Shown here: one piece after another, positions 1-53,176 of the stretch
Layout: every line of letters begins with the position of its first letter
How positions within the stretch are numbered: position 1 is the stretch's first letter
NCBI RefSeq assembly: GCF_028714775.1
Contig: NZ_JAQTLS010000025.1
Location: 1 to 53,176, forward strand
Source: Thiothrix sp.
GTDB taxonomy: Bacteria; Pseudomonadota; Gammaproteobacteria; Thiotrichales; Thiotrichaceae
Length of the DNA: 53,176 nt
Direction: 5' to 3'
Notes under the pieces: model-generated
Database searches by the model: none
What the model saw: the letters and a program-made list of their open reading frames with translations, nothing else
Told to the model about the DNA's origin: nothing
Made by a program: the position numbers and the translations under genes

Positions 1-354
1 CCATCCCACCGCACCGTAACGCTGGCAGGCATCATCGTACTGGCAACCGCTGCCAAGGGGGCCATAGCCGCATCTGCTGCACGAGTACCCGAATACAAAC
101 TGGCACTGGCAGCAGACGGCAAAACCTGCCAACTGACGGTGATCTCTTCCGTAACACCAAAACCAGACATCAGCCTGACTGGGCAAGTACCCCTGACAGC
201 AAACAGTGAGCCGTTTAATGCTGCCCCTAACTCCGCCAACACCAATCCCGGCAACCAGTTTACCAACTTGGGTGGGGGGCTGTCAGTGAAAACAATTACA
301 AAGGCAACTATGGCGTCCCGGTTGTTTGCCCGAAATAACCCCCCTGTAACGTAG
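1..354 (+). CDS. 3' end of an unrecognised protein (partial)
   Basis: The reading frame is open from the first base of the window and ends with TAG at 352-354, so this is the C-terminal 117 residues of a gene that starts upstream. The visible part begins with a weakly hydrophobic stretch (about residues 5-28, rich in Ala, Val and Ile) followed by a polar, Pro/Asn/Thr-rich tail containing one Cys. No family is recognised. An internal ATG at 139 exists but the frame upstream is coding-like, so I treat it as a continuation. It lies in the same direction as the metal-resistance operon but is separated from it by about 180 bp, so a functional link is not established. Confidence 0.4.
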   Translation, partial: PSHRTVTLAGIIVLATAAKGAIAASAARVPEYKLALAADGKTCQLTVISSVTPKPDISLTGQVPLTANSEPFNAAPNSANTNPGNQFTNLGGGLSVKTITKATMASRLFARNNPPVT

Positions 355-538
355 CCAACCACTTTTAAGGCCGAGTACTTCGAGGTTCATGATCGTTTTC
401 ATCCTGTGGATCATGAACAGGTTACGCCAGTCCGTCAGGCTCATTTTATGCTGGAATCACGCACACGCTTCAAGCCCATTTTATGTTGGAGAAGGCGGGT
501 GCTTGCATTGCATCACGGTACTGTTTTACGATGCGTAC

Positions 539-895
539 ATGAAGAAACCAGCCGTCCACCACTTATTGTCGTTCCTGCTTGCCTGCGTCCTGCTGGCACA
601 GATGGCTGTGGGCGTGGCGGGGTGGCATATCGACTTTCCACCTGTGGCACAAGACAGCCAAACGGCGCATTGTACGGTGATGGAACAACACCAAGCCACC
701 CACCACGCCGGGGAGCAGGACACCGTAGGGGAACACCATCACCATTGCTGCCATGCCACACCGGGCAGCGTTGCCGTTCCTGTTACGTCCTTGGCGTTAC
801 CACAAACAGAGCCTGCCGCACTGATCCCCGCTTTTTCTGCTGAACCCTACCGCAACCCGCTGGCTGACCTGCTGATTCGCCCACCGATAGCCTGA
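539..895 (+). CDS. small exported histidine-rich protein (CzcI-like), metal-resistance operon
   Basis: Encodes 118 residues. The start at ATG 539 is chosen over the upstream in-frame start at 389 because it places a classical signal peptide (two lysines, then LLSFLLACVLLAQMAV) at the N-terminus. The mature part has a metal-ligand cluster, HHAGEQ followed by EHHHHCCH, and is otherwise low complexity. Small exported His-rich proteins of this type (for example CzcI) accompany czc/cus-type RND operons and are thought to bind or sense metal in the periplasm. It is the first gene of the cluster running to 7.8 kb. The family assignment rests on composition and context, not on a clear homologous domain. 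Confidence 0.55.
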   Translation: MKKPAVHHLLSFLLACVLLAQMAVGVAGWHIDFPPVAQDSQTAHCTVMEQHQATHHAGEQDTVGEHHHHCCHATPGSVAVPVTSLALPQTEPAALIPAFSAEPYRNPLADLLIRPPIA

Positions 896-944
896 ACCTA
901 ATTTTTCAAAAAAATATATTTTCAAATAAGTTCAGGAATATACC

Positions 945-1361
945 ATGAAAAGTTTACTGTTTGTGATGCTGCCATCACTGCTGGTTGCTGGCTGTGCAAC
1001 TGTTTTTGAAAAAGCTGCCCCACCACCTCAAGGGATTAATGTCGATGGCGCATCCAATGTCGTGTTTGAGCAGGTACATATTGAGAATACGGCGAAGGGT
1101 ACTGGCAATATCAAAGGCAATTTATACCGGGCTGGGGCTAAACCCATCAAATCGGGTCACATTGATTACAAAGTCACTGATCAACAGGGACGTATGCTTG
1201 ATGAAGGGCAAACCCAAATTTCCACCCTCACCCCGTTTTTACTGGGGCGTCACATAAAACCTCGAAAACCTGCTCATTTCATTATTCATTTGAAGCAGCC
1301 TTGGCAGCCCGGTTTACACCGTATCAGCATCATTTGGCACGACAAGCCCCACCAACTGTAA
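945..1361 (+). CDS. predicted lipoprotein of unknown function
   Basis: Encodes 138 residues starting at ATG 945. The N-terminus is a lipoprotein signal: Met-Lys, a hydrophobic stretch, and a lipobox LVAGC with Cys17 as the predicted lipidated residue. The mature part is a mix of short predicted strands with no recognised motif and no His cluster. It sits between two His-rich exported proteins and 11 bp upstream of the next gene, so it is probably an accessory component of the metal-efflux operon. Which membrane it is sorted to, and any metal-related role, are inferred from position only. Confidence 0.6.
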   Translation: MKSLLFVMLPSLLVAGCATVFEKAAPPPQGINVDGASNVVFEQVHIENTAKGTGNIKGNLYRAGAKPIKSGHIDYKVTDQQGRMLDEGQTQISTLTPFLLGRHIKPRKPAHFIIHLKQPWQPGLHRISIIWHDKPHQL

Positions 1362-1372
1362 GGCGGAAAACC

Positions 1373-1924
1373 ATGCGAAAAATGCTTGCAGGCTGCTTAT
1401 GCAGCCTGTTGTTCGCCTGTGCCGCTGTTGCCGGTGATGGGCATGACCACGGCGAAGAAAAAGCCGCTGCTGCCCCTGCATCCCCCGCTGCGTCGCGTCT
1501 GGTGATGGAGTCCACCCAGTTTGAACTGGTAGGCACATTGGAAGGGGACGGCTTGCACCTGCACCTCGATGACTACGCCAGCAATGCCCCAGTGACCGAT
1601 GCCAGCGTGGAACTGGAGCTGGCAGGACAACGCATTAAAGCCGAACCAGAAGCCGATGGCAGCTACCAAGCGGCGTTGGCAGAACCGTTCCCAGAAGGGG
1701 AATACGCGGTGATGGCAACCATTCTGGCAGGTGAAACCAGCGATTTGCTGACTGGCGATCTGGATGTACACGCGGCGGAAGAGATGCACGCCGAGCCGAC
1801 CGCAACAACATCCCCCAACGCTGGGGGCTTCTTGTTGTGGCTGCTAGGATTGGCGGTGGTGGCAATGGCTCTGGTGGTGTTCACCTTGCGGCGTGACCGC
1901 CAACAACGGAAGGTGCAAGCATGA
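1373..1924 (+). CDS. His-rich periplasmic protein with C-terminal membrane anchor
   Basis: Encodes 183 residues from ATG 1373, preceded by AAGGCGGAAAA as ribosome-binding site. It has a signal peptide (MRKMLAGCLCSLLFACAAVAG), then GDGHDHGEE, a motif that recurs at the N-terminus of the next gene product (GDGHDHGEA). The middle (residues 40-135) looks like a beta-sandwich domain with phrases typical of FixH/YtkA-like or RND-associated domains. The C-terminus carries a transmembrane helix (LLWLLGLAVVAMALVVFTL) followed by basic residues, so the protein is probably anchored in the inner membrane facing the periplasm. Its stop overlaps the start of the adaptor gene as ATGA, indicating translational coupling and a role with the efflux pump, perhaps metal delivery. 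Confidence 0.65.
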   Translation: MRKMLAGCLCSLLFACAAVAGDGHDHGEEKAAAAPASPAASRLVMESTQFELVGTLEGDGLHLHLDDYASNAPVTDASVELELAGQRIKAEPEADGSYQAALAEPFPEGEYAVMATILAGETSDLLTGDLDVHAAEEMHAEPTATTSPNAGGFLLWLLGLAVVAMALVVFTLRRDRQQRKVQA

Positions 1925-3057
1925 AACCAGCCCTATTGTTCCTGATCGGTGCATTGCTGTTACCCGCGCTGGCAACGGCGGGCGATGGTCACGACCACGG
2001 CGAAGCCGCCCCGACCGCTGCCAACCCCAATGCCCCGCAACGCCTGCCGGATGGCAGCGTTTTCTTGCCGAAAAAGACCCAACGTTTCATTCAAGTACGC
2101 ACGCAACCTGCCAAACTCGAAACCTTGCCGCGTAGCCTTATCCTGAATGGTCAGGTGGTGGCGGGCATGGATGCCAGTAGCAAAGTGCAAGCATTACAAG
2201 CCGGACGGCTCGACATTGCCAACGGTAGCCTGCCAGCGATTGGCGACAAGGTGGAAAAAGGGCAAATCCTCGCCACCCTCACACTTGCCAAAGACGCACA
2301 GGAAGGCACCAACCAAGCCGCCGAAGCTGCCGATTTGCAGGAACAACTCAAACTGGCAGAACTGGACTACCAGCGTTTGCAAGGGCTGGGCGACCTGATT
2401 CCGCGCCGTGAAGTGGATACTGCTGCTGCCACAGTACGCAGCCTGCAAGCCCGCCTCGCCGTGTTCCGCAAAGGGGCAAAAGGCGTTACCGAAACCGTGC
2501 GCTCCCCCATCAGTGGCATTGTCAGCGTCAGCTACGCCGCCAACGGACAAGCCGTACAAGCAGGCGACTTACTGCTAGACATCATCGACCCCAGCAAATT
2601 GCAGGTAGAAGCCGTCACCTATGACCCCGCCTTACCCGCCAACATCGCCTCCGCTAACGTCACCATCGGCAAGCAAACCCTTTCACTACGCTACCAAGGC
2701 AACAGCCAACAATTACGCCAACAAGCCCTACCCCTACGCTTCAGTTTCTTACCCCCTTCACCCCTTGCGGGGGAAGGGCTGGGGATGGGGGGTTCTCCCC
2801 TCGCCGCAGGCTCCCCCCTACAAGTCACCGTACAAACCCGCGAAACCCTGCAAGGCGTAGCTGTCCCTGCTGAAGCCCTCGCCCGTAACCCCAGCAACCA
2901 AACGGTGGTATGGGTCAAAACCACGCCGGAACAGTACGCCCCGCGAGTGGTGCAATACCAGCCGCTGGACGGGGAACGGGTGATGATTACCGCAGGTTTG
3001 CCAGACGGTGAGCGCGTGGTGGTGCAAGCCACCAATCTGATTAACCAAATCCGTTAG
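1921..3057 (+). CDS. RND heavy-metal efflux periplasmic adaptor (CusB/CzcB family)
   Basis: Encodes 378 residues. This is the membrane-fusion protein linking an inner-membrane RND metal pump to an outer-membrane channel. Visible are a signal peptide, an N-terminal GDGHDHGEA metal-ligand motif, a lipoyl-like half (around residues 85-125, GRLDIANGSLPAIGDKVEKG), an alpha-helical hairpin (about 125-180), the second lipoyl half (RSPISGIVSVSYAANGQAV) and a C-terminal beta-barrel/proximal domain (VPAEALARN, then YQPLDGERVMITAGLPDGERV). It overlaps the upstream gene (ATGA) and lies 9 bp before the pump gene. About 20 residues near position 280 are encoded by an in-frame palindromic repeat that interrupts the beta-barrel region; see the separate entry. 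Confidence 0.9.
   Translation: MKPALLFLIGALLLPALATAGDGHDHGEAAPTAANPNAPQRLPDGSVFLPKKTQRFIQVRTQPAKLETLPRSLILNGQVVAGMDASSKVQALQAGRLDIANGSLPAIGDKVEKGQILATLTLAKDAQEGTNQAAEAADLQEQLKLAELDYQRLQGLGDLIPRREVDTAAATVRSLQARLAVFRKGAKGVTETVRSPISGIVSVSYAANGQAVQAGDLLLDIIDPSKLQVEAVTYDPALPANIASANVTIGKQTLSLRYQGNSQQLRQQALPLRFSFLPPSPLAGEGLGMGGSPLAAGSPLQVTVQTRETLQGVAVPAEALARNPSNQTVVWVKTTPEQYAPRVVQYQPLDGERVMITAGLPDGERVVVQATNLINQIR
2751..2820 (+). repeat. in-frame palindromic repeat inside the efflux adaptor gene
   Basis: A purine/pyrimidine-asymmetric stretch with nested inverted repeats (CCTTCACCCC, then TTGC, then GGGGGAAGG; and GGGG-TTCT-CCCC). It is translated as PPSPLAGEGLGMGGSPLA within a protein that otherwise reads as a normal adaptor on both sides. 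Dispersed GC-rich palindromes encoding peptides of the SPLAGEG type are common in proteobacterial intergenic regions and are usually mis-annotated as small ORFs; here one seems to have landed inside a gene without breaking the frame. No second copy was seen in this window. Confidence 0.6.
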
Positions 3058-3066
3058 GAGGCTGCC

Positions 3067-6000
3067 ATGTTTAACTGGTTATTGAACGCCAGCCTCGGCA
3101 ACCGCCTGCTGGTGCTGGTGGCGAGTGCCATGCTGATGATTTACGGCGCGTTGCAACTGCCGCAAACCGCCGTGGATGTCTTTCCCGACCTCAACCGACC
3201 TACTGTTACGCTGATGACCGAAGCGGGTGGCATGGCTCCTGAAGAGGTGGAACGCCTGATCAGTTTCCCGCTGGAGACTACCCTCAACGGCTTGCCGGGG
3301 ATTGAGTCGGTACGCTCGGTATCCAGTGCCGGGTTGTCGTTTGTGTACGCGGTGTTTGACTGGGATACCGACATTTACCGCGCCCGCCAGATGGTCAGCG
3401 AACGGCTGGGAGCGATGGAAAGTGGTTTGCCTGCTGGGATTGTGCCGCAAATGGGGCCGGTGTCGTCGATCATGGGGGAAATCATGATGGTGGCAGTGCC
3501 GATTGACCCCGCCAAAATTGACCCAATGGCAGTCCGTGAGTATGCCGACTGGGTGTTACGCCCGCGCCTGTTGTCGATTGCTGGCGTGGCGCAAGTCATC
3601 CCGATTGGCGGGGAAGTGCGCCAGTTTCAGGTACAGCCGGATATGCGCCGCATGACTGATCTGGGGATTAGCCTTACGCAGTTGGCGGATGCGCTGGAAG
3701 GGTTTGCCAATAATACCTCTGGCGGGTTCATGGAACTTAGCGGCAAGGAATACCTGATCCGTCACATTGGGCGCACTTCCAGCCTTGAGGATTTGCAGAA
3801 CCTTGCGATTACTGCCACGGCGGGGCAACCGATTTTGCTCAAACAGGTGGCAAGCGTCACCTTTGCCCCCAAGGTCAAGCGCGGGGATGCGGGGTTTAAC
3901 GGTCAGCCTGCGGTGATATTGGGTATTCAGAAACAACCCGATGCGGATACTATCCAGCTCACCCAAGCGATAGAAACCGCGTTGGAGTCGATGAAAACCA
4001 GCCTGCCGCAAGGCATGGCAGAGCCGCGTGTGACCTTCCGCCAAGCCAGTTTCATTGAGGCATCCATCGGCAATCTGGAACACAAGTTGATATTGGCATC
4101 ACTGCTGGTGATGGTGATTTTGTTCCTGTTTTTGGGGAATTTCCGTACTACGTTAATTTCATTAATGGCAATTCCGCTGTCGATTTTGTGTACGGTACTG
4201 GTATTCCGCTATCTGGATTTGTCGATCAATACCATGACGCTGGGCGGCTTGGCGATTGCGATAGGGGAACTGGTGGATGATGCGGTGGTGGGGGTCGAAA
4301 ATGTGATTCGCCGCTTGCGTAATAACCGCTTGCACAAAACCCAACTTGCGCCCTTGAAGATCGTGTTGCACGCCACGCTGGAAGTGCGGTCGGCGATTGT
4401 GTACGCCACCATTATTGTGGTGCTGGTGTTTTTGCCGCTATTCGCCTTGCCGGGGATGGAAGGCAAATTGTTTGTGCCGTTGGGCATTGCCTACATCACC
4501 TCGATTCTGGTGTCGATGTTGGTGTCGGTCACACTGACGCCCGTGATGGCGTATTACCTGCTCCCGAACATGAAACAGCTTGACCACCCTGAACCGTGGC
4601 TGGTGCGCTGGCTCAAGCGCGGTTATGCAAGGTCGCTGGAAACCGTGCTGGATTATCCGCGTACCCTGCTTGGCATGGGGTTGGTGGCGGTATTGCTAGC
4701 GGGTAGCCTTGTGCCGTTCTTCCCGACCACGTTTTTGCCACCGTTCAATGAAGGCACATTGTTGGTGAGTGTGAGTTTGACCCCCGGTGTGACCTTGGAG
4801 GAGTCGGTGGGCATTGCCGCCAAAGCCGAAACTTTGCTGCAAGCTGTGCCGGAAATTACCCATATCGGGCGGCGTTCCGGGCGTGCCGAACTCGACGAAC
4901 ACGCAGAAGGGGTACACAACAGTGAGTTGGACATTGGCTTGAAACCGTCAGAACGCCCAATGGAGGCGGTGTATGCCGACATTCGCGCTCGCCTTGCGCC
5001 CTTGCCAGTGAGTGTGAGTATCGGGCAACCCATTTCACACCGTATTGATCACATGCTGTCGGGTGTCAAGGCGCAAATTGCCATCAAGCTGTTTGGTGAT
5101 GACCTCGACACGCTCCGCGCTCAGGGCGAACGCTTGCAGCAAACGTTGGCTACCGTTGAGGGCGTGGCAGACTTGAACATGGAAAAACAAGTGCTTGCTC
5201 CGCAAATCAAGGTGTACGTGGATTATGCGGTAGCGGGGCAATACGGCTTGTCGGGTGCGGCGTTGTTGCGGGAACTGCAAATGCTGGTGGATGGCGCAAC
5301 CATCAATGAAATCGTGGATGGTAATCGCCGTTTTAAGCTGGTGTTGCGCTTGCCGGAGGCGGCACGTTCCACCACGCAATTACAGGACTTGCTGATCAGT
5401 ACCCCGTTGGGGCAAGTGCCGTTAAGCAAACTCACTAAGATTGAGGAAAGCGACGGCCCCAACCAAGTGGCGCGGGATAACGGGCAGCGGCGTATTGTGC
5501 TTTCTGCCAACGTGCAGGGGCGTGCCTTGTCGGAAGTGGTCATTGACATGCGGGCAAAGCTGGCGGCTTTCCCACTGCCTGAGGGCTATTTCGTTACCAT
5601 CGGTGGGCAGTTTGAAGCGCAAGAGCAAGCGGCGCAACGCATCACGCTATTGGCGGCGGTAGCGGCATTGCTGGTGTTTTTGACCCTGTATAGCCGTTAC
5701 CAATCCACGGTACTAGCCTTGCTGATCATGGCAAATATTCCGCTGGCGCTGGTGGGTAGCGTGATTGGGCTGTGGCTGTCGGGGCAACCGTTGTCGGTCG
5801 CGGCACTGATCGGTTTTATTACGCTGGCGGGTATTTCCACCCGTAACGGCATTCTCAAGACCAGCCATTACCTCAACCTGATGCGGCTGGAGGGGGAAAA
5901 CTTCAGCCGTGCGATGATTATCCGGGGTTCGCTGGAACGCTTATCCCCGGTGCTAATGACGGCATTGGTCGCGGCGTTCGCGCTCATGCCGTTGTTGTTT

Positions 6001-6171
6001 GAGGCGGAACAGCCGGGAACGGAAATTCTGCACCCCGTAGCGGTGGTGATTTTCTCCGGGCTGATCAGTTCCACCTTGCTGGATACCTTTTTGACCCCCT
6101 CCATGTTCTGGCTGTTTGGACGCAAACCGACGGAAAAGCTGCTGAATTCGGCAGAAGAGGGCGCATTTTAA
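3067..6171 (+). CDS. heavy-metal efflux RND pump (CusA/CzcA family)
   Basis: Encodes 1034 residues, a full-length HME-RND transporter that exports metal ions from periplasm or cytoplasm using the proton gradient. The start at 3067 follows TAGGAGGCTGCC. Features: an N-terminal transmembrane helix, a large periplasmic porter region beginning with the conserved VDVFPDLNRPTV, TM segments around residues 340-480, the proton-relay motif GELVDDAVVGVENV near residue 400 in TM4, a second periplasmic half, and the C-terminal TM bundle with FITLAGISTRNGIL and a final LTPSMFWLFG. The TM4 sequence (ELVDDAVV) differs from textbook Cus (MVDAAIV) and Czc (VDGAVV) forms, so the metal cannot be named from it. 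It is the core of the operon 539-6720; no outer-membrane factor gene accompanies it here. Confidence 0.95.
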   Translation: MFNWLLNASLGNRLLVLVASAMLMIYGALQLPQTAVDVFPDLNRPTVTLMTEAGGMAPEEVERLISFPLETTLNGLPGIESVRSVSSAGLSFVYAVFDWDTDIYRARQMVSERLGAMESGLPAGIVPQMGPVSSIMGEIMMVAVPIDPAKIDPMAVREYADWVLRPRLLSIAGVAQVIPIGGEVRQFQVQPDMRRMTDLGISLTQLADALEGFANNTSGGFMELSGKEYLIRHIGRTSSLEDLQNLAITATAGQPILLKQVASVTFAPKVKRGDAGFNGQPAVILGIQKQPDADTIQLTQAIETALESMKTSLPQGMAEPRVTFRQASFIEASIGNLEHKLILASLLVMVILFLFLGNFRTTLISLMAIPLSILCTVLVFRYLDLSINTMTLGGLAIAIGELVDDAVVGVENVIRRLRNNRLHKTQLAPLKIVLHATLEVRSAIVYATIIVVLVFLPLFALPGMEGKLFVPLGIAYITSILVSMLVSVTLTPVMAYYLLPNMKQLDHPEPWLVRWLKRGYARSLETVLDYPRTLLGMGLVAVLLAGSLVPFFPTTFLPPFNEGTLLVSVSLTPGVTLEESVGIAAKAETLLQAVPEITHIGRRSGRAELDEHAEGVHNSELDIGLKPSERPMEAVYADIRARLAPLPVSVSIGQPISHRIDHMLSGVKAQIAIKLFGDDLDTLRAQGERLQQTLATVEGVADLNMEKQVLAPQIKVYVDYAVAGQYGLSGAALLRELQMLVDGATINEIVDGNRRFKLVLRLPEAARSTTQLQDLLISTPLGQVPLSKLTKIEESDGPNQVARDNGQRRIVLSANVQGRALSEVVIDMRAKLAAFPLPEGYFVTIGGQFEAQEQAAQRITLLAAVAALLVFLTLYSRYQSTVLALLIMANIPLALVGSVIGLWLSGQPLSVAALIGFITLAGISTRNGILKTSHYLNLMRLEGENFSRAMIIRGSLERLSPVLMTALVAAFALMPLLFEAEQPGTEILHPVAVVIFSGLISSTLLDTFLTPSMFWLFGRKPTEKLLNSAEEGAF

Positions 6172-6204
6172 CCGTTTTTATTCACGTAACTAGGGAATAA
6201 CACA

Positions 6205-6720
6205 ATGGCTAATCACACACTGAATATCTTGCTGCTGACGGCGGCATTGAGCTTTGCCACTTCCCCACTGCTGGCAGAAGAAGCCCCCAAAGACCCGCCC
6301 AAACACGGCGAAGCGGGGCATAACCATGAAACCGACCACGGGCAGGAAAAGCCTGCGGAACACGATCACGCCGATGACGATACGCCGCACCACGGCGGCA
6401 TTGTGGCTACCGTGGATGATGTGCATCATGAACTGGTAATTGCTGACGACGGCAAAGTCAGCCTCTACGCGGAAGGTTTGCCCACAGGCGACGCGCTCAA
6501 AGCGGTCAAAGTGCGCCTGACCGTGTTGAAAGGCGCGGAAAAGCAAGAATCCGACATGACCTTGGTAGAAGGTGATGAAGCTCACTTTGACGCAGCGGCG
6601 GATGTGAAACTGGTCGCTGGCGACAAAGTAGTAGCACTGCTGCAACCGGCTGAGGGTAAACCGCGTATGGCGAAATTTGAGATTCCAGCGGAAACACCCA
6701 CAGCCACACCCAGCAAGTAA
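6205..6720 (+). CDS. histidine/acid-rich periplasmic protein, metal operon
   Basis: Encodes 171 residues with a signal peptide (NILLLTAALSFATSPLLA). Residues about 25-75 are rich in His, Asp and Glu (HGEAGHNHETDHG, EHDHADDD, HHGG), a probable metal-binding segment. The rest forms a small predicted beta domain (VHHELVIADDGKVSLYAEG, LVAGDKVVALLQP) reminiscent of domains found beside Cus/Czc systems. It starts 33 bp after the pump gene, so it is likely co-transcribed and may act as a periplasmic metal buffer or chaperone. Composition and context support the role; no named family is claimed. Confidence 0.65.
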   Translation: MANHTLNILLLTAALSFATSPLLAEEAPKDPPKHGEAGHNHETDHGQEKPAEHDHADDDTPHHGGIVATVDDVHHELVIADDGKVSLYAEGLPTGDALKAVKVRLTVLKGAEKQESDMTLVEGDEAHFDAAADVKLVAGDKVVALLQPAEGKPRMAKFEIPAETPTATPSK

Positions 6721-6749
6721 GCCCTAACATCGCCCACAAGGAAGCTGCT

Positions 6750-7800
6750 ATGCCATTAACACACCGCTTTTTTCAAACTGGCATCCCCGCCGCCTTGGGT
6801 GCAGCCGCCTTGTTCGGGGCAGGCACACCCCTTGCCAAACTGCTGCTGGCAGGCATCAGCCCGTGGATGTTGGCGGGCTTGCTTTATCTTGGGTCTGGGC
6901 TGGGTTTGATGCTTTACCGCCGTTTAAGCGGTGCTACTGCCGTCAAGTTGCCCAAGCAAGAAAGGGGATGGTTTGCGGGTGCAATTATCGCGGGGGGCAT
7001 CATTGCCCCTGTCTTGCTGATGCTGGGGTTGACGGGTATGCCTGCTTCCGGTGCATCACTGTTACTCAATGCGGAGGGGGTTTTCACGGTGTTGTTGGCG
7101 TGGTTTGCCTTCCGTGAAAACGTTGACCGGCGGATTGCGCTCGGCATGTTGGCTATTGTGGCAGGTGCATTGGTGTTGAGTTGGCCGGGGAAAGCACGCT
7201 TTAGCGGTTTATGGCCTACCCTCGCGGTATTGGGTGCGTGTTTCGCGTGGGGACTCGACAACAACCTGACCCGCAAAGTGTCGCTTAACGATGCAACGTG
7301 GATCGCTGCCGTCAAGGGGCTAGTGGCGGGAGCGGCCAACTTGACGTTGGCACTTGCCGTGGGCAATTTGCTGCCTGCCCTGCCCTTGATGGTCGGCGCA
7401 ATGTTGTTGGGCCTGTTGGCTTACGGGGTAAGCTTGGCATTATTTGTGGTCGGCTTGCGCCATCTTGGTACTGCCCGTACCGGGGCTTATTTCTCGATTG
7501 CGCCTTTTTTGGGGCAATTCTAGCGTCATGCTGTTGGGTGAAGCAGTCACACTGCCGTTGTTGGTGGCGGGCTTGCTGATGGTGCTTGGCCTTTGGCTGC
7601 ACCTAACGGAACACCACACCCACGCGCACCAACATGATGCGTTGGAACATGAACACGCCCATACCCACGACACTCACCATCAGCATGAACATGATTTTCC
7701 AGTCACTGGCGGCGAACCGCATTCCCATGGGCATAGGCACGTACCCCTGCGGCATGAACATGCACATTTCCCCGATGCGCATCATCAGCACTTGCATTGA
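6750..7800 (+). pseudogene. EamA/DMT-family exporter with His-rich tail, broken by two close frameshifts
   Basis: The first frame (6750-7523) gives 257 residues of a ten-helix drug/metabolite transporter with both EamA halves and ends prematurely after IAPFLG. A second frame resumes at once as VMLLGEAVTLPLLVAGLLMVLG, the expected last helix, followed by a long His-rich cytoplasmic tail (HHTHAHQHDALEHEH and similar) to TGA 7800. The bridging residues GAILA lie in the third frame, so two single-base losses about 15 bp apart, around 7515-7530 (one in a run of four G), restore the ancestral protein. This is either a recent pseudogene or a sequencing/assembly error. A ribosome-binding site AAGGAAG precedes 6750. 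The tail and position suggest metal-linked export. The 3' end overlaps the convergent amidotransferase gene by 16 bp. Confidence 0.75.
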
Positions 7801-8513
7801 TGGGAGGTAAAAACCATCCTGCCAGAACGGTAAACCCGCAGCTCCCTTGGCGCAAAGGCAACCCAGTTTTCATCTCCAGACAATGGCTCGGTGGCAATCA
7901 TGGCACTGTTGGACTGTTCCTGATAATGCAGGTGGTCATGACCGTAGGCGATCAGGTATTCCCCATCGGACAACAGGAAATTGAACTGCCCGTGTGAGGC
8001 GATCAGTTCGCTGACCGCCGCTACTGTTGTGAATGGGGCGGCACTGTCAGCATCAGGAGTGTGCCGGGTAGCTTCGGCAATGTGGCTCAACAAGTGGCAG
8101 AAGGCATATTCCGAATCGGTTTCCCCTGAAGGCTGGCAAATGGGGCAAGTGTTGGCCTGTTCCATCCCCACAATATCCGGCACCAAACCATTATGGGCAA
8201 ACACCCAGCCCTTGCCGCAGCAGGTGCGCTGGAATGGGTGGGTATTGTCCAGCGTATTGACGGGCGGGAATTTTGCCTTGCGTATATGCGCGATAATCAG
8301 GCTGGAACGCACCGTACCGCACAGTCTCTGGAACAAGCCACTTTGGTGGGCGGGCAGTGGCTCTTTGGCGAGTTGGAATACCCCATCCCCCCACCACGTC
8401 AGCCCCCAGCCATCCGGGTTATCTGCCGTCAGGCCACCGTGCCGCCGGAGTTCACACAGCGGTTCTTCAGCGTGTATGGGGTTTGTCGCCGACAGCCCAA
8501 ACAGTTCACACAT
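7785..8513 (-). CDS. class II glutamine amidotransferase (YafJ-like)
   Basis: Encodes 242 residues. The start at 8513 is chosen because it gives MCELFG, placing the N-terminal nucleophile Cys2 directly after the initiator Met as required for Ntn-hydrolase amidotransferases. Other family hallmarks are NPDGWGLTWW (about residue 37), AHIRKAKFP (around 80), NTHPF and the oxyanion motif FAHNGLV (around 110). There is no synthase domain, so it is a stand-alone YafJ-type enzyme whose acceptor is unknown. It begins 2 bp after the stop of the cysteine desulfurase and is probably the third gene of that operon. A CPIC pair near residue 130 is unusual and may bind metal or form a disulfide. Confidence 0.85.
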   Translation of the reverse strand: MCELFGLSATNPIHAEEPLCELRRHGGLTADNPDGWGLTWWGDGVFQLAKEPLPAHQSGLFQRLCGTVRSSLIIAHIRKAKFPPVNTLDNTHPFQRTCCGKGWVFAHNGLVPDIVGMEQANTCPICQPSGETDSEYAFCHLLSHIAEATRHTPDADSAAPFTTVAAVSELIASHGQFNFLLSDGEYLIAYGHDHLHYQEQSNSAMIATEPLSGDENWVAFAPRELRVYRSGRMVFTSHQCKC

Positions 8514-8515
8514 GG

Positions 8516-9673
8516 CTATAACTGCCCCCATGCGGCGGACAGCATCCGGGCAGCCGTTCCGACCTCATCCAGTGTGGTGAAACGCCCCAACGACAGGCGC
8601 ACCGCAGCGGCTGCACGTCCGGCGGACAGCCCCATTGCCCCCAATACCCCTGAAGCTGCGTGTTGCCCTGCATGGCAGGCAGAACCCGTGGAAGCCGCCA
8701 GTTCCGGGACGGCAGCCAGCAACCGCCAGCCTTCGACACCGGGGAAGGAGACATTCAGCGTGCCGGGCAAGCAAGCATCGCCCTGCCCATTGACCAGCAG
8801 GCCGGGGATGGCAGCCGCAAGGCGGCGCTGCAAGGTATCCCGCAACTGGCGCAGGCGTGCCATTTCTGCGTCCAGTTCCAGCTTTGCCAGCCGTGCCGCC
8901 TCACCCAGCGCAACGATATGCGGGACATTTTCAGTGCCGGGGCGCAAGCCGCCTTCATGCCCTGCCCCGAACTGGATGGCGGCAAGCGGTGTACCGCTGC
9001 GCACGAACAATGCGCCCACCCCTTCGGGGGCATAAAACTTGTGCCCTGCCAGTGTCAGCAGGTCTGCCCCCAGTGCATCCACGTCCACCGGAATTTTGCC
9101 CACCGCTTGCGCGGCATCCACATGCACGGTAGCACCCACCGCATGGGCAAGGTCAGCCAGTGCGCGGACGGGCTGGATGCTGCCGACTTCGTTGTTGGCC
9201 AGCATCACCGACATCAGCGTTGTACCTGCGCTGATGGCGCTGGCGGCGGCTGGCAGCAGCACTTGCCCGCCAGCATCCACGGGCAGCAGCGTAAGCTGCC
9301 AGCCTTCCCCCGCCAGATGCTGCATGGGTTGGGATACCGAGGGGTGTTCAATGGCGGAACAGGCCAGCTTGCCACCCACCCCGCCAGCGTTACCGCGTAC
9401 CCGCGCCGTGCCAAGGATGGCAAGGTTGTTGGCCTCAGTGGCGCTGCCGGTGAAGATGATTTCCTCTGCCTTTGCGCCAACCAGTACAGCGACCTGCGCC
9501 CGCGCTTCTGCCACCGCTGCCTTGGCGCGATGCCCGTAAGGGTGGTCGGAGGAGGGGTTGCCGTAACCGCCCCGCAGCCACGGCAGCATGGCTCCCACCA
9601 CCCGTGGGTCAACCGGGGTAGTGGCGTTGTAATCCAGATAAATGGGGTTGCCAGTCTTTGTGCCCATGTTCAT
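8516..9673 (-). CDS. cysteine desulfurase (NifS/IscS-type, PLP-dependent)
   Basis: Encodes 385 residues. It converts cysteine to alanine and an enzyme-bound persulfide for Fe-S clusters or other sulfur acceptors. Start ATG 9673 is selected from the GGAGG 7-8 bp upstream and the ATGA overlap with the preceding gene; the open frame extends further upstream but that extension is not protein-like. Motifs: YLDYNATTPVD at the N-terminus, GSATEANNLAIL, the PLP-stacking His in SAIEHPSV, MLANNEVGSIQP, HVDAAQAVGK, the Schiff-base Lys in LAGHKFYAPEG, and the catalytic Cys in STGSACHAGQ. Coupling to an ArsR-rhodanese regulator suggests a dedicated role in reactive-sulfur handling rather than housekeeping Fe-S assembly; no iscU or sufE is nearby. 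Confidence 0.9.
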   Translation of the reverse strand: MNMGTKTGNPIYLDYNATTPVDPRVVGAMLPWLRGGYGNPSSDHPYGHRAKAAVAEARAQVAVLVGAKAEEIIFTGSATEANNLAILGTARVRGNAGGVGGKLACSAIEHPSVSQPMQHLAGEGWQLTLLPVDAGGQVLLPAAASAISAGTTLMSVMLANNEVGSIQPVRALADLAHAVGATVHVDAAQAVGKIPVDVDALGADLLTLAGHKFYAPEGVGALFVRSGTPLAAIQFGAGHEGGLRPGTENVPHIVALGEAARLAKLELDAEMARLRQLRDTLQRRLAAAIPGLLVNGQGDACLPGTLNVSFPGVEGWRLLAAVPELAASTGSACHAGQHAASGVLGAMGLSAGRAAAAVRLSLGRFTTLDEVGTAARMLSAAWGQL

Positions 9674-10320
9674 GCCCCCACCTCCAGTGGCAATCCTTGG
9701 GTGCGCCATTCTGCCACGCCATCTTCCAGCCGGATGGCGTTGAAACCTTCTGCCCGCAGCATTTCTACCGCCTCCACCGCCATCAGGCAAAACGGCCCAC
9801 GGCAATAGGCGACGATGGGCTTGTCACCCGGCAATTCTTCCAACCGTTTTTTCAGGTCTGCCAGCGGGATGGACTGGGCGTAAGGGAGATGCCCGGTAAT
9901 GAATTCGGTACTGGGGCGCACATCCAGCACCAGCACCTCGCCTCCTTGGGCCTGTGCCAGCAGTTCCGAACGCGACAGCGGGGTAAGTTCGTGGGCATGG
10001 GCGGAAAGTTTGGCAAGGGCAACGCGCAAATCCACCAGCCGGTCTTCCGCCAAGGTGCGGATCGCCACCCAGAAATCCGCCACTTCCTCACTGGCGAGGC
10101 GGTAGATGGTGTTCTTGCCTTCCTTGCGGGCTTCGACCAAGTGCGCCTGACGCAATTCCTTGAGGTGTGCGCTGGCGAGCTTGAGCGAAATGCCCGCTTC
10201 GGCGGCGAGGCGTTCGACTGGCTTTTCGCCTTGGCACAGCAGTTCAACCAGTTCCAGCCGTTTGGGGCTGGAAAATGCCTGACCGATGCGGGCGACTTGC
10301 CCATAGAGGGTTTCTTTCAC
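9670..10320 (-). CDS. ArsR-family repressor fused to a rhodanese domain
   Basis: Encodes 216 residues from GTG 10320. The N-terminal half is an ArsR/SmtB winged helix (QAFSSPKRLELVELL, then LKLASAHLKELRQAHLVEARKEGK). The C-terminal half (from about residue 115) is a rhodanese domain (LVLDVRPSTEF, GHLPYAQSIPL) with the active-site loop CRGPFC, which can carry persulfide. Known relatives sense sulfur or redox state. An alternative ATG at 10380 would add 20 residues, but those codons overlap the palindromic operator and promoter, so I prefer the GTG. Stop and next start overlap as ATGA, and the divergent exporter shares the control region, so it probably represses both units until sulfane sulfur appears (inference). 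Confidence 0.85.
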   Translation of the reverse strand: MKETLYGQVARIGQAFSSPKRLELVELLCQGEKPVERLAAEAGISLKLASAHLKELRQAHLVEARKEGKNTIYRLASEEVADFWVAIRTLAEDRLVDLRVALAKLSAHAHELTPLSRSELLAQAQGGEVLVLDVRPSTEFITGHLPYAQSIPLADLKKRLEELPGDKPIVAYCRGPFCLMAVEAVEMLRAEGFNAIRLEDGVAEWRTQGLPLEVGA

Positions 10321-10352
10321 TTGCGTTCTGTCCTGCTGGGGATTAGTCTTAT

Positions 10353-10372
10353 AATCTAACGATCGTTGGATT
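10353..10372. promoter_or_regulatory. palindromic operator between ArsR-rhodanese gene and TSUP exporter
   Basis: A 20-bp near-perfect palindrome, AATCTAACGATCGTTGGATT, with one mismatched pair. A TATAAT box for the + strand lies at 10350-10355, and on the - strand TTGCAA (10380-10375) and an ATTATA-like box flank the palindrome. A dimeric ArsR protein binding here could block both divergent promoters. The location and symmetry are seen directly; the identity of the binding protein is inferred. Confidence 0.65.
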
Positions 10373-10422
10373 GTTTGCAATCTTTTATTTCTCGTGTTTC
10401 CCTGTTTCAGGAGGGCGGTATC

Positions 10423-11232
10423 ATGTCATTCTCTACTATTCTCGCGGGGCTGGCTACCGGCATGGTGCTGGGGCTGTTTGGCAGCGGCGGCTCAATCATT
10501 GCCTTGCCCGCGCTCATTTACCTGCTGCACGTAGACCCGAAATCGGCGATTGCCATGAGCCTTGGGGTAGTGGCGGTGACCGCTACCATTTCGGCACTGG
10601 AACACTGGCGGCGTGGCAATGTGGACTTGCGGGTGTCACTGGTGTTTGGGCTGTTCGGCGTGATGGGGACATTTGCCGGGGCGCGGCTGGGGATTATCAC
10701 GCCCGTGGTGGTGCAGTTGGGGCTGTTCGCGCTGGTCATGTATGCGGCGGCGTGGCGGATGTTGAAACCTGCACAGATACCACTTGCTGCCCCAGCGACG
10801 GACGGTGGGTTGCTGGTCGGTGCGGATGGGACGGCAGTATTGGCGTGTCAGCACTTTTCCGACCCTTGCATGAGGCATATCGCCCTGCATGGCATTGGGG
10901 TGGGGGTACTCACTGGGCTGGTGGGGGTGGGCGGCGGTTTCCTGATCGTCCCGGCACTGGTGCTGCTTTCCCGCGTGCCGATGAAGCTGGCGGTGGGGAC
11001 TTCGCTGGCGATTGTTGCCGCCAAGTCGTATGCCGGGTTTGCCGGGTACATGGGCAGTGTGCCGGTTGACTGGGCGGTGATGGGCGGGTTCACGGCGGTG
11101 ACAGTGGTGGGCAGTTTCATTGGCATCCATTTTTCCACCCGCTTCTCACAGGCACTGTTGAAAAAGGCGTTTGCGTGGTTCTTGGTGGTGGTGGCAACCT
11201 ATATCCTGTTCAAAAGCGTGTTGGGGGTGTGA
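10423..11232 (+). CDS. TauE/SafE (TSUP) family membrane exporter
   Basis: Encodes 269 residues from ATG 10423, with CAGGAGGGCGG 5 bp upstream; the frame extends to 10366 but without a plausible site. About eight transmembrane helices are visible in two homologous halves, with the glycine-rich signatures GLFGSGGSIIALPALIYLL near the N-terminus and GLVGVGGGFLIVPALVLL in the second half. TSUP proteins move sulfur-containing anions such as sulfite, thiosulfate or sulfoacetate. Divergence from an ArsR-rhodanese repressor and a cysteine desulfurase supports a sulfur-export or import role. A short hydrophilic loop near residues 125-150 contains a Cys (LACQHFSD). Confidence 0.85.
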   Translation: MSFSTILAGLATGMVLGLFGSGGSIIALPALIYLLHVDPKSAIAMSLGVVAVTATISALEHWRRGNVDLRVSLVFGLFGVMGTFAGARLGIITPVVVQLGLFALVMYAAAWRMLKPAQIPLAAPATDGGLLVGADGTAVLACQHFSDPCMRHIALHGIGVGVLTGLVGVGGGFLIVPALVLLSRVPMKLAVGTSLAIVAAKSYAGFAGYMGSVPVDWAVMGGFTAVTVVGSFIGIHFSTRFSQALLKKAFAWFLVVVATYILFKSVLGV

Positions 11233-11233
11233 G

Positions 11234-11419
11234 GTGAACCCGGCTGATTATGACTCATGGTACAGCACCCCGCGTGGGCATTGGGTTGGGGAGGTAGAAC
11301 TGGCACTGCTGTGGTAGTTGCTTGCCCCAGTAGGAGCCGGTCAAGTGTTGGATGTGGGCAGTGGCACAGGCTGGTTCACCCGTCAGTTGGCGGCACGTTT
11401 GCCCGGTAAGGGGACTTGA
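11234..11419 (+). pseudogene. SAM methyltransferase remnant (N-terminal fragment)
   Basis: Starting at GTG 11234, 1 bp after the exporter stop, the frame reads VNPADYDSWYSTPRGHW, meets an in-frame TAG at 11315, and continues as the SAM-binding motif VLDVGSGTGWFTRQLAARL before a TGA at 11417-11419. This is the beginning of a class I methyltransferase (UbiE/type 11 style). It is interrupted by a nonsense codon and cut off after motif I, where an inverted repeat begins. Almost certainly non-functional. Confidence 0.75.
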
Positions 11420-11472
11420 ATCAAAAGCCGAACATAGGCGGACAATTTAGCCAGCGGTAGGTGTCAAGTCCC
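11410..11472. repeat. short inverted-repeat-bounded segment (possible MITE or IS scar)
   Basis: GGGGACTTGA at 11410-11419 and TCAAGTCCC at 11464-11472 are inverted complements that bracket about 44 bp. The segment sits exactly at the junction between the truncated methyltransferase and the truncated Uma2 remnant, as expected for a small mobile element or excision scar. No transposase or clear target duplication is visible. Confidence 0.4.
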
Positions 11473-11495
11473 ATTACAACACATCCCATTGCCTG

Positions 11496-11657
11496 ATTGT
11501 GGAAGTGCTTTCTGGTAGTGCTGCCCATAAAGGCCGCACCGAAAAGTTGGCAGGTTATCGCCTGATCCCTGCATTGCAGGAATACGTCTTGTGTTCACAA
11601 AATGTGCCCCACGTCGAGGTTTACCGGCGTAGCATGGAATGGCACAAGGAAATTTAA
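11496..11657 (+). pseudogene. Uma2-family nuclease remnant (C-terminal fragment)
   Basis: The frame reads IVEVLSGSAAHKGRTEKLAG, then YRLIPALQEYVLCSQ and VEVYRRSMEWHKEI before TAA. This matches the C-terminal half of Uma2/DUF820 proteins, where the usual form is VEVLSPST...D...K...YR.IPSLQEYVLV. The N-terminal half and start are missing, and Ser-Gly-Ser replaces the usual Ser-Pro-Ser. A complete Uma2 gene exists at 22714 but is too divergent to be its direct source. Confidence 0.7.
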
Positions 11658-11998
11658 ACGGAAAGGCAAAGGTTCATGTTGGAATCTGAAGTGCTTTTAC
11701 CTTCATGCTTAGTTGACGCCGCAGTTACGGCGAACGGCAGCAGCGAGATGGGCATGAGCCATTTTGCCCTTTCCGGGTAAGTCCTCTTCCCTTACTCCGC
11801 CCATTCCCTTACCAGCCCTTTCGCCCTTTTATTGGCCCTTTCCCTTTCGGGGCAAAGGTAGGTGGCTCCACTATTCCCAATACCGTACATAAGTACATGA
11901 GCCTAAGTTTTCGTGTATTCGTTCTCGTGAAAATCAATAAGTTATATTCCTTTGATGCGCGAAAATTTCAGGCTAGCTACTTAACTTGAACAAAAACA
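11658..11998. other. non-coding interval with no assignable gene
   Basis: About 340 bp. A 34-codon frame at 11675-11779 has no recognisable product. Several GCCCTTT/GCCCTTTCC words occur at 11762-11870, giving local pyrimidine richness, and an AT-rich stretch follows at 11900-11960. I see no RNA gene, and no strong promoter or terminator. It separates convergent remnants from the CFA synthase gene. Confidence 0.4.
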
Positions 11999-13177
11999 TC
12001 ACCTCGGTGCATCGTAGCGTGGCCTTGGCCGGTTCCTATGGCGCAACACAAGCTGGAACAATTGCAGTGACCCAGAGCGGAATGCCCCCGCGCAGCTTGC
12101 CAGATAATAAACCCACATCCGCCGGAATTGTTCGCTGTAGTTTGCGTTCAGGAGAGGCCATGCCTGTTCAAAACGCTGTAGCCAAGCCATCAGGGTGGTG
12201 TCGTAATCAGGCCCGAAGTTCTGTACATCATCGACCAGAAAATGCTGTTCAGCAGCCACTACAATTTGAGCCAAGGAAGGTATTTTTCCATTCGGGAACG
12301 CATAGCGCCCAATCCACGGGTCAGTCACCAACAAAGAGCGGTCAGTGCCGATGGTATGCAGGACAGATAGCCCCCCATCCTTTAACACACGGTGGATCAC
12401 CCCAAAATAGGTGGGATAGTTTTTAAGCCCAACATGTTCAAACATCCCGACCGAAACAACCTTATCAAACCGTCCCTCCAATAATCGGTAGTCTTGCAGC
12501 AACACCTTGACCGGCAACCCTTTGCAACGCTCAATAGCAAGCGCCTGCTGTCCTTTTGAGACGGTGATCCCAGTTACTTGTACGCTGTAATGTTCGGCTG
12601 CATAACGGGCGAAACTGCCCCACCCACAGCCAATGTCCAGTACATGTTCCCCCGCTTGCAACTCCAGCTTGCGGCACAGCAAATCCATTTTGTTGGCCTG
12701 CGCCTGTACGAGATTGTCCGCACCTTTCCAATAGCCGGATGAGTAGCACATTGTTTCACCTAACATCGCAATGAAGAGGTCATTGCCAAGGTTGTAATGG
12801 GCATCCGCCACCTGATAGGAACGCCCCACCGATTACAAGTTAAACAAGCGGGCACGTAACGCTTGCAGCCAGAATTCGGGGTGGTGCTTGAGCGTTTCGT
12901 GAAGTTCTGCCTGTATTAGCCGCGAAACCAACCCGTCAATAGCAGCACAATCCCACCACCCATCCATGTAGCTTTCGCCCAACCCCAACGAGCCTTGCCG
13001 GAGTACCCGTGCGTAAAAACGGGGATCGTGGACACACACATCAAAGGCACGTGCCCCTCCCACTTCAATCCCTGCTGTTGAAAAAAGCTGGCGGACAGCA
13101 TGTTCATACGCTGTGATGCTACGGTGCTTGAACCTGTTGCCCTGCCCCAAAAAATCCCTGATAGCTTGCGTATTCAT
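11999..13177 (-). pseudogene. cyclopropane-fatty-acid synthase interrupted by one in-frame TAA
   Basis: Two frames in the same phase, 13177-12833 (114 residues) and 12829-11999 (276 residues), join into one protein of about 392 codons, close to the 382 of E. coli Cfa. The first gives the N-terminal domain ending LRARLFNL. A TAA at 12835-12833 follows, where homologues usually have Gln (CAA), and the frame continues SVGRSYQVADAHYNLGNDLF. The catalytic domain is intact: LDIGCGWGSFARYAA (SAM site), GITVSKGQQ, VSVGMFEHVG and the late DYDTTLMAWLQRF. The product would methylenate unsaturated phospholipid acyl chains. Possible explanations are a recent nonsense mutation, readthrough, reinitiation at GTG 12829, or a sequence error. 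The start overlaps the GlgC-like stop (ATGA). Confidence 0.8.
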
Positions 13178-14445
13178 ATAGCCTCCAGCATCCCCCGCGT
13201 AACCAATACAACGCTATCTGTTGTGACCCGGAAGCGCTGGCGGTCAAGGCCAAGGTCTTCCCCAATCACCATGCCATCAGGAACTATAGCCCCCTTATCA
13301 ATGATGGCCTTGGTGATGCGGCAGTTTTTACCAATACTGACCCTCGGCAAAACCACACTATCCTTCACCTCGCTATGGCTCCCGATCATTGTGCTGAAAA
13401 ATACCAACGAACGTTCGGTCAGCGCCCCAGACAAGACACATCCTCCTGATGTCAGCGAGTCAATAGCCCCGCCCCGCCGACCATTATCACCCGCTAAGAT
13501 TTTGGTGGGCGGGCAATGGTGTTGGTATGTCCAAATAGGCCAATCGTAGTCATACAGGTTCAATGGCGGGATGGTGGAACACAAATCCACATTGGTCTGC
13601 CAGTAAGCATCCACCGTCCCCACATCACGCCAATAAATGGGTTCACCATCATCACTGCGGAACGGAAAGGCCAACACTTTGGCACAATGGATAATTGAGG
13701 GGATAATGTCGTTAATAAAGTCATGCGAAGAACGGGATTTTGCCGCATCCTCATACAGCAGCCCATACAGGAAATCCCGCGAGAAAATGTACACACCTGT
13801 TGGAACCAACACCCTATCAAGCTGTGCTGACACCCCATCCAGAACAGGGGGGGGCTTCGTAAAACGGGTGATACGCATATTGCCATCCACTGACAGGACG
13901 CCGGAACTGCTAGCCTGCCCCACTGGCATATCAATGCAGCCTACCGTCGCATCGGCTCCTGACCTGACATGCATACGGAGCATTTTGGCGTAATTCATGG
14001 TGTAAACATGCCCACCATTCACCACCAACACATAGTCATGATGATGGCGTTGGATAATATCCAAGTTTTGGAACAGGGCATCGGCAGTCCCTTGATACCA
14101 TCGTTTTTGTATTGTGCGCTGTTGGGCTGGCAGAATTTCAATGAACTCACCGCTACCTGCCCGCATGAAACCCCACGCACGCTGCAAATGACGGATCAGG
14201 GAGTGTGATTTGTATTGTGTCAGCACACCTATGCGGCGGATACCTGAATTCACACAATTGGATAAGGCAAAATCAACGAGACGGTAGTTACCGCCAAAAT
14301 GGAGGGACGCCTTGGCACGCCATGCGGTCAACTCCCCCAGACTGGCACCCTCACCGCTCGCCAACACTAGCGCCAGCGTTTTACGGGTCAGTTCTACGGC
14401 ATCATTGGGTTTTCCCTGATAATGCTGCCATCTGTCCACTACCAT
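13174..14445 (-). CDS. GlgC (ADP-glucose pyrophosphorylase) homologue lacking catalytic residues
   Basis: Encodes 423 residues, the normal length, with GGGAGGGC upstream of ATG 14445. Fold and most landmarks match GlgC: HFGGNYRLVDFALSNC, SGIRRIGVLTQY, LPAQQR, WYQGTADAL, SSHDF, YWRDVGT, the left-handed beta-helix C-terminus, and the final GMVIGE. The signature nucleotide loop GGRGTRL reads SGEGASL (both Arg lost), RAKPA reads RAKAS, and the catalytic, metal-binding Asp of GDHIY (Asp142 in E. coli) is Gly (GGHVY). It is therefore probably not a pyrophosphorylase; a regulatory subunit, as GlgD is for GlgC in Firmicutes, is one possibility. It is translationally coupled to a broken CFA synthase gene, with no other glycogen gene nearby. 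Confidence 0.8.
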   Translation of the reverse strand: MVVDRWQHYQGKPNDAVELTRKTLALVLASGEGASLGELTAWRAKASLHFGGNYRLVDFALSNCVNSGIRRIGVLTQYKSHSLIRHLQRAWGFMRAGSGEFIEILPAQQRTIQKRWYQGTADALFQNLDIIQRHHHDYVLVVNGGHVYTMNYAKMLRMHVRSGADATVGCIDMPVGQASSSGVLSVDGNMRITRFTKPPPVLDGVSAQLDRVLVPTGVYIFSRDFLYGLLYEDAAKSRSSHDFINDIIPSIIHCAKVLAFPFRSDDGEPIYWRDVGTVDAYWQTNVDLCSTIPPLNLYDYDWPIWTYQHHCPPTKILAGDNGRRGGAIDSLTSGGCVLSGALTERSLVFFSTMIGSHSEVKDSVVLPRVSIGKNCRITKAIIDKGAIVPDGMVIGEDLGLDRQRFRVTTDSVVLVTRGMLEAI

Positions 14446-14618
14446 CGCCTGCCCTCCCTAGAGGTAGGAACGATCCCATCGGGCTAGCCTGCCAGCCAAA
14501 ACGCCAAGGGTTATGGTTATGTGAAGCCAAGACAACATCAGGGCAACTGATGGGAAACCAGTTGCCCTGATGGGGGTAATAGGCTGGTCAAACTGTCAAA
14601 CCAACAAACTCCAGTACC

Positions 14619-15488
14619 CTAAGCCAGCTTTGCAACCAGTTTTGCGACAGCCGCAGCCTTGCAGGCACAGCACCATGGTTTATACCATTTGCACCCACAG
14701 CACCCATTCCATTGCCCCACAAAGGCATTCCATGCATTAATTGCGGCAGGCCCAGCAGCGACAACACAAGCGGTGCAAGCACTCCAGTTCCTAGACCAGC
14801 ATACCCCGACGCAAGGGGCAGCAATAGCCGCCTCTGCTGGGCTGAGAAAGAAATCTCCAATAGCCGATAAACTGGTGTTAAAGCAAGAATTATCCTCTGC
14901 CACAGGCGCTACACCAAGTGCCAAAACGTCAGGCATAAGGGAAGATGTCGGCCCAACCCTCAAATTCAACAAACCGGGGGAAAGGCGCTCATAGTTGCGG
15001 ATGGCTCCCGGTGAGAGTGTCCCCTTGAATTCGCTCCGTTCCGAGGGGGTCATCCTTTGCAGCAGTGATTTGTCGAGCAGAATATCACCGGCCTTAACGC
15101 CGGAATCAATGGCCTTGAGTTTTCCTTCCAATAACGCAGTACGTTGTTCGTGTACTTTCGCCATTTTCTCGAAAGCTCCAACTAAGCCAACGTTTCCTTC
15201 ACGCCCATTCGATTTGGCGGCTTTCAGTGCCTCAGATGAGGCTAGGTCAAAAGCTGATTTCATAGATTCGGCGTAGGCATACATGGACTGATCCATACCC
15301 TCATCGCCCAACTTAACCAGTTTTTGGGACTTGATCCGGCTCAATGTACCCTCAATTGAGGATAACTTGGTCTCATTAGCCTTCAGCATTCCGGCAAATT
15401 CGGTATCAGTGACGGCCCACGAATTCTGGGCAACAAGCATCAGTAGCCCCGCAAGGAATGTATATGACAAGGTATTCAGCAGCTTCAT
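14619..15488 (-). CDS. secreted protein with a ten-cysteine C-terminal domain (bacteriocin-precursor-like architecture)
   Basis: Encodes 289 residues from ATG 15488 with GGGAGGG upstream. A signal peptide (LSYTFLAGLLMLVAQNSWA) is followed by a charged helical region (about 25-160) and a hydrophobic linker. The last 70 residues carry ten cysteines (CVGVC, CTAC, CCGC, CCAC) separated by an Ala-rich hydrophobic segment, and the protein ends AVAKLVAKLA. The helical region has only one Cys, near residue 205. A long helical pro-region followed by a small, hydrophobic, ten-cysteine C-terminal domain resembles halocin C8-type precursors in layout, but I cannot show homology. Alternatives are a metal-binding or disulfide-stabilised surface protein. 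There is no obvious immunity or transporter gene beside it. Confidence 0.55.
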   Translation of the reverse strand: MKLLNTLSYTFLAGLLMLVAQNSWAVTDTEFAGMLKANETKLSSIEGTLSRIKSQKLVKLGDEGMDQSMYAYAESMKSAFDLASSEALKAAKSNGREGNVGLVGAFEKMAKVHEQRTALLEGKLKAIDSGVKAGDILLDKSLLQRMTPSERSEFKGTLSPGAIRNYERLSPGLLNLRVGPTSSLMPDVLALGVAPVAEDNSCFNTSLSAIGDFFLSPAEAAIAAPCVGVCWSRNWSACTACVVAAGPAAINAWNAFVGQWNGCCGCKWYKPWCCACKAAAVAKLVAKLA

Positions 15489-15657
15489 AAGAAAACCCTC
15501 CCTCTCACTCTAAAAACAACCATGTGGTCAAATGCCACATGTCTAAGTGTAGCCCAAGCAGTGAAATATTGATCAGCGATGAGGCACTATCCCCTTATTT
15601 TTTGACGACTAAGGAGAGGCGGCAGATTTCGTACATTACTTTGGCAACTCCCCATTA

Positions 15658-15711
15658 AAAATTAAGCGGATATGGGCGATGCGGGGTTCGCCTTATGGTG
15701 CTGAAAATTGA
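15658..15711 (+). pseudogene. remnant of a serine-recombinase C-terminus
   Basis: The frame reads KIKRIWAMRGSPYGAEN then TGA. The intact recombinase at 15971-16627 ends QVKRVWAMRGSSHGIKE, so the match covers the recognition helix and the last residues. At DNA level 15664-15690 is nearly identical to 16579-16605. It is probably the tail of a second, deleted recombinase copy. Confidence 0.65.
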
Positions 15712-15745
15712 CCATTGCAGTTCGCCCTGAATGTCTTTCAGACAT

Positions 15746-15796
15746 TTAATATTTATGGGACATTGTGCGCATAACATGATGGGCACTGTTACAATA
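15746..15796. promoter_or_regulatory. repeated upstream element, copy 1 (before recombinase operon)
   Basis: Shares about three quarters of its positions with 19533-19588, including GACATT and CATAACATGAT as identical words in the same spacing and a downstream GTTACAA. Both copies lie 100-180 bp upstream of + strand genes connected with serine recombinases. A recombinase-binding (res-like) site or a shared promoter are the plausible roles. Confidence 0.45.
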
Positions 15797-15970
15797 GCGG
15801 CTAACTTTGCCCATCCCGCCAAAGATGTAAGTTTGGCATTGCGGATGCGTTGGACACATGTATCTTGGTCGGGTCAATTTGGGTGTAACCTTAAAGAGCC
15901 ACCCTAAACAATGGTAGCCAATAAGCACTTTTACGGTTTAAATTGGCTAGGTTTATTTTAACCACCCAAA

Positions 15971-16627
15971 ATGGCTGACCCTATGACAAAACCACCCCTA
16001 AAAGTTGCCCGAATCTATTTGCGTGTCAGCACAGAAGAACAGGATTTGACCCGCCAAATGTCCATCGTGGACAATACCCGCGCCGCAGGTTGTTATGTCG
16101 CTGGCATCTACCGGGAGAAAGCATCAGGTGCGCGAGCCGACCGCCCGGAGTTGCTGCGGATGATTGCAGACCTGCAACCCGGTGAAATCGTTGTGGCAGA
16201 GAAAATCGACCGCATCAGCCGCCTGCCACTGGAAGAAGCCGAAAAGCTGGTGGCCTCTATCCGTGCAATGGGCGCAAGGCTTTCCGTGCCCGGCATTGTG
16301 GACTTGTCTGATCTGGTTGCTGAATCGCAGGGGGTTGCGAAGATAGTCTTGGAATCCGTACAGGACATGCTGTTGAAGCTGGCGCTACAAATGGCGCACG
16401 ACGATTACGAGGATCGGCGTGAACGGCAGCGCCAAGGCGTGGTACTGGCAAAGCAGGCAGGAAAGTATACGGGCAGGAAAGCCGATACCGTGATCCATGA
16501 CCGTATCACCACCTTACGTGCCAGCGGGCACAGCATTGCCAAAACAGCCAAGCTGTCCGGTTGCAGCATAAGCCAAGTTAAGCGGGTATGGGCGATGCGG
16601 GGTTCGTCCCACGGAATTAAAGAATAG
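15971..16627 (+). CDS. serine recombinase (resolvase/invertase family)
   Basis: Encodes 218 residues (or 214 from ATG 15983). The N-terminal catalytic domain has the nucleophile in IYLRVSTEEQDL (Ser about residue 20), the expected ASGARADRPEL segment, and the catalytic Arg pair region in EKIDRISRLP, with the E-helix later (QGVVLAKQAGKYTGRK). A C-terminal helix-turn-helix (IAKTAKLSGCSISQVKRVW) binds DNA. All residues expected for activity are visible, so it should perform site-specific resolution or inversion. The region upstream contains a decayed copy of its C-terminus and a repeated AT-rich element. It is not followed by a transposase, so it may serve the plasmid or element itself. Confidence 0.9.
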   Translation: MADPMTKPPLKVARIYLRVSTEEQDLTRQMSIVDNTRAAGCYVAGIYREKASGARADRPELLRMIADLQPGEIVVAEKIDRISRLPLEEAEKLVASIRAMGARLSVPGIVDLSDLVAESQGVAKIVLESVQDMLLKLALQMAHDDYEDRRERQRQGVVLAKQAGKYTGRKADTVIHDRITTLRASGHSIAKTAKLSGCSISQVKRVWAMRGSSHGIKE

Positions 16628-16752
16628 GGATATATGGAATCCTTCTGTACAACAGAGCGCCTGTCTTGCCTGTTTATCAGAAAACCTGCCTTATCCGCTT
16701 GTACTTTGTTACCCTACTGCCAGTAATATCAACTAAAAACTACGAATGCCGC

Positions 16753-18624
16753 ATGAAAACATCTACTGAATACCGCCAGCAATTTGAAGAATTGGTAGAA
16801 CGCGCCGAACAGGAAATTGCAGAACAACCAGCCGCTTACAAACGCCGCCTTAAATGGCTGGCGTTGCTGGGTTATGCAGTCATTCTCGGTTTGTTGGTAC
16901 TGCTGCTGGTGCTGACTGGCGGAACGGTATGGTTGGCACTGACTAGCTCAGCCCTATTGTTGCTGTTATTTAAGAGCAAGCTGATTTTTGTACTGGCGGG
17001 TCTGGTCTGGGTACTTGTCCGTTCCCTGTTTGTGCGGATTAGGGCACCCAAAGGCTATGAATTGTCGCGGGCAGGATTTCCGCACGTGTGGGCAGAGGTG
17101 GATAAGCTGGGCAAGGAACTGGGTACGCCGCCCATCCATAACATTATCCTTACATCAGAGATGAATGCCGCCATTGCCCAAACTCCGCGTCTTGGCATCA
17201 TCGGGCCGTACAAAAACACCCTGATTTTGGGGCTGGAGTTGCTGTTCGCCCTGACCACTGGGCAGGCACGTTCGGTATTGGCGCACGAACTGGCACACCT
17301 TTCCGGTGATCACAGTAAGTTTTCCGGCTGGATTTACCGCCTGCGCCAAAGCTGGACGCAGGTGAATGGCGCATTCCATGCATCCAATGTCTGGGGAACA
17401 GGGCTGTTACGCCGGTTTCTTGATTGGTATGCACCGTATTTTTCCGGCTATTCCTACGTGCTGGCACGCGACAACGAATACGAGGCAGATGCACTGGCTG
17501 GCAAGCTGACCTCGCATGACACCGCCGCTTCCGCACTGGTGGCAGTGCATGTGTACGGCGAGCTGACCGGGCAACAATTCTGGCGCAGCCTTTATGACCA
17601 AGCATATACCCAAGCACAACCGGAAACAGCGGCCTACACCCGCTTGCAGCAGTTTTACCAACAATTTCCCATACATGAGGATGAATTCAAACGCCACTTG
17701 CGTACTGCCCTGACGCGCAAGACTGACCCAGCCGATACGCATCCCGCATTGATGGAACGCCTGAAAGCGCTCAAGGCAACTGGCATCAAGCCTGAAACCG
17801 ATACCTGCAAGGCTGCGGTATGGTTGGGGGAAAAAACGGTGGGTGTCATCCAGCATTTCAACCAGCAATGGGTCAGTGAGAACACCGCGCAATGGCTGGA
17901 CTTCCACCAGCGTGCCCAGACTGCCAGACAGGATGTCGACAAACTCGCTGCCCGCGACTACCACGCGCTGGCTGAAAGTGAAAAGTGGCAACTGGCAAGC
18001 CTGACCGAACGTTTTCTGCCTGCCCGCGATGCCCTGCCACTGTACCAACAATACGCCGCCAGCTACCCGGAAGACACCGACGCCGACCTTGCCATCGGTC
18101 GTTTGCTGCTGGTGCGTGATAATGCCGATGGTATCTGCCATCTTGAAAAGGCCATGTGCAACCCTGCCTTGTGCGTTTATGCGGCGGAAGAAGCATGGCG
18201 TTATTATGTCCGCCAGCAGCAGCCACAACAGGCTGGCGACTGGCTGATCCGGCTGGAATCGGCTGCTGACCTGCTGGAAGAAGCCCGCCAAGAGCGGGCC
18301 GATATACAAGGTAGCGATACCCTGATGGCTCCCAATGCATTGGATAAAGCTGGCGAGGAACTGGTGCAGGAGTTGCTGGGGACACTTCCACAGCACGGTA
18401 AGGTGCAGGAAGTATGGCTTGCACAAAAGAAAGTGCGCCATTTTCAGGATAACCCGTTATTCGTACTGGCGGTCAAAGTTGGCGGTTTTGTATACGATGA
18501 GGGCAGTTTGCAACGGGCTTTACTGGACGCGACCCAGACACAGCGTACCGTGTTTGTCGTCAATACTGCATCACATAAAAAGTTGGCGAAAAAGGTCATG
18601 GCAGTGGGGCGGCAGATTTATTGA
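16753..18624 (+). CDS. M48-family zinc metallopeptidase with tetratricopeptide-like C-terminal region
   Basis: Encodes 623 residues. ATG 16753 is preferred to the upstream frame start at 16666 because it gives a compact N-terminus before the membrane helices. Residues about 35-92 contain hydrophobic segments (AVILGLLVLLLVLTGG, LIFVLAGLVWVLVRSLF). The zinc site is HELAH at residues 178-182 and the third ligand is Glu242 in NEYEADALAG, the Ste24/HtpX/M48 pattern. The remaining 350 residues are helical with repeat-like pairs, probably a scaffold. The active site is probably cytoplasmic or at the membrane face. The C-terminal 90 residues lack a known motif. It is monocistronic here; its substrate is unknown. 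Confidence 0.85.
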   Translation: MKTSTEYRQQFEELVERAEQEIAEQPAAYKRRLKWLALLGYAVILGLLVLLLVLTGGTVWLALTSSALLLLLFKSKLIFVLAGLVWVLVRSLFVRIRAPKGYELSRAGFPHVWAEVDKLGKELGTPPIHNIILTSEMNAAIAQTPRLGIIGPYKNTLILGLELLFALTTGQARSVLAHELAHLSGDHSKFSGWIYRLRQSWTQVNGAFHASNVWGTGLLRRFLDWYAPYFSGYSYVLARDNEYEADALAGKLTSHDTAASALVAVHVYGELTGQQFWRSLYDQAYTQAQPETAAYTRLQQFYQQFPIHEDEFKRHLRTALTRKTDPADTHPALMERLKALKATGIKPETDTCKAAVWLGEKTVGVIQHFNQQWVSENTAQWLDFHQRAQTARQDVDKLAARDYHALAESEKWQLASLTERFLPARDALPLYQQYAASYPEDTDADLAIGRLLLVRDNADGICHLEKAMCNPALCVYAAEEAWRYYVRQQQPQQAGDWLIRLESAADLLEEARQERADIQGSDTLMAPNALDKAGEELVQELLGTLPQHGKVQEVWLAQKKVRHFQDNPLFVLAVKVGGFVYDEGSLQRALLDATQTQRTVFVVNTASHKKLAKKVMAVGRQIY

Positions 18625-18844
18625 GATGGCAAAACTTAAAGAAACGCACGGCTGGGCGCAATACCCAACTTGAAAATTTACCAGCCTGAATCGGACGCAT
18701 TTTCATGCGGATAAGTCAGCAGTCAGTATAGGCATTAAAAAGAAGGTATTGGGGGAGTTGTGCCCCCTGTTCCAGTAACCGAATATCCAGTACTATCGGC
18801 TTACACCTAATTTGTGGGGAACCAAACTGCTCCGAGGGAAAATT

Positions 18845-19315
18845 ATGACAAAATTATTTACATACTGTTTGCTGTCCTTATTGATAGTTGTGCTTTCCAT
18901 CACTGGATGTGCGGCAGGCCCAGTTTTCAAGGAACAGCCTGAACCGACCAATGGCCAATCCTTGGTTTACCTTTACAGGCCATCGGCTATAGCTGCCAGC
19001 ATGGGGTCGCCCTCTATATACCTTGACGGCATTGAACAGAAAGCCACTCTGACGGATGGTGGGTATATGGTCATGTACACAACCCCCGGCAGACACACCA
19101 TTACTGCGAAAGGGAAAAGTAAGATTTGGGGATGGGGATTCCCCGATGCCTCTGTCATGGTTGATGCAAAGCCACAGTCTAAGCATTACATCCGTCTCTC
19201 AACAAGCATAACTGCCATATATGCCCCAACTGCGTTGGACTTTGGGCTAAGTTATGCTGAAGTCCCCCTCCAACAAGGCAATGCTGAAATACGCCAATGC
19301 TCGCTGATCCAATAA
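18845..19315 (+). CDS. DUF2846-type lipoprotein
   Basis: Encodes 156 residues from ATG 18845; an in-frame ATG at 18812 would place eleven polar residues before the signal. Lipobox SITGC (Cys22) follows a hydrophobic stretch. The mature domain has the DUF2846 pattern: QSLVYLYRPS, then SIYLDGIEQKATLTDGGY, then TTPGRHTITA. Such proteins are small envelope lipoproteins of unknown function. A GC-rich hairpin (19321-19343) follows the stop and may end transcription. Confidence 0.75.
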   Translation: MTKLFTYCLLSLLIVVLSITGCAAGPVFKEQPEPTNGQSLVYLYRPSAIAASMGSPSIYLDGIEQKATLTDGGYMVMYTTPGRHTITAKGKSKIWGWGFPDASVMVDAKPQSKHYIRLSTSITAIYAPTALDFGLSYAEVPLQQGNAEIRQCSLIQ

Positions 19316-19320
19316 GGAAA

Positions 19321-19343
19321 GGCGCGGATAGGAATGCCGCGCC
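19321..19343 (+). terminator. possible hairpin terminator after the DUF2846 gene
   Basis: GGCGCGG and CCGCGCC form a perfect 7-bp stem with a 9-nt loop, 5 bp after the stop codon. There is no T-run behind it, so it may be only an mRNA 3'-end stabiliser. Confidence 0.35.
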
Positions 19344-19532
19344 ATTCAAATATGAGTGTCATTAAACAGCCCCGCATTTTGGTTATCAGTTGAGAGGTTT
19401 TTAGCTTACTTCTCGTTAAGTTTCCGAATTTTAGTCAGATGGGATTTCTTAACGGGTTCTTATGCCCCATTTTCTGGCACTACCCTTCCTTGCACCAGTC
19501 TAAACCAGTGGCCTATTTGTCTTGCAAACATA

Positions 19533-19588
19533 TTAAAATATATGAGACATTATGGTACATAACATGATAGGCATTGGTTACAACCAGT
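19533..19588. promoter_or_regulatory. repeated upstream element, copy 2
   Basis: Partner of 15746-15796, with GAGACATTATGG and CATAACATGATAGGCA conserved. It lies about 110 bp before the first gene of an operon whose last gene is a resolvase homologue. Confidence 0.45.
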
Positions 19589-19628
19589 GCCACTGGCTGA
19601 GGCTTTAACTCTTATGCGTAAGACCCCC

Positions 19629-19680
19629 AAGGGGCAGCGGCGGTGTTTCTCCAAGAGTCACCAGCCCCTTTTATTCTTTT
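19629..19680 (+). terminator. terminator-like stem-loop in a leader (possible attenuator)
   Basis: AAGGGGC (19629-19635) pairs with GCCCCTT (19664-19670), an inner stem GGTG/CACC (19642-19645 with 19659-19662) continues it, and TTATTCTTTT follows. It ends only 16 bp before ATG 19696, so it would terminate in the leader. CCCC (19625-19628) directly before it can pair with the same GGGG (19631-19634), an alternative fold that would destroy the terminator. Confidence 0.45.
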
Positions 19681-19695
19681 GTTAGGACGTGAGCG

Positions 19696-20409
19696 ATGAA
19701 GGCGGAAATGTTACAGCGTTTTTGCGAAGTGGGGCCAAACTCCCGGTTCCCCACGCCGTTGCGGGTGGGTGGGTACTACTACGCCACCAACGGTAACGCC
19801 ACGTTGCGCGTAGCAGAAGAAATGGTTGACGGTGAGGTCTTTGGATGCCAACCATGTTCCCTGTATGACTTGGAAAAACTTTTTCAGGGGCAACCCTGCC
19901 GGGTGTTGGATGCCTTGGCAGACCTTGATGACGGTTTCCTGCTTGATGACCCAAGCTATGCAAGCTACGGGATGGTTGATAACTACCAGTTCAATCCACC
20001 CCCGATGGTCGGTTGCCAGTGCCTTGATGGTACGGTGTACAGTTGGGATGAGGCGGATGAAGGCCACGTTACTTGCCATGTCTGCGGCGGCACAATGAAA
20101 TATGCGTCAGTTGCCCATGATGGGGAGCCAAAGCAAGTCGTATTAGTCCGGTTGGGAAATGGCAGCTATGCCCATGCACCGCGCTATGCGCTGGTGGCTG
20201 ATGCCATAGGGGGTGGGTCGCCTGTCACAGCTTACCTCTCCAAAGATGCAAGGAAGTGGAAGATACCCCATGTTTTTACGGCAGGTGGCGTCTCCATCAC
20301 GCTGTCACAGCCCTACTTGCCAGCAGAACCAGACCTATACTGGGATGTGCCGGGTGGTAAGTTGGTGGTGGGGCTGGGTGGCTCTGATGATTTTTCCAAC
20401 CCGTTTTGA
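19696..20409 (+). CDS. unknown protein with a Cys-X-Cys / CHVCGG cluster
   Basis: Encodes 237 residues. No family is recognised. The middle has a possible zinc-binding set, GCQC near residue 110 and CHVCGG near residue 131, plus isolated Cys-rich pairs (CQPCS). There is no signal peptide, so it is probably cytoplasmic. The sequence is rich in Gly, Asp and aromatic residues, and the C-terminal third looks like beta structure. It is the first of three closely packed genes (gap of 21 bp to the next, which has a strong site AAAGGAGGG), ending in a resolvase homologue, so it is probably part of an element-borne module. Confidence 0.5.
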   Translation: MKAEMLQRFCEVGPNSRFPTPLRVGGYYYATNGNATLRVAEEMVDGEVFGCQPCSLYDLEKLFQGQPCRVLDALADLDDGFLLDDPSYASYGMVDNYQFNPPPMVGCQCLDGTVYSWDEADEGHVTCHVCGGTMKYASVAHDGEPKQVVLVRLGNGSYAHAPRYALVADAIGGGSPVTAYLSKDARKWKIPHVFTAGGVSITLSQPYLPAEPDLYWDVPGGKLVVGLGGSDDFSNPF

Positions 20410-20430
20410 TTTAGCCAAAGGAGGGCAAAG

Positions 20431-20697
20431 ATGAGGATACAGGTTACTGCGGCAGGGAAATGGTCGCTGGATGCACCACAACAAGTGTGGCGGGATTCCG
20501 ATGATGGGGTAATGCAACGGGCATTGTTTGCCGGGCAGGAAATGATTGTAATCAAGGAGGATGACGATGCCGAGCGCTTTGGGCTGCGCTATCTGGGGTT
20601 CAGTGCCAGCGGGTTCCTGACGATGGAAGCGGCAAAGCAGGGCGCACCGGAGTTTGCCCAGCGGGTGCTGGGGCGGATGGTGGAGATGGTTTCATAA
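20431..20697 (+). CDS. small unknown protein, middle gene of resolvase-like operon
   Basis: Encodes 88 residues from ATG 20431, preceded by a very strong AAAGGAGGGCAAAG site. No family is recognised. It is mildly acidic, without signal peptide or membrane segment, and has one region (VIKEDDDAERFGLRYLGFS) that looks like a small alpha/beta fold. Its TAA shares one base with the ATG of the next gene (TAATG), so the two are translationally coupled and probably act together. Confidence 0.6.
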   Translation: MRIQVTAAGKWSLDAPQQVWRDSDDGVMQRALFAGQEMIVIKEDDDAERFGLRYLGFSASGFLTMEAAKQGAPEFAQRVLGRMVEMVS

Positions 20698-21233
20698 TGG
20701 TCATTGGGTATGCGCGGGACAATTCCGGGCAAGGTATGGAGGTGCAGATAGGGAAGCTGCGGCAGTATGGGTGTGAAAAGCTGTTCCAAGGGCAGGACAA
20801 CGGAAATACGGAACTGGATACAGCATTGGGGGCCGCACAAGCAGGGGACACATTGGTGGTCGCCCACCTCTGCTACTTGGCTAAATCCATGTATGGGTTG
20901 GCAAAGGTGATCCAGCAACTGGGCCAGCGCGGGGTTAGGTTGGTGGTGCTGGATCAAGGGCTGGACTCAGCCCAAGCGGGCATGTACCAGACAATATTGG
21001 CTGTGGCAGAATTTGACCGTAACCTGATCAATGGGCGCATTGCCGAAGGTGTGGCTAAGGCCAAGGCGGCAGGCGTGAAGTTTGGACGCAAAGACAAGTT
21101 GGCTGCGGCAGAACTTGAGTCGCTGCGGCAGGAATTTAATACGCCGGGCATCAACAAGGTGGCGCTGGCAAAGAAGTATGGGATACACCGCTCCAGTTTA
21201 TACAGGCTGGTTCAGGAGGGGCTGGGTTGCTGA
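20697..21233 (+). CDS. serine-recombinase homologue with degenerate active site
   Basis: Encodes 178 residues, the normal size of a Tn3-type resolvase. The fold is recognisable: IGYARDNSGQ at the N-terminus, DTLVVAHLCYLAKSM, the QRGVRLVVLDQGLD strand, ILAVAEFDRNLINGRIAEGVAKAKAAGVKFGRK, and a C-terminal helix-turn-helix (KVALAKKYGIHRSSLYRLV). The usual YARVS is YARDNS, so the nucleophile position is Asn with Ser one later, and the DRLGR/DRLARS motif that supplies catalytic arginines is CYLAKS. Strand exchange is therefore doubtful; a DNA-binding regulator of the operon or of the intact recombinase at 15971 is more likely. It is coupled to the upstream gene (TAATG). Confidence 0.75.
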   Translation: MVIGYARDNSGQGMEVQIGKLRQYGCEKLFQGQDNGNTELDTALGAAQAGDTLVVAHLCYLAKSMYGLAKVIQQLGQRGVRLVVLDQGLDSAQAGMYQTILAVAEFDRNLINGRIAEGVAKAKAAGVKFGRKDKLAAAELESLRQEFNTPGINKVALAKKYGIHRSSLYRLVQEGLGC

Positions 21234-21299
21234 ATCCACACAGTTACCCTAGTTGGTGTGGGTGGCAAAACACTCGCCTTTTGGTTGTATTTATGCTGA

Positions 21300-21321
21300 A
21301 ATAAGAATATGAATTCTTATT
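21300..21321. promoter_or_regulatory. palindromic operator of the toxin-antitoxin pair
   Basis: AATAAGAAT (21300-21308) and ATTCTTATT (21313-21321) form a perfect 9-bp inverted repeat with a 4-bp spacer, 15 bp before the antitoxin ATG. AbrB-fold antitoxins, alone or with toxin, normally repress their own promoter at such sites. Confidence 0.6.
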
Positions 21322-21336
21322 CTAATGAGGTGTATC

Positions 21337-21555
21337 ATGCAAATCACCGAACGGGGGCAAGTGACCATCCCTCTCAAACTACGGGAACAACTCGGCTTTC
21401 GCCCTCACACTGAAGTCGAGTTCAGCATCCAAAATGGTCAGTTGATTTTGCGAAAAAAACCCGAAGCCAACCGTAGCCGTTTGGCAGGCATTTACGGCAA
21501 AAAGCGTTTTGAGCGTTCAACCGATGACCTGATGAAGTTGCTACGTGATGAGTGA
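21337..21555 (+). CDS. AbrB/MazE-type antitoxin (VapB-like)
   Basis: Encodes 72 residues from ATG 21337 (ATGAGG site 6 bp upstream). The swapped-hairpin DNA-binding domain is clear: MQITERGQVTIPLKLREQLGF, then EVEFSIQNGQLILRKK. The C-terminal tail (residues 47-72, basic then acidic, ending STDDLMKLLRDE) is the expected toxin-neutralising segment. Its stop overlaps the PIN-domain gene by 8 bp, the standard arrangement of a type II toxin-antitoxin operon, and a palindromic operator precedes it. Confidence 0.88.
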   Translation: MQITERGQVTIPLKLREQLGFRPHTEVEFSIQNGQLILRKKPEANRSRLAGIYGKKRFERSTDDLMKLLRDE

Positions 21556-21961
21556 ATACCTGATTGATACCAATGTGTTACTGGATGTCATCGGCGCAGA
21601 TGAGCAGTTTGGTGACTGCTCCCGTGTGTTGCTGGAACAGTTAGCAGAAGAAGGAATGTTGATCATTAACCCCGTCGTCTATGCCGAGATAGGTGCAATG
21701 TGCGATTCGCTGGAAGAGCTGGATAATTTGCTGCCAGAAACGCTGTTTCGCCGTGACCCTATTCCTTGGGAAGCGCATTTTCTTGCAGGGCAAGCCTTCC
21801 GACGTTATCGGCGCAACAAAGGGCAGCAAAAGCGTGTGCTAGCCGATTTCCTGATTGCAGCCCATGCTGCTTATGCAGGTTATACACTGGTTTCACGGGA
21901 CAGTGGGCATAAACGCTATTTCAATATCGAATTGCTAAATCCCGCCGTGCAAGCGGTGTAA
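21548..21961 (+). CDS. PIN-domain ribonuclease toxin (VapC-like)
   Basis: Encodes 137 residues from ATG 21548. The PIN acidic residues are in place: Asp in YLIDTNVLLD near the N-terminus, Glu in VVYAEIGA (about residue 42), Asp in LADFLIAAHA (about residue 100) and the final Asp in LVSRDSGHKRYF. Such toxins cleave RNA, typically tRNA or rRNA, when released by the antitoxin, and stabilise plasmids or islands. It overlaps the antitoxin gene by 8 bp. All catalytic positions are intact, so it should be active. Confidence 0.88.
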   Translation: MSEYLIDTNVLLDVIGADEQFGDCSRVLLEQLAEEGMLIINPVVYAEIGAMCDSLEELDNLLPETLFRRDPIPWEAHFLAGQAFRRYRRNKGQQKRVLADFLIAAHAAYAGYTLVSRDSGHKRYFNIELLNPAVQAV

Positions 21962-22052
21962 GATCACGCTGTACACAAACTAACCAATCTATTCAATGGA
22001 TGGTTGTCAAAATAGGCGAAAGTGGGAATGTTTAGGACAGCAGGAAAAACCC

Positions 22053-22562
22053 ATGAAACAGCTTGAACGGTTGATGTACCTGCAAGGTGGTGACTGCTTT
22101 TTTTGCGGGAAGTCAATCCCGGATGGGGAGGCCAGTGTTGAACATCTGGTGGCAACCGCGAATGGTGGACAAAAAAGCGATGACAATTGCGTGGCCTGCT
22201 GCAAGTCACTGAATACCCTACTGGGAAGCAGGACGATCAAGGAGAAACTACAAATAGTCCTAAACCAGAAAGGCCCATTCAGATGTCCCGCCAATATTGG
22301 CAAGCAGGGAAGCGAAACCGCGCTGCCTCCCGATCCACTGGACGGGAAAGTGGCTTTGGTGATGGAAGATTTGCGGAAACGTGGTTCGTCCCGCCCGCTT
22401 AAGCCCGACACATTGAGGAACACCATTGCAGCGGTTTTCGGGAAGCAGTTTACAGAAGAAGAAATTAACGCAATTCTGGAACGGTTACAGGCAAATGGTT
22501 GTGTATCCGTCCAAGATGGGAAAATCACATACAAACTTCCCCCAAAAAAGAAGAAAACTTGA
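22053..22562 (+). CDS. HNH-endonuclease-domain protein with C-terminal basic tail
   Basis: Encodes 169 residues from ATG 22053 (AGGACAGCAGGA upstream); the frame extends to 21996 without a better site. The N-terminal 65 residues form a zinc-stabilised HNH domain: CFFCGKSIP, the catalytic His in EHLVATANGG, and DDNCVACCKSLNTLLG supplying the second Cys pair and the Asn. Residues 100-165 look like a winged-helix (LRNTIAAVFGKQFTEEEINAILERLQANG) that may bind DNA, ending in a Lys run. It is probably a nicking or restriction-like nuclease of the mobile region; its target is not known. It stands between a toxin-antitoxin pair and a Uma2 nuclease. Confidence 0.75.
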   Translation: MKQLERLMYLQGGDCFFCGKSIPDGEASVEHLVATANGGQKSDDNCVACCKSLNTLLGSRTIKEKLQIVLNQKGPFRCPANIGKQGSETALPPDPLDGKVALVMEDLRKRGSSRPLKPDTLRNTIAAVFGKQFTEEEINAILERLQANGCVSVQDGKITYKLPPKKKKT

Positions 22563-22713
22563 TGCTGGGGATCAGGTAAGTGCGGCAGAATAGTGTTGCT
22601 GGGATGTAGGTGGGCTGCGGCAGGATACCGGATACTGCGGCAGCGTTTTGGGAATGGCCTGCACAGCAAATATGGGCTGAGGCAGGAAACACAAACAGGC
22701 AAGGGAGGACAGG

Positions 22714-23289
22714 ATGGCTGAAGCAGCAAAAAAAATACTGGAGGTGGCAACCTACGAAGACCTGTTGCAGCTTCCTGAACATCTGGTGGGGGAAATCATT
22801 AACGGTGAACTGTACGCACAACCGCGCCCAGCAGTCCGTCATGCACGGGCAGCCTCCGTGCTTGACCGGCGGGTAGGAAGTACCTTTGACGCTGGGGATG
22901 ATGATTCTGGTGGCTGGCTTATCCTGTTTGAGCCTGAACTGCACTTAGGGGACAAACCCCACATCCTTGTCCCCGACTTGGCTGGATGGCGGCGGGAGCG
23001 TATGCCGCGCCTGCCAGATACGGCATGGATTGACCTTGCCCCAGACTGGGTGTGTGAAGTCATATCCCCATCAACTGCCAGTAAGGACAAAATCCTTAAG
23101 ATGCCCATCTACCGTGAAATGGGGGTGGAATGGTTGTGGATGGTTGACCCGGAACACAAGACACTGGAGGCTTACCAGTCTGTTGGGGGGCATTGGATAT
23201 TGTTAGGGGCTTGGGGGGATAATGATATGGCACATATCCAGCCATTTGATGCCGTTGGGATTCCTTTGGGATCGTTGTGGATTGGATGA
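22714..23289 (+). CDS. Uma2-family (DUF820) PD-(D/E)XK nuclease-fold protein
   Basis: Encodes 191 residues from ATG 22714 with GGGAGGACAGG upstream. The family pattern is complete: YEDLLQLPEHLVGEIINGELYA, then ILVPDLAGWRRERMP (the conserved Pro-Asp), VCEVISPSTASKDKILKMPIYREMGVEWLWMVDPE (core Glu and Lys). Uma2 proteins have a restriction-endonuclease-like fold and are very common in cyanobacteria and filamentous sulfur bacteria, often in multiple copies; their role is unsettled, with links to mobile elements. A possible bidirectional hairpin follows at 23378-23406. Confidence 0.85.
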   Translation: MAEAAKKILEVATYEDLLQLPEHLVGEIINGELYAQPRPAVRHARAASVLDRRVGSTFDAGDDDSGGWLILFEPELHLGDKPHILVPDLAGWRRERMPRLPDTAWIDLAPDWVCEVISPSTASKDKILKMPIYREMGVEWLWMVDPEHKTLEAYQSVGGHWILLGAWGDNDMAHIQPFDAVGIPLGSLWIG

Positions 23290-23377
23290 CTTTGGTAGTA
23301 TAGGGAGAATGGGTTCTGATGATTAAACAACTGGGTAAGTCGAATATCAAAAGCCTTGGCAATGATTGGTGAGGGCA

Positions 23378-23406
23378 TTGGCGTCCGGCCTATAGTTGGA
23401 CGCCAA
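23378..23406. terminator. hairpin between convergent genes (possible terminator)
   Basis: TTGGCGTCC (23378-23386) and GGACGCCAA (23398-23406) form a perfect 9-bp stem with an 11-nt loop between the convergent Uma2 and lipoprotein genes. A run of eight T begins 12 bp further on the + strand, a spacing longer than usual. Confidence 0.45.
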
Positions 23407-23415
23407 CCCAAGGGC

Positions 23416-23952
23416 TTATTTTTTTGCGGCTTCGGGCCACATATCTAGGGGTTCCTTTCCCTTTTCCCAGAAATCCCGTTGTTTTCCCTCTCCGGGCCAG
23501 AAATCCACGATCACTTTGGGGTTCAGTACCCCAGCCTTCATGAATGCCGTCTTGTGTTTGGTATTGAAGTAGGCATAGCCGTAAAAGCCACCTTTCCCAT
23601 CCCCACAGACTGTTGCATCGGTGATGGTTTCACCGGGATACAGCTTCCTTAGCCGTGTACCAAGGGCGAGGTCTCCCCTGTCGGTGAATTTATAGCCATC
23701 GGCAATACACCACGTCCAAAAGCGTGATTTCCGTACACTTACATGGTAAGTCGCCCCTAGAATCTTGTCGAACCCACTGAACTTATAGACAATGCCATCG
23801 CCTACATCACCGGGGCTGGCGTAGGAGTCGGCAAAATCTTCAAAAGATTGGTTAACATGCTGGGTTTTTCCGGGTATCACCGTCCCCGTACCGCTGCAAC
23901 CTGCTAAGGCCAGTGAGGCCAATAATAGCGTTGCCATAATCTGTTGTTTCAA
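23416..23952 (-). CDS. lipoprotein at the end of the conjugation operon
   Basis: Encodes 178 residues. TTG 23952 is proposed as start because GAGGG lies 8 bp upstream; the alternative ATG 23937 is 5 codons downstream, and the far upstream frame to 24069 is not protein-like. The signal (MATLLLASLALAGCSG) has lipobox ALAGC. The mature protein is about 155 residues with two Cys (WCIADGYKF and TVCGDGKGG) that may form a disulfide, and it ends with a charged tail. It has no recognised domain. It is the last gene of the - strand unit, following traG and a small ORF, so it may be a late accessory of the conjugation apparatus such as an exclusion or surface protein (inference). Confidence 0.6.
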   Translation of the reverse strand: MKQQIMATLLLASLALAGCSGTGTVIPGKTQHVNQSFEDFADSYASPGDVGDGIVYKFSGFDKILGATYHVSVRKSRFWTWCIADGYKFTDRGDLALGTRLRKLYPGETITDATVCGDGKGGFYGYAYFNTKHKTAFMKAGVLNPKVIVDFWPGEGKQRDFWEKGKEPLDMWPEAAKK

Positions 23953-23968
23953 TGTTATTCCCTCGTGT

Positions 23969-24163
23969 TTACTGTTGTGTTTTGTCAGCACCGTAGTCAA
24001 AAAAGCTGGAAGGGGGTGTCCCCAACGTGCCAACCTTGTCTTTCCCCTGTTCCCCGCTGCTGTAGCCATCTGGCAGTGCAGTCCAGATAGGGCGGGGGCT
24101 AATTTTCAACCAAAAGCTATCTAATGGGGAAGGGGGTACACCGTCTTTTTCGGTAGTTTCCAT
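23969..24163 (-). CDS. small ORF after traG, function unknown
   Basis: Encodes 64 residues, starting 2 bp after the traG stop with AAAGG 7 bp upstream. It is Pro/Gly/Ser-rich, without signal peptide or membrane segment, and matches nothing known. Position and site argue for translation; composition is weak evidence. Confidence 0.4.
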   Translation of the reverse strand: METTEKDGVPPSPLDSFWLKISPRPIWTALPDGYSSGEQGKDKVGTLGTPPSSFFDYGADKTQQ

Positions 24164-24165
24164 TG

Positions 24166-27100
24166 TTAGCCTTTCAGTTTCTGGTATGTATTGGTGATTT
24201 TTGCCACATAGTTCCGGGTCTCCTTGTAGGGAGGGATACCGCCATATTTGTCCACAGCCCCCGGCCCTGCATTGTAGGCTGCCAATGCCAAGCTAAGGTT
24301 TCCATCATACTTGTCCATTTGTTGCTTCATATAAGCAGCCCCCATCATGATGTTATCGTGGGGATCGTAGCGGTCATAGTTTCCCATGCCTAGTTGTTTT
24401 GCCACGCCTTCAGCAGTCTCGGGCATTAACTGCAACAGCCCACCGGCACCTTTATTGCTGGTGGCGTTGGGGTCGCCCTCCGATTCCTGCTTCATCATAG
24501 CGCGGATAATATCGGGGTCGAGGTTGTTCCGTACTGCTGCCTCTTGGATCAGGTGGTCATACCGGGTAACATTTCCGCCCACGTGACCGGATGTCATGGC
24601 ATGGTGTTGGTTGCCACCCCATCCCCCTTCACTCAGGGTGCTTTTTTTTTGCGCCGCAGCCTCATCCTCGCCATACAGTTCGTTATAAATGGCAATGGTT
24701 GACCCCTGTTGCGATGGGGTGAGCAGGTCGCTTTGTGCAACACGGTTAAACCCGGCACTGTAATCGGTGTTCCAGTCTTGTGCCTGTCCGGTGGCGGCAC
24801 GCTCAACAGCACCTGCAACCCCTTGGGACAGCCCTGATGCTGTGGCGGCAATGTCCACTATCCCCTTGTTCGCAAACTTTGCGACATCAGCAATAGGTTC
24901 TGGCGTTACTGACAGGACATTATCAGAGGTGCGTTCAAAAGCTGCGTCCCGTGCCGTGCGTTTTGCCATGTCACCGATTAATGCCGCCTTATGGTCGTGC
25001 CCATCCTGTAAACTGGCCTTATCTGCTTGGATTTTCCCTTGGGTGTCCGCCATGCCACCCTGCGTGGCATCCCGCAACGCCTGATAACCAGCGGGGGCTT
25101 TGCTGTTGGCATCCACCCCAGCAGCAGTGGATGCTTGCCCAACCTGCCCCGCCCCGGCATTTTGTAACCCTTGGATACCAGCGTTACCTTGTTGGGTAAT
25201 GTCTGCGCGGTTAGCCGCATGGAAGGCACCAACACCCGCAGCGGTTGGTGCAGCCTGCAAGCCTACCAGTTCTGCACCACCACCTTGCTTGACGAAACTA
25301 TCGACCCAGCCCTGCATTTTCTGGATAGCGGCCGCTTGGGCGGCAGGGTCGCTACTTTGGTAAGCTGCCGATTGGGTGTTTGTGAACTCGGCAGGGCTGA
25401 CCCCTAAGCGGTTACGCATGAAGTCACTGATGTCCCCCCCAAAGCTGATTCCATCTTCCTCCATCCGCGCCCTAGTGGTTTCAAAGGCTTGCGCTGTTTG
25501 GTAAGATGCGGCGGCTTTTTCTGCCAAGGCGTTGTTTCGTTGTAACCCGGTTTGCAGGTTGTTGGTGGCGGTATCAGATACCCCGTCCCGATGGGTCGCA
25601 GACAACTGCGTGGAGAGTTGTTGGGCGGTTTGCATCGACTCCTTAAAGCCCGATTGTTCGGCAACTTTAACCGCTTCCTTGTAATCCTCTTGGGATTTGG
25701 TATCAGCGCCACCACTCATTTTGATACCTTGTGCCGCTTGTGCCAATAAGCCTAAGCCCGATTGGTAACTCAAGCCCCGGCTGGTGGCAAAATCATGCCC
25801 AATGGATTCCATCTTGTCCACGGCTTGCACCACTTGGGTGGATTGCTGCTGTGCGGCGGTATCGGTTTTATCCGTGGATTGCTGCACCTGATGACCGAAG
25901 GATTTCATGTTGCTTAACAAGGATGAAGTGGAATCCATGTATTCGGCGGAGTCCATACGGGCAGCGGTCACGGATTCCCGCGCACTGGCACTGACGGATG
26001 ACTTGATGGCTGAATCCATCTGTGTGCCATACGCATAATCGCTTTTCATCATGCGGGTGATCATCCCACCCGTCGATGTCATTGTCGTGGTCGTGCCAGT
26101 ACCCGGATTCGTCATGGAGGTCATGCCCCATGACATGCTGGTGTTGGTGTCCATCTTGTTGGCATTCATGTTACCCCACGAAGCTGTATCCATTGTCATG
26201 GTGTTCATGGTCAGCGCACCATTGGTCTGTTCGGTGGCAGATGCAGTGGCGGCACTGTTGGCAGGTTGCATCAGGCTGCTGTAGACACTCCCACCTGCAT
26301 TCATGCCACCTTTTAGCAGCATGTAGGAGATCATGGGGATGCTGACCGCCATGTAACCTGCCAGTGCCACCATGTCGGCGTTGACCGAAAACACGGAGTT
26401 CATGCTCTCCAACGTCAGCCCATAGGAGCCATCCGACAGCAGTGCCGCATTCATGCTGCTTTGGTGCCCATACCAATACATGACCGAATTGATGATGGCG
26501 TACAGGATCGGCCACATCTGCAACCACACCATGAACATCGCGTACTGCCCGAAGGCGGCCACCCCACCGGGCATCAGGACGAACAGGAACACCAGTGGCG
26601 CAATCGCGTAGCCGATGGCTTCCATGACCGCCTTCATCACCGGCAAGGTGCGTGCAGCGGTGTTGCCCATCGTGAGGTACATGTTGCGCTGTTGCGTTTC
26701 TGCCTTGGCTTGGTAAATGGCCGTTGCCATTGACTGGTTGTCGGCGTCGATGGAAGCCCCCTCCAATGCCCCAGAGATGGCCTTGACCATCATCGCTTGC
26801 CGGGTCAGGTCAGCCCCCGTTTGGGTAATGCCGATAAAATCCGTGGCGGTTGTGCCGCCCGCACTGGCAAGGAAGGCCGACTGTGCCGCTGAAATCCCCT
26901 TGGTGGGCCACAGCTTTTGCCCTGCCCGCCCGGCTGCGGCATCGACCTGCGGGTTAATGCGGGTGTTGAGGTCAGTAGCCGCTTCCCGGCAGGAACGCAT
27001 GATGTGGTCTTGGAACTCAATCCAGCGGTTCTGCTGCCCCTTGTCCTTCAAATACGTCCACAGGTCTGAGGCGGTTGCCATGGCATCCAATGTCAGCGTG

Positions 27101-27642
27101 CCTGCGGTGATCTGCGGAAACATGCAATGCCCGATGAACAGGTTCATGTCGGCTGAATAGCGGGCATCCGGGAACTCCATCTCCCCGTAGGAGCGCACCA
27201 CATTGGCCCCGAACAACATCCCGTTCTGGGTGTATTTTTGGTCGCCGGGGATGGTGATGTAGGTTTCGTACTTGTCCACCAAGCCTTTGCCAATCCCGCT
27301 GGTGATGTAGGCCAATGCCGCAACCCCCAGCGGCACGTTGGTCACGACCGGGGACGCACCACTGGGTGGGTCAATCGGGTCGATGATGACCGTATCCACC
27401 TTCGGCACGATCAGCCCCACCCAAAAGAAAGCGTAAAACAGCAGCCATGACCAGTCAGCCTGTATTGTACCGCCACCACCGCCTTTGCCCCGCAATGCTG
27501 CCAACAACACCCACAGCAAGGCGATAAAGCCCGCAATCCGTGCCAACGTTGAATAACTGCTTGACCCCATGAACATCTTGACCGACTGCAAGGCTTCCAC
27601 CACGTAGGAGCCACTGCCAAACGTATAAACCTCGAATAACAT
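24166..27642 (-). CDS. traG: TraG (F-type mating-pair protein) fused to a C-terminal lytic transglycosylase domain
   Basis: Encodes 1158 residues from ATG 27642 (GGGGGAAGGC just upstream). The N-terminal 480 residues are TraG-like: LFEVYTFGSGSYVVEAL, two early membrane helices, a periplasmic segment, and a later group of helices (IGYAIAPLVFLFVLMPGGVAAFGQYAMFMVW, VALAGYMAVSIPMISYMLL). TraG acts in pilus assembly and mating-pair stabilisation, and in F its C-terminal region contacts the recipient. Residues about 480-1000 are long Gln/Ala/Ser-rich helices. The last 130 form a Slt domain: AVRNNLDPDIIRAMMKQESE with the catalytic Glu, GGLLQLMPETA, NIMMGAAYMKQQM and LALAAYNAGPGAV. F TraG lacks such a domain. 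It follows traH by 10 bp. Confidence 0.88.
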   Translation of the reverse strand: MLFEVYTFGSGSYVVEALQSVKMFMGSSSYSTLARIAGFIALLWVLLAALRGKGGGGGTIQADWSWLLFYAFFWVGLIVPKVDTVIIDPIDPPSGASPVVTNVPLGVAALAYITSGIGKGLVDKYETYITIPGDQKYTQNGMLFGANVVRSYGEMEFPDARYSADMNLFIGHCMFPQITAGTLTLDAMATASDLWTYLKDKGQQNRWIEFQDHIMRSCREAATDLNTRINPQVDAAAGRAGQKLWPTKGISAAQSAFLASAGGTTATDFIGITQTGADLTRQAMMVKAISGALEGASIDADNQSMATAIYQAKAETQQRNMYLTMGNTAARTLPVMKAVMEAIGYAIAPLVFLFVLMPGGVAAFGQYAMFMVWLQMWPILYAIINSVMYWYGHQSSMNAALLSDGSYGLTLESMNSVFSVNADMVALAGYMAVSIPMISYMLLKGGMNAGGSVYSSLMQPANSAATASATEQTNGALTMNTMTMDTASWGNMNANKMDTNTSMSWGMTSMTNPGTGTTTTMTSTGGMITRMMKSDYAYGTQMDSAIKSSVSASARESVTAARMDSAEYMDSTSSLLSNMKSFGHQVQQSTDKTDTAAQQQSTQVVQAVDKMESIGHDFATSRGLSYQSGLGLLAQAAQGIKMSGGADTKSQEDYKEAVKVAEQSGFKESMQTAQQLSTQLSATHRDGVSDTATNNLQTGLQRNNALAEKAAASYQTAQAFETTRARMEEDGISFGGDISDFMRNRLGVSPAEFTNTQSAAYQSSDPAAQAAAIQKMQGWVDSFVKQGGGAELVGLQAAPTAAGVGAFHAANRADITQQGNAGIQGLQNAGAGQVGQASTAAGVDANSKAPAGYQALRDATQGGMADTQGKIQADKASLQDGHDHKAALIGDMAKRTARDAAFERTSDNVLSVTPEPIADVAKFANKGIVDIAATASGLSQGVAGAVERAATGQAQDWNTDYSAGFNRVAQSDLLTPSQQGSTIAIYNELYGEDEAAAQKKSTLSEGGWGGNQHHAMTSGHVGGNVTRYDHLIQEAAVRNNLDPDIIRAMMKQESEGDPNATSNKGAGGLLQLMPETAEGVAKQLGMGNYDRYDPHDNIMMGAAYMKQQMDKYDGNLSLALAAYNAGPGAVDKYGGIPPYKETRNYVAKITNTYQKLKG

Positions 27643-27652
27643 GCCTTCCCCC

Positions 27653-29101
27653 TTAGCGCCGCAGCACTTGTGCCAGCCGCAGGCGCTGGGCGAGTGAGGG
27701 GGCATAGCGTGCGGTCGCCATCTTCTTCATCTGCGCATAAACGGCGATGATGTTGTTCAATCCGCCCTTTTTCTGCTGCTCCGTACTCAACGCCCTTTGG
27801 GTAGATTCCAGTATGGTACGCAGGTTTGCCGCAATCTCGGCCCGCATCTGCTCTGTACCCGCCACGGTGTCGCCATCGCTGGCCAGTGCCGTCAAGAGTG
27901 GGACTGCCGCCTTGGAGAAGAAGCGGTAAGTTATCTCCTTGGTAAGCAATACCTTGTACTCCTCGGCAAGGATGGAGCCTTGCATGTTCGCATCGTATTC
28001 CGCTTGGAGCAGGGAGAAAATGGGGTATTCGCTCAGGCTAATGACCATCAGGGCATCCCCTGCATTAGGGCAATCCGTGCAAGCGGCAATATTGGCAGTC
28101 GGATCTTTTATCGACTTCACCACATGCGCAATGCCTTTCTCAACACGCTCACGGATTTGTGCCAATGCCTTGCTGTTGCTGTAGGCCACGGTTGTAGGCC
28201 CAAAGCATGTGTCGTGGTTATCACAACGCAACATGTTAAAATTGGTGTCACCCCGCAAAAACTCGTCATACGAGATGACCGCAGCGACAGCCCGTGTTTT
28301 CTGCGGGGCGTTGGTGTTTCCCTCTGGGATAATGACCGTCCCGGTGATGGACATGAGCAGTTCCGCCAAATTGTTGTCTGTGATGCCCGCACTTTTGAGC
28401 GCCCGCCACACAATATTGCCTGCTGCCAATTCCTTCATTTTCCGCTCGGGGTCATTTTTGTCCAAACCCAGTATCGAAGAAAAATCCCAGCCCTGTTCGT
28501 CACAGGCAGTTTTAATGGTGAACTCATCTGACATGACCCCCTCACCGCTGCGCCAGCGTTTGCACAGGTCAGTGTTCGCACCCCCCATCCCGCGCCACAA
28601 GGCTGCCCCCATCTTGGTGCCTGCCTCACAGGAATTGATGCCCGCTTGGTTGGCTTTTTGCGCCCACTCCTGCAAGCGCTTCATCAGGGAGGACAGGTCT
28701 GGCGACAACCCATCCAGTGCCAAGTAAAAGGCAGTGGAGACGGCTGTTGACCCGATCTGCCGCGCCATGGCGATAATTTGTTCCTTGTTGATGAAGGAGA
28801 AGCCACCCAAGAACGCATCAATCCCGCTACAGCCAAACCTGATGGTTGGGGCTTGGAAACTCATCAGTTGGTAATTGTTGACGGGGGTGCGGATACGCAA
28901 GCCACCGCCGGAGAAATACCCCGCCGACTGCCCTTGGTACATGGCTGCGGGGGAAACGGAGGCCGAGCCACCAAGGGAATCGTAGTATGCGTTCAGCCGC
29001 CCCTCCAAATCTGCACTGGCGGGGCTTGCCACCAAGGCCAGCAAGGTTGCTAGCAACCCTATTTTCACCAGTACCATCACGGTTTTGTGTATTTTCAGCA
29101 C
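27653..29101 (-). CDS. traH: TraH, F-type conjugative pilus assembly protein
   Basis: Encodes 482 residues. The start is GTG 29101, immediately after the traF stop (TAAGTG), which fixes it. A signal peptide (VKIGLLATLLALVASPASA) leads to a periplasmic protein with TraH landmarks: LNAYYDSLGGSASVSPAAMYQGQSAGY, GGGLRIRTPVNNYQLMSFQAP, and IRFGCSGIDAFLGGFSFINKEQ near residue 85. Several Cys pairs (NSCEAGTKM, CDNHDTCFG, ACTDCP) are consistent with disulfide-dependent folding. TraH works with TraF, TraW, TraU and TrbC in the outer part of the F-type secretion channel. It is of the usual length and starts one step from traF and traG, the conserved order in F-like systems. Confidence 0.9.
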   Translation of the reverse strand: MLKIHKTVMVLVKIGLLATLLALVASPASADLEGRLNAYYDSLGGSASVSPAAMYQGQSAGYFSGGGLRIRTPVNNYQLMSFQAPTIRFGCSGIDAFLGGFSFINKEQIIAMARQIGSTAVSTAFYLALDGLSPDLSSLMKRLQEWAQKANQAGINSCEAGTKMGAALWRGMGGANTDLCKRWRSGEGVMSDEFTIKTACDEQGWDFSSILGLDKNDPERKMKELAAGNIVWRALKSAGITDNNLAELLMSITGTVIIPEGNTNAPQKTRAVAAVISYDEFLRGDTNFNMLRCDNHDTCFGPTTVAYSNSKALAQIRERVEKGIAHVVKSIKDPTANIAACTDCPNAGDALMVISLSEYPIFSLLQAEYDANMQGSILAEEYKVLLTKEITYRFFSKAAVPLLTALASDGDTVAGTEQMRAEIAANLRTILESTQRALSTEQQKKGGLNNIIAVYAQMKKMATARYAPSLAQRLRLAQVLRR

Positions 29102-29893
29102 TTAATATACCCCCGGTTGCATCATCACCATCCGCCTGATGCGGGTTTCAATCTCATCTATCGGTACGACACCGTAGCCTAACGGCAGGGTTTCTTGGGT
29201 GTTTGGGTTGACGATGAACATCGCAGGCGCATCCTGCACCCCCATCTTTGCCGCAATCCCATTGTCTGGCTTGGCATTGGGGAAGTCCGGGTTGCTGGAA
29301 CCGTCCAACGACACCGCCATCACCGTGATCTGGTATTCCTTCACCAATGCCTGCAATATCCTGCCCTGCTCAGTGCAGTACGGGCAGTTCCCCTTGAAGA
29401 AGAAAAACAGGCCGTTGTCCTTCGCCACTACCCTGAGCGCCGCCTTTTGTTCGGCACGGGTCATTTCCCGCTCCACCCGCACCCCACCCGCAGCAGTCGG
29501 GTGGGTGAAGGCATAGTCCAGTGCCGGGTTAGCCCAGCGTACCCGCTGCCACATATCGGTAAACAGCATCGCTTTGTCCATGGTTTGGTCTTGCAGGGCG
29601 AGGTACTTCGACAAGCTGCCCGGTGTCGGCCTTAAAATGGCCTCGTTCTTGGCCTCCTCCAAGCCAGCACGCACCTCCGCCATTTCTTCCGTGGCGGTTT
29701 TCCGGGCAGGTGGTGGTGCTTGTGTGGTTTTATCCTTGCCGATGGCAGGTTTGGGTGCGGGTGGTGGTGGCATTTCTTTCCAAAACCAGCCCCGTGCCTT
29801 GTCGCCATACCACGGGTCAGCCGCCCACGCAGGCGCGGCAACCGCCAGCAGCAAGGCGGTTGCCAGCAAGCCCCATAACAGCCGCCTCACCAC
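29102..29893 (-). CDS. traF: TraF, thioredoxin-fold conjugative pilus assembly protein
   Basis: Encodes 263 residues, with signal peptide (LLWGLLATALLLAVAAPAWA) and a proline-rich linker (PPPPAPKP). Residues about 150-245 form a thioredoxin-like domain with an intact CPYC motif (FFFFKGNCPYCTEQ), and the cis-Pro loop DAPAMFIVNP. F TraF lost the cysteines, so this version may be an active oxidoreductase for the Cys-rich TraN, TraU and TraH. It overlaps the S26 peptidase stop by 7 bp and is directly followed by traH. Confidence 0.88.
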   Translation of the reverse strand: MVRRLLWGLLATALLLAVAAPAWAADPWYGDKARGWFWKEMPPPPAPKPAIGKDKTTQAPPPARKTATEEMAEVRAGLEEAKNEAILRPTPGSLSKYLALQDQTMDKAMLFTDMWQRVRWANPALDYAFTHPTAAGGVRVEREMTRAEQKAALRVVAKDNGLFFFFKGNCPYCTEQGRILQALVKEYQITVMAVSLDGSSNPDFPNAKPDNGIAAKMGVQDAPAMFIVNPNTQETLPLGYGVVPIDEIETRIRRMVMMQPGVY

Positions 29894-30423
29894 AGCACTT
29901 CCCCGGCAATTTGCCCGGCCTGTACCAAGCCAACCTCAGCATAACGGCTGTCGTAGGAATCCGGGTGTGGGGTCGCCACGAAGTAATGCCCCGCTGGGAT
30001 AGTGCCAGCCGGTGTCCAGCCCATCACCTCCCCAAAGCGGTTACGGTGCTTGGCCTTGCCAACCCGCTTGCCTGCCACATACACGGCATCACCACGCCAT
30101 TCAATGCGGTCGCCCGGAACCCCAGCAACCCGCTTGATGAACACCATCCCCACCGGGTAATGGCGCACCCCAGCCCCCACATGGAAAGCCAGCAACCCAC
30201 CCCGTACCACAGGTGCAGGTGGTTGCCCTGCCTTGGCCAGTGCCACGATGAAAAACTTATCCCGCAGGCTGTCGGTTTCATTCCCGGCAACCCGGTAATG
30301 CCCAATGGCCCACAGCAGGGCACTGCCCCAGACAAGGGCCACAGCCAATGACAGCAACAGGTAATTGCGCAGGAGGCGGGCTTTTGCCCAGCGCCCATCA
30401 AGGTGCGGTGACAGGTTTTGCAT
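29887..30423 (-). CDS. S26 signal peptidase of conjugation system (TraF/TrhF type)
   Basis: Encodes 178 residues from ATG 30423. One TM helix (LLSLAVALVWGSALLWAIG) precedes a periplasmic protease domain. The probable nucleophile is Ser in NETDSLRDKFFIV, the catalytic Lys is in GMVFIKRVAGVPGDRIE, and the ending box GHYFVATPHPDSYDSRY is the conserved D-S-R segment. Conjugative S26 peptidases process pilin or circularise it. It starts 26 bp inside the trbI gene, an overlap that suggests coupling, and the alternative ATG 30465 would deepen it. In this operon it probably matures the pilins encoded upstream. Confidence 0.85.
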   Translation of the reverse strand: MQNLSPHLDGRWAKARLLRNYLLLSLAVALVWGSALLWAIGHYRVAGNETDSLRDKFFIVALAKAGQPPAPVVRGGLLAFHVGAGVRHYPVGMVFIKRVAGVPGDRIEWRGDAVYVAGKRVGKAKHRNRFGEVMGWTPAGTIPAGHYFVATPHPDSYDSRYAEVGLVQAGQIAGEVLW

Positions 30424-31153
30424 CGGCTGGCCCCATGTCCTTGGCATCAGTGGTTGCCGGGGCAACCGGGGCGGCAGTCAGGGCGTCCGGTGCGGCGGTT
30501 GGCGGCAATGCCAAGGGGGCTGGCAGGGCGTCCGGTGCGGCGGTTGGCGGCAATGCCAAGGGGGCTGGCAGGGCGTCCGGTGCGGCGGCTGGCGGCAATG
30601 TCAGGGGAGCCGGCAGGGCGTCCGGCAATGCCGGGGCAGGTGGGGCAGCATCCCCAGCGCCTTGCCGCAAATCCTTGTTGAATTTTCCGGTACGTTTCAG
30701 CACCAGCACCCGGAACTCGTCGGTAAAGTCCGGTACAGTACCTTGGTAGGCCAAGGCTTGCGGCTGTACCAGTGTGTAACCGGGGTGCAGTTCCGTGCTG
30801 AGGTGTTTCAGCAGCGGGTCAATCTGGTTGGCGGCACGCGCTGATTCCTCCAGTGCCCAACTGACCGCGTTGGGGTCATTGGGGTCACGCAGCACCCGTT
30901 CGTGGAATTCCTGCATGATCTTGGCAATGTCCACCGTCGCCAACTTGACGGCTGCTGCCCCGCCTTCGCGGTTGCCCAAGCCCACCATGCTGGGGAGCAA
31001 CAACAGCACCAGTGTTGCCCCCACCACCCCCCACACCAGCGGGGCGGCAACCCCCAGCAACATATCCTGCCACTTGTTGCCCAACAGGGGCCATTTCCGG
31101 GCGGGTTGCCCCGCCACAGGGGTGATAATATCCACCTTGTTACCGCCGTCCAT
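30398..31153 (-). CDS. trbI: TrbI-like (F-type) protein with repetitive Pro/Ala-rich tail
   Basis: Encodes 251 residues from ATG 31153 (GAGGAGGCACAAG upstream); the frame continues to 31192 inside traC without a site. One TM helix (GVVGATLVLLLLPSMVGLG) is followed by a periplasmic helical domain with TVDIAKIMQEFHERVL, the phrase typical of F TrbI proteins, which affect pilus retraction. The C-terminal 80 residues are a spacer with three near-perfect copies of the 15-residue unit PDALPAPLALPPTAA. It overlaps traC by 14 bp. Confidence 0.75.
   Translation of the reverse strand: MDGGNKVDIITPVAGQPARKWPLLGNKWQDMLLGVAAPLVWGVVGATLVLLLLPSMVGLGNREGGAAAVKLATVDIAKIMQEFHERVLRDPNDPNAVSWALEESARAANQIDPLLKHLSTELHPGYTLVQPQALAYQGTVPDFTDEFRVLVLKRTGKFNKDLRQGAGDAAPPAPALPDALPAPLTLPPAAAPDALPAPLALPPTAAPDALPAPLALPPTAAPDALTAAPVAPATTDAKDMGPADAKPVTAP
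30483..30640. repeat. 45-bp tandem repeat inside trbI
   Basis: Three consecutive 45-bp units (30483-30527, 30528-30572, 30573-30617) and a partial fourth. The first two are identical and the third differs at a few positions. The period is a multiple of three, so the repeat stays in frame and encodes PDALPAPLALPPTAA. Copy number is likely to vary between strains. Confidence 0.9.
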
Positions 31154-33674
31154 CTTGTGCCTCCTCAATACGCACCAATTCTTCCACCGCATCTGCCAAG
31201 CTGTAGCCTTGTGCCACCAACTGGTTGACTGCGTGTACCTCTTCCGCCTTGGTTGAGTAAATTTTCGCGGTGAACTTGTCCACGATCAGCCGCCCCACTG
31301 CCCCACCGCCGGGCATGTGGATATACACTTCCGAATATTCCCCGTGGCGTGTCCTGATGGAGCGCAACAAGCGCCCCAACCACCCATCAACCGTGAAACG
31401 CCCGGATGCCTTCAACTGTTCAATCGACTCATCCTTTTGCCGCAGCATAAACACCCAATCGGAGTTCTCCCATGCAGCCTGTGCCGCCGCATTCTTGTAA
31501 TAGTCATTGACCGACTGGGTGGCAGTCAGGAACGCACCACCGTATTTGCGCACCCGCCGGTAGCCCGTTTCGATGAACTTCCCGGCCTGCCCACCCCCCA
31601 TCAAATCCCATGCCTCGTCGATGATGCACACCTTGCGGCGGTCACGCGCACCCAGATACATCTCCTGCTGGATGCGCAGCATGATGATCAACAGCACCAC
31701 GCCTTGCAGTTCCTTGCGGGATTTGAGTTCCTCCAACTCCAACACGATAAATTCATTGTCGAAGGACAGGGTGGATGCCCCATCGAAAAACCGCCCGTAA
31801 ACCCCATCCTTGGTGTACGGGAACAGTATCTGGCCCATGTCTTTTGCCCGTTCATCGGGGTGGTCCAGCAAATACCGCGCAATGTCACCGAAGGTGGCCG
31901 CGTTGGCCTTGTCCCGCCATGCCTGCCCAATGGCCTGCTCAATCCATGACATGCGCAAGTCGTCAACCACGCCTTCTGACGCAACCGCTTGTGCAACAAT
32001 CTGTTTGAGCATGGTCAGCTCATCATCATCAAATTCACGGATATGGGTGAAGGGGTTGATATTGATGCCGGATTTTTCCGTGAACTCGATGAATTGCCCT
32101 CCCAACAGCTTGCAGGTGCGCTCGTAAGAACGCCCCACGTCGATGATCCATGCACGCCCACCCGTGCCGACCACCGAACTGACCACCTCATTGAGGAAGA
32201 ATGACTTGCCCGAACCGGAGGAGGCCACCACCGCACCGTTGTAGTTGCCTTGGTTGTTGTCGAACATGTCAATGTACATGACCTGCCCACGCCGCCCGGA
32301 CAACAGCAGCAACGGCGAGGACGTGCCGCTCCACTCGCCCACCACTGGCAGGGTGTTGGCCACATTGAATTGGGTGATGGTGCGCAGGCGCTTGAGCTTG
32401 GCAAAGTCTGCCGCCAGATGCGGGTCAAACCTGCCGGGCAGGCACGCAAGGAACGACTGCACCTGCAAGAAGCGGTCAACTTGCAGGCTCCAGCCCTTCG
32501 CCATGTAAAGGCTTTTCACTTGGTTCTCGGCTTGGTCGGCCAAACCCAATTGGGCATACAAGGTGATGCCGTGCCACACCCGTGCCAGCAAGATGCCGGA
32601 GTCCACATCATCCTGCACCTTGCGCCACTCACGTCCCCGATTGCCCAAGTCCGGCAAGAATTTTGCCATGGGTGAGTCCGCCACTTGGATGGCACGGCTG
32701 GACTTCAAGGCGACAAGGCGGCGCATACTTTCCGCATCCGGTATCTGGAGCGCCAACGTGGACACAAACGGGCAAGGGATTTGCAGCGTCTCTTGGAAGA
32801 AGTCACCGATAAAATCCAGCATTTGTGCCAGTGACCACTCTTTGGGGTAATCTTTGACCGACAGGCAACGGATGGCCTTGTCACCAATGGTGATGCCATC
32901 CTTGTCATGCAGCAGATTGGTTTCACGGGACACCACCTGGTCCCTGATCGGGATGCTGTCATCGTAAGTGGGTGGCTGTTGTTTGGACTCCCCCAGCTTT
33001 GCCGGGTTCAGCATCTCATCCAGTAGCTGGACTAAGCGCTGGGGTGGCATTATGCGGGAGGGGAAACCCGCAGCCCGCAACACCCCCGTCAGCCCATCCC
33101 GCAGGGACAGCGCATCGGTGATGTCATGTGCATCAGGCCCACCCGGCATGAACACCGCAAACGTGCAGCGGAAATTCCGCAACAAGTAGGTGGAGTCACT
33201 GAACAGCGATTTCCGCACACCTTGCAGCAGGTAATCCGCCCGCCGTTGCGCCATCCGCGCATAAATCGAACCCGGTTTGCGGGCGTCCACCCAGTATTGC
33301 AGTGCCGGGGTGATCTCCGGGGAGGCGTACAGGCACACCTGTAGCGTTGTGCCTGTCACGTACTGCTGGTTGAACAGGCCCAACAGCACCCGCGCCATTT
33401 CCTCACTGCCACCCGGTGAAGGGGGGATTTCAAGGATGAAGCCGTAACTTTTGGGGATGGCCTTGGCATCCATGAACGCAGCATGGAACTGGCTGTGGTA
33501 AAGCTGGGTTTCCGGGTCAAAGGAATAATGGTTCAACAGGTCAGCCAAGCCGTGTGTTTGGAGGTGCTGGTTGAAAACCGCGATGCTGGGGGGTGGCACG
33601 CCCCGCAGGACAGCCGCATCCGGTGTCACCCGCCGGTTCCTGAAGTCAAACAGTTTGCCCAGTGCCTGCAACAT
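31140..33674 (-). CDS. traC: TraC, VirB4-type ATPase of the type IV secretion system
   Basis: Encodes 844 residues, the usual length. It is the cytoplasmic motor for pilus assembly. The N-terminal half (TraC-F-type domain) contains LLNHYSFDPETQLYHSQF and KSLFSDSTYLLRNF. The ATPase domain has Walker A ASSGSGKSFFLNEV (about residue 480), GGRAWIIDVGRSYERTCKLLGG, Walker B KVCIIDEAWDLM (about residue 680), and TATQSVNDYYKN as the sensor/Q motif. No motif residue is missing. It starts 3 bp after the traV stop and overlaps trbI by 14 bp. Confidence 0.95.
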   Translation of the reverse strand: MLQALGKLFDFRNRRVTPDAAVLRGVPPPSIAVFNQHLQTHGLADLLNHYSFDPETQLYHSQFHAAFMDAKAIPKSYGFILEIPPSPGGSEEMARVLLGLFNQQYVTGTTLQVCLYASPEITPALQYWVDARKPGSIYARMAQRRADYLLQGVRKSLFSDSTYLLRNFRCTFAVFMPGGPDAHDITDALSLRDGLTGVLRAAGFPSRIMPPQRLVQLLDEMLNPAKLGESKQQPPTYDDSIPIRDQVVSRETNLLHDKDGITIGDKAIRCLSVKDYPKEWSLAQMLDFIGDFFQETLQIPCPFVSTLALQIPDAESMRRLVALKSSRAIQVADSPMAKFLPDLGNRGREWRKVQDDVDSGILLARVWHGITLYAQLGLADQAENQVKSLYMAKGWSLQVDRFLQVQSFLACLPGRFDPHLAADFAKLKRLRTITQFNVANTLPVVGEWSGTSSPLLLLSGRRGQVMYIDMFDNNQGNYNGAVVASSGSGKSFFLNEVVSSVVGTGGRAWIIDVGRSYERTCKLLGGQFIEFTEKSGININPFTHIREFDDDELTMLKQIVAQAVASEGVVDDLRMSWIEQAIGQAWRDKANAATFGDIARYLLDHPDERAKDMGQILFPYTKDGVYGRFFDGASTLSFDNEFIVLELEELKSRKELQGVVLLIIMLRIQQEMYLGARDRRKVCIIDEAWDLMGGGQAGKFIETGYRRVRKYGGAFLTATQSVNDYYKNAAAQAAWENSDWVFMLRQKDESIEQLKASGRFTVDGWLGRLLRSIRTRHGEYSEVYIHMPGGGAVGRLIVDKFTAKIYSTKAEEVHAVNQLVAQGYSLADAVEELVRIEEAQDGRR

Positions 33675-33677
33675 GCC

Positions 33678-34226
33678 CTAATCCCCCGCCATAAAGTCTT
33701 GTGCCTGCCCTTGGGCTTGTGCCGTGGTCATGGCAACGGGCGGTTTGCCCTTGGTGCTGGCCTTGTCGGCAGCCCCCCCAACAGGCCCCTTCTCTGTGGG
33801 GTGTTCCAGTGCCATGTAGCCGTTGGCATAAATGCTTTTTTCGGTGTTGGCACTCAGCGCCCACTGGCCAGCATCAGCCACGAAATAGCTGTAGCCTTGG
33901 TCATGGAACACCCCGTTGTTGTCCTCCCACGGGGCAACCCAGACACGCATCACTTGTGGCATGGAACGGATGGCAATGCCTTCAGGGATATACTGCGTCA
34001 CCCGTGCGCCCGTGGCCTCCACCGCTTTGCCTGCCTTGCCGGGTGTACCGCCACTGCCTTTGAGTTTTTTGCCCAGTGCGGTCAAATACGAGTCTGACAC
34101 CGACTGGCACTTGCCGCCCTGCACTGAACCACACGCATAACTGGGGCTGGTGCTGCACCCGGACAGCAATAAGGTGGCAAACGCCAAGCCCCATAAGCCC
34201 GCTGTTGCCGTTTTCATCATTTTCAT
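33678..34226 (-). CDS. traV: TraV, outer-membrane lipoprotein of the secretion core complex
   Basis: Encodes 182 residues from ATG 34226, 2 bp after the dsbC stop with AAGGGG upstream. The lipobox is LLSGC (about residue 23), followed by the TraV Cys pair in YACGSVQGGKCQSV. The conserved IAIRSMPQVMRVWVAPWEDNNGVFHDQGYSYFV segment identifies TraV (VirB7-like), which forms the outer-membrane ring with TraK and TraB. The Ala/Gln-rich tail is unlike F TraV and of unknown function. Confidence 0.88.
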   Translation of the reverse strand: MKMMKTATAGLWGLAFATLLLSGCSTSPSYACGSVQGGKCQSVSDSYLTALGKKLKGSGGTPGKAGKAVEATGARVTQYIPEGIAIRSMPQVMRVWVAPWEDNNGVFHDQGYSYFVADAGQWALSANTEKSIYANGYMALEHPTEKGPVGGAADKASTKGKPPVAMTTAQAQGQAQDFMAGD

Positions 34227-34228
34227 GG

Positions 34229-34984
34229 CTATTGCCCCTTCTCTGGTTGTTGTGGCTGTAACCATTGGGTCAGGGCATCACCTAAGCCCGGCACAACCAG
34301 CCCGCTGTTTGTCACAAAAAAAGGTGTCCCCTGTATCTGGTGGGCGGCGGCATACTTCGCCACCCCATCCAGCCCCGTTGCGGCTTTGGCGCGGCAAGCA
34401 GTATTGCTTGACAGTGGCACGGGCTTTCCCGCCATGCCTGTCCCCAATGCGGCGGGCGGGTCAGCCGCGCACAAGATATTGAGGGTTTTGTCGCGGGATT
34501 CCGGGTGCAGGCCATCCAGTGGCAACATCACGTAATGCACCCGGATACCCGCTGTTGCCTGCAATGCCGTGTAGGCTTGCTTGCAGTACGGGCAATCCAC
34601 ATCCAAAAAAGCCACCACTTCCCTTTTGGCTTTTTCATCACCTACAGAAATGCGTGCCGCCGTGGGGATTTTGTCCCACTGGATGTTGTATGCCGCCGCC
34701 TGCAAGGCATCTTGCTGGGGTTGGGTCATGTCCTTCCCCGTCCCAAGGTCAAACAAATGGCCGACCAGCAAGATTTTCTTGCCGGGCTGCATGTAGAAGA
34801 TGTTTTGGCCTGCGGTGACTTCATAGACGCCCTCCAACCCGGTAGTTTCCACGGACTTGACTTCCGTACTGGGGAGCAGCGCCCGGATATTGCCAGCCAC
34901 ATCCGCTGGGGCGGGTGCTGCCAATGCCGCCGTACTTGCCAACAAGGCCAACAGCACAAGGCTGCGGGTGGTTTTGTTTACCAT
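34229..34984 (-). CDS. DsbC-family disulfide isomerase of the conjugation operon
   Basis: Encodes 251 residues with a signal peptide (SLVLLALLASTAALAAPAPA). An N-terminal dimerisation domain (IRALLPSTEVKSVETTGLEGVYEV, then IFYMQPGKKILLVGHLFDLG) is followed by a thioredoxin domain with CPYC (FLDVDCPYCKQAY) and the cis-Pro loop QGTPFFVTNSG. DsbC-like proteins are standard parts of F/SXT-type operons (between traB and traV) and assist folding of cysteine-rich transfer proteins. It overlaps traB by 7 bp. Confidence 0.9.
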   Translation of the reverse strand: MVNKTTRSLVLLALLASTAALAAPAPADVAGNIRALLPSTEVKSVETTGLEGVYEVTAGQNIFYMQPGKKILLVGHLFDLGTGKDMTQPQQDALQAAAYNIQWDKIPTAARISVGDEKAKREVVAFLDVDCPYCKQAYTALQATAGIRVHYVMLPLDGLHPESRDKTLNILCAADPPAALGTGMAGKPVPLSSNTACRAKAATGLDGVAKYAAAHQIQGTPFFVTNSGLVVPGLGDALTQWLQPQQPEKGQ

Positions 34985-36453
34985 GTATTGTCTCCTGTGC
35001 GGATCGCCTTGCCCGCCTGCGCTTGGTCGTCTGCGGTCACAATCGGGGTGGTGGCCCGCTGGCCTGCCGCCATTGCCACAACAGGTTCGGCATCAATGTC
35101 CAGCCCAGACAGCAGGATCACGGTCACATCCCGCCCTGCGGACACTTCCAAAATGGGGAAGGTCTTTTCTGCCGCCTTGATGTAGTAATCCGCCAGCTTG
35201 TTCATGGCAGCACCGGAGCCGGAGGTCAGCCCAAACTCCAAGGCTTGGTTGGGGGACACGCTGGTTACAGCCCCCGTACCTGTTTGGGTGACAGTGGTGG
35301 CGGCTTGCGCCAAGCCTTGCCCAATACCGCCCAAGGTGCCTGCCAGCATGGCATTGGCAATCAATGCCCCCTGTTTGGACACCAAGTTGCCACGTACACC
35401 CGCCTTGCCGTCCTCACCCGCAATGTAGGCATCCAGTTTGGTGTCAATCACCGTGCCATCTTTGAGGACGCAGGACATCTTTTCGGTACGCAGGTTGACC
35501 CGTTCAGAAGAAATGTCGCCGTATCCAGAAGCCAGTACGTGGCACTCCTTCACTTTCGACTTGAAGCGGTTGGGCAGGAAGGCATTGTCCGTCACCACCA
35601 GTAAGACGGGGTGCGGGTTCTGCTCGGCATTGCCGCCCGTGGGTGCGTCCAATGACGCGACCAGTTGCGCCTTAAAGAAGGAGCCGGAGGGGATGTAGGT
35701 TTTGGATTTGGGGCGCTCACGTTTCTGCGGGAGTGGGCGGCCTGTTGCCGCTTGTTGCACGGCAACCGCTTGGGGGGCAACCAGCGGGGCGGTTGGGTTG
35801 TCGCCCAGCCCTTGGCCGGGGGGCTTTACCGTCGGCGCGGCTTGCCCAGTATCGCCAGCATCAGTAACTACCGGGGCATCATCAGCGCCATCCACCACCA
35901 CATGCACGATGCTGCCGCTGTCATCTTCCAGCGGCAAGGGTGATGGTAGGGGCGCGGCTGCGCCATCACCCGCCATCCCGCCCACGGGCAGTGCTGGCAG
36001 GTTGCCACCAGCCCCCGCAGGCAACGGCGGGACAATCGCATCCAAGGGGCCACCCAGCACGCCCGCCGGTGCTGCGGCCTTGCTGGCGGTGGTGGCAGCA
36101 TCCTGCAAGCCCTTGACCGTATCTGCCTGCCCCTTGAGTTGCTTGTTCAGTTCCTCATTCTCGCGCTTGACCTGCTGCATCTGCTGCACCACCGCCTCAT
36201 TGGCACGGCGCATTTCCTGCAAGGCCGTATCCGCCTTGGCTGTCCATAACTCCTCCCCGCTGATCTTGCGGGCAACAGCCTCCACCTGTTCCACCTTGGC
36301 GGTGGCGGTTGGCAGGGTTTCCGCTGCTGGCTTGCCGGGGTCAGCCAACCACATCAGGAACAGCAGCACGGCAAATACACCCAAACCACCCCCAAACAGC
36401 AGCAGCTTTTGGCGCTTGGCAGCACTGCCAGCATCCGGGACACTCATGCTCAT
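34978..36453 (-). CDS. traB: TraB, VirB10-type core-complex protein
   Basis: Encodes 491 residues. A cytoplasmic N-terminus and TM helix (LLLFGGGLGVFAVLLFLMWLA) are followed by a coiled coil (about 60-110, MRRANEAVVQQMQQVKREN), a Pro/Ala-rich linker with acidic patches, and the VirB10 beta-barrel domain: TYIPSGSFFKAQLVASLDAPTGG, VLLVVTDNAFLPNRFKSKV, ECHVLASGYGDISSERV, GLDIDAEPV. TraB spans both membranes and couples the inner motor to the outer pore. It overlaps traK by 4 bp (ATGA) and dsbC by 7 bp. Confidence 0.93.
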   Translation of the reverse strand: MSMSVPDAGSAAKRQKLLLFGGGLGVFAVLLFLMWLADPGKPAAETLPTATAKVEQVEAVARKISGEELWTAKADTALQEMRRANEAVVQQMQQVKRENEELNKQLKGQADTVKGLQDAATTASKAAAPAGVLGGPLDAIVPPLPAGAGGNLPALPVGGMAGDGAAAPLPSPLPLEDDSGSIVHVVVDGADDAPVVTDAGDTGQAAPTVKPPGQGLGDNPTAPLVAPQAVAVQQAATGRPLPQKRERPKSKTYIPSGSFFKAQLVASLDAPTGGNAEQNPHPVLLVVTDNAFLPNRFKSKVKECHVLASGYGDISSERVNLRTEKMSCVLKDGTVIDTKLDAYIAGEDGKAGVRGNLVSKQGALIANAMLAGTLGGIGQGLAQAATTVTQTGTGAVTSVSPNQALEFGLTSGSGAAMNKLADYYIKAAEKTFPILEVSAGRDVTVILLSGLDIDAEPVVAMAAGQRATTPIVTADDQAQAGKAIRTGDNTW

Positions 36454-37241
36454 TGCCCAACCTCCTTCACCACGTAAACGTAGGTGAACTCGCCCGCTTG
36501 CAGGATCGGGTTCTTAATGGCCACCCCCAGAATGCCCGTGCCTTGGAACTCACTTTCTACCGTGCGCATCTCAGAACCCGTGCGGTTGGTCAGGGTATAG
36601 GTTTCACCTGTCAGGGTGTCGCCCTCATACGAGGCTACCCGCACATACTCAGCACCCGGCCACAAGGGCTGTGGCTCATTCAGGCCACGCGCCACATCGT
36701 AGCCGGACACATCCTCCACGTTGGCTGCCATCACCTGCATCAGTGCCATCACCTCACTGGGCAGTGACTGGTCATTTTGGATCACCACCCGCCCGGATTT
36801 GGCCTTTTCCACCATCATGGGCTTGAGGGTGATAATTTCTGAAGGGGCATCGGACAGCGCCAAATCCAAGTTGAAGGTGCGCCCACCGTCGTCGGTGACA
36901 AATGCCGAAAACTGCCCCTTGCCACTGCCTGCCTTCTTACGCTTGACCTTGCCCCCACCGGGCAGGTCAAGCTCATCCAACACTTTCTCCCCACCCTTGT
37001 AGCGCACAAATACCTGCCCATTGCGCTTATCCACTTGAAAGGTCAGCTCTTTGCCATCGGCAGAAAAGATTTGCTCGACACGCGCACCCAGCACGCTGAT
37101 GCGCGTCAGCCCGGTACGGGACAGTTGTGCTTGGATGGTGTCGCCGTCATTGGCGGTAAATTCACTGGCCTGTGCCGCCACGGCCAGCAGCAAGGTGGCA
37201 GTGGCAAGCAGCCACGCCAAGGGTCGGGTCGCTTTTCTCAT
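36450..37241 (-). CDS. traK: TraK, VirB9-type core-complex protein
   Basis: Encodes 263 residues with a signal peptide (LAWLLATATLLLAVAAQASEF). The mature protein carries the F-type TraK features: FTANDGDTIQAQLSRTGLTRISV, FQVDKRNGQVFVRY, and a C-terminal beta-sandwich (TLTNRTGSEMRTVES, ILGVAIKNPIL, TYVYVVKE). TraK bridges TraV and TraB in the periplasm. It overlaps traE and traB by 4 bp on either side. Confidence 0.9.
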   Translation of the reverse strand: MRKATRPLAWLLATATLLLAVAAQASEFTANDGDTIQAQLSRTGLTRISVLGARVEQIFSADGKELTFQVDKRNGQVFVRYKGGEKVLDELDLPGGGKVKRKKAGSGKGQFSAFVTDDGGRTFNLDLALSDAPSEIITLKPMMVEKAKSGRVVIQNDQSLPSEVMALMQVMAANVEDVSGYDVARGLNEPQPLWPGAEYVRVASYEGDTLTGETYTLTNRTGSEMRTVESEFQGTGILGVAIKNPILQAGEFTYVYVVKEVGQ

Positions 37242-37849
37242 GGGGTAGCCCCTCCGGGCTTTTTAGGTTCATTCAACGGGTCATTGGGTTGTGCTTCCTT
37301 GAACCCGGTCAGGTAGATACGCCCTGCATCAAGGCTAAATTCCATGCGGTAAAGCACTTGGCGGCTGGAAGTCGGCTTGTCGCCCACCCACGTCTTAAGC
37401 GTGCCTTTGATGGCAACCACCGGGCGGTTGTCCCCGGTGTGGTACTCCAGCGGGTAGAACGCCTGCGTGACGTTCTCCGCCCGCATTTTCGAGGCGGAAG
37501 CCTCCAGCTCGGATTTCAGCAAACCTTGGATGGAGGGGTGGGTGATGGACATCAGCCGGTCAATGTTATAGGCCGCGCTTTTGGGGTCACTGGTCAGCGC
37601 CAGTTGCGCCACATAATCGGCGGTCATCTGGTAATACTCAGGTGATGCGCCTGAATCAGCCACCCAGTACGGCTTGGTTGCCGTGGCGGAGGATGGGGGG
37701 ATGAAAATGGTCTTGGTCGAGGTGCTTTTGCCAAACACGGTCAGCACCAGCAGCACCACCAGCACGGACAGGATGCCTGCCACCCATTGCCAACGGCGCA
37801 TCCCAGCAAGTGCCGTGCCAATGTCCTTCATTTGTTTGTCGCGGTTCAT
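37238..37849 (-). CDS. traE: TraE, VirB5/VirB8-like pilus assembly protein
   Basis: Encodes 203 residues from ATG 37849, which overlaps the traL stop as ATGA; the frame continues far upstream through traL but that is a shadow. A TM helix (WVAGILSVLVVLLVLTVFG) leads to a periplasmic domain with TKTIFIPP, YYQMTADYVAQLALTSDP and MEFSLDAGRIYLTGFKE. TraE is an inner-membrane VirB8-like component. Length and gene order (L, E, K, B) fit F-like systems. Confidence 0.9.
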   Translation of the reverse strand: MNRDKQMKDIGTALAGMRRWQWVAGILSVLVVLLVLTVFGKSTSTKTIFIPPSSATATKPYWVADSGASPEYYQMTADYVAQLALTSDPKSAAYNIDRLMSITHPSIQGLLKSELEASASKMRAENVTQAFYPLEYHTGDNRPVVAIKGTLKTWVGDKPTSSRQVLYRMEFSLDAGRIYLTGFKEAQPNDPLNEPKKPGGATP

Positions 37850-38148
37850 CCGATGTACTCCCGGATATAAGACGGTGGCGTTGACTGCATCTTGGCAAAC
37901 CCCAGATACCAATACAGGGCGTGCAGCATGTAATACGCACCCCGCCCGGCTTTCAGTTTCTGCACGGCATAGCTTGCCAACAACCCCAACACGGCCCCGA
38001 TGAAAAACCAGCCCATGATCAGGCCGATGCCAATAGGGGCAACCATTGCCATGAACTCGTCCATGTCCCAATAAAATGCCTTGGGCGGCGCATCCAATAA
38101 ACGCGGGATGTAATACTGGCCTAATGCCCGTTGCTGGCTGTCACTCAT
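37846..38148 (-). CDS. traL: TraL, VirB3-type inner-membrane protein
   Basis: Encodes 100 residues. An N-terminal YYIPRLLDAPPKAFYWDMDEF is the hallmark of F-type TraL, followed by two closely spaced TM helices (MAMVAPIGIGLIMGWFF, IGAVLGLLASYAV) and a basic/aromatic tail (HALYWYLGF). It probably anchors the TraC ATPase to the membrane. It lies 64 bp after the second pilin gene and overlaps traE. Confidence 0.92.
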   Translation of the reverse strand: MSDSQQRALGQYYIPRLLDAPPKAFYWDMDEFMAMVAPIGIGLIMGWFFIGAVLGLLASYAVQKLKAGRGAYYMLHALYWYLGFAKMQSTPPSYIREYIG

Positions 38149-38212
38149 GCCGGACTCCTGATAAGTGGCCCCCCTTTCATAGCAAGGCCACGGTTAACCT
38201 CACCTAAATGGC

Positions 38213-38599
38213 CTAAAGGGTGGCAGTGGCAATGCCTTCCAGCACCGCAGGCCCGAATGCCACGAACAGCGCGAACACGATGCCGGAAATGGCCGGGATC
38301 GGGCTGGACTTGGCGACACCAATGCCAAGGCCAAGCACAAAGGCGAACATCGCAATGGCCTTGCCCAGATAACCGGAAACCCAGTCCTTGAGCTTGTTGT
38401 AGATGCCTTGGAACTCGGTGGCGGTAGTGCCTGCATCCACGTTCAGTGCCAGCAGCACGAATGTCAGCGCCACAAGGCTGATGATGAGGGCTTTTTTGTT
38501 GTCCAGCGCCCAGAGCACCAGCCGGGTGCTGGTTTCATCCGCTTGGCGGGCCAAGTTGGCGGCAAAATTGCCGTAAGGTTGTTGTATGGCTATTGCCAT
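38213..38599 (-). CDS. TraA-type conjugative pilin, copy 2 of a tandem pair
   Basis: Encodes 128 residues from the second ATG (38599), which has AGGAG 7 bp upstream; the ATG at 38605 is too close to that site. The long leader (about 55 residues including a hydrophobic helix) precedes a mature pilin of about 70 residues: ATEFQGIYNKLKDWVSGYLG, then the two hydrophobic helices of an F-like pilin (AIAMFAFVLGLGIGVAKSSP, AISGIVFALFVAFGPAVLEG). The leader differs from that of the neighbour at 38633, but the mature part is nearly identical. It is the more promoter-distal copy, just before traL. Confidence 0.85.
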   Translation of the reverse strand: MAIAIQQPYGNFAANLARQADETSTRLVLWALDNKKALIISLVALTFVLLALNVDAGTTATEFQGIYNKLKDWVSGYLGKAIAMFAFVLGLGIGVAKSSPIPAISGIVFALFVAFGPAVLEGIATATL

Positions 38600-38851
38600 T
38601 TTCATGCTCCTGTTTTGTTGTAGAAAAAATGGCTAGGCCGTGGCAGTGGCAATGCCTTCCAGCACCGCAGGCCCGAATGCCACGAACAGCGCGAACACGA
38701 TGCCGGAAATGGCCGGGATCGGGCTGGACTTGGCGACACCAATGCCAAGGCCAAGCACGAAGGCAAACATCGCAATGGCCTTGCCCAGATAACCGGAAAC
38801 CCAGTCCTTGAGCTTGTCGTAGATGCCTTGGAACTCGGTGGCGGTGGTGCC
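38221..38851. repeat. 211-bp direct repeat covering the mature parts of two pilin genes
   Basis: 38221-38431 and 38641-38851 align without gaps (offset exactly 420 bp) with about four mismatches by eye, while the adjoining leader-coding parts are clearly different. This boundary between identical and diverged sequence points to gene conversion or selection on the mature pilin, not to a simple recent duplication. Confidence 0.9.
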
Positions 38852-39016
38852 GCCGAAGGCGGTGTCCACCATCACCACCAGCAATGCCAATGCCACAATG
38901 CCTGTGATGATGGCTTTCCTGTTGCCAAGCGCCAAAAGCATCAGCCGGGTGCTGGCCTCATCTGCCGCTTGCAGCCATGCTGGCGGTGGGTTTTGTCGTA
39001 GGGTGGCTATTGCCAT
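38633..39016 (-). CDS. TraA-type conjugative pilin, copy 1 of a tandem pair
   Basis: Encodes 127 residues from ATG 39016 (CAGGAG 9-10 bp upstream). Leader of about 55 residues (ITGIVALALLVVMVDTAFGG forms its helix) and a mature pilin like that of 38213-38599: ATEFQGIYDKLKDWVSGYLG, one residue different (Asp for Asn), and the last residue Ala instead of Leu. Pilins of this kind are cleaved, and in some systems cyclised by the S26 peptidase, then assembled by TraE/TraL/TraC. It is unusual to have two. Confidence 0.85.
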   Translation of the reverse strand: MAIATLRQNPPPAWLQAADEASTRLMLLALGNRKAIITGIVALALLVVMVDTAFGGTTATEFQGIYDKLKDWVSGYLGKAIAMFAFVLGLGIGVAKSSPIPAISGIVFALFVAFGPAVLEGIATATA

Positions 39017-39061
39017 GTGTCATTACTCCTGTTGTGTAAAAGCTGGTTGGCCCGTTAATAT

Positions 39062-39700
39062 TTAATGTTTGGGGTAAGCGTAATAATCAAACCCACCTTC
39101 ACTGGTCAGCGGTGCTGGTGCGGTGCTGTCCCCGTATCCCCCGTACCCGCCGCTGGCATCGCCATAGCCTGCCCCGCCATCCTTGGGTGTCGGTTGGGCA
39201 CAGGGGTAGCCATTGCCGCACGTCACCCACTGCCCATCACACAGGCGCAGCCCAATACGGTGGTAGCCCGGCATGTACCAGTCAGGTTGGGTTTTGGGTG
39301 GTTCCCCCTGCGGGCAGGTGGCCAACACCCCCCGGCTGCTGTCGGGGTTCGGGTCGGCGGTGATCCCCACCGTCCGGGGTTGCGGCGTTGCCCTTGCGGT
39401 GGCGGGCAGGTGCTTGCTGGGGAGGGGAGGCACAACCCCATCCAATCCCCCGTTGGGTGCAACATCCCCGCCCCAATCAGGGTCAAGCAATTCCAGTTCA
39501 ATCGAAGACGCTCCAGACAAGCTGTTCCCCCCCGCTGCTGGCTGTTGTGCGGCTGGTGGCCGTTTGCTGCCTTGGCTGGCCACCCCTGCGTCCACGCCCA
39601 CTTTCGGCAGGTTGCACCCCGGCAACAGCAACAGGGGCAGCAGTACCAGCAGTGCCAGTACCATGCTGTTGCCCCAATGCCCTGAAAACCTTGTTTGCAT
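39062..39700 (-). CDS. lipoprotein in conjugation operon overlapping the transglycosylase gene
   Basis: Encodes up to 212 residues from ATG 39700; ATG 39664 is an alternative. The signal (MVLALLVLLPLLLLPGC) has a clear lipobox LLPGC. The mature protein is Gly/Pro-rich with three or four Cys (ATCPQGEPP, LRLCDGQWVTCGNGYPC) and a Gly-Tyr repeat (GYGDASGGYGGYGD) close to the C-terminus. No domain is recognised; position between slt and pilin genes suggests an accessory, possibly surface-exposed, component. Its first 203 bp overlap the preceding gene in another frame, which is unusual. Confidence 0.65.
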   Translation of the reverse strand: MQTRFSGHWGNSMVLALLVLLPLLLLPGCNLPKVGVDAGVASQGSKRPPAAQQPAAGGNSLSGASSIELELLDPDWGGDVAPNGGLDGVVPPLPSKHLPATARATPQPRTVGITADPNPDSSRGVLATCPQGEPPKTQPDWYMPGYHRIGLRLCDGQWVTCGNGYPCAQPTPKDGGAGYGDASGGYGGYGDSTAPAPLTSEGGFDYYAYPKH

Positions 39701-40145
39701 ACGTCATCCTCACATTGTCTTTTTTGGGGTCAGTGCCTGCGCCATACGCGCCTATGCCCTGCCAGTTGTAGCCGTAACGGTCAATGCCCTGTTTTAAAAT
39801 CCACGCCCCGACATTCAAGTTGGTGCAGGCATCCATCAGCTCATCCTTGCCGATCCCATATTCCCTTAGCTTCGGCAACCACCAGTCATTGACCTGCATG
39901 AACCCAATGTCCAACGACCCGTTGGTATTTTGGGCAATGACCCGTGCGCGGTTGCTGGATTCGACCTGTGCCACCGCCCGCAACAGTTCCACCGGGACAC
40001 TGTGGCGGCTGGCAGCTTCTGCCCAGCAAGGGGCATTGCCATCGTGGCTGCTGGTTTGCTGGCCGGCCCATGCCAGCGGTGGTAAGGCCAACAAAGGGGC
40101 AGCCAAGAGGATGGGCAGCGCCAACAGTGCGTTTCCTGCCATCAT
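39498..40145 (-). CDS. VirB1-like lytic transglycosylase
   Basis: Encodes 215 residues. Signal peptide (LLALPILLAAPLLALPPLAWA) then a Slt domain: AASRHSVPVELLRAVAQVES with the catalytic Glu, GSLDIGFMQVNDWWLPKL, LNVGAWILKQGIDRYG, and NWQGIGAYGAGTD. It opens peptidoglycan for the secretion channel. The last 50 residues, rich in Gly, Thr, Ala and Arg, are encoded by DNA shared with the next lipoprotein gene. The start ATG overlaps the dsbA-like stop (ATGA). A second Slt domain sits at the end of TraG. Confidence 0.85.
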   Translation of the reverse strand: MMAGNALLALPILLAAPLLALPPLAWAGQQTSSHDGNAPCWAEAASRHSVPVELLRAVAQVESSNRARVIAQNTNGSLDIGFMQVNDWWLPKLREYGIGKDELMDACTNLNVGAWILKQGIDRYGYNWQGIGAYGAGTDPKKDNVRMTYANKVFRALGQQHGTGTAGTAAPVAVAGVQPAESGRGRRGGQPRQQTATSRTTASSGGEQLVWSVFD

Positions 40146-40699
40146 GCCTTGCCAAACTCCTCTTGCAGGATTTCCAGCGGGTCTTTGTCCGGCAAGCGCA
40201 GGCGTTGCATGTCGATGATGAATGCTGGGGTCGCGGTGATCTGGAATTGTTGGGTAATGTCTTCGGAACGCGCCAGCAGTTCCGCCACATCAGCGCCCTT
40301 TATGGCAGCAACAAAGCCCGCCGCCTCCAGCCCCACTGATTCCGCCACGGCAACCATGGTGCGTTCATCCGGCTTTTGGTTGCCCTCATAGATGGCCTTA
40401 AAGAATGCCGCCCGGAACGCATCACCCTTGCCCAATACCGCTGCCGAGTACCCGGCAGCAGCCAGTTTCAGGTCATCCGGGGAGGACACGATATGTACCG
40501 GGTAATGCTTGACCTGCGGGTTCAACGGCAGCCAGATGCCCAGTTGCAGCGAGAGCTTGTAGCAGTAGGGGCAGGCGAAGGAGAACACCCCCATAAAGGA
40601 GCGCCCACCCGTACCCGCCCCATTTGCCACCCCTACCAAGGGGAGGTTTGCCAGAAAGGACCCGGTTGTGCCCAATAAAAATGCCCGGCGTGACAACAT
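40142..40699 (-). CDS. DsbA-like thiol oxidase with twin-arginine signal
   Basis: Encodes 185 residues from ATG 40699 (TGATG overlap with the upstream gene). The N-terminus MLSRRAFLLGTTGSF carries a SRRxFL twin-arginine motif, so export may be through Tat. The thioredoxin domain has CPYC (VFSFACPYCYKLS) and a cis-Pro loop (ITATPAFIIDMQ). DsbA-like proteins introduce disulfides; the substrates here are probably the Cys-rich TraN and TraU. It is coupled to both neighbours. Confidence 0.85.
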   Translation of the reverse strand: MLSRRAFLLGTTGSFLANLPLVGVANGAGTGGRSFMGVFSFACPYCYKLSLQLGIWLPLNPQVKHYPVHIVSSPDDLKLAAAGYSAAVLGKGDAFRAAFFKAIYEGNQKPDERTMVAVAESVGLEAAGFVAAIKGADVAELLARSEDITQQFQITATPAFIIDMQRLRLPDKDPLEILQEEFGKA

Positions 40700-41226
40700 C
40701 ACTTGTCCCCCTTAATTGCCGTGACAGGCGGTTTCCAATCCTTGTCCGCCGCATCCGCCTTGTACTTTTCATAATTGGCGGATGGCGGCATACCGTCATC
40801 ACATACGTCCAGTTCAGACCAGACGTAAAAAGGCTTGCACGTATCCCCGCCCTTGTCATCGGCACAGTCCTTGTAAGTTTTTCCTTTGAGTGGTACCAAA
40901 TCCTGCCCAATCCCACCTTTGACCCGTGCGCATTTGCGCCCGCCGTTGTCTTTTTCCGAGTAGCGCGTGACCAGTTCCGCCGTCACCCGTAACGGGTCTT
41001 GGGAAAGCGTCTTTGCCTGCCAATCCTTTTCCATGTCCTCCGGGGCCAGCCCAGCCGCCTTATCCTCCCCGTTGACCACTTCCATCATGAAAAAGGTGGG
41101 CGGATGGCGTCCACGGGCAGTGCTGGCAGCAGGGGGTTCCCCACCCGCCGCAACACCCCACCCCGTGGACGCCATGCCCACAAGCGCTAGGGAGGTGAAA
41201 ATCCGTAAAAAAGTTGCCCACTTCAT
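40699..41226 (-). CDS. unknown exported protein between traN and dsbA-like gene
   Basis: Encodes 175 residues with a signal peptide (FLRIFTSLALVGMASTGWGVAA). The mature part is hydrophilic, with four Cys in the second half (RKCARVKG, KDCADD, DTCKPF, DVCDDG), consistent with two disulfides, and many Lys/Asp. No family is recognised. Both ends overlap neighbours (ATGA with traN, TGATG with the DsbA homologue), so it belongs to the conjugation operon, and it may be a periplasmic substrate of that oxidase. Confidence 0.6.
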   Translation of the reverse strand: MKWATFLRIFTSLALVGMASTGWGVAAGGEPPAASTARGRHPPTFFMMEVVNGEDKAAGLAPEDMEKDWQAKTLSQDPLRVTAELVTRYSEKDNGGRKCARVKGGIGQDLVPLKGKTYKDCADDKGGDTCKPFYVWSELDVCDDGMPPSANYEKYKADAADKDWKPPVTAIKGDK

Positions 41227-42905
41227 GGGTGTGTACCTCCGTTCTGGTAATACCGCTGCACTTTGTCCACGACAATGCCGCCCTGTTTCTGGACAAGGCC
41301 GTTAACTGTGGAAGCATCCGGCACTTTGACGTTCGCTAGGATTTCAGCCATGAACTCCGACAAATCCATCGCCCCAAAGTCCAGCCGTTCCAGTTCATCC
41401 GGGGTGAACCCGGAACAGTTGGGGCTGTCCCCACCGCCCCAACCCTTGCCAAGCTGCGGCCTGCCTTGTTCTTGGATGATCCGCGCCAACCGTGAGTTGA
41501 AGCAGCAATAGCTTTGCTTGCGTTCGTAGCAATAACCCAAGAACCGGCCACTGCAATAAGTGCCGACGTAATGGCAAAGGTTAGAGCCGCGTTTCATCTG
41601 CAAATAGGCTTCATCTTCGGTACAGGACAAAAACTGCATCAGCAGGTAAATCCCTACCTGCAAGGCAAAAGAGGCGGGGTCAAAACCCACGAAAGCAAAG
41701 CCCGTACCACTGGTGTAGCTGATGGTCAGCCCGTAGAAGCTCATGGAGGTGGACGGGGTAGGGTTCCACGCACCGGATGCCCATGCATCAACCGCCTTTT
41801 GCGTCATCCAGTTGTTGCCCTTCGAGAACATGAAGTCGTACATGTAATTGCTGCCCTTCTGGAAGCTGTAATCCAGCAGTGCCTTGCCACCGGCTAGGGC
41901 AGCACCCATCAGGATGCTTTGGTTGCTCTTTGCCCCGCCTTTGGATTTGCAGCAGTTTTTCAGGCCAGACAGCTTGATGGAGCAGCGTTCATCCGTCCCC
42001 TTGAAAATTTGCATATCGGAAGACAGGTATTGCCCTGCCTCCCGTGCCACCTCCATGCCTGCAATGGCTTTGGCAAAATCCGCATCGGGTGGGTTGGAAG
42101 AGTCGAAACATTTGCCTTCCAGACAAAATCCCTTGTTGGAACAGTCTTCGGTTGTCGTCGTCGTTCCGGGCGTATTGCACAAGTATTCAACATCCCAGAC
42201 TTGGCATGTGCCGTTGGGGATTTTATCGACGCAGGTGCTGGCTGCCTGTTTTTTACAGCCCTTGGCCTCCAAATCCTCACAACTGTTCTGGCGGTTCCCA
42301 AGGCAGGTGTAGGTATCCTCCCACGCCCAACAGTCCTTGGTGACATTTAGCCCATTGATGTTGCGTGTGCCCCCAGCTTCTGTGCATTTGTGTTCAGCAA
42401 GGGTACAAGTGCCGTTGGCTTTTTCATCCACACACTGGGATTCGTCGATGCGGTCTTCCGTCAGGGTGTAGGAGTTGTCCAGTTTGATGGTGTTGGTGGG
42501 TGTCGGGGCAACGGGGTCATCGCAGCGGAAGGTGCGGGTGTGCCGCATACAGCCCGTACCGAACATTGTGTCGGTTTGGGCGCATACTGCACTGGCCTGT
42601 TGGCATTTGGGTTGCAGGTTGATGAATGGTTGGCAATAGTTGACCGCATCAGGCTTGATGCACGTATACGTATTCCGTTTCCCCCAGCATGTTTTGCCAA
42701 TGCTGGAAAGACAGACACTGCTTCCCTGAAAGGTTTTGCAGGGTGTGACAACAGTCACACCCGACTGGTAATGGGGGTCACTGGTAAGCCCCGCCAAACA
42801 TACCGTACCTGTTTTGCGGCAATCCACTGCCGTTGCAGAAATGGAAATGGCACTGAGGGAGGCGGCAAGGAGTAGGGTGATGCAGGCCCTGACAAGTCCC
42901 ATCAT
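41223..42905 (-). CDS. traN: TraN, cysteine-rich mating-pair stabilisation protein
   Basis: Encodes 560 residues with a signal peptide (LVRACITLLLAASLSAISISATA). The mature protein has more than 35 cysteines, beginning CRKTGTVCLAG and continuing with CKTFQGSSVC, CWGKRNTYTC, CWAWEDTYTC repeats and the C-terminal NLCHYVGTYCSGRFLGYCYERKQSYCCFNS, the most conserved TraN segment, followed by a segment with ARIIQEQGRPQLGKGWG. TraN is an outer-membrane adhesin contacting recipient cells. It is of normal length, and overlaps both neighbours by 4 bp. Confidence 0.92.
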   Translation of the reverse strand: MMGLVRACITLLLAASLSAISISATAVDCRKTGTVCLAGLTSDPHYQSGVTVVTPCKTFQGSSVCLSSIGKTCWGKRNTYTCIKPDAVNYCQPFINLQPKCQQASAVCAQTDTMFGTGCMRHTRTFRCDDPVAPTPTNTIKLDNSYTLTEDRIDESQCVDEKANGTCTLAEHKCTEAGGTRNINGLNVTKDCWAWEDTYTCLGNRQNSCEDLEAKGCKKQAASTCVDKIPNGTCQVWDVEYLCNTPGTTTTTEDCSNKGFCLEGKCFDSSNPPDADFAKAIAGMEVAREAGQYLSSDMQIFKGTDERCSIKLSGLKNCCKSKGGAKSNQSILMGAALAGGKALLDYSFQKGSNYMYDFMFSKGNNWMTQKAVDAWASGAWNPTPSTSMSFYGLTISYTSGTGFAFVGFDPASFALQVGIYLLMQFLSCTEDEAYLQMKRGSNLCHYVGTYCSGRFLGYCYERKQSYCCFNSRLARIIQEQGRPQLGKGWGGGDSPNCSGFTPDELERLDFGAMDLSEFMAEILANVKVPDASTVNGLVQKQGGIVVDKVQRYYQNGGTHP

Positions 42906-43921
42906 TTTGTCCTGGCCTCCAACCCCTCACACCCGCCACCTGTTGTGCATGAAAAGATGGGGCTTGTGTTTAAATTGAATGAATTGGCATTGGCATAGTG
43001 CCCAATTGATACGCTTGGGTTGTTACAATAGTAATTCTCAAAGCTCATGGAGCAGGAGCCACTTGAGTTGCAGGTGATTTTCGCACCAGCCGGGTTATAG
43101 CTGATGCCTGAAAGGAAGCTGTTAACACTGGAGATGGTCTTTGAGTAGCTGTAGCCGCAACAGTCATAGTGGCTAATGGTGGCTGAACTTCCATTGCAGG
43201 ATATGTTGACCATGCAACAAGAACCGCCTCCCGCTATGCACGTCTTGCTGACGGGGACACACTTCAGTTCTTGCCCTGTGACATTACAACTGACGCCTGC
43301 ATCATCACATGACAAGGTTTCATAGGCATTAATGGTCTGGTCACATTGGTAATTGGCGTCAGCATCAACTTTGACCACCCGCCCCACCGGGCAACGTTCC
43401 TCTTTTGGTTCCAGCCACTCCTCGCAATGCTCCACTGTTTCAATGCCGGGGATGGTTGTCTCTACCGTTGTACAGCCGCCAGTGCCATTGCCACCTGTCA
43501 GCCCTGCGAGTGCGCCACGGTTATCCTTGGTGATCCCCTTTGACAAGTTGAACAATGCATCATTCTTTTCCAGCGGGTACTGCGGCCTGCTGCCACCAAG
43601 GAAGTTGATGGCATTGCATTCCTGCCCACCGAACCCACTGGTACTGGATGTGGTGCATCCGGCCTGCTTGCCCAGCCCATTGCCAGACAGGTTGGTTTTC
43701 CCGCTACCCCACAACCCCGCCTCACTGGGGCTGCTGGTAAACCCCGGCACATTCCCGGTTGCACCCGCGCCATTAACCGCAGCATTTGCAGCCGCACCCC
43801 CCGCCGCCATGGCCGCGCCCTGCTGGAATGCGCTGGAGGTGTCCAAGTCAGCCCGCGCCAGCCCTGCCACCAACAGCAACAAGCACAGGAAAGGCAGCAA
43901 CCACAACACGGGCCTGTTCAT
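42902..43921 (-). CDS. second cysteine-rich TraN-like exported protein
   Basis: Encodes 339 residues with signal peptide (LLPFLCLLLLVAGLARA). The first 120 residues are Gly/Ala/Ser-rich, the rest Cys-rich (CEEWLEPKEERCPVGRVVKV, CDDAGVSC, CVPVSKTC, GSCCMVNISC, DCCGYSY, CTTGGGC). Some phrases resemble the N-terminal part of long TraN proteins. With the adjacent 560-residue TraN it could represent a split version, but each has its own signal peptide and the pair is arranged with a 4-bp ATGA overlap, so two separate exported proteins are more likely. Confidence 0.65.
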   Translation of the reverse strand: MNRPVLWLLPFLCLLLLVAGLARADLDTSSAFQQGAAMAAGGAAANAAVNGAGATGNVPGFTSSPSEAGLWGSGKTNLSGNGLGKQAGCTTSSTSGFGGQECNAINFLGGSRPQYPLEKNDALFNLSKGITKDNRGALAGLTGGNGTGGCTTVETTIPGIETVEHCEEWLEPKEERCPVGRVVKVDADANYQCDQTINAYETLSCDDAGVSCNVTGQELKCVPVSKTCIAGGGSCCMVNISCNGSSATISHYDCCGYSYSKTISSVNSFLSGISYNPAGAKITCNSSGSCSMSFENYYCNNPSVSIGHYANANSFNLNTSPIFSCTTGGGCEGLEARTK

Positions 43922-44676
43922 GGCTTCTCCCCCAGCGCTTGCAGGTAACGCGCTGATGCCGCCTGCCAGCCTTGGTATCCGCCCAGTTTGCGCAGTGCAT
44001 AGGCCAACGTCACATCACCACGCACTGACACGTAATCCGTCCCCAGATCACAGGCGCTATCCCCATCAGCGGGCTTCTTGGCGATGACGAAGGTGGGGAC
44101 ATCCTGTACCCCATAAGCGCGGAACACATTGGGGTTGACCTGAAAGGTACTGTCCCCTGCCTTGTCGCCCAACACGGATTGGATCGCCTTGGTAGTGCTG
44201 GTAAGGGAACCGTCAACCATGCCGCGCAGCACCAACACAGCCCCCGCTTTGTCCGCTTGCCGGGCGAGGTTTTGCAACGTTTCCTTGGGCATCGAGAAAG
44301 ACACCAACACCAACAGTTCCCCATCCTTTTTCAAATCAGGGAACAATGGCTTGCCCACTTGCGCGGACAGCTTGTCCAGCGCACCCGCTGGCATGGGCGG
44401 TACGAGCACGCCTTTCTTGAAGGGACGGGCATAACCTGCCACTTTGTTGGGCTGCAATTCAGGGGAAGACAGCGCCGTGGTGGCCTTACCCGCAGCAGCG
44501 TCCACTTGGCTGGCACTGGGCAGCACCAGCGGCTTGTGCTGCTGTGCAGCCACTTGTGCATCTGTCGGCATTGCAGGTGTCCCTTGTGCCCATGCGGGCA
44601 AGCCAGCGGCAAGGCCAAGCGCAAGCAAAAACAGTGTGGCAGGTATCAGTACGGTAGGGGATGCTTCCTTCATCAT
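43918..44676 (-). CDS. trbC: TrbC, F-type pilus assembly protein
   Basis: Encodes 252 residues (ATG 44676 or 44673, next to the traU stop). Signal peptide (ATLFLLALGLAAGLPAWA) and a C-terminal thioredoxin-like TrbC domain: LLVLVSFSMPKETLQNLARQ, GAVLVLRGMVDGSL, FQVNPNVFRAYGVQDVPTFVI. The redox cysteines of true thioredoxins are absent (SFSMPKE), as normal for TrbC. TrbC works with TraW and TraU. It overlaps the next gene by 4 bp. Confidence 0.9.
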   Translation of the reverse strand: MMKEASPTVLIPATLFLLALGLAAGLPAWAQGTPAMPTDAQVAAQQHKPLVLPSASQVDAAAGKATTALSSPELQPNKVAGYARPFKKGVLVPPMPAGALDKLSAQVGKPLFPDLKKDGELLVLVSFSMPKETLQNLARQADKAGAVLVLRGMVDGSLTSTTKAIQSVLGDKAGDSTFQVNPNVFRAYGVQDVPTFVIAKKPADGDSACDLGTDYVSVRGDVTLAYALRKLGGYQGWQAASARYLQALGEKP

Positions 44677-44677
44677 G

Positions 44678-45700
44678 TCAGAACCCTATGCCGCCTTGGC
44701 AGCAGTTGCGCTTCCTGAAAATCATGTAAGAAAAGTCTTCGCCCTTGTACGGGAACTCCTTGCCCGCACCCCAAATGGTGGTGGTGCGCCCGTAAGGCTG
44801 GCAGCACTTGCCCGCAATCTTCTTGGTTTGTGGGATGGGGAACAGCATCTGGTACTTGTAATTGGCCTTGTCCATCTGCAAGCGCGGGAAATAACCACAC
44901 AACCCGTCACTGCCACTGGCCGACCAGATCAAGCCTTGGCGGTGCATTTTTGCGGTTATCCGCTGTACCAGCAGGCTGGAGGCTTGCACCCCACCGATGT
45001 GGTGTTGCACATGCCCGTTGAGGGGATACATCGAACCTTGGCAACCGCCACACCAAAACAATTCCGAACGGGCAAAACCCGCCGTCGCCTGCACACAATC
45101 GGCGGCACACGCGGCTTTGGCGGGCAGGTTGGCAAACAGGGTGGCATCGGGGTTGATGATGTAGGTCAGTTCGTCATCCACCCAGATGGGGTCAAGTTCA
45201 GTCAGGTAGGCAATGTCGAACGGTGACTTTTCAAGGCAGGCATTATCAAGCAGCACCTCCAGCCAATACAGGATGGGGTTCACGTACCAATGCACTTGGT
45301 AAAAGGAAGACACTGGCGCACCGTCTTCTGGGTCATCCCGCCCCGCCTCCGGCGCATCAAAACCGGGGTCAAGGTCTACCCCGCCGAGGGAGGTCAGGCA
45401 AAACGGCTTGCGGGCAACATCCACTTGGCGCACGGGTTCCCAAAAACTGACCTTGACACCAATCCGGGCACTGCCATTCCCTGTACAGGCACACAGCACA
45501 CCGCCGGGGTTGGGCGTATCCTCCTGATCCATGCTCATGAGTTTGGCCCCACCGATGGTTATCGGGAAGATGCACGACCAGCAAATGTCCGTGATGGGGT
45601 TGGCGAATTTGCCTTCACAAGTGGGGGCTGCTGCCCATACAAACTTGGCGGTTGCCAAGAGGGACACAGCCAGCAGTAAGGCGGCTTGGCCTAATTTCAT
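44678..45700 (-). CDS. traU: TraU, F-type DNA transfer/pilus protein
   Basis: Encodes 340 residues with a signal peptide (ALLLAVSLLATAKFVWAAAP). The family signature is unmistakable: PITDICWSCIFPITIGGAK, VLCACTGNGSARIGVKVSFWEPVRQVDV, and the C-terminal Cys-rich end near CCQPYGRTTTIWGAGKE and NCCQGGIGF. TraU is a periplasmic protein required mainly for DNA transfer. It has about 14 cysteines, likely disulfide-bonded. It overlaps traW by 4 bp. Confidence 0.93.
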   Translation of the reverse strand: MKLGQAALLLAVSLLATAKFVWAAAPTCEGKFANPITDICWSCIFPITIGGAKLMSMDQEDTPNPGGVLCACTGNGSARIGVKVSFWEPVRQVDVARKPFCLTSLGGVDLDPGFDAPEAGRDDPEDGAPVSSFYQVHWYVNPILYWLEVLLDNACLEKSPFDIAYLTELDPIWVDDELTYIINPDATLFANLPAKAACAADCVQATAGFARSELFWCGGCQGSMYPLNGHVQHHIGGVQASSLLVQRITAKMHRQGLIWSASGSDGLCGYFPRLQMDKANYKYQMLFPIPQTKKIAGKCCQPYGRTTTIWGAGKEFPYKGEDFSYMIFRKRNCCQGGIGF

Positions 45701-46395
45701 GGCTTGCCCCCAGCATCTGGCAAAACAACCGTGTCAATGCGCAGTTCTGTGTCGGATAGCTTGTCTTGGTATGCCAGCGCAGGCACTTGGGTTATCTGGA
45801 GCCTGCCTGTCAGGTAGCCACCTTGGTCAAAGTAAACAGGACGTTTCCATTGGCGCATCAGTGCCATGTAAGAACCACCGACCAGCACCACTTTGACGGG
45901 TTTCTTGCTGTCTTGGTAATACCGACCAGCGTAGGCAACTTGTTGCTGGTCGGTGGCATCAATGAACAACAGCACCTTGCTTAGGCCAACATATTCCAGT
46001 GGGTTTACGCTTGTCCCAGCCTTCACCACCACGTCCCCATCCGCATCCCGTATGTCATTGGGTGCAGTTACCGATGGGTCGTAATAGTGCGTCCCCGCTT
46101 TAGTGGCGCGGGTGATGCCGGGTACTGGCACTGGGTTTTCGGCCGTCTGCTTGGCGGTTGCCACCATTGCTTTTTGCATGGCAGCAAGCTCACCTGAATC
46201 TTGTTTTGCTTGCAGGCGTTCACGGATCACATCCAGAAAATCACGTTCGGCGATGGGGTAGGTCTTGCCAAGTGCCACCCCAAGCCCCGTTTGGGCTGGC
46301 ATAACAGGCAGGGCAAGGCACAGCAGGGGCACTGCTGCCCAAAGCCACACCTGTTTTCCCCTGCCCAAAACCAACATGATTATCTGCCCCAGCAT
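45697..46395 (-). CDS. traW: TraW, F-type pilus assembly protein; first gene of the transfer operon in view
   Basis: Encodes 232 residues from ATG 46395; ATG 46377 would give a more compact signal peptide (WLWAAVPLLCLALPVMPAQ). Features: LGKTYPIAERDFLDVIRERLQ, DPSVTAPNDIRDADGDVVVKAGTSVNPLEYV, LLFIDATDQQQVAYA, and RLQITQVPALAYQDK near the end, all TraW hallmarks. It acts in the periplasm with TrbC and TraU. Upstream is a 217-bp intergenic space containing the terminator of the helicase gene, so the operon promoter probably lies there, but I see no convincing consensus. Confidence 0.92.
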   Translation of the reverse strand: MLGQIIMLVLGRGKQVWLWAAVPLLCLALPVMPAQTGLGVALGKTYPIAERDFLDVIRERLQAKQDSGELAAMQKAMVATAKQTAENPVPVPGITRATKAGTHYYDPSVTAPNDIRDADGDVVVKAGTSVNPLEYVGLSKVLLFIDATDQQQVAYAGRYYQDSKKPVKVVLVGGSYMALMRQWKRPVYFDQGGYLTGRLQITQVPALAYQDKLSDTELRIDTVVLPDAGGKP

Positions 46396-46542
46396 TCTTG
46401 TTTAAAACTGCCCTGCGATTGTCCCAAGCATTAAAATGGCAAGCAATTTTTCACCCCGGCACAAAATCCGCGCCGTAGGCGAAAACTTGACAATAGGTAG
46501 AATTTATGGGGCGGAATGTGTTGTTTTATGGGGATGGCGGGC

Positions 46543-46567
46543 AAAAAAAACCCCGCACAAGGCGGGG
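46543..46567 (-). terminator. rho-independent terminator of the helicase gene
   Basis: On the - strand CCCCGC (46567-46562) and GCGGGG (46556-46551) form a 6-bp GC stem with a 5-nt loop, followed by eight T (46550-46543). It lies about 47 bp after the helicase stop and separates that unit from the transfer operon. Confidence 0.9.
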
Positions 46568-46613
46568 CCGGTAGGATAAAAACAAGTGAAGGGATACAAA
46601 GGATGAAGCAGGC

Positions 46614-48899
46614 TTACGCCTGCAACATCCGCCGTGCCAACGCGACTTCAACACTGTCCCCGTTAGGGTTCAGCGAATCCAGCCCACTGTCCGGCATATC
46701 ACCCGAGGTGCTTTGGCTGACAGCGATCTTCTCCGCCATCAACGCCAAACACGCGGTTTGTGCCGTTTCTGCATAGCCAAGGTAGTAAACGTCAACGTCC
46801 AACCGCTGGCCAATCCGCCATGAGCGGCGGGCAGCTTGCTGGAGCGTATAAACATTGTACCCGGTCTGAAGGAACACAATTGCCGGGAACTCCAGCAAAT
46901 CCAGCCCCGTTTTCACCAGTTCAGGGTTACAAACCAGCACGTCGATACCACGGTCAACGCGGTCGAGTATCCAGTCCTCCCTTGTTTCAGTTGAAACGCT
47001 GGAGCGCAACACGTCGGTTTTCAAGCCTGCTGCGGACAGCAATACTTTGAGCCGTTGTGCGGTGTCCTGCTTGCCCGTGTAGCTGGTATACACCAGTACA
47101 CGCCGCCCTTTAGCCTTCTCTGACTTGCAAATCTCCAGCAGCTTTTGCTCCTTGGGGGTCAACTCATCAGCACCATACAGTTGCGGGACACTTGCCAGCA
47201 CCTCGCGTGTACGCGGGTGGTACACCGTCTCATCACGGAAACACGTTTCCGGCCAGCGCAACAAGGCATTCAGCACCACACCCAACAAGGTTGTGTCGCC
47301 TTTTGCCAACGCCTTCTTCATCACTTGGGTCAGTTCTTTCGAGAAGCCTTCGTAGGCATTGCGTTGTTCACCGTCCATCCCCACCTCAACGTAATGCTCC
47401 TTGTACGGTGGCAACACGTCCCCACCGATGTCCTTGAGTTTCAAAAACACCGTGTAAGGCAGGATGAAACGGCAAATGCCAGTCGGGCCGAAGCCCGGTG
47501 CTTTGGAGGTGCGCTGCGAGTCCTTTTCCCCGCGTGAGGTTTTATGGCTCCCGCCCGTTGTGCTTTTGAACACATCTTTGAGGATACCGTGGTCACGCAT
47601 GAAGCCCATCACCGCACCACCCAACGAGCGGTTACGGTATTTGTAGCCATCTTCGATCATACGGCGTGGGTTTGCCCGCCACAGCAGGTGGAACAGGTCA
47701 TCGGCATAGCCCCCCATCAGTGTGCCGGTCAGAAGGAGCACCTTGCGGGCTTTTGCTGCCAACACCCCGAAGGCTTGGCCTTGTGCAGAATCACCGTTCT
47801 TGAACTCATGTGCCTCATCAGTCACCAACAAGCTGAAATAACCATCGGGCAATTGCCGTTTGATAAACTCGGTTGGCTGGTAGCCGCCTTGCCCAAACGA
47901 AATCTCGGTCTTACCCAAGCTGCGTTCAATGCGTTCTGCCTGACGGTCATTGAAAACAAGTTGCCCGTTTTCATCCATCAAATTCACGAACTCATGGATA
48001 TTGTCAGACAACATGCTACCCAGCATTTCCTCACCAAACGTGTCAATCAGGCGTTGTGCCGTCTTGTCACCGATGGTGGGGAGTTGCTTTAGCGCGTCAG
48101 TGACCAGCTTACGCTGGCCTTTGAGTTGCCCCTTACGCACTAATGTCCACAGTTGTTCACCGCAGGCATGTTCCACGCCGTTATCATCAACGTGCTTGTG
48201 GTTGCAGGCCAGACGTTTGTCAGGCAAGCCCCGCTCAGAGCCGAAAACTTGGCCTTCTGCATCACGGTAAACCGTGCCGCATTTGGGGCAAGCCAACAAC
48301 TTACGGGCGTAAAACTCACCCGTTTCAGGAAAGCGCCCGCTGTCCAGCTTGTGGGCAAAGGCGTGCTTCCATTCATAGCCCATGCGCATCCGTACACGTC
48401 CCATGACGAAGTACTCAGGCGCATCATGGTTGCGCCCGGTTTTCACCATTTCACGCAATTGCAGCAGACGCGCCAAAGTGTCCGCACCGTTCAATACCCA
48501 AACGCGGGCATTGGGGACAGTATCCTTGATCTCACGCCGCCACTTGTAAACCAAGTGGGGAGGGCAGATGACCAAGGTGCGTGGGTAGCCTTCAGCCTGT
48601 GCCACCGCAGCAGTACAGATTGCTACCATGGTTTTACCCGTCCCCATCTCGCCGTTCATGATTGCGGCTTTTTCGCCCTGCCCGAACAGCAGTGCAGACA
48701 ATGCTTGGACAGCTTCACGCTGGGCAGGGAACGGCTTACGCAACAGCCCATCCATCACCGCATCGCGGGCCGGGCAGGCATTTTCCGGGTGGAAGATGGG
48801 CGGGTTTTGTTGGTCTACGGCATCACGCAAGGCAGTGCCGAAGTCTTTTACGAAGTCTGCCAAGGAAATGGCAGGGGTGGTATTGGCGATGGTAGTCAC
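46614..48899 (-). CDS. SNF2-like superfamily 2 helicase/translocase with zinc-finger insert
   Basis: Encodes 761 residues from GTG 48899, preceded by AAGGAGAAACACC. Motifs in order: Q-like FPAQREAVQAL, Walker A MNGEMGTGKTMVA (about residue 85), TLVICPPHLVYKWRREI, a zinc-finger insert (CPKCGTVY, then CNHKH and HACGEQ, residues 200-255), a helix-hairpin-helix-like TIGDKTAQRLIDTFG, Walker B VTDEAHEFK (about residue 362), LLLTGTLMGG, and the C-terminal lobe with VLVYTSYTGKQDTAQRL, ILVCNPELVKTGLDLLEF-like motif V, and QQAARRSWRIGQ (motif VI, about residue 695). It probably moves along double-stranded DNA. It shares its leader with the methyltransferase gene at 51263. Confidence 0.85.
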   Translation of the reverse strand: MTTIANTTPAISLADFVKDFGTALRDAVDQQNPPIFHPENACPARDAVMDGLLRKPFPAQREAVQALSALLFGQGEKAAIMNGEMGTGKTMVAICTAAVAQAEGYPRTLVICPPHLVYKWRREIKDTVPNARVWVLNGADTLARLLQLREMVKTGRNHDAPEYFVMGRVRMRMGYEWKHAFAHKLDSGRFPETGEFYARKLLACPKCGTVYRDAEGQVFGSERGLPDKRLACNHKHVDDNGVEHACGEQLWTLVRKGQLKGQRKLVTDALKQLPTIGDKTAQRLIDTFGEEMLGSMLSDNIHEFVNLMDENGQLVFNDRQAERIERSLGKTEISFGQGGYQPTEFIKRQLPDGYFSLLVTDEAHEFKNGDSAQGQAFGVLAAKARKVLLLTGTLMGGYADDLFHLLWRANPRRMIEDGYKYRNRSLGGAVMGFMRDHGILKDVFKSTTGGSHKTSRGEKDSQRTSKAPGFGPTGICRFILPYTVFLKLKDIGGDVLPPYKEHYVEVGMDGEQRNAYEGFSKELTQVMKKALAKGDTTLLGVVLNALLRWPETCFRDETVYHPRTREVLASVPQLYGADELTPKEQKLLEICKSEKAKGRRVLVYTSYTGKQDTAQRLKVLLSAAGLKTDVLRSSVSTETREDWILDRVDRGIDVLVCNPELVKTGLDLLEFPAIVFLQTGYNVYTLQQAARRSWRIGQRLDVDVYYLGYAETAQTACLALMAEKIAVSQSTSGDMPDSGLDSLNPNGDSVEVALARRMLQA

Positions 48900-48901
48900 G
48901 G

Positions 48902-48958
48902 TGTTTCTCCTTAAAGGGATATTTGGGGAGAAACATCCCCATGGGAGTGCATCTCCCA
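48902..48958 (-). promoter_or_regulatory. SD-sequestering leader element, copy A (helicase gene)
   Basis: On the - strand the helicase ribosome-binding site GGAGAAAC (48910-48903) is exactly complementary to GTTTCTCC (48934-48927), and one flanking pair extends it to 9 bp across a 16-nt loop. A second hairpin, GGGAG-N5-CTCCC (48957-48943), lies just upstream. If folded, the site would be hidden from ribosomes. Confidence 0.7.
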
Positions 48959-49197
48959 GAGGGTTAAAAATAAAAAAGGCAGTAAAAGTCCGGTAAGGGG
49001 CAAAGTGAAGTAAAAGTACACCACCAACACACCCGAAGGTGTGCCGCCCTGTGCTGGTGGCACGTCAGGGCTTTATAGGGTTTGCTGCAAAACCGTAAGG
49101 ATTGGCAGCTAGGGCGTGTTCAGGGTGGAACACTACACATAGGAAACCTTGCCGCCCGGCACTGGCTAACCAGTCACCGGCTGGCAAGGCCACCACA
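48959..49197 (-). promoter_or_regulatory. long structured leader, copy A
   Basis: Nearly identical to 52455-52704 apart from small indels. On the - strand it includes a UUCG-capped hairpin CACACC-TTCG-GGTGTG (49043-49028) inside an outer stem CCACCA/TGGTGG (49060-49055 with 49026-49021), a long pairing CCTTGCC/GGCAAGG near 49141-49191, and a T-rich tract (48966-48980). Homology with copy B ends abruptly at 49197/49198, in the middle of a further hairpin that is complete in B. Confidence 0.7.
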
Positions 49198-49424
49198 ATA
49201 ATTTGCCTAACTTCGTCTTTGTGCCGCATGTATGGCTTGGTTCAATTTTAGGAAAACTTGGCTACCAGTAGGTTGTTCGTCTGCTTGGGATAGCCGCCCA
49301 TCCTTTGGTACCCTACGTTAGGGGTGGGATTTGTATACTGGCGTTGCAAGGGAGTACGTGCTTGGCATGGATGCCTTCACTTTCTAAGAATCCTAAAAAT
49401 AACGCACCTGTAATGGAAAGCATC
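49198..49424. other. non-coding junction upstream of the pseudopilin gene
   Basis: About 225 bp that is not shared with leader copy B. It probably carries the promoter of the pseudopilin gene; TTGGTACCC and similar words are present but no consensus pair is convincing. This is the left side of the suspected insertion. Confidence 0.4.
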
Positions 49425-49994
49425 ATGGAAAATAAACAGCAAGGAATGACATTGGTCGAACTGATGGTCACACTGTCAGTGGTTGCCATACTGGCCTCTA
49501 TGGCTGTCCCCTCAATCAGCGGCATGATAGAAAGCAACCGCCTGACCGCCCTCAATAACCAAATCGTGTCCGCCATCAACTATACCCGTGGTGAAGCCGT
49601 CAAACGGCGCTATAATGCCGCCATGTGTGTACGCAACAGCAGCGGTTCTGGTTGTGCCACCTCCGGTAATTTTGACAGTGGGTGGATCGTGTTTGTCGAT
49701 TGCAACGCCAACAGCTTGGTTGACACCACCAACACCTGTGACCTTGATGGCAACGGTACGGCAGATGCGCCTGAAGCCATTTTGCAGGACAGTGTACCCA
49801 GTGCCACCAATGTTTCCATCACGGACAGCAGTTCGACCCCCCAGATGATCAACTACCTGCCCAATGGGAAAGTTTCCAATGCGGGCACTCTCCGCCTGAT
49901 AACCAGTTCCACCACCCGCTACAAGATCACAATGGATGCCTTTGTGGGGCGGGTAAGTTCTTGCAAAATAGGCAATCCGGGTTGTATATCCTGA
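49425..49994 (+). CDS. type IV pseudopilin, GspH/FimT family
   Basis: Encodes 189 residues from ATG 49425 (ATG 49413 is a close alternative). The class III signal QQG-MTLVELMVTLSVVAILASMAVPS is complete, with the PilD cleavage site after Gly and Glu at +5. The rest matches GspH/FimT minor pilins: RLTALNNQIVSAINYTRGEAVKRR, GWIVFVDCN, and a disulfide-capable Cys pair in the middle (CVRNSSGSGC). Minor pilins initiate pilus assembly for twitching or uptake. It is alone, on the opposite strand to the surrounding element genes, and flanked by broken leader copies. Confidence 0.88.
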   Translation: MENKQQGMTLVELMVTLSVVAILASMAVPSISGMIESNRLTALNNQIVSAINYTRGEAVKRRYNAAMCVRNSSGSGCATSGNFDSGWIVFVDCNANSLVDTTNTCDLDGNGTADAPEAILQDSVPSATNVSITDSSSTPQMINYLPNGKVSNAGTLRLITSSTTRYKITMDAFVGRVSSCKIGNPGCIS

Positions 49995-50007
49995 GTAAAT
50001 GAAGTCG

Positions 50008-50068
50008 CGTATCTCCAAAGTAAATTACGCCGGAGAAACACCACCCCGCAGGGAGTGATGCTCCCTGC
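50008..50068 (-). promoter_or_regulatory. orphan degenerate leader element, copy C
   Basis: On the - strand GTTTCTCC (50039-50032) faces GGAGATAC (50016-50009), one mismatch from the perfect pair seen in the other copies. The upstream hairpin is the longest of the set, GCAGGGAG-CATCA-CTCCCTGC (50068-50048). No gene follows in the expected place: the + strand pseudopilin gene begins there instead. Confidence 0.6.
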
Positions 50069-50091
50069 AAGGGCTGGTTAAGTTAAGTGGC

Positions 50092-50508
50092 TCAAGCGGT
50101 TAGGCACTCACCCAACTGTTCAATGTCCAAGCCATATTCCACGCCTTGGAACTTGCCACGCAAAGGGTAAAGGCTAGTGATTTCAACCAAATGGACTTCA
50201 TCAAGCCCATTGGCTTCATACCAATGCCCGACACGGGCATCACCAGCCGGGAACAGTTCGCTGAAAACTGCCAACCCTTTCCTGATAGGTTGATGGTAAG
50301 TAGGCCATTGGTCGTAGAGGAAAAACGTAGAAAATGAGCCATTGGTGACTTCAAACAGCCATTGGTTCCAACGTTGTTTAAGCACAGTTTGCCCCCTCAA
50401 TTTACGGACACGTAAACCGCTTTCACGGTGTACCGCCCACTCATGGTCGGCCAATACGATGGTTTCATCCAACGCAGTGGGTTCAGCATTCCAATGTTCA
50501 GGTTTCAT
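50092..50508 (-). CDS. unknown protein, last gene of methyltransferase operon
   Basis: Encodes 138 residues from ATG 50508, overlapping the upstream stop by 4 bp. No domain is recognised. Soluble and acidic, with aromatic-rich phrases (DHEWAVHRESGLRVRKL, WNQWLFEVTNGSFSTFFLYDQWPTYH) that suggest a compact alpha/beta fold. The three small genes 51175-50092 form a coupled chain after the methyltransferase gene, so it probably belongs to the same system. Confidence 0.6.
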   Translation of the reverse strand: MKPEHWNAEPTALDETIVLADHEWAVHRESGLRVRKLRGQTVLKQRWNQWLFEVTNGSFSTFFLYDQWPTYHQPIRKGLAVFSELFPAGDARVGHWYEANGLDEVHLVEITSLYPLRGKFQGVEYGLDIEQLGECLTA

Positions 50509-50798
50509 GCAACACCCCCTTGCTTACGCTTTTTCCGGTAAAACGGGTCACAGCGGGCAAGTCCCGCCCGTGTCAGCGTGTAATACGCTTCCCCGTCGGT
50601 AACGGCATCGGTTTTGTGTTCGACCAAGAATTGCAGGAGACGGTCGCTTTCCGCCCTTGAAAGGTTTGTGCCTTCAACGGTTTCCTGCCAAAAATCCCAG
50701 AAATCCTGCGGGTCAGCACTGGGGAGATGATCCATTGGGACTGCCTGAAACTGGTATGTGACACCTACGAATGTGGTGATGGTGATTGCCGCACTCAT
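50505..50798 (-). CDS. unknown small protein with winged-helix-like C-terminus
   Basis: Encodes 97 residues from ATG 50798. The first 25 residues are beta-like; the remainder (SRAESDRLLQFLVEHKTDAVTDGEAYYTLTRAGLARCD) looks like a winged-helix with a basic tail (YRKKRKQGG). It may bind nucleic acid; no family is recognised. ATGA overlaps exist at both ends, so it is translated with its neighbours. Confidence 0.6.
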   Translation of the reverse strand: MSAAITITTFVGVTYQFQAVPMDHLPSADPQDFWDFWQETVEGTNLSRAESDRLLQFLVEHKTDAVTDGEAYYTLTRAGLARCDPFYRKKRKQGGVA

Positions 50799-51175
50799 GC
50801 TTCACCCCCTTGAACCAGAAAATACTGGCTTTCGGTGATGGCACTGTCCGGCAACATCCGCCACAAGGTATCCAGATAGGACACGATGAAATCATCGCGG
50901 CCTATCAGGGAGTTGGCATCCCAATCCTCCAATATCTCCATATTGCATTGGAAGACGTGCGATCCGAAGACCAACACTGCCCTACCAACATCAACGATGG
51001 ATGTGCCACTCAAGTCACATTTGCCAACTGCCTCAGTTGTCCAAAGCGGCTGGTCGGGTTGGTAATTGAGTAAGCCACCCAACACAGTGTTGGTGGATAC
51101 CCCATCCCTGTTAAAGACAAACAGGCGTTTAAAGTTGCCATCTTGGGCAACGGCTGCCCGGTATTGGTGATTCAT
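50795..51175 (-). CDS. unknown protein with its own SD-sequestering leader
   Basis: Encodes 126 residues from ATG 51175, whose ribosome-binding site GGAGAAAC lies 4 bp upstream and is part of leader copy D. No domain is recognised; it is acidic and soluble, with a central segment (LDTLWRMLPDSAITESQYFLVQGG) near the C-terminus that looks helical. A single Cys pair (KCDLS, QCNME) is present. It is the only gene of the trio with the regulated leader, so the leader may set the level of all three through coupling. Confidence 0.6.
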   Translation of the reverse strand: MNHQYRAAVAQDGNFKRLFVFNRDGVSTNTVLGGLLNYQPDQPLWTTEAVGKCDLSGTSIVDVGRAVLVFGSHVFQCNMEILEDWDANSLIGRDDFIVSYLDTLWRMLPDSAITESQYFLVQGGEA

Positions 51176-51177
51176 GA

Positions 51178-51237
51178 TGTTTCTCCAAAAGTAAAAGCAC
51201 ACCGGAGAAACACCACCCGCAGGGAGTGATGCTCCCC
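51178..51237 (-). promoter_or_regulatory. SD-sequestering leader element, copy D
   Basis: On the - strand GTTTCTCC (51211-51204) pairs with the ribosome-binding site GGAGAAAC (51186-51179), with an extra flanking pair and a 17-nt loop. The adjacent hairpin is GGGAG-CATCA-CTCCC (51236-51222). It lies between the methyltransferase stop and the next gene, without the long structured block. Confidence 0.7.
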
Positions 51238-51262
51238 AGCAGGGTTGGCCGAACGTTAAAAA

Positions 51263-52396
51263 TCACCGGATCATCAGCATGTCCCCGTAGGTAGGGCTGT
51301 TGGGGGTGAAGTCGAGGGCGCGGATCACCGGCACGAACACGTCAGTGTCGATGCGTTCTTCCGTTTGTGAGCCATCAAGGTTTTCATGGATGCGGGTTTC
51401 AGTGCGTTTTTCTTTGTGCGTGCTGCCCTTGATCAGGTACACACGCCCATCGTCGGAACGCACCACACCACCCACTTGCCCTGCGGCAAGTGCCAATGCC
51501 GTGTGCCACCCCGTCATCTGGCGCAGTGGTCGGCGGTTGGCTTGGGCAGCAGCCTGCTGGAACAACCCGGTAAACTGCTGTTCCAGCGCACCTTGGTGCT
51601 TGGCAAGCTCCTGTTGCAGTTGCGCCGCATCCAAGGATGCCGCAGCAAACTTGAATGGGCGGCGGGTCTCAGGCACGGCAGGGACGGTATAAGGCTGGAA
51701 AAACCACGTTTCAGGCAGTTCGTCTGGCACAACATCACCCACCCCAATAGCCAGCAGGTGCTGGCGCAAAGCGGTGTCAATATTGCCATTACTGCGCTGC
51801 TTGATGCCAAACAGCACGGTTTGCTTGAACTTGTTGGTGGCAGCGCAGAATACCTTCACTTCCCGGAAATGGGTGGCAACCCAAGCCGACAATTGCTTGT
51901 CGTAACTGGTTGAGGGCAGGATCAGCACCATCACACCACCAACCTGTAACAGGCCGTGGGTGCGTTGGTAAAAGTGCTTTTCCAAGCGCGGGCGGCTGTC
52001 CTTGAACAGGCCGTTTGCGCCATTGCCTTCATCGTCTTTCACCATATCCCCGTAAGGCGGGTTCAGCCACAGTAGGCCAAATGAGCCGGGGGACACAACG
52101 CAGCCATTGAAATCACCGTGGATACAGTGATCCAGCACGGTTTTAGCGTGCCAAGCGCGTTCAGCGTCATATTCAATGCCGAAGGCAACGGTACTGTCTT
52201 TGCCCAATGCGTGTTTGCATTCAGCCAGCGCCACACCTTCACCCGCGCACGGGTCAATGATGCGCAGTTGGCCTGCCCCATCCTCTGACGCAACAAGTGC
52301 GGACAAGGTGCGGGCAATGGTCACATCATCAGTGGGGTAGTAACCGTTTTTGATAAAGTTTTGCGCAAGGCGCGGGAACATAAGTGCTTTAGCCAT
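51263..52396 (-). CDS. adenine-specific DNA methyltransferase (NPPY type; DUF6094-like)
   Basis: Encodes 377 residues from ATG 52396, with GGAGAAAC directly before it; the frame upstream to 52432 is leader. The SAM site is RIIDPCAGEGVALAE (about residue 47), and the catalytic motif IV is LLWLNPPYGDM (about residue 112), typical of N6-adenine enzymes. A later segment (VGGVMVLILPSTSYDKQL) fits motif VI. The C-terminal 150 residues are not a known recognition domain. It probably modifies DNA of the mobile element. It is paired with the SNF2-like helicase at 46614 by an almost identical leader. The combination of helicase and adenine methylase is reminiscent of the DarB proteins of phage P1. Confidence 0.8.
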   Translation of the reverse strand: MAKALMFPRLAQNFIKNGYYPTDDVTIARTLSALVASEDGAGQLRIIDPCAGEGVALAECKHALGKDSTVAFGIEYDAERAWHAKTVLDHCIHGDFNGCVVSPGSFGLLWLNPPYGDMVKDDEGNGANGLFKDSRPRLEKHFYQRTHGLLQVGGVMVLILPSTSYDKQLSAWVATHFREVKVFCAATNKFKQTVLFGIKQRSNGNIDTALRQHLLAIGVGDVVPDELPETWFFQPYTVPAVPETRRPFKFAAASLDAAQLQQELAKHQGALEQQFTGLFQQAAAQANRRPLRQMTGWHTALALAAGQVGGVVRSDDGRVYLIKGSTHKEKRTETRIHENLDGSQTEERIDTDVFVPVIRALDFTPNSPTYGDMLMIR

Positions 52397-52399
52397 GAT

Positions 52400-52454
52400 A
52401 GTTTCTCCTGAAATGGATTTGGGGAGAAACATCCCCGTGGGAGTGGTTCTCCCA
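52400..52454 (-). promoter_or_regulatory. SD-sequestering leader element, copy B (methyltransferase gene)
   Basis: On the - strand GTTTCTCC (52430-52423) pairs perfectly with the ribosome-binding site GGAGAAAC (52408-52401) over a 14-nt loop. The second hairpin is GGGAG-N5-CTCCC (52453-52439), with a loop sequence different from copy A. Both arms of both stems are conserved while loops vary. Confidence 0.7.
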
Positions 52455-52720
52455 GAGGGTTAAAAATAAAAAAGGCAGTAAAAGCCCGTGAGGGCGAAGT
52501 GAAGTAAAAGTACACCACCAACATACCCGAAGGTATGCCGCCCTGTGCTGGTGGCACGTCAGGGCTTTATAGGGTTTGCTGCAAAACCGTAAGGTTTGGC
52601 AGCTAGGGCGTGTTCAGGGTGGAACACTACACATAGGAAACCTTGCCGCCCGGCACTGGCACGCCCATTGCGCACGAGTCACCGGCTGGCAAGGCCACCA
52701 CACCCGAAGGTGTGGTTAAT
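52455..52720 (-). promoter_or_regulatory. long structured leader, copy B
   Basis: Partner of 48959-49197. On the - strand it has CATACC-TTCG-GGTATG (52537-52522), where copy A has CACACC/GGTGTG: the third pair is changed on both sides, a compensatory change. GCCC-TCAC-GGGC (near 52493-52482) is followed by a T-rich tract and could act as a weak terminator; in copy A this stem has one mismatch. A second UUCG hairpin, CCACACC-TTCG-GGTGTGG (52715-52698), is complete only in this copy. An 18-bp insertion after GGCACTGGC distinguishes it from A. Confidence 0.7.
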
Positions 52721-52735
52721 GCCCAATGTTAGGTG

Positions 52736-52799
52736 CAAGTGGGCAAAAGCCCACTTGGCAACCAACCGCGCCTACAGTACGGAGCAGTAGGCTGGTTGG
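52736..52799. other. two adjacent perfect hairpins between unknown gene and leader B
   Basis: CAAGTGGGC-AAAA-GCCCACTTG (52736-52757) and CCAACC/GCCTAC pairing with GTAGGC/GGTTGG (52762-52799, 12 pairs around an 11-nt loop). No T-run follows on the - strand, so they are probably not simple terminators. They may be part of the leader RNA or processing sites. Confidence 0.5.
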
Positions 52800-52857
52800 G
52801 TCATTGCGATTGTAACACTGACCGCGCAGCTTCTGCATTCAGCGGCATTCAGCGGCA

Positions 52858-53176
52858 TCAGGCCAACATACGTCGGCTTTCAGCTTTGCCATTGACGCCG
52901 TGGTGCAGGCGCACGCGGGAACCCGCATCCAAGCCAGCTTGGACGCTATCGGCATCCAGATGGTTAGCCTTGCGCGGCTTGTGGCTTCCCAGTTTGCCGT
53001 ACTTCTGCGCCATCCAATTTTTTATGTCTTGGTCTGGTGCGGGTGCGGAAAATTCACGGACAGCCACTGCCACATTGTGCAGCCAGCCTTCCACAAAGGA
53101 GGCCGTTGCCTTACGGGCATCCTCCCGCGCCCACTGGAAGCGGTGTCCATGAAGTTCAGCGTCCCACGCCGGGTCG
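52858..53176 (-). CDS. unknown protein, C-terminal part (5' end outside the window); possibly DUF2786-like
   Basis: The frame is open to the window end and gives the last 105 residues before TAG/TAA-type stop at 52858. The visible part contains WAREDARKATASFVEGWLH and, near its end, KANHLDADSVQAGLDAGSRV followed by RLHHGVNG. The ending (a helix, then G.D.G.RV.LH..V) resembles the C-termini of DUF2786 proteins common on conjugative elements, but this is weak evidence. It is probably the gene upstream of leader B in the same direction. Confidence 0.45.
   Translation of the reverse strand, partial: DPAWDAELHGHRFQWAREDARKATASFVEGWLHNVAVAVREFSAPAPDQDIKNWMAQKYGKLGSHKPRKANHLDADSVQAGLDAGSRVRLHHGVNGKAESRRMLA

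Follow-up and report, generated by a model that had tools for sequence, protein, structure and literature searches.

We propose, with a probability of roughly 0.6, that an element repeated on the minus strand of a 53,176-nt stretch of Thiothrix DNA (the window) serves as a translational leader able to adopt either of two folds, each of which rules out the other. On the mRNA strand the order of its parts would be a1-b1-b2-SD. The first fold, the predicted ground state, would pair a1 with b1 (P1) and b2 with the SD (P2), closing the ribosome site. The second would pair a1 with b2, which uses up b2 and leaves the SD without a partner. What is new here is a fit of b2 to its own a1 as well, with no corresponding fit between a1 and the SD. 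This second role of b2, as a partner of a1, the 5' strand of the P1 hairpin, was absent from an earlier, sequence-only reading of the window, as were the outer CCC/GGG stem of that hairpin and the structured stretch of ~220 nt upstream.

Leaders in the Thiothrix element and its relatives

The element that the window lies on carries transfer genes of the F type. The four minus-strand elements with a common layout that the sequence-only reading had described are real (Table 1): the upstream hairpin, with its outer CCC/GGG stem, is present in 4/4 copies, and GTTTCTCC-N-GGAGAAAC is found three times, always serving a minus-strand gene, compared with a mean of 0.00 matches in 100 dinucleotide shuffles of the window, none of which reached three. 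As that reading had it, the arms are perfect in the three copies with a gene, where the SD arm lies 3-4 nt from the start codon; the fourth carries GGAGATAC, with one mismatch, and is geneless. The genes that it named, a helicase, a DNA methyltransferase (here assigned to DUF6094) and an unknown protein (here 126 aa), are likewise there; searched at E<=0.001, the last matches nothing in Pfam or NCBIfam. Folding-energy z scores against shuffles are -3.9 for the methyltransferase leader (52394-52461), -6.5 for that of the 126-aa gene (51173-51245), -4.7 for the orphan (50000-50078) and -3.9 for the helicase leader (48897-48965). Behind the orphan leader, the place of the gene is taken by a plus-strand reading frame, which we take to be pilin-like from its N-terminal motif.

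Table 1. Leaders, their genes and upstream modules in the window.
Feature	Positions	Strand	Basis or remark
Helicase leader, P1 hairpin	48937..48963	-	predicted fold; outer CCC/GGG stem, inner GGGAG/CTCCC stem; 5' strand is a1
Helicase leader, b2 arm GTTTCTCC	48927..48934	-	arm pattern and fold
Helicase leader, SD arm GGAGAAAC	48903..48910	-	arm pattern and fold
Helicase leader, whole P2	48903-48934	-	loop 16 nt
SNF2/DEAD-type helicase gene, 761 aa	46614..48899	-	GTG start at 48899
Helicase leader, upstream structured module	48975..49198	-	place taken by radC RNA in some relatives
Orphan leader, P1 hairpin	50048..50068	-	predicted fold
Orphan leader, P2: GTTTCTCC, loop 15, GGAGATAC	50009..50039	-	one mismatch; no gene behind
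126-aa gene leader, P1 hairpin	51216..51243	-	predicted fold
126-aa gene leader, P2: GTTTCTCC, loop 17, GGAGAAAC	51179..51211	-	arm pattern and fold
126-aa gene	50795..51175	-	ATG start at 51175
Methyltransferase leader, P1 hairpin	52433..52459	-	predicted fold
Methyltransferase leader, P2: GTTTCTCC, loop 14, GGAGAAAC	52401..52430	-	arm pattern and fold
DUF6094 methyltransferase gene, 377 aa	51263..52396	-	ATG start at 52396
Methyltransferase leader, upstream structured module	52471..52703	-	structure and conservation

Perfect GTTTCTCC/GGAGAAAC copies number 11 in the same Thiothrix genome (0 for the reversed-pattern control), and three further genomes of the genus have another 18 between them. 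Both the helicase and the methyltransferase are members of a gene block common to many conjugative elements, pKLC102 among them, and composed of STY4534, DUF3275, DUF6094, the helicase and small unknown genes; DUF6094 was matched in 4/398 genomes of the phylum, its own genome counted in. The layout of P1 (strands a1:b1), b2 arm and SD is found in most genes of this block. Leaders were seen in alpha-, beta- and gammaproteobacteria, a Rhizobium plasmid included, with taxon counts of arm-pattern matches standing as at-least values among the matches listed. The viral contig L261 also carries real leaders; the other listed viral-contig matches of the bare arm pattern before reading frames lack P1, and we regard them as due to chance or as unrelated. 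In the relatives, arm sequences differ from gene to gene, even within one element. GTTTCTCC was dropped as a defining feature because relatives use other arms, and a sequence-specific repressor reading the arms is unlikely for the same reason.

The SD-covering helix is conserved by covariation

We compared own with cross duplex energies of the arms, permuting partners. In 80 block genes (12 loci, 10 plasmids), b2 pairs more favourably with its own SD than with the SDs of other genes (z -7.8, 0/20000 permutations), while 97 other genes of those 10 plasmids gave z -0.6; these are 80/92 block genes and 97/135 others, the remainder being without a recognisable SD, and the 12 loci exclude the Tistrella region (L268), which has no annotation. 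A strict definition of P1 is satisfied by 47/80 block genes and 0/97 others, and a looser rule by 73/80 and 35/97. For strict-P1 leaders permuted within plasmids, z was -7.1 for b2:SD, -6.9 for a1:b2 and -0.3 for a1:SD. The result was replicated in five further loci that had not been used in the design of the test (b2:SD -3.8, a1:b2 -8.0, a1:SD +0.4), with 42 ORF-based candidates that include spurious reading frames and one candidate also in the scan set (L282/L125 overlap). A pooled set of 166 leaders below 62% identity, drawn from 273, gave -8.7 for b2:SD and -15.9 for a1:b2, with control pairs at 0.2 (a1:SD) and -0.3 (b1:SD). The helix covering the SD is thus conserved by covariation in each of these four tests.

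Sequestration of the SD in an RNA helix, claimed by the sequence-only reading, is therefore supported by computation, through relatives with other arms and their own-versus-cross energies. Its argument that the window's arms themselves reveal selection on both sides did not stand: within the GTTTCTCC family (40 sequences) both arms are nearly invariant, with two-sided change at 1/11 predicted pairs, so that this family alone fails to show pairing under selection. The opposite case, an SD that is kept while the upstream arm varies freely, is not what the relatives show: there the arm changes with its SD context. A whole-family MAFFT alignment was not used for counts, as it misplaces b2 where two extra bases precede the arm.

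A predicted second pairing on the same arm

The a1:b2 pairing, mutually exclusive with P2, is also under selection. It exceeds all permutations in 4/4 sets, within plasmids or loci, persists after similar leaders are removed, and is stronger than b2:SD in the pooled 166. On b2, the two helices overlap by a median of 0.86 (80 leaders measured), and the leader thus encodes two exclusive folds. Set against partners of equal GC, the own partner falls in the top 10% in 22% of leaders for b2:SD and in 43% for a1:b2; the effect is one of averages, not of every leader. Reversed b2, as a control partner for a1 in the pooled set, itself gave z -4.4; local composition therefore accounts for some of the a1:b2 signal. 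In 685 kb of ordinary genome loci, 80 candidates permuted by GC class gave -2.3 for b2:SD and -1.2 for a1:b2; these loci had also been picked out by the arm pattern, a possible cause of the -2.3, and they exclude L070, which carries real leaders and with which the values become -2.9 and -3.2.

Selection of loci bears on the two pairings differently. Exact arms were the means of finding the scan set (22 genome-contig loci plus viral contig L261) and the Thiothrix set, which makes the b2:SD result of both partly a product of selection; the a1:b2 result of these sets, and the plasmid sets, are free of arm-based selection. L286, close to L263, was left out, as were the V. parahaemolyticus, V. owensii and V. 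campbellii plasmids among the matches.

In folding predictions, the closed fold is the energy minimum of full-length RNA in 75-86%. For RNA ending before the SD, a1:b2 is predicted in 49-70%, versus 11-18% with swapped b2. Within the window, the truncated leader of the 126-aa gene is predicted to fold as a1:b2 with 12 pairs; P1 is still the minimum before the SD in 2/3 leaders with a gene, the two folds being near balance, and the a1:b2 duplex is worth -13.0 kcal/mol in the helicase leader and -11.8 kcal/mol in the methyltransferase leader. It takes 6-7.5 kcal/mol (a difference of medians) to keep the SD open, so fold 2 in full-length mRNA would need a trigger or slow strand exchange. When b1 is held free in full-length RNA, the SD core is free in just 2-9% of leaders; in the model, loss of P1 is not by itself enough to open the site.

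The predominance of the closed ground state makes P2 the simplest reading, and a static attenuator would need nothing else: P2 would keep translation low and insulated from upstream genes, P1 would be a stabilising or insulating hairpin, and a1:b2 would have no role. The compositional share of the a1:b2 signal and the rarity with which a free b1 frees the SD core fit this account. We nevertheless consider it unlikely, given an a1:b2 signal that no permutation equals in any set, that outlasts the removal of similar leaders and outdoes b2:SD in the pooled leaders, and that is weak in candidates from ordinary loci.

Upstream RNA modules

The helicase and methyltransferase copies are preceded by a further conserved and structured stretch of ~220 nt, of which 169 nt are 98% identical between the two. 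Two-sided changes occur at 19/35 pairs of this Thiothrix module. In relatives its place can be held by radC RNA (RF01754): 17/17 distinct radC matches in the scanned loci stand ~10-45 nt before a P1-type hairpin in the same direction, counting once a match shared by two loci (L282, L125) that have 2 kb of one contig in common. These loci were selected for leader or block, so 17/17 does not give the frequency of P1 behind radC RNA elsewhere. The single STAXI match (RF01728) in these loci is upstream of a Citrobacter leader, just before its P1 hairpin. For radC RNA, whose covariance model asks for more than 40 bits, and for STAXI, the window has no match at the gathering score, and 48000-53176 has none to radC RNA even at E<=5. 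No Rfam family covers the leader, either in the window or in relatives, where radC matches fall upstream of it. The claim that no motif of this form had been described thus holds for the leader itself and fails for its surroundings, since radC and STAXI lie directly upstream in some relatives.

These associations make it a real possibility, if not the one we expect, that the system is operated by a ligand or protein, with radC, STAXI or the Thiothrix module sensing and the P1/P2 leader acting as an expression platform in which b2 is shifted between a1 and the SD. Against this stand the prior choice of the scanned loci, the presence of radC in only 5/16 and 4/9 loci carrying leader or block, and the leader at 51211, which starts ~20 nt behind the preceding gene's stop codon and has no room for a module. 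Some loci also have the leader without radC, and radC-type modules precede some copies only. That arms differ between genes of one element makes a factor reading P1/P2 by sequence unlikely. Where they are present, radC, STAXI or the Thiothrix module are the likeliest sensors; many copies have none.

Proposed mechanism

In the two-fold leader that we favour, fold 2 could form during transcription before the SD exists, and the ribosome site may therefore be born open. The site would then close as P1 and P2 take over, which would limit translation to transcripts just made, or to conditions holding a1:b2. That fold 2 would permit translation in the cell, that the two folds would act in this order in time, and what would bias fold 2 are inferred.

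An early a1:b2 hairpin could act on transcription instead, as an intrinsic terminator or pause hairpin together with a U-rich tract, with P1 as antiterminator. A run of at least five T follows a1:b2 in 11/34 scan-set leaders, 8/11 of them in Pasteurellaceae. Such a tract directly after the alternative hairpin, as an intrinsic terminator would have, is enriched in 0/3 other sets relative to shuffled loops (runs in 2/19, 0/9 and 3/34), and the window copies are absent from the T-run leaders. With b1 in its long loop, the hairpin should also terminate weakly. This makes such attenuation improbable. A still smaller chance attaches to an RNA thermometer in which temperature melts P2: the short AU/GC helix over the SD and its U-rich arm recall, in outline, the fourU class, but a thermometer has no need of the conserved alternative partner of b2. 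Control by CsrA/RsmA through GGA sites was dropped, because a1 often lacks GGA and the Rhizobium plasmid has leaders while many Rhizobiales are not known to have CsrA.

An inverted repeat might also work as DNA, as an operator or as a folded single-stranded promoter or priming site in transfer (Frpo type). The block genes look like those for replication, anti-restriction and other accessory functions of conjugative elements, whose leading regions have known single-strand promoters; these Frpo/ssi sites act on early genes and, as outlined in PMC11541004, are promoters at the DNA level, with -35 and -10 boxes, rather than RNA hairpins that cover an SD. The loops here range from 12 to 28 nt, the repeat ends in an SD a few bases before a start codon, and 48500-53176 holds one promoter-like match, below the shuffle mean of 2.8. 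Mismatches on the mRNA strand are more often G.T (78) than A.C (23), partly through SD composition, with 26 versus 16 for b2:SD alone. We regard a DNA-level role as highly improbable.

Relation to known systems

In ermC-type attenuators and riboswitch platforms, two hairpins are present, the second holds the SD and an alternative pairing frees it, as proposed for the leader described here. The ermC leader pairs strands 2:3, driven by a leader peptide, whereas here strands 1:3 pair and an unsystematic look at the window copies noticed no leader peptide; the present leader also recurs in front of many genes of one element, in a sequence particular to each gene. For the AapA3 type I toxin mRNA, folding order during transcription has been proposed to decide SD exposure; its transient hairpins, as summarised in PMC6733600, hide the SD, whereas the leader's transient fold would free it. 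No toxin or antisense RNA was seen at the leaders. Like the leader, radC RNA is a cis-regulatory RNA of Proteobacteria, directly upstream of the P1 hairpin; unlike the leader, its Rfam model ends before P1. STAXI RNA occurs near DNA-handling genes and consists, in the description given in PMC2864571, of repeated pseudoknots rather than two hairpins.

Taken further, and tentatively, since we think it somewhat unlikely as a whole, the two-fold leader would be a gene-by-gene RNA timer in conjugative elements across Proteobacteria: born open while a1 holds b2 and closed by strand exchange, it would let establishment-block proteins be made only from fresh transcripts, for example just after entry into a new cell. 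Its sequence would be free as long as a1, b2 and SD match, and radC-type RNAs would add sensing to some copies.

Control of translation through two exclusive folds is known from leaders taken singly; here it seems to be what usually precedes the genes of a block, and a single small RNA device may govern translation throughout a block of transfer-associated genes. The leader may also supply the downstream half of radC RNA. Such a device would give a rule for predicting regulated genes of conjugative elements and would offer natural strand-exchange switches with free sequence. The functions of the block are little known, and a shared switch would tie it into one regulon, which could be tested with simple reporters.

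Leaders in the window and their spread

The sequence-only reading had described a family of - strand leaders of one layout, and that layout proved common to the copies: a hairpin (P1, strands a1 and b1), an arm (b2), a loop, an arm holding the Shine-Dalgarno site (SD) and a start codon. The underlying inverted repeat, GTTTCTCC-N-GGAGAAAC, occurs exactly three times in the window (none expected by chance), each time 3-4 nt ahead of the start codon of a long - strand reading frame; the fourth copy has one mismatch and no gene behind it. Fold energies of all four lie well below those of shuffles (z -3.9, -6.5, -4.7 and -3.9). The gene's expected place behind this orphan copy is occupied, on the opposite strand, by a frame that we take to be pilin-like from its N-terminal motif, and a leader with a similar loop on contig G000:C23 precedes a 180-aa gene.

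The window carries genes of an F-type transfer system (TraU, TrbC, TraN, TraK, TrbI, TraC) and encodes a DUF6094 methyltransferase and an SNF2-type helicase. Exact copies number 11 in its own genome, on three contigs; of 57 genomes searched, this one and three of the same genus hold them (11, 4, 5 and 9) and the other 53 do not. Under a looser script, at least 87 distinct leaders had P1, b2 and SD, 49 of them in Thiothrix and 38 in 24 pattern-scan loci; hosts outside the genus include, among the matches listed, Pseudomonas, Stutzerimonas, Citrobacter, Kushneria, Pasteurellaceae, one Thiotrichales bin and one Methylothermaceae bin.

Genes served by the leader

Matches (tblastn) to the methyltransferase and helicase were found in 62 and 88 plasmid records, respectively. 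We sampled regions with this gene block from Enterobacter, Stutzerimonas, Comamonas, Shewanella, Nitrogeniibacter, Pseudomonas veronii, Tistrella, Aliivibrio, Rhizobium, Paraburkholderia and Vibrio, where the neighbours are STY4534/DUF3577, DUF3275, DUF932 and small unknown genes. After genes without a clear SD were dropped (12 of 92 block genes, 38 of 135 others), a loose rule placed a P1-like hairpin ahead of 73/80 block genes versus 35/97 other genes of the same plasmids, and a strict rule ahead of 47/80 versus 0/97, transfer genes included. The arm behind P1 matches the gene's own SD context, its letters varying from gene to gene. Besides the helicase and methyltransferase, the families served are STY4534/DUF3577, DUF3275, DUF3560, DUF2786 with DUF7168, and DUF6573, together with a protein with an ArdC N-terminal anti-restriction domain on a viral-collection contig (L261); several tested proteins had no match in the family search.

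Two pairings of one arm

Across the 80 block genes, the b2 region pairs with its own SD region at a mean of -10.78 kcal/mol versus -8.89 with those of others (z -7.8, 0/20000 permutations; negative z means that the own partner fits better), and the 97 other genes give z -0.6. The signal persists (z -7.1) under strict P1 with sequence through the outer stem removed and partners permuted within plasmid. The same arm also fits the hairpin: in 47 leaders the b2 region, paired with the 5' strand plus loop of its own P1, gives -13.0, versus -9.71 within plasmid (z -6.9). Stem strand and loop of P1 each contribute. In these 47 strict-P1 leaders, within plasmid, a1:SD (-0.3) and b1:b2 (0.1) show nothing; b1:SD gives -3.3, which vanishes in a larger set of 166 (-0.3).

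Further sets, with leaders called from reading frames rather than annotation and all z within locus, gave b2:SD and a1:b2 values of -6.7 and -8.3 (design loci), -3.8 (3/20000) and -8.0 (five loci outside the test design, including pKLC102), -5.9 and -6.2 (Thiothrix) and -7.1 and -9.9 (scan set). Pooled and thinned to 166 of 273 leaders (<62% identity), they give -8.7 and -15.9, with a1:SD at 0.2 and reversed-b2 controls at -4.4 with a1 and -1.7 with SD; in 90 genome loci (685 kb) that lack the leader family, 80 candidates yield -2.3 and -1.2. Taken one by one, leaders give a less clear picture, with the own partner ranking among the best 10% in 22% (b2:SD) and 43% (a1:b2). The earlier proposal that the SD is sequestered in a helix is supported by computation, b2 fitting its own SD across different arm sequences (z -7.8, -7.1, -3.8, -8.7). 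On b2 the two helices overlap at a median 86% of positions (80 leaders, each helix reaching -8 kcal/mol), and selection on both folds is well supported.

In full-length leaders the predicted minimum contains b2:SD in 75-86%, and an SD held open would cost 6-7.5 kcal/mol. Keeping b1 free lets a1:b2 form in 27-50%, the core of the SD being free in only 2-9%. For RNA ending before the SD, the predicted minimum has a1:b2 in 49-70% and P1 in 29-52%, versus 11-18% and 76-88% when b2 is swapped between leaders. In the window, the truncated leader of the 126-aa gene favours a1:b2; for the methyltransferase and helicase leaders the minimum is still P1, the ensemble near balance. From these predictions, the nascent leader would tend to keep b2 off the SD and the finished leader would give b2 to it.

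Ungapped duplexes, symmetrically scored, contain 78 G.T versus 23 A.C mismatches, split 52:7 in a1:b2 and 26:16 in b2:SD alone; the a1:b2 excess could reflect the need for b2 to match the A in GGAG where a1 has G. Position over the SD, variable loops and gene-specific arms point to an element that acts as RNA.

Upstream modules

The radC RNA is in the candidate table of Weinberg and colleagues (PMC2864571), who make the case that STAXI functions as RNA and not as DNA. Rfam found radC 12 times in 16 scan loci, 6 times in 9 block loci and not in 7 further loci, 17 distinct sites because one was counted in both overlapping loci L125 and L282. In these loci, picked for leader or block, each of the 17 has a P1-type hairpin in the same direction within about 10-45 nt downstream, and a leader likewise follows the sole STAXI match. 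An SD and start codon lie behind 16 of the 17; in the exception, radC and P1 are present and the gene is apparently lost. Ahead of radC, a promoter-like TTGACA-N17-CATTCT pair and a terminator-like hairpin were seen by eye in L136 and L125, suggesting one-gene transcription units there.

Ahead of some Thiothrix leaders, another module occupies radC's place. RNAalifold on 19 aligned copies predicts 35 pairs, with two-sided changes at 19, and many copies have a UUCG-capped stem; neither window copy matched Rfam.

Other matches to the repeat

Among the matches listed, Burkholderia relatives, Pseudomonas chlororaphis, Stenotrophomonas and others have a gene whose SD is covered by GTTTCTCC...GGAGAAAC; the hairpin ahead is a different one, of GGCCCCGCC type. 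The gene is isochorismatase-domain in both loci tested (L033, L062), Rfam had no match in seven loci scanned, and this is apparently an independent SD-hiding leader. In gut Clostridia and one Paludibacteraceae bin, again among the matches listed, the repeat repeatedly abuts a small gene's start codon (DUF6809 in the one tested, L061). A near-identical stretch with GTTTCTCC...GGAGAAAC ahead of a shared reading frame in several proteobacterial contigs is perhaps a mobile element, and nine listed matches in two Xenorhabdus genomes look like a dispersed short repeat.

Features located in the window and in sampled loci (L numbers)
Feature	Location	Strand	Remark
Orphan leader, arms and loop	window 50009-50039	-	
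Pilin-like frame	window 49305-49994	+	
Leader with similar loop	L006:8120		
Thiothrix upstream module	window 48975-49198, 52471-52703	-	about 220 nt, conserved, structured
Further module copies	L005, L006, L019, L020, L022, L023		
radC and P1, gene apparently lost	L136:6337		
Promoter-like pair, terminator-like hairpin	L136 4480-4560; L125 5770-5810, 6900-6940		
GGCCCCGCC-hairpin loci	L028, L033, L037, L048, L057, L058, L062, L068, L080, L089, L105, L119, L120, L132, L133		
Gut Clostridia/Paludibacteraceae small-gene loci	L059, L061, L071, L086, L091, L093		
Shared proteobacterial stretch	L026, L029, L032, L038, L053		
Xenorhabdus loci	L031, L034, L046, L051, L055, L098, L135, L137, L141		

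Significance

A literature search that covered few subscription papers found no description of the leader. It is a widespread RNA of two folds, with a ground state that is predicted to keep the SD closed. Candidate readings of what it does are a timer, a ligand switch and a protein switch.
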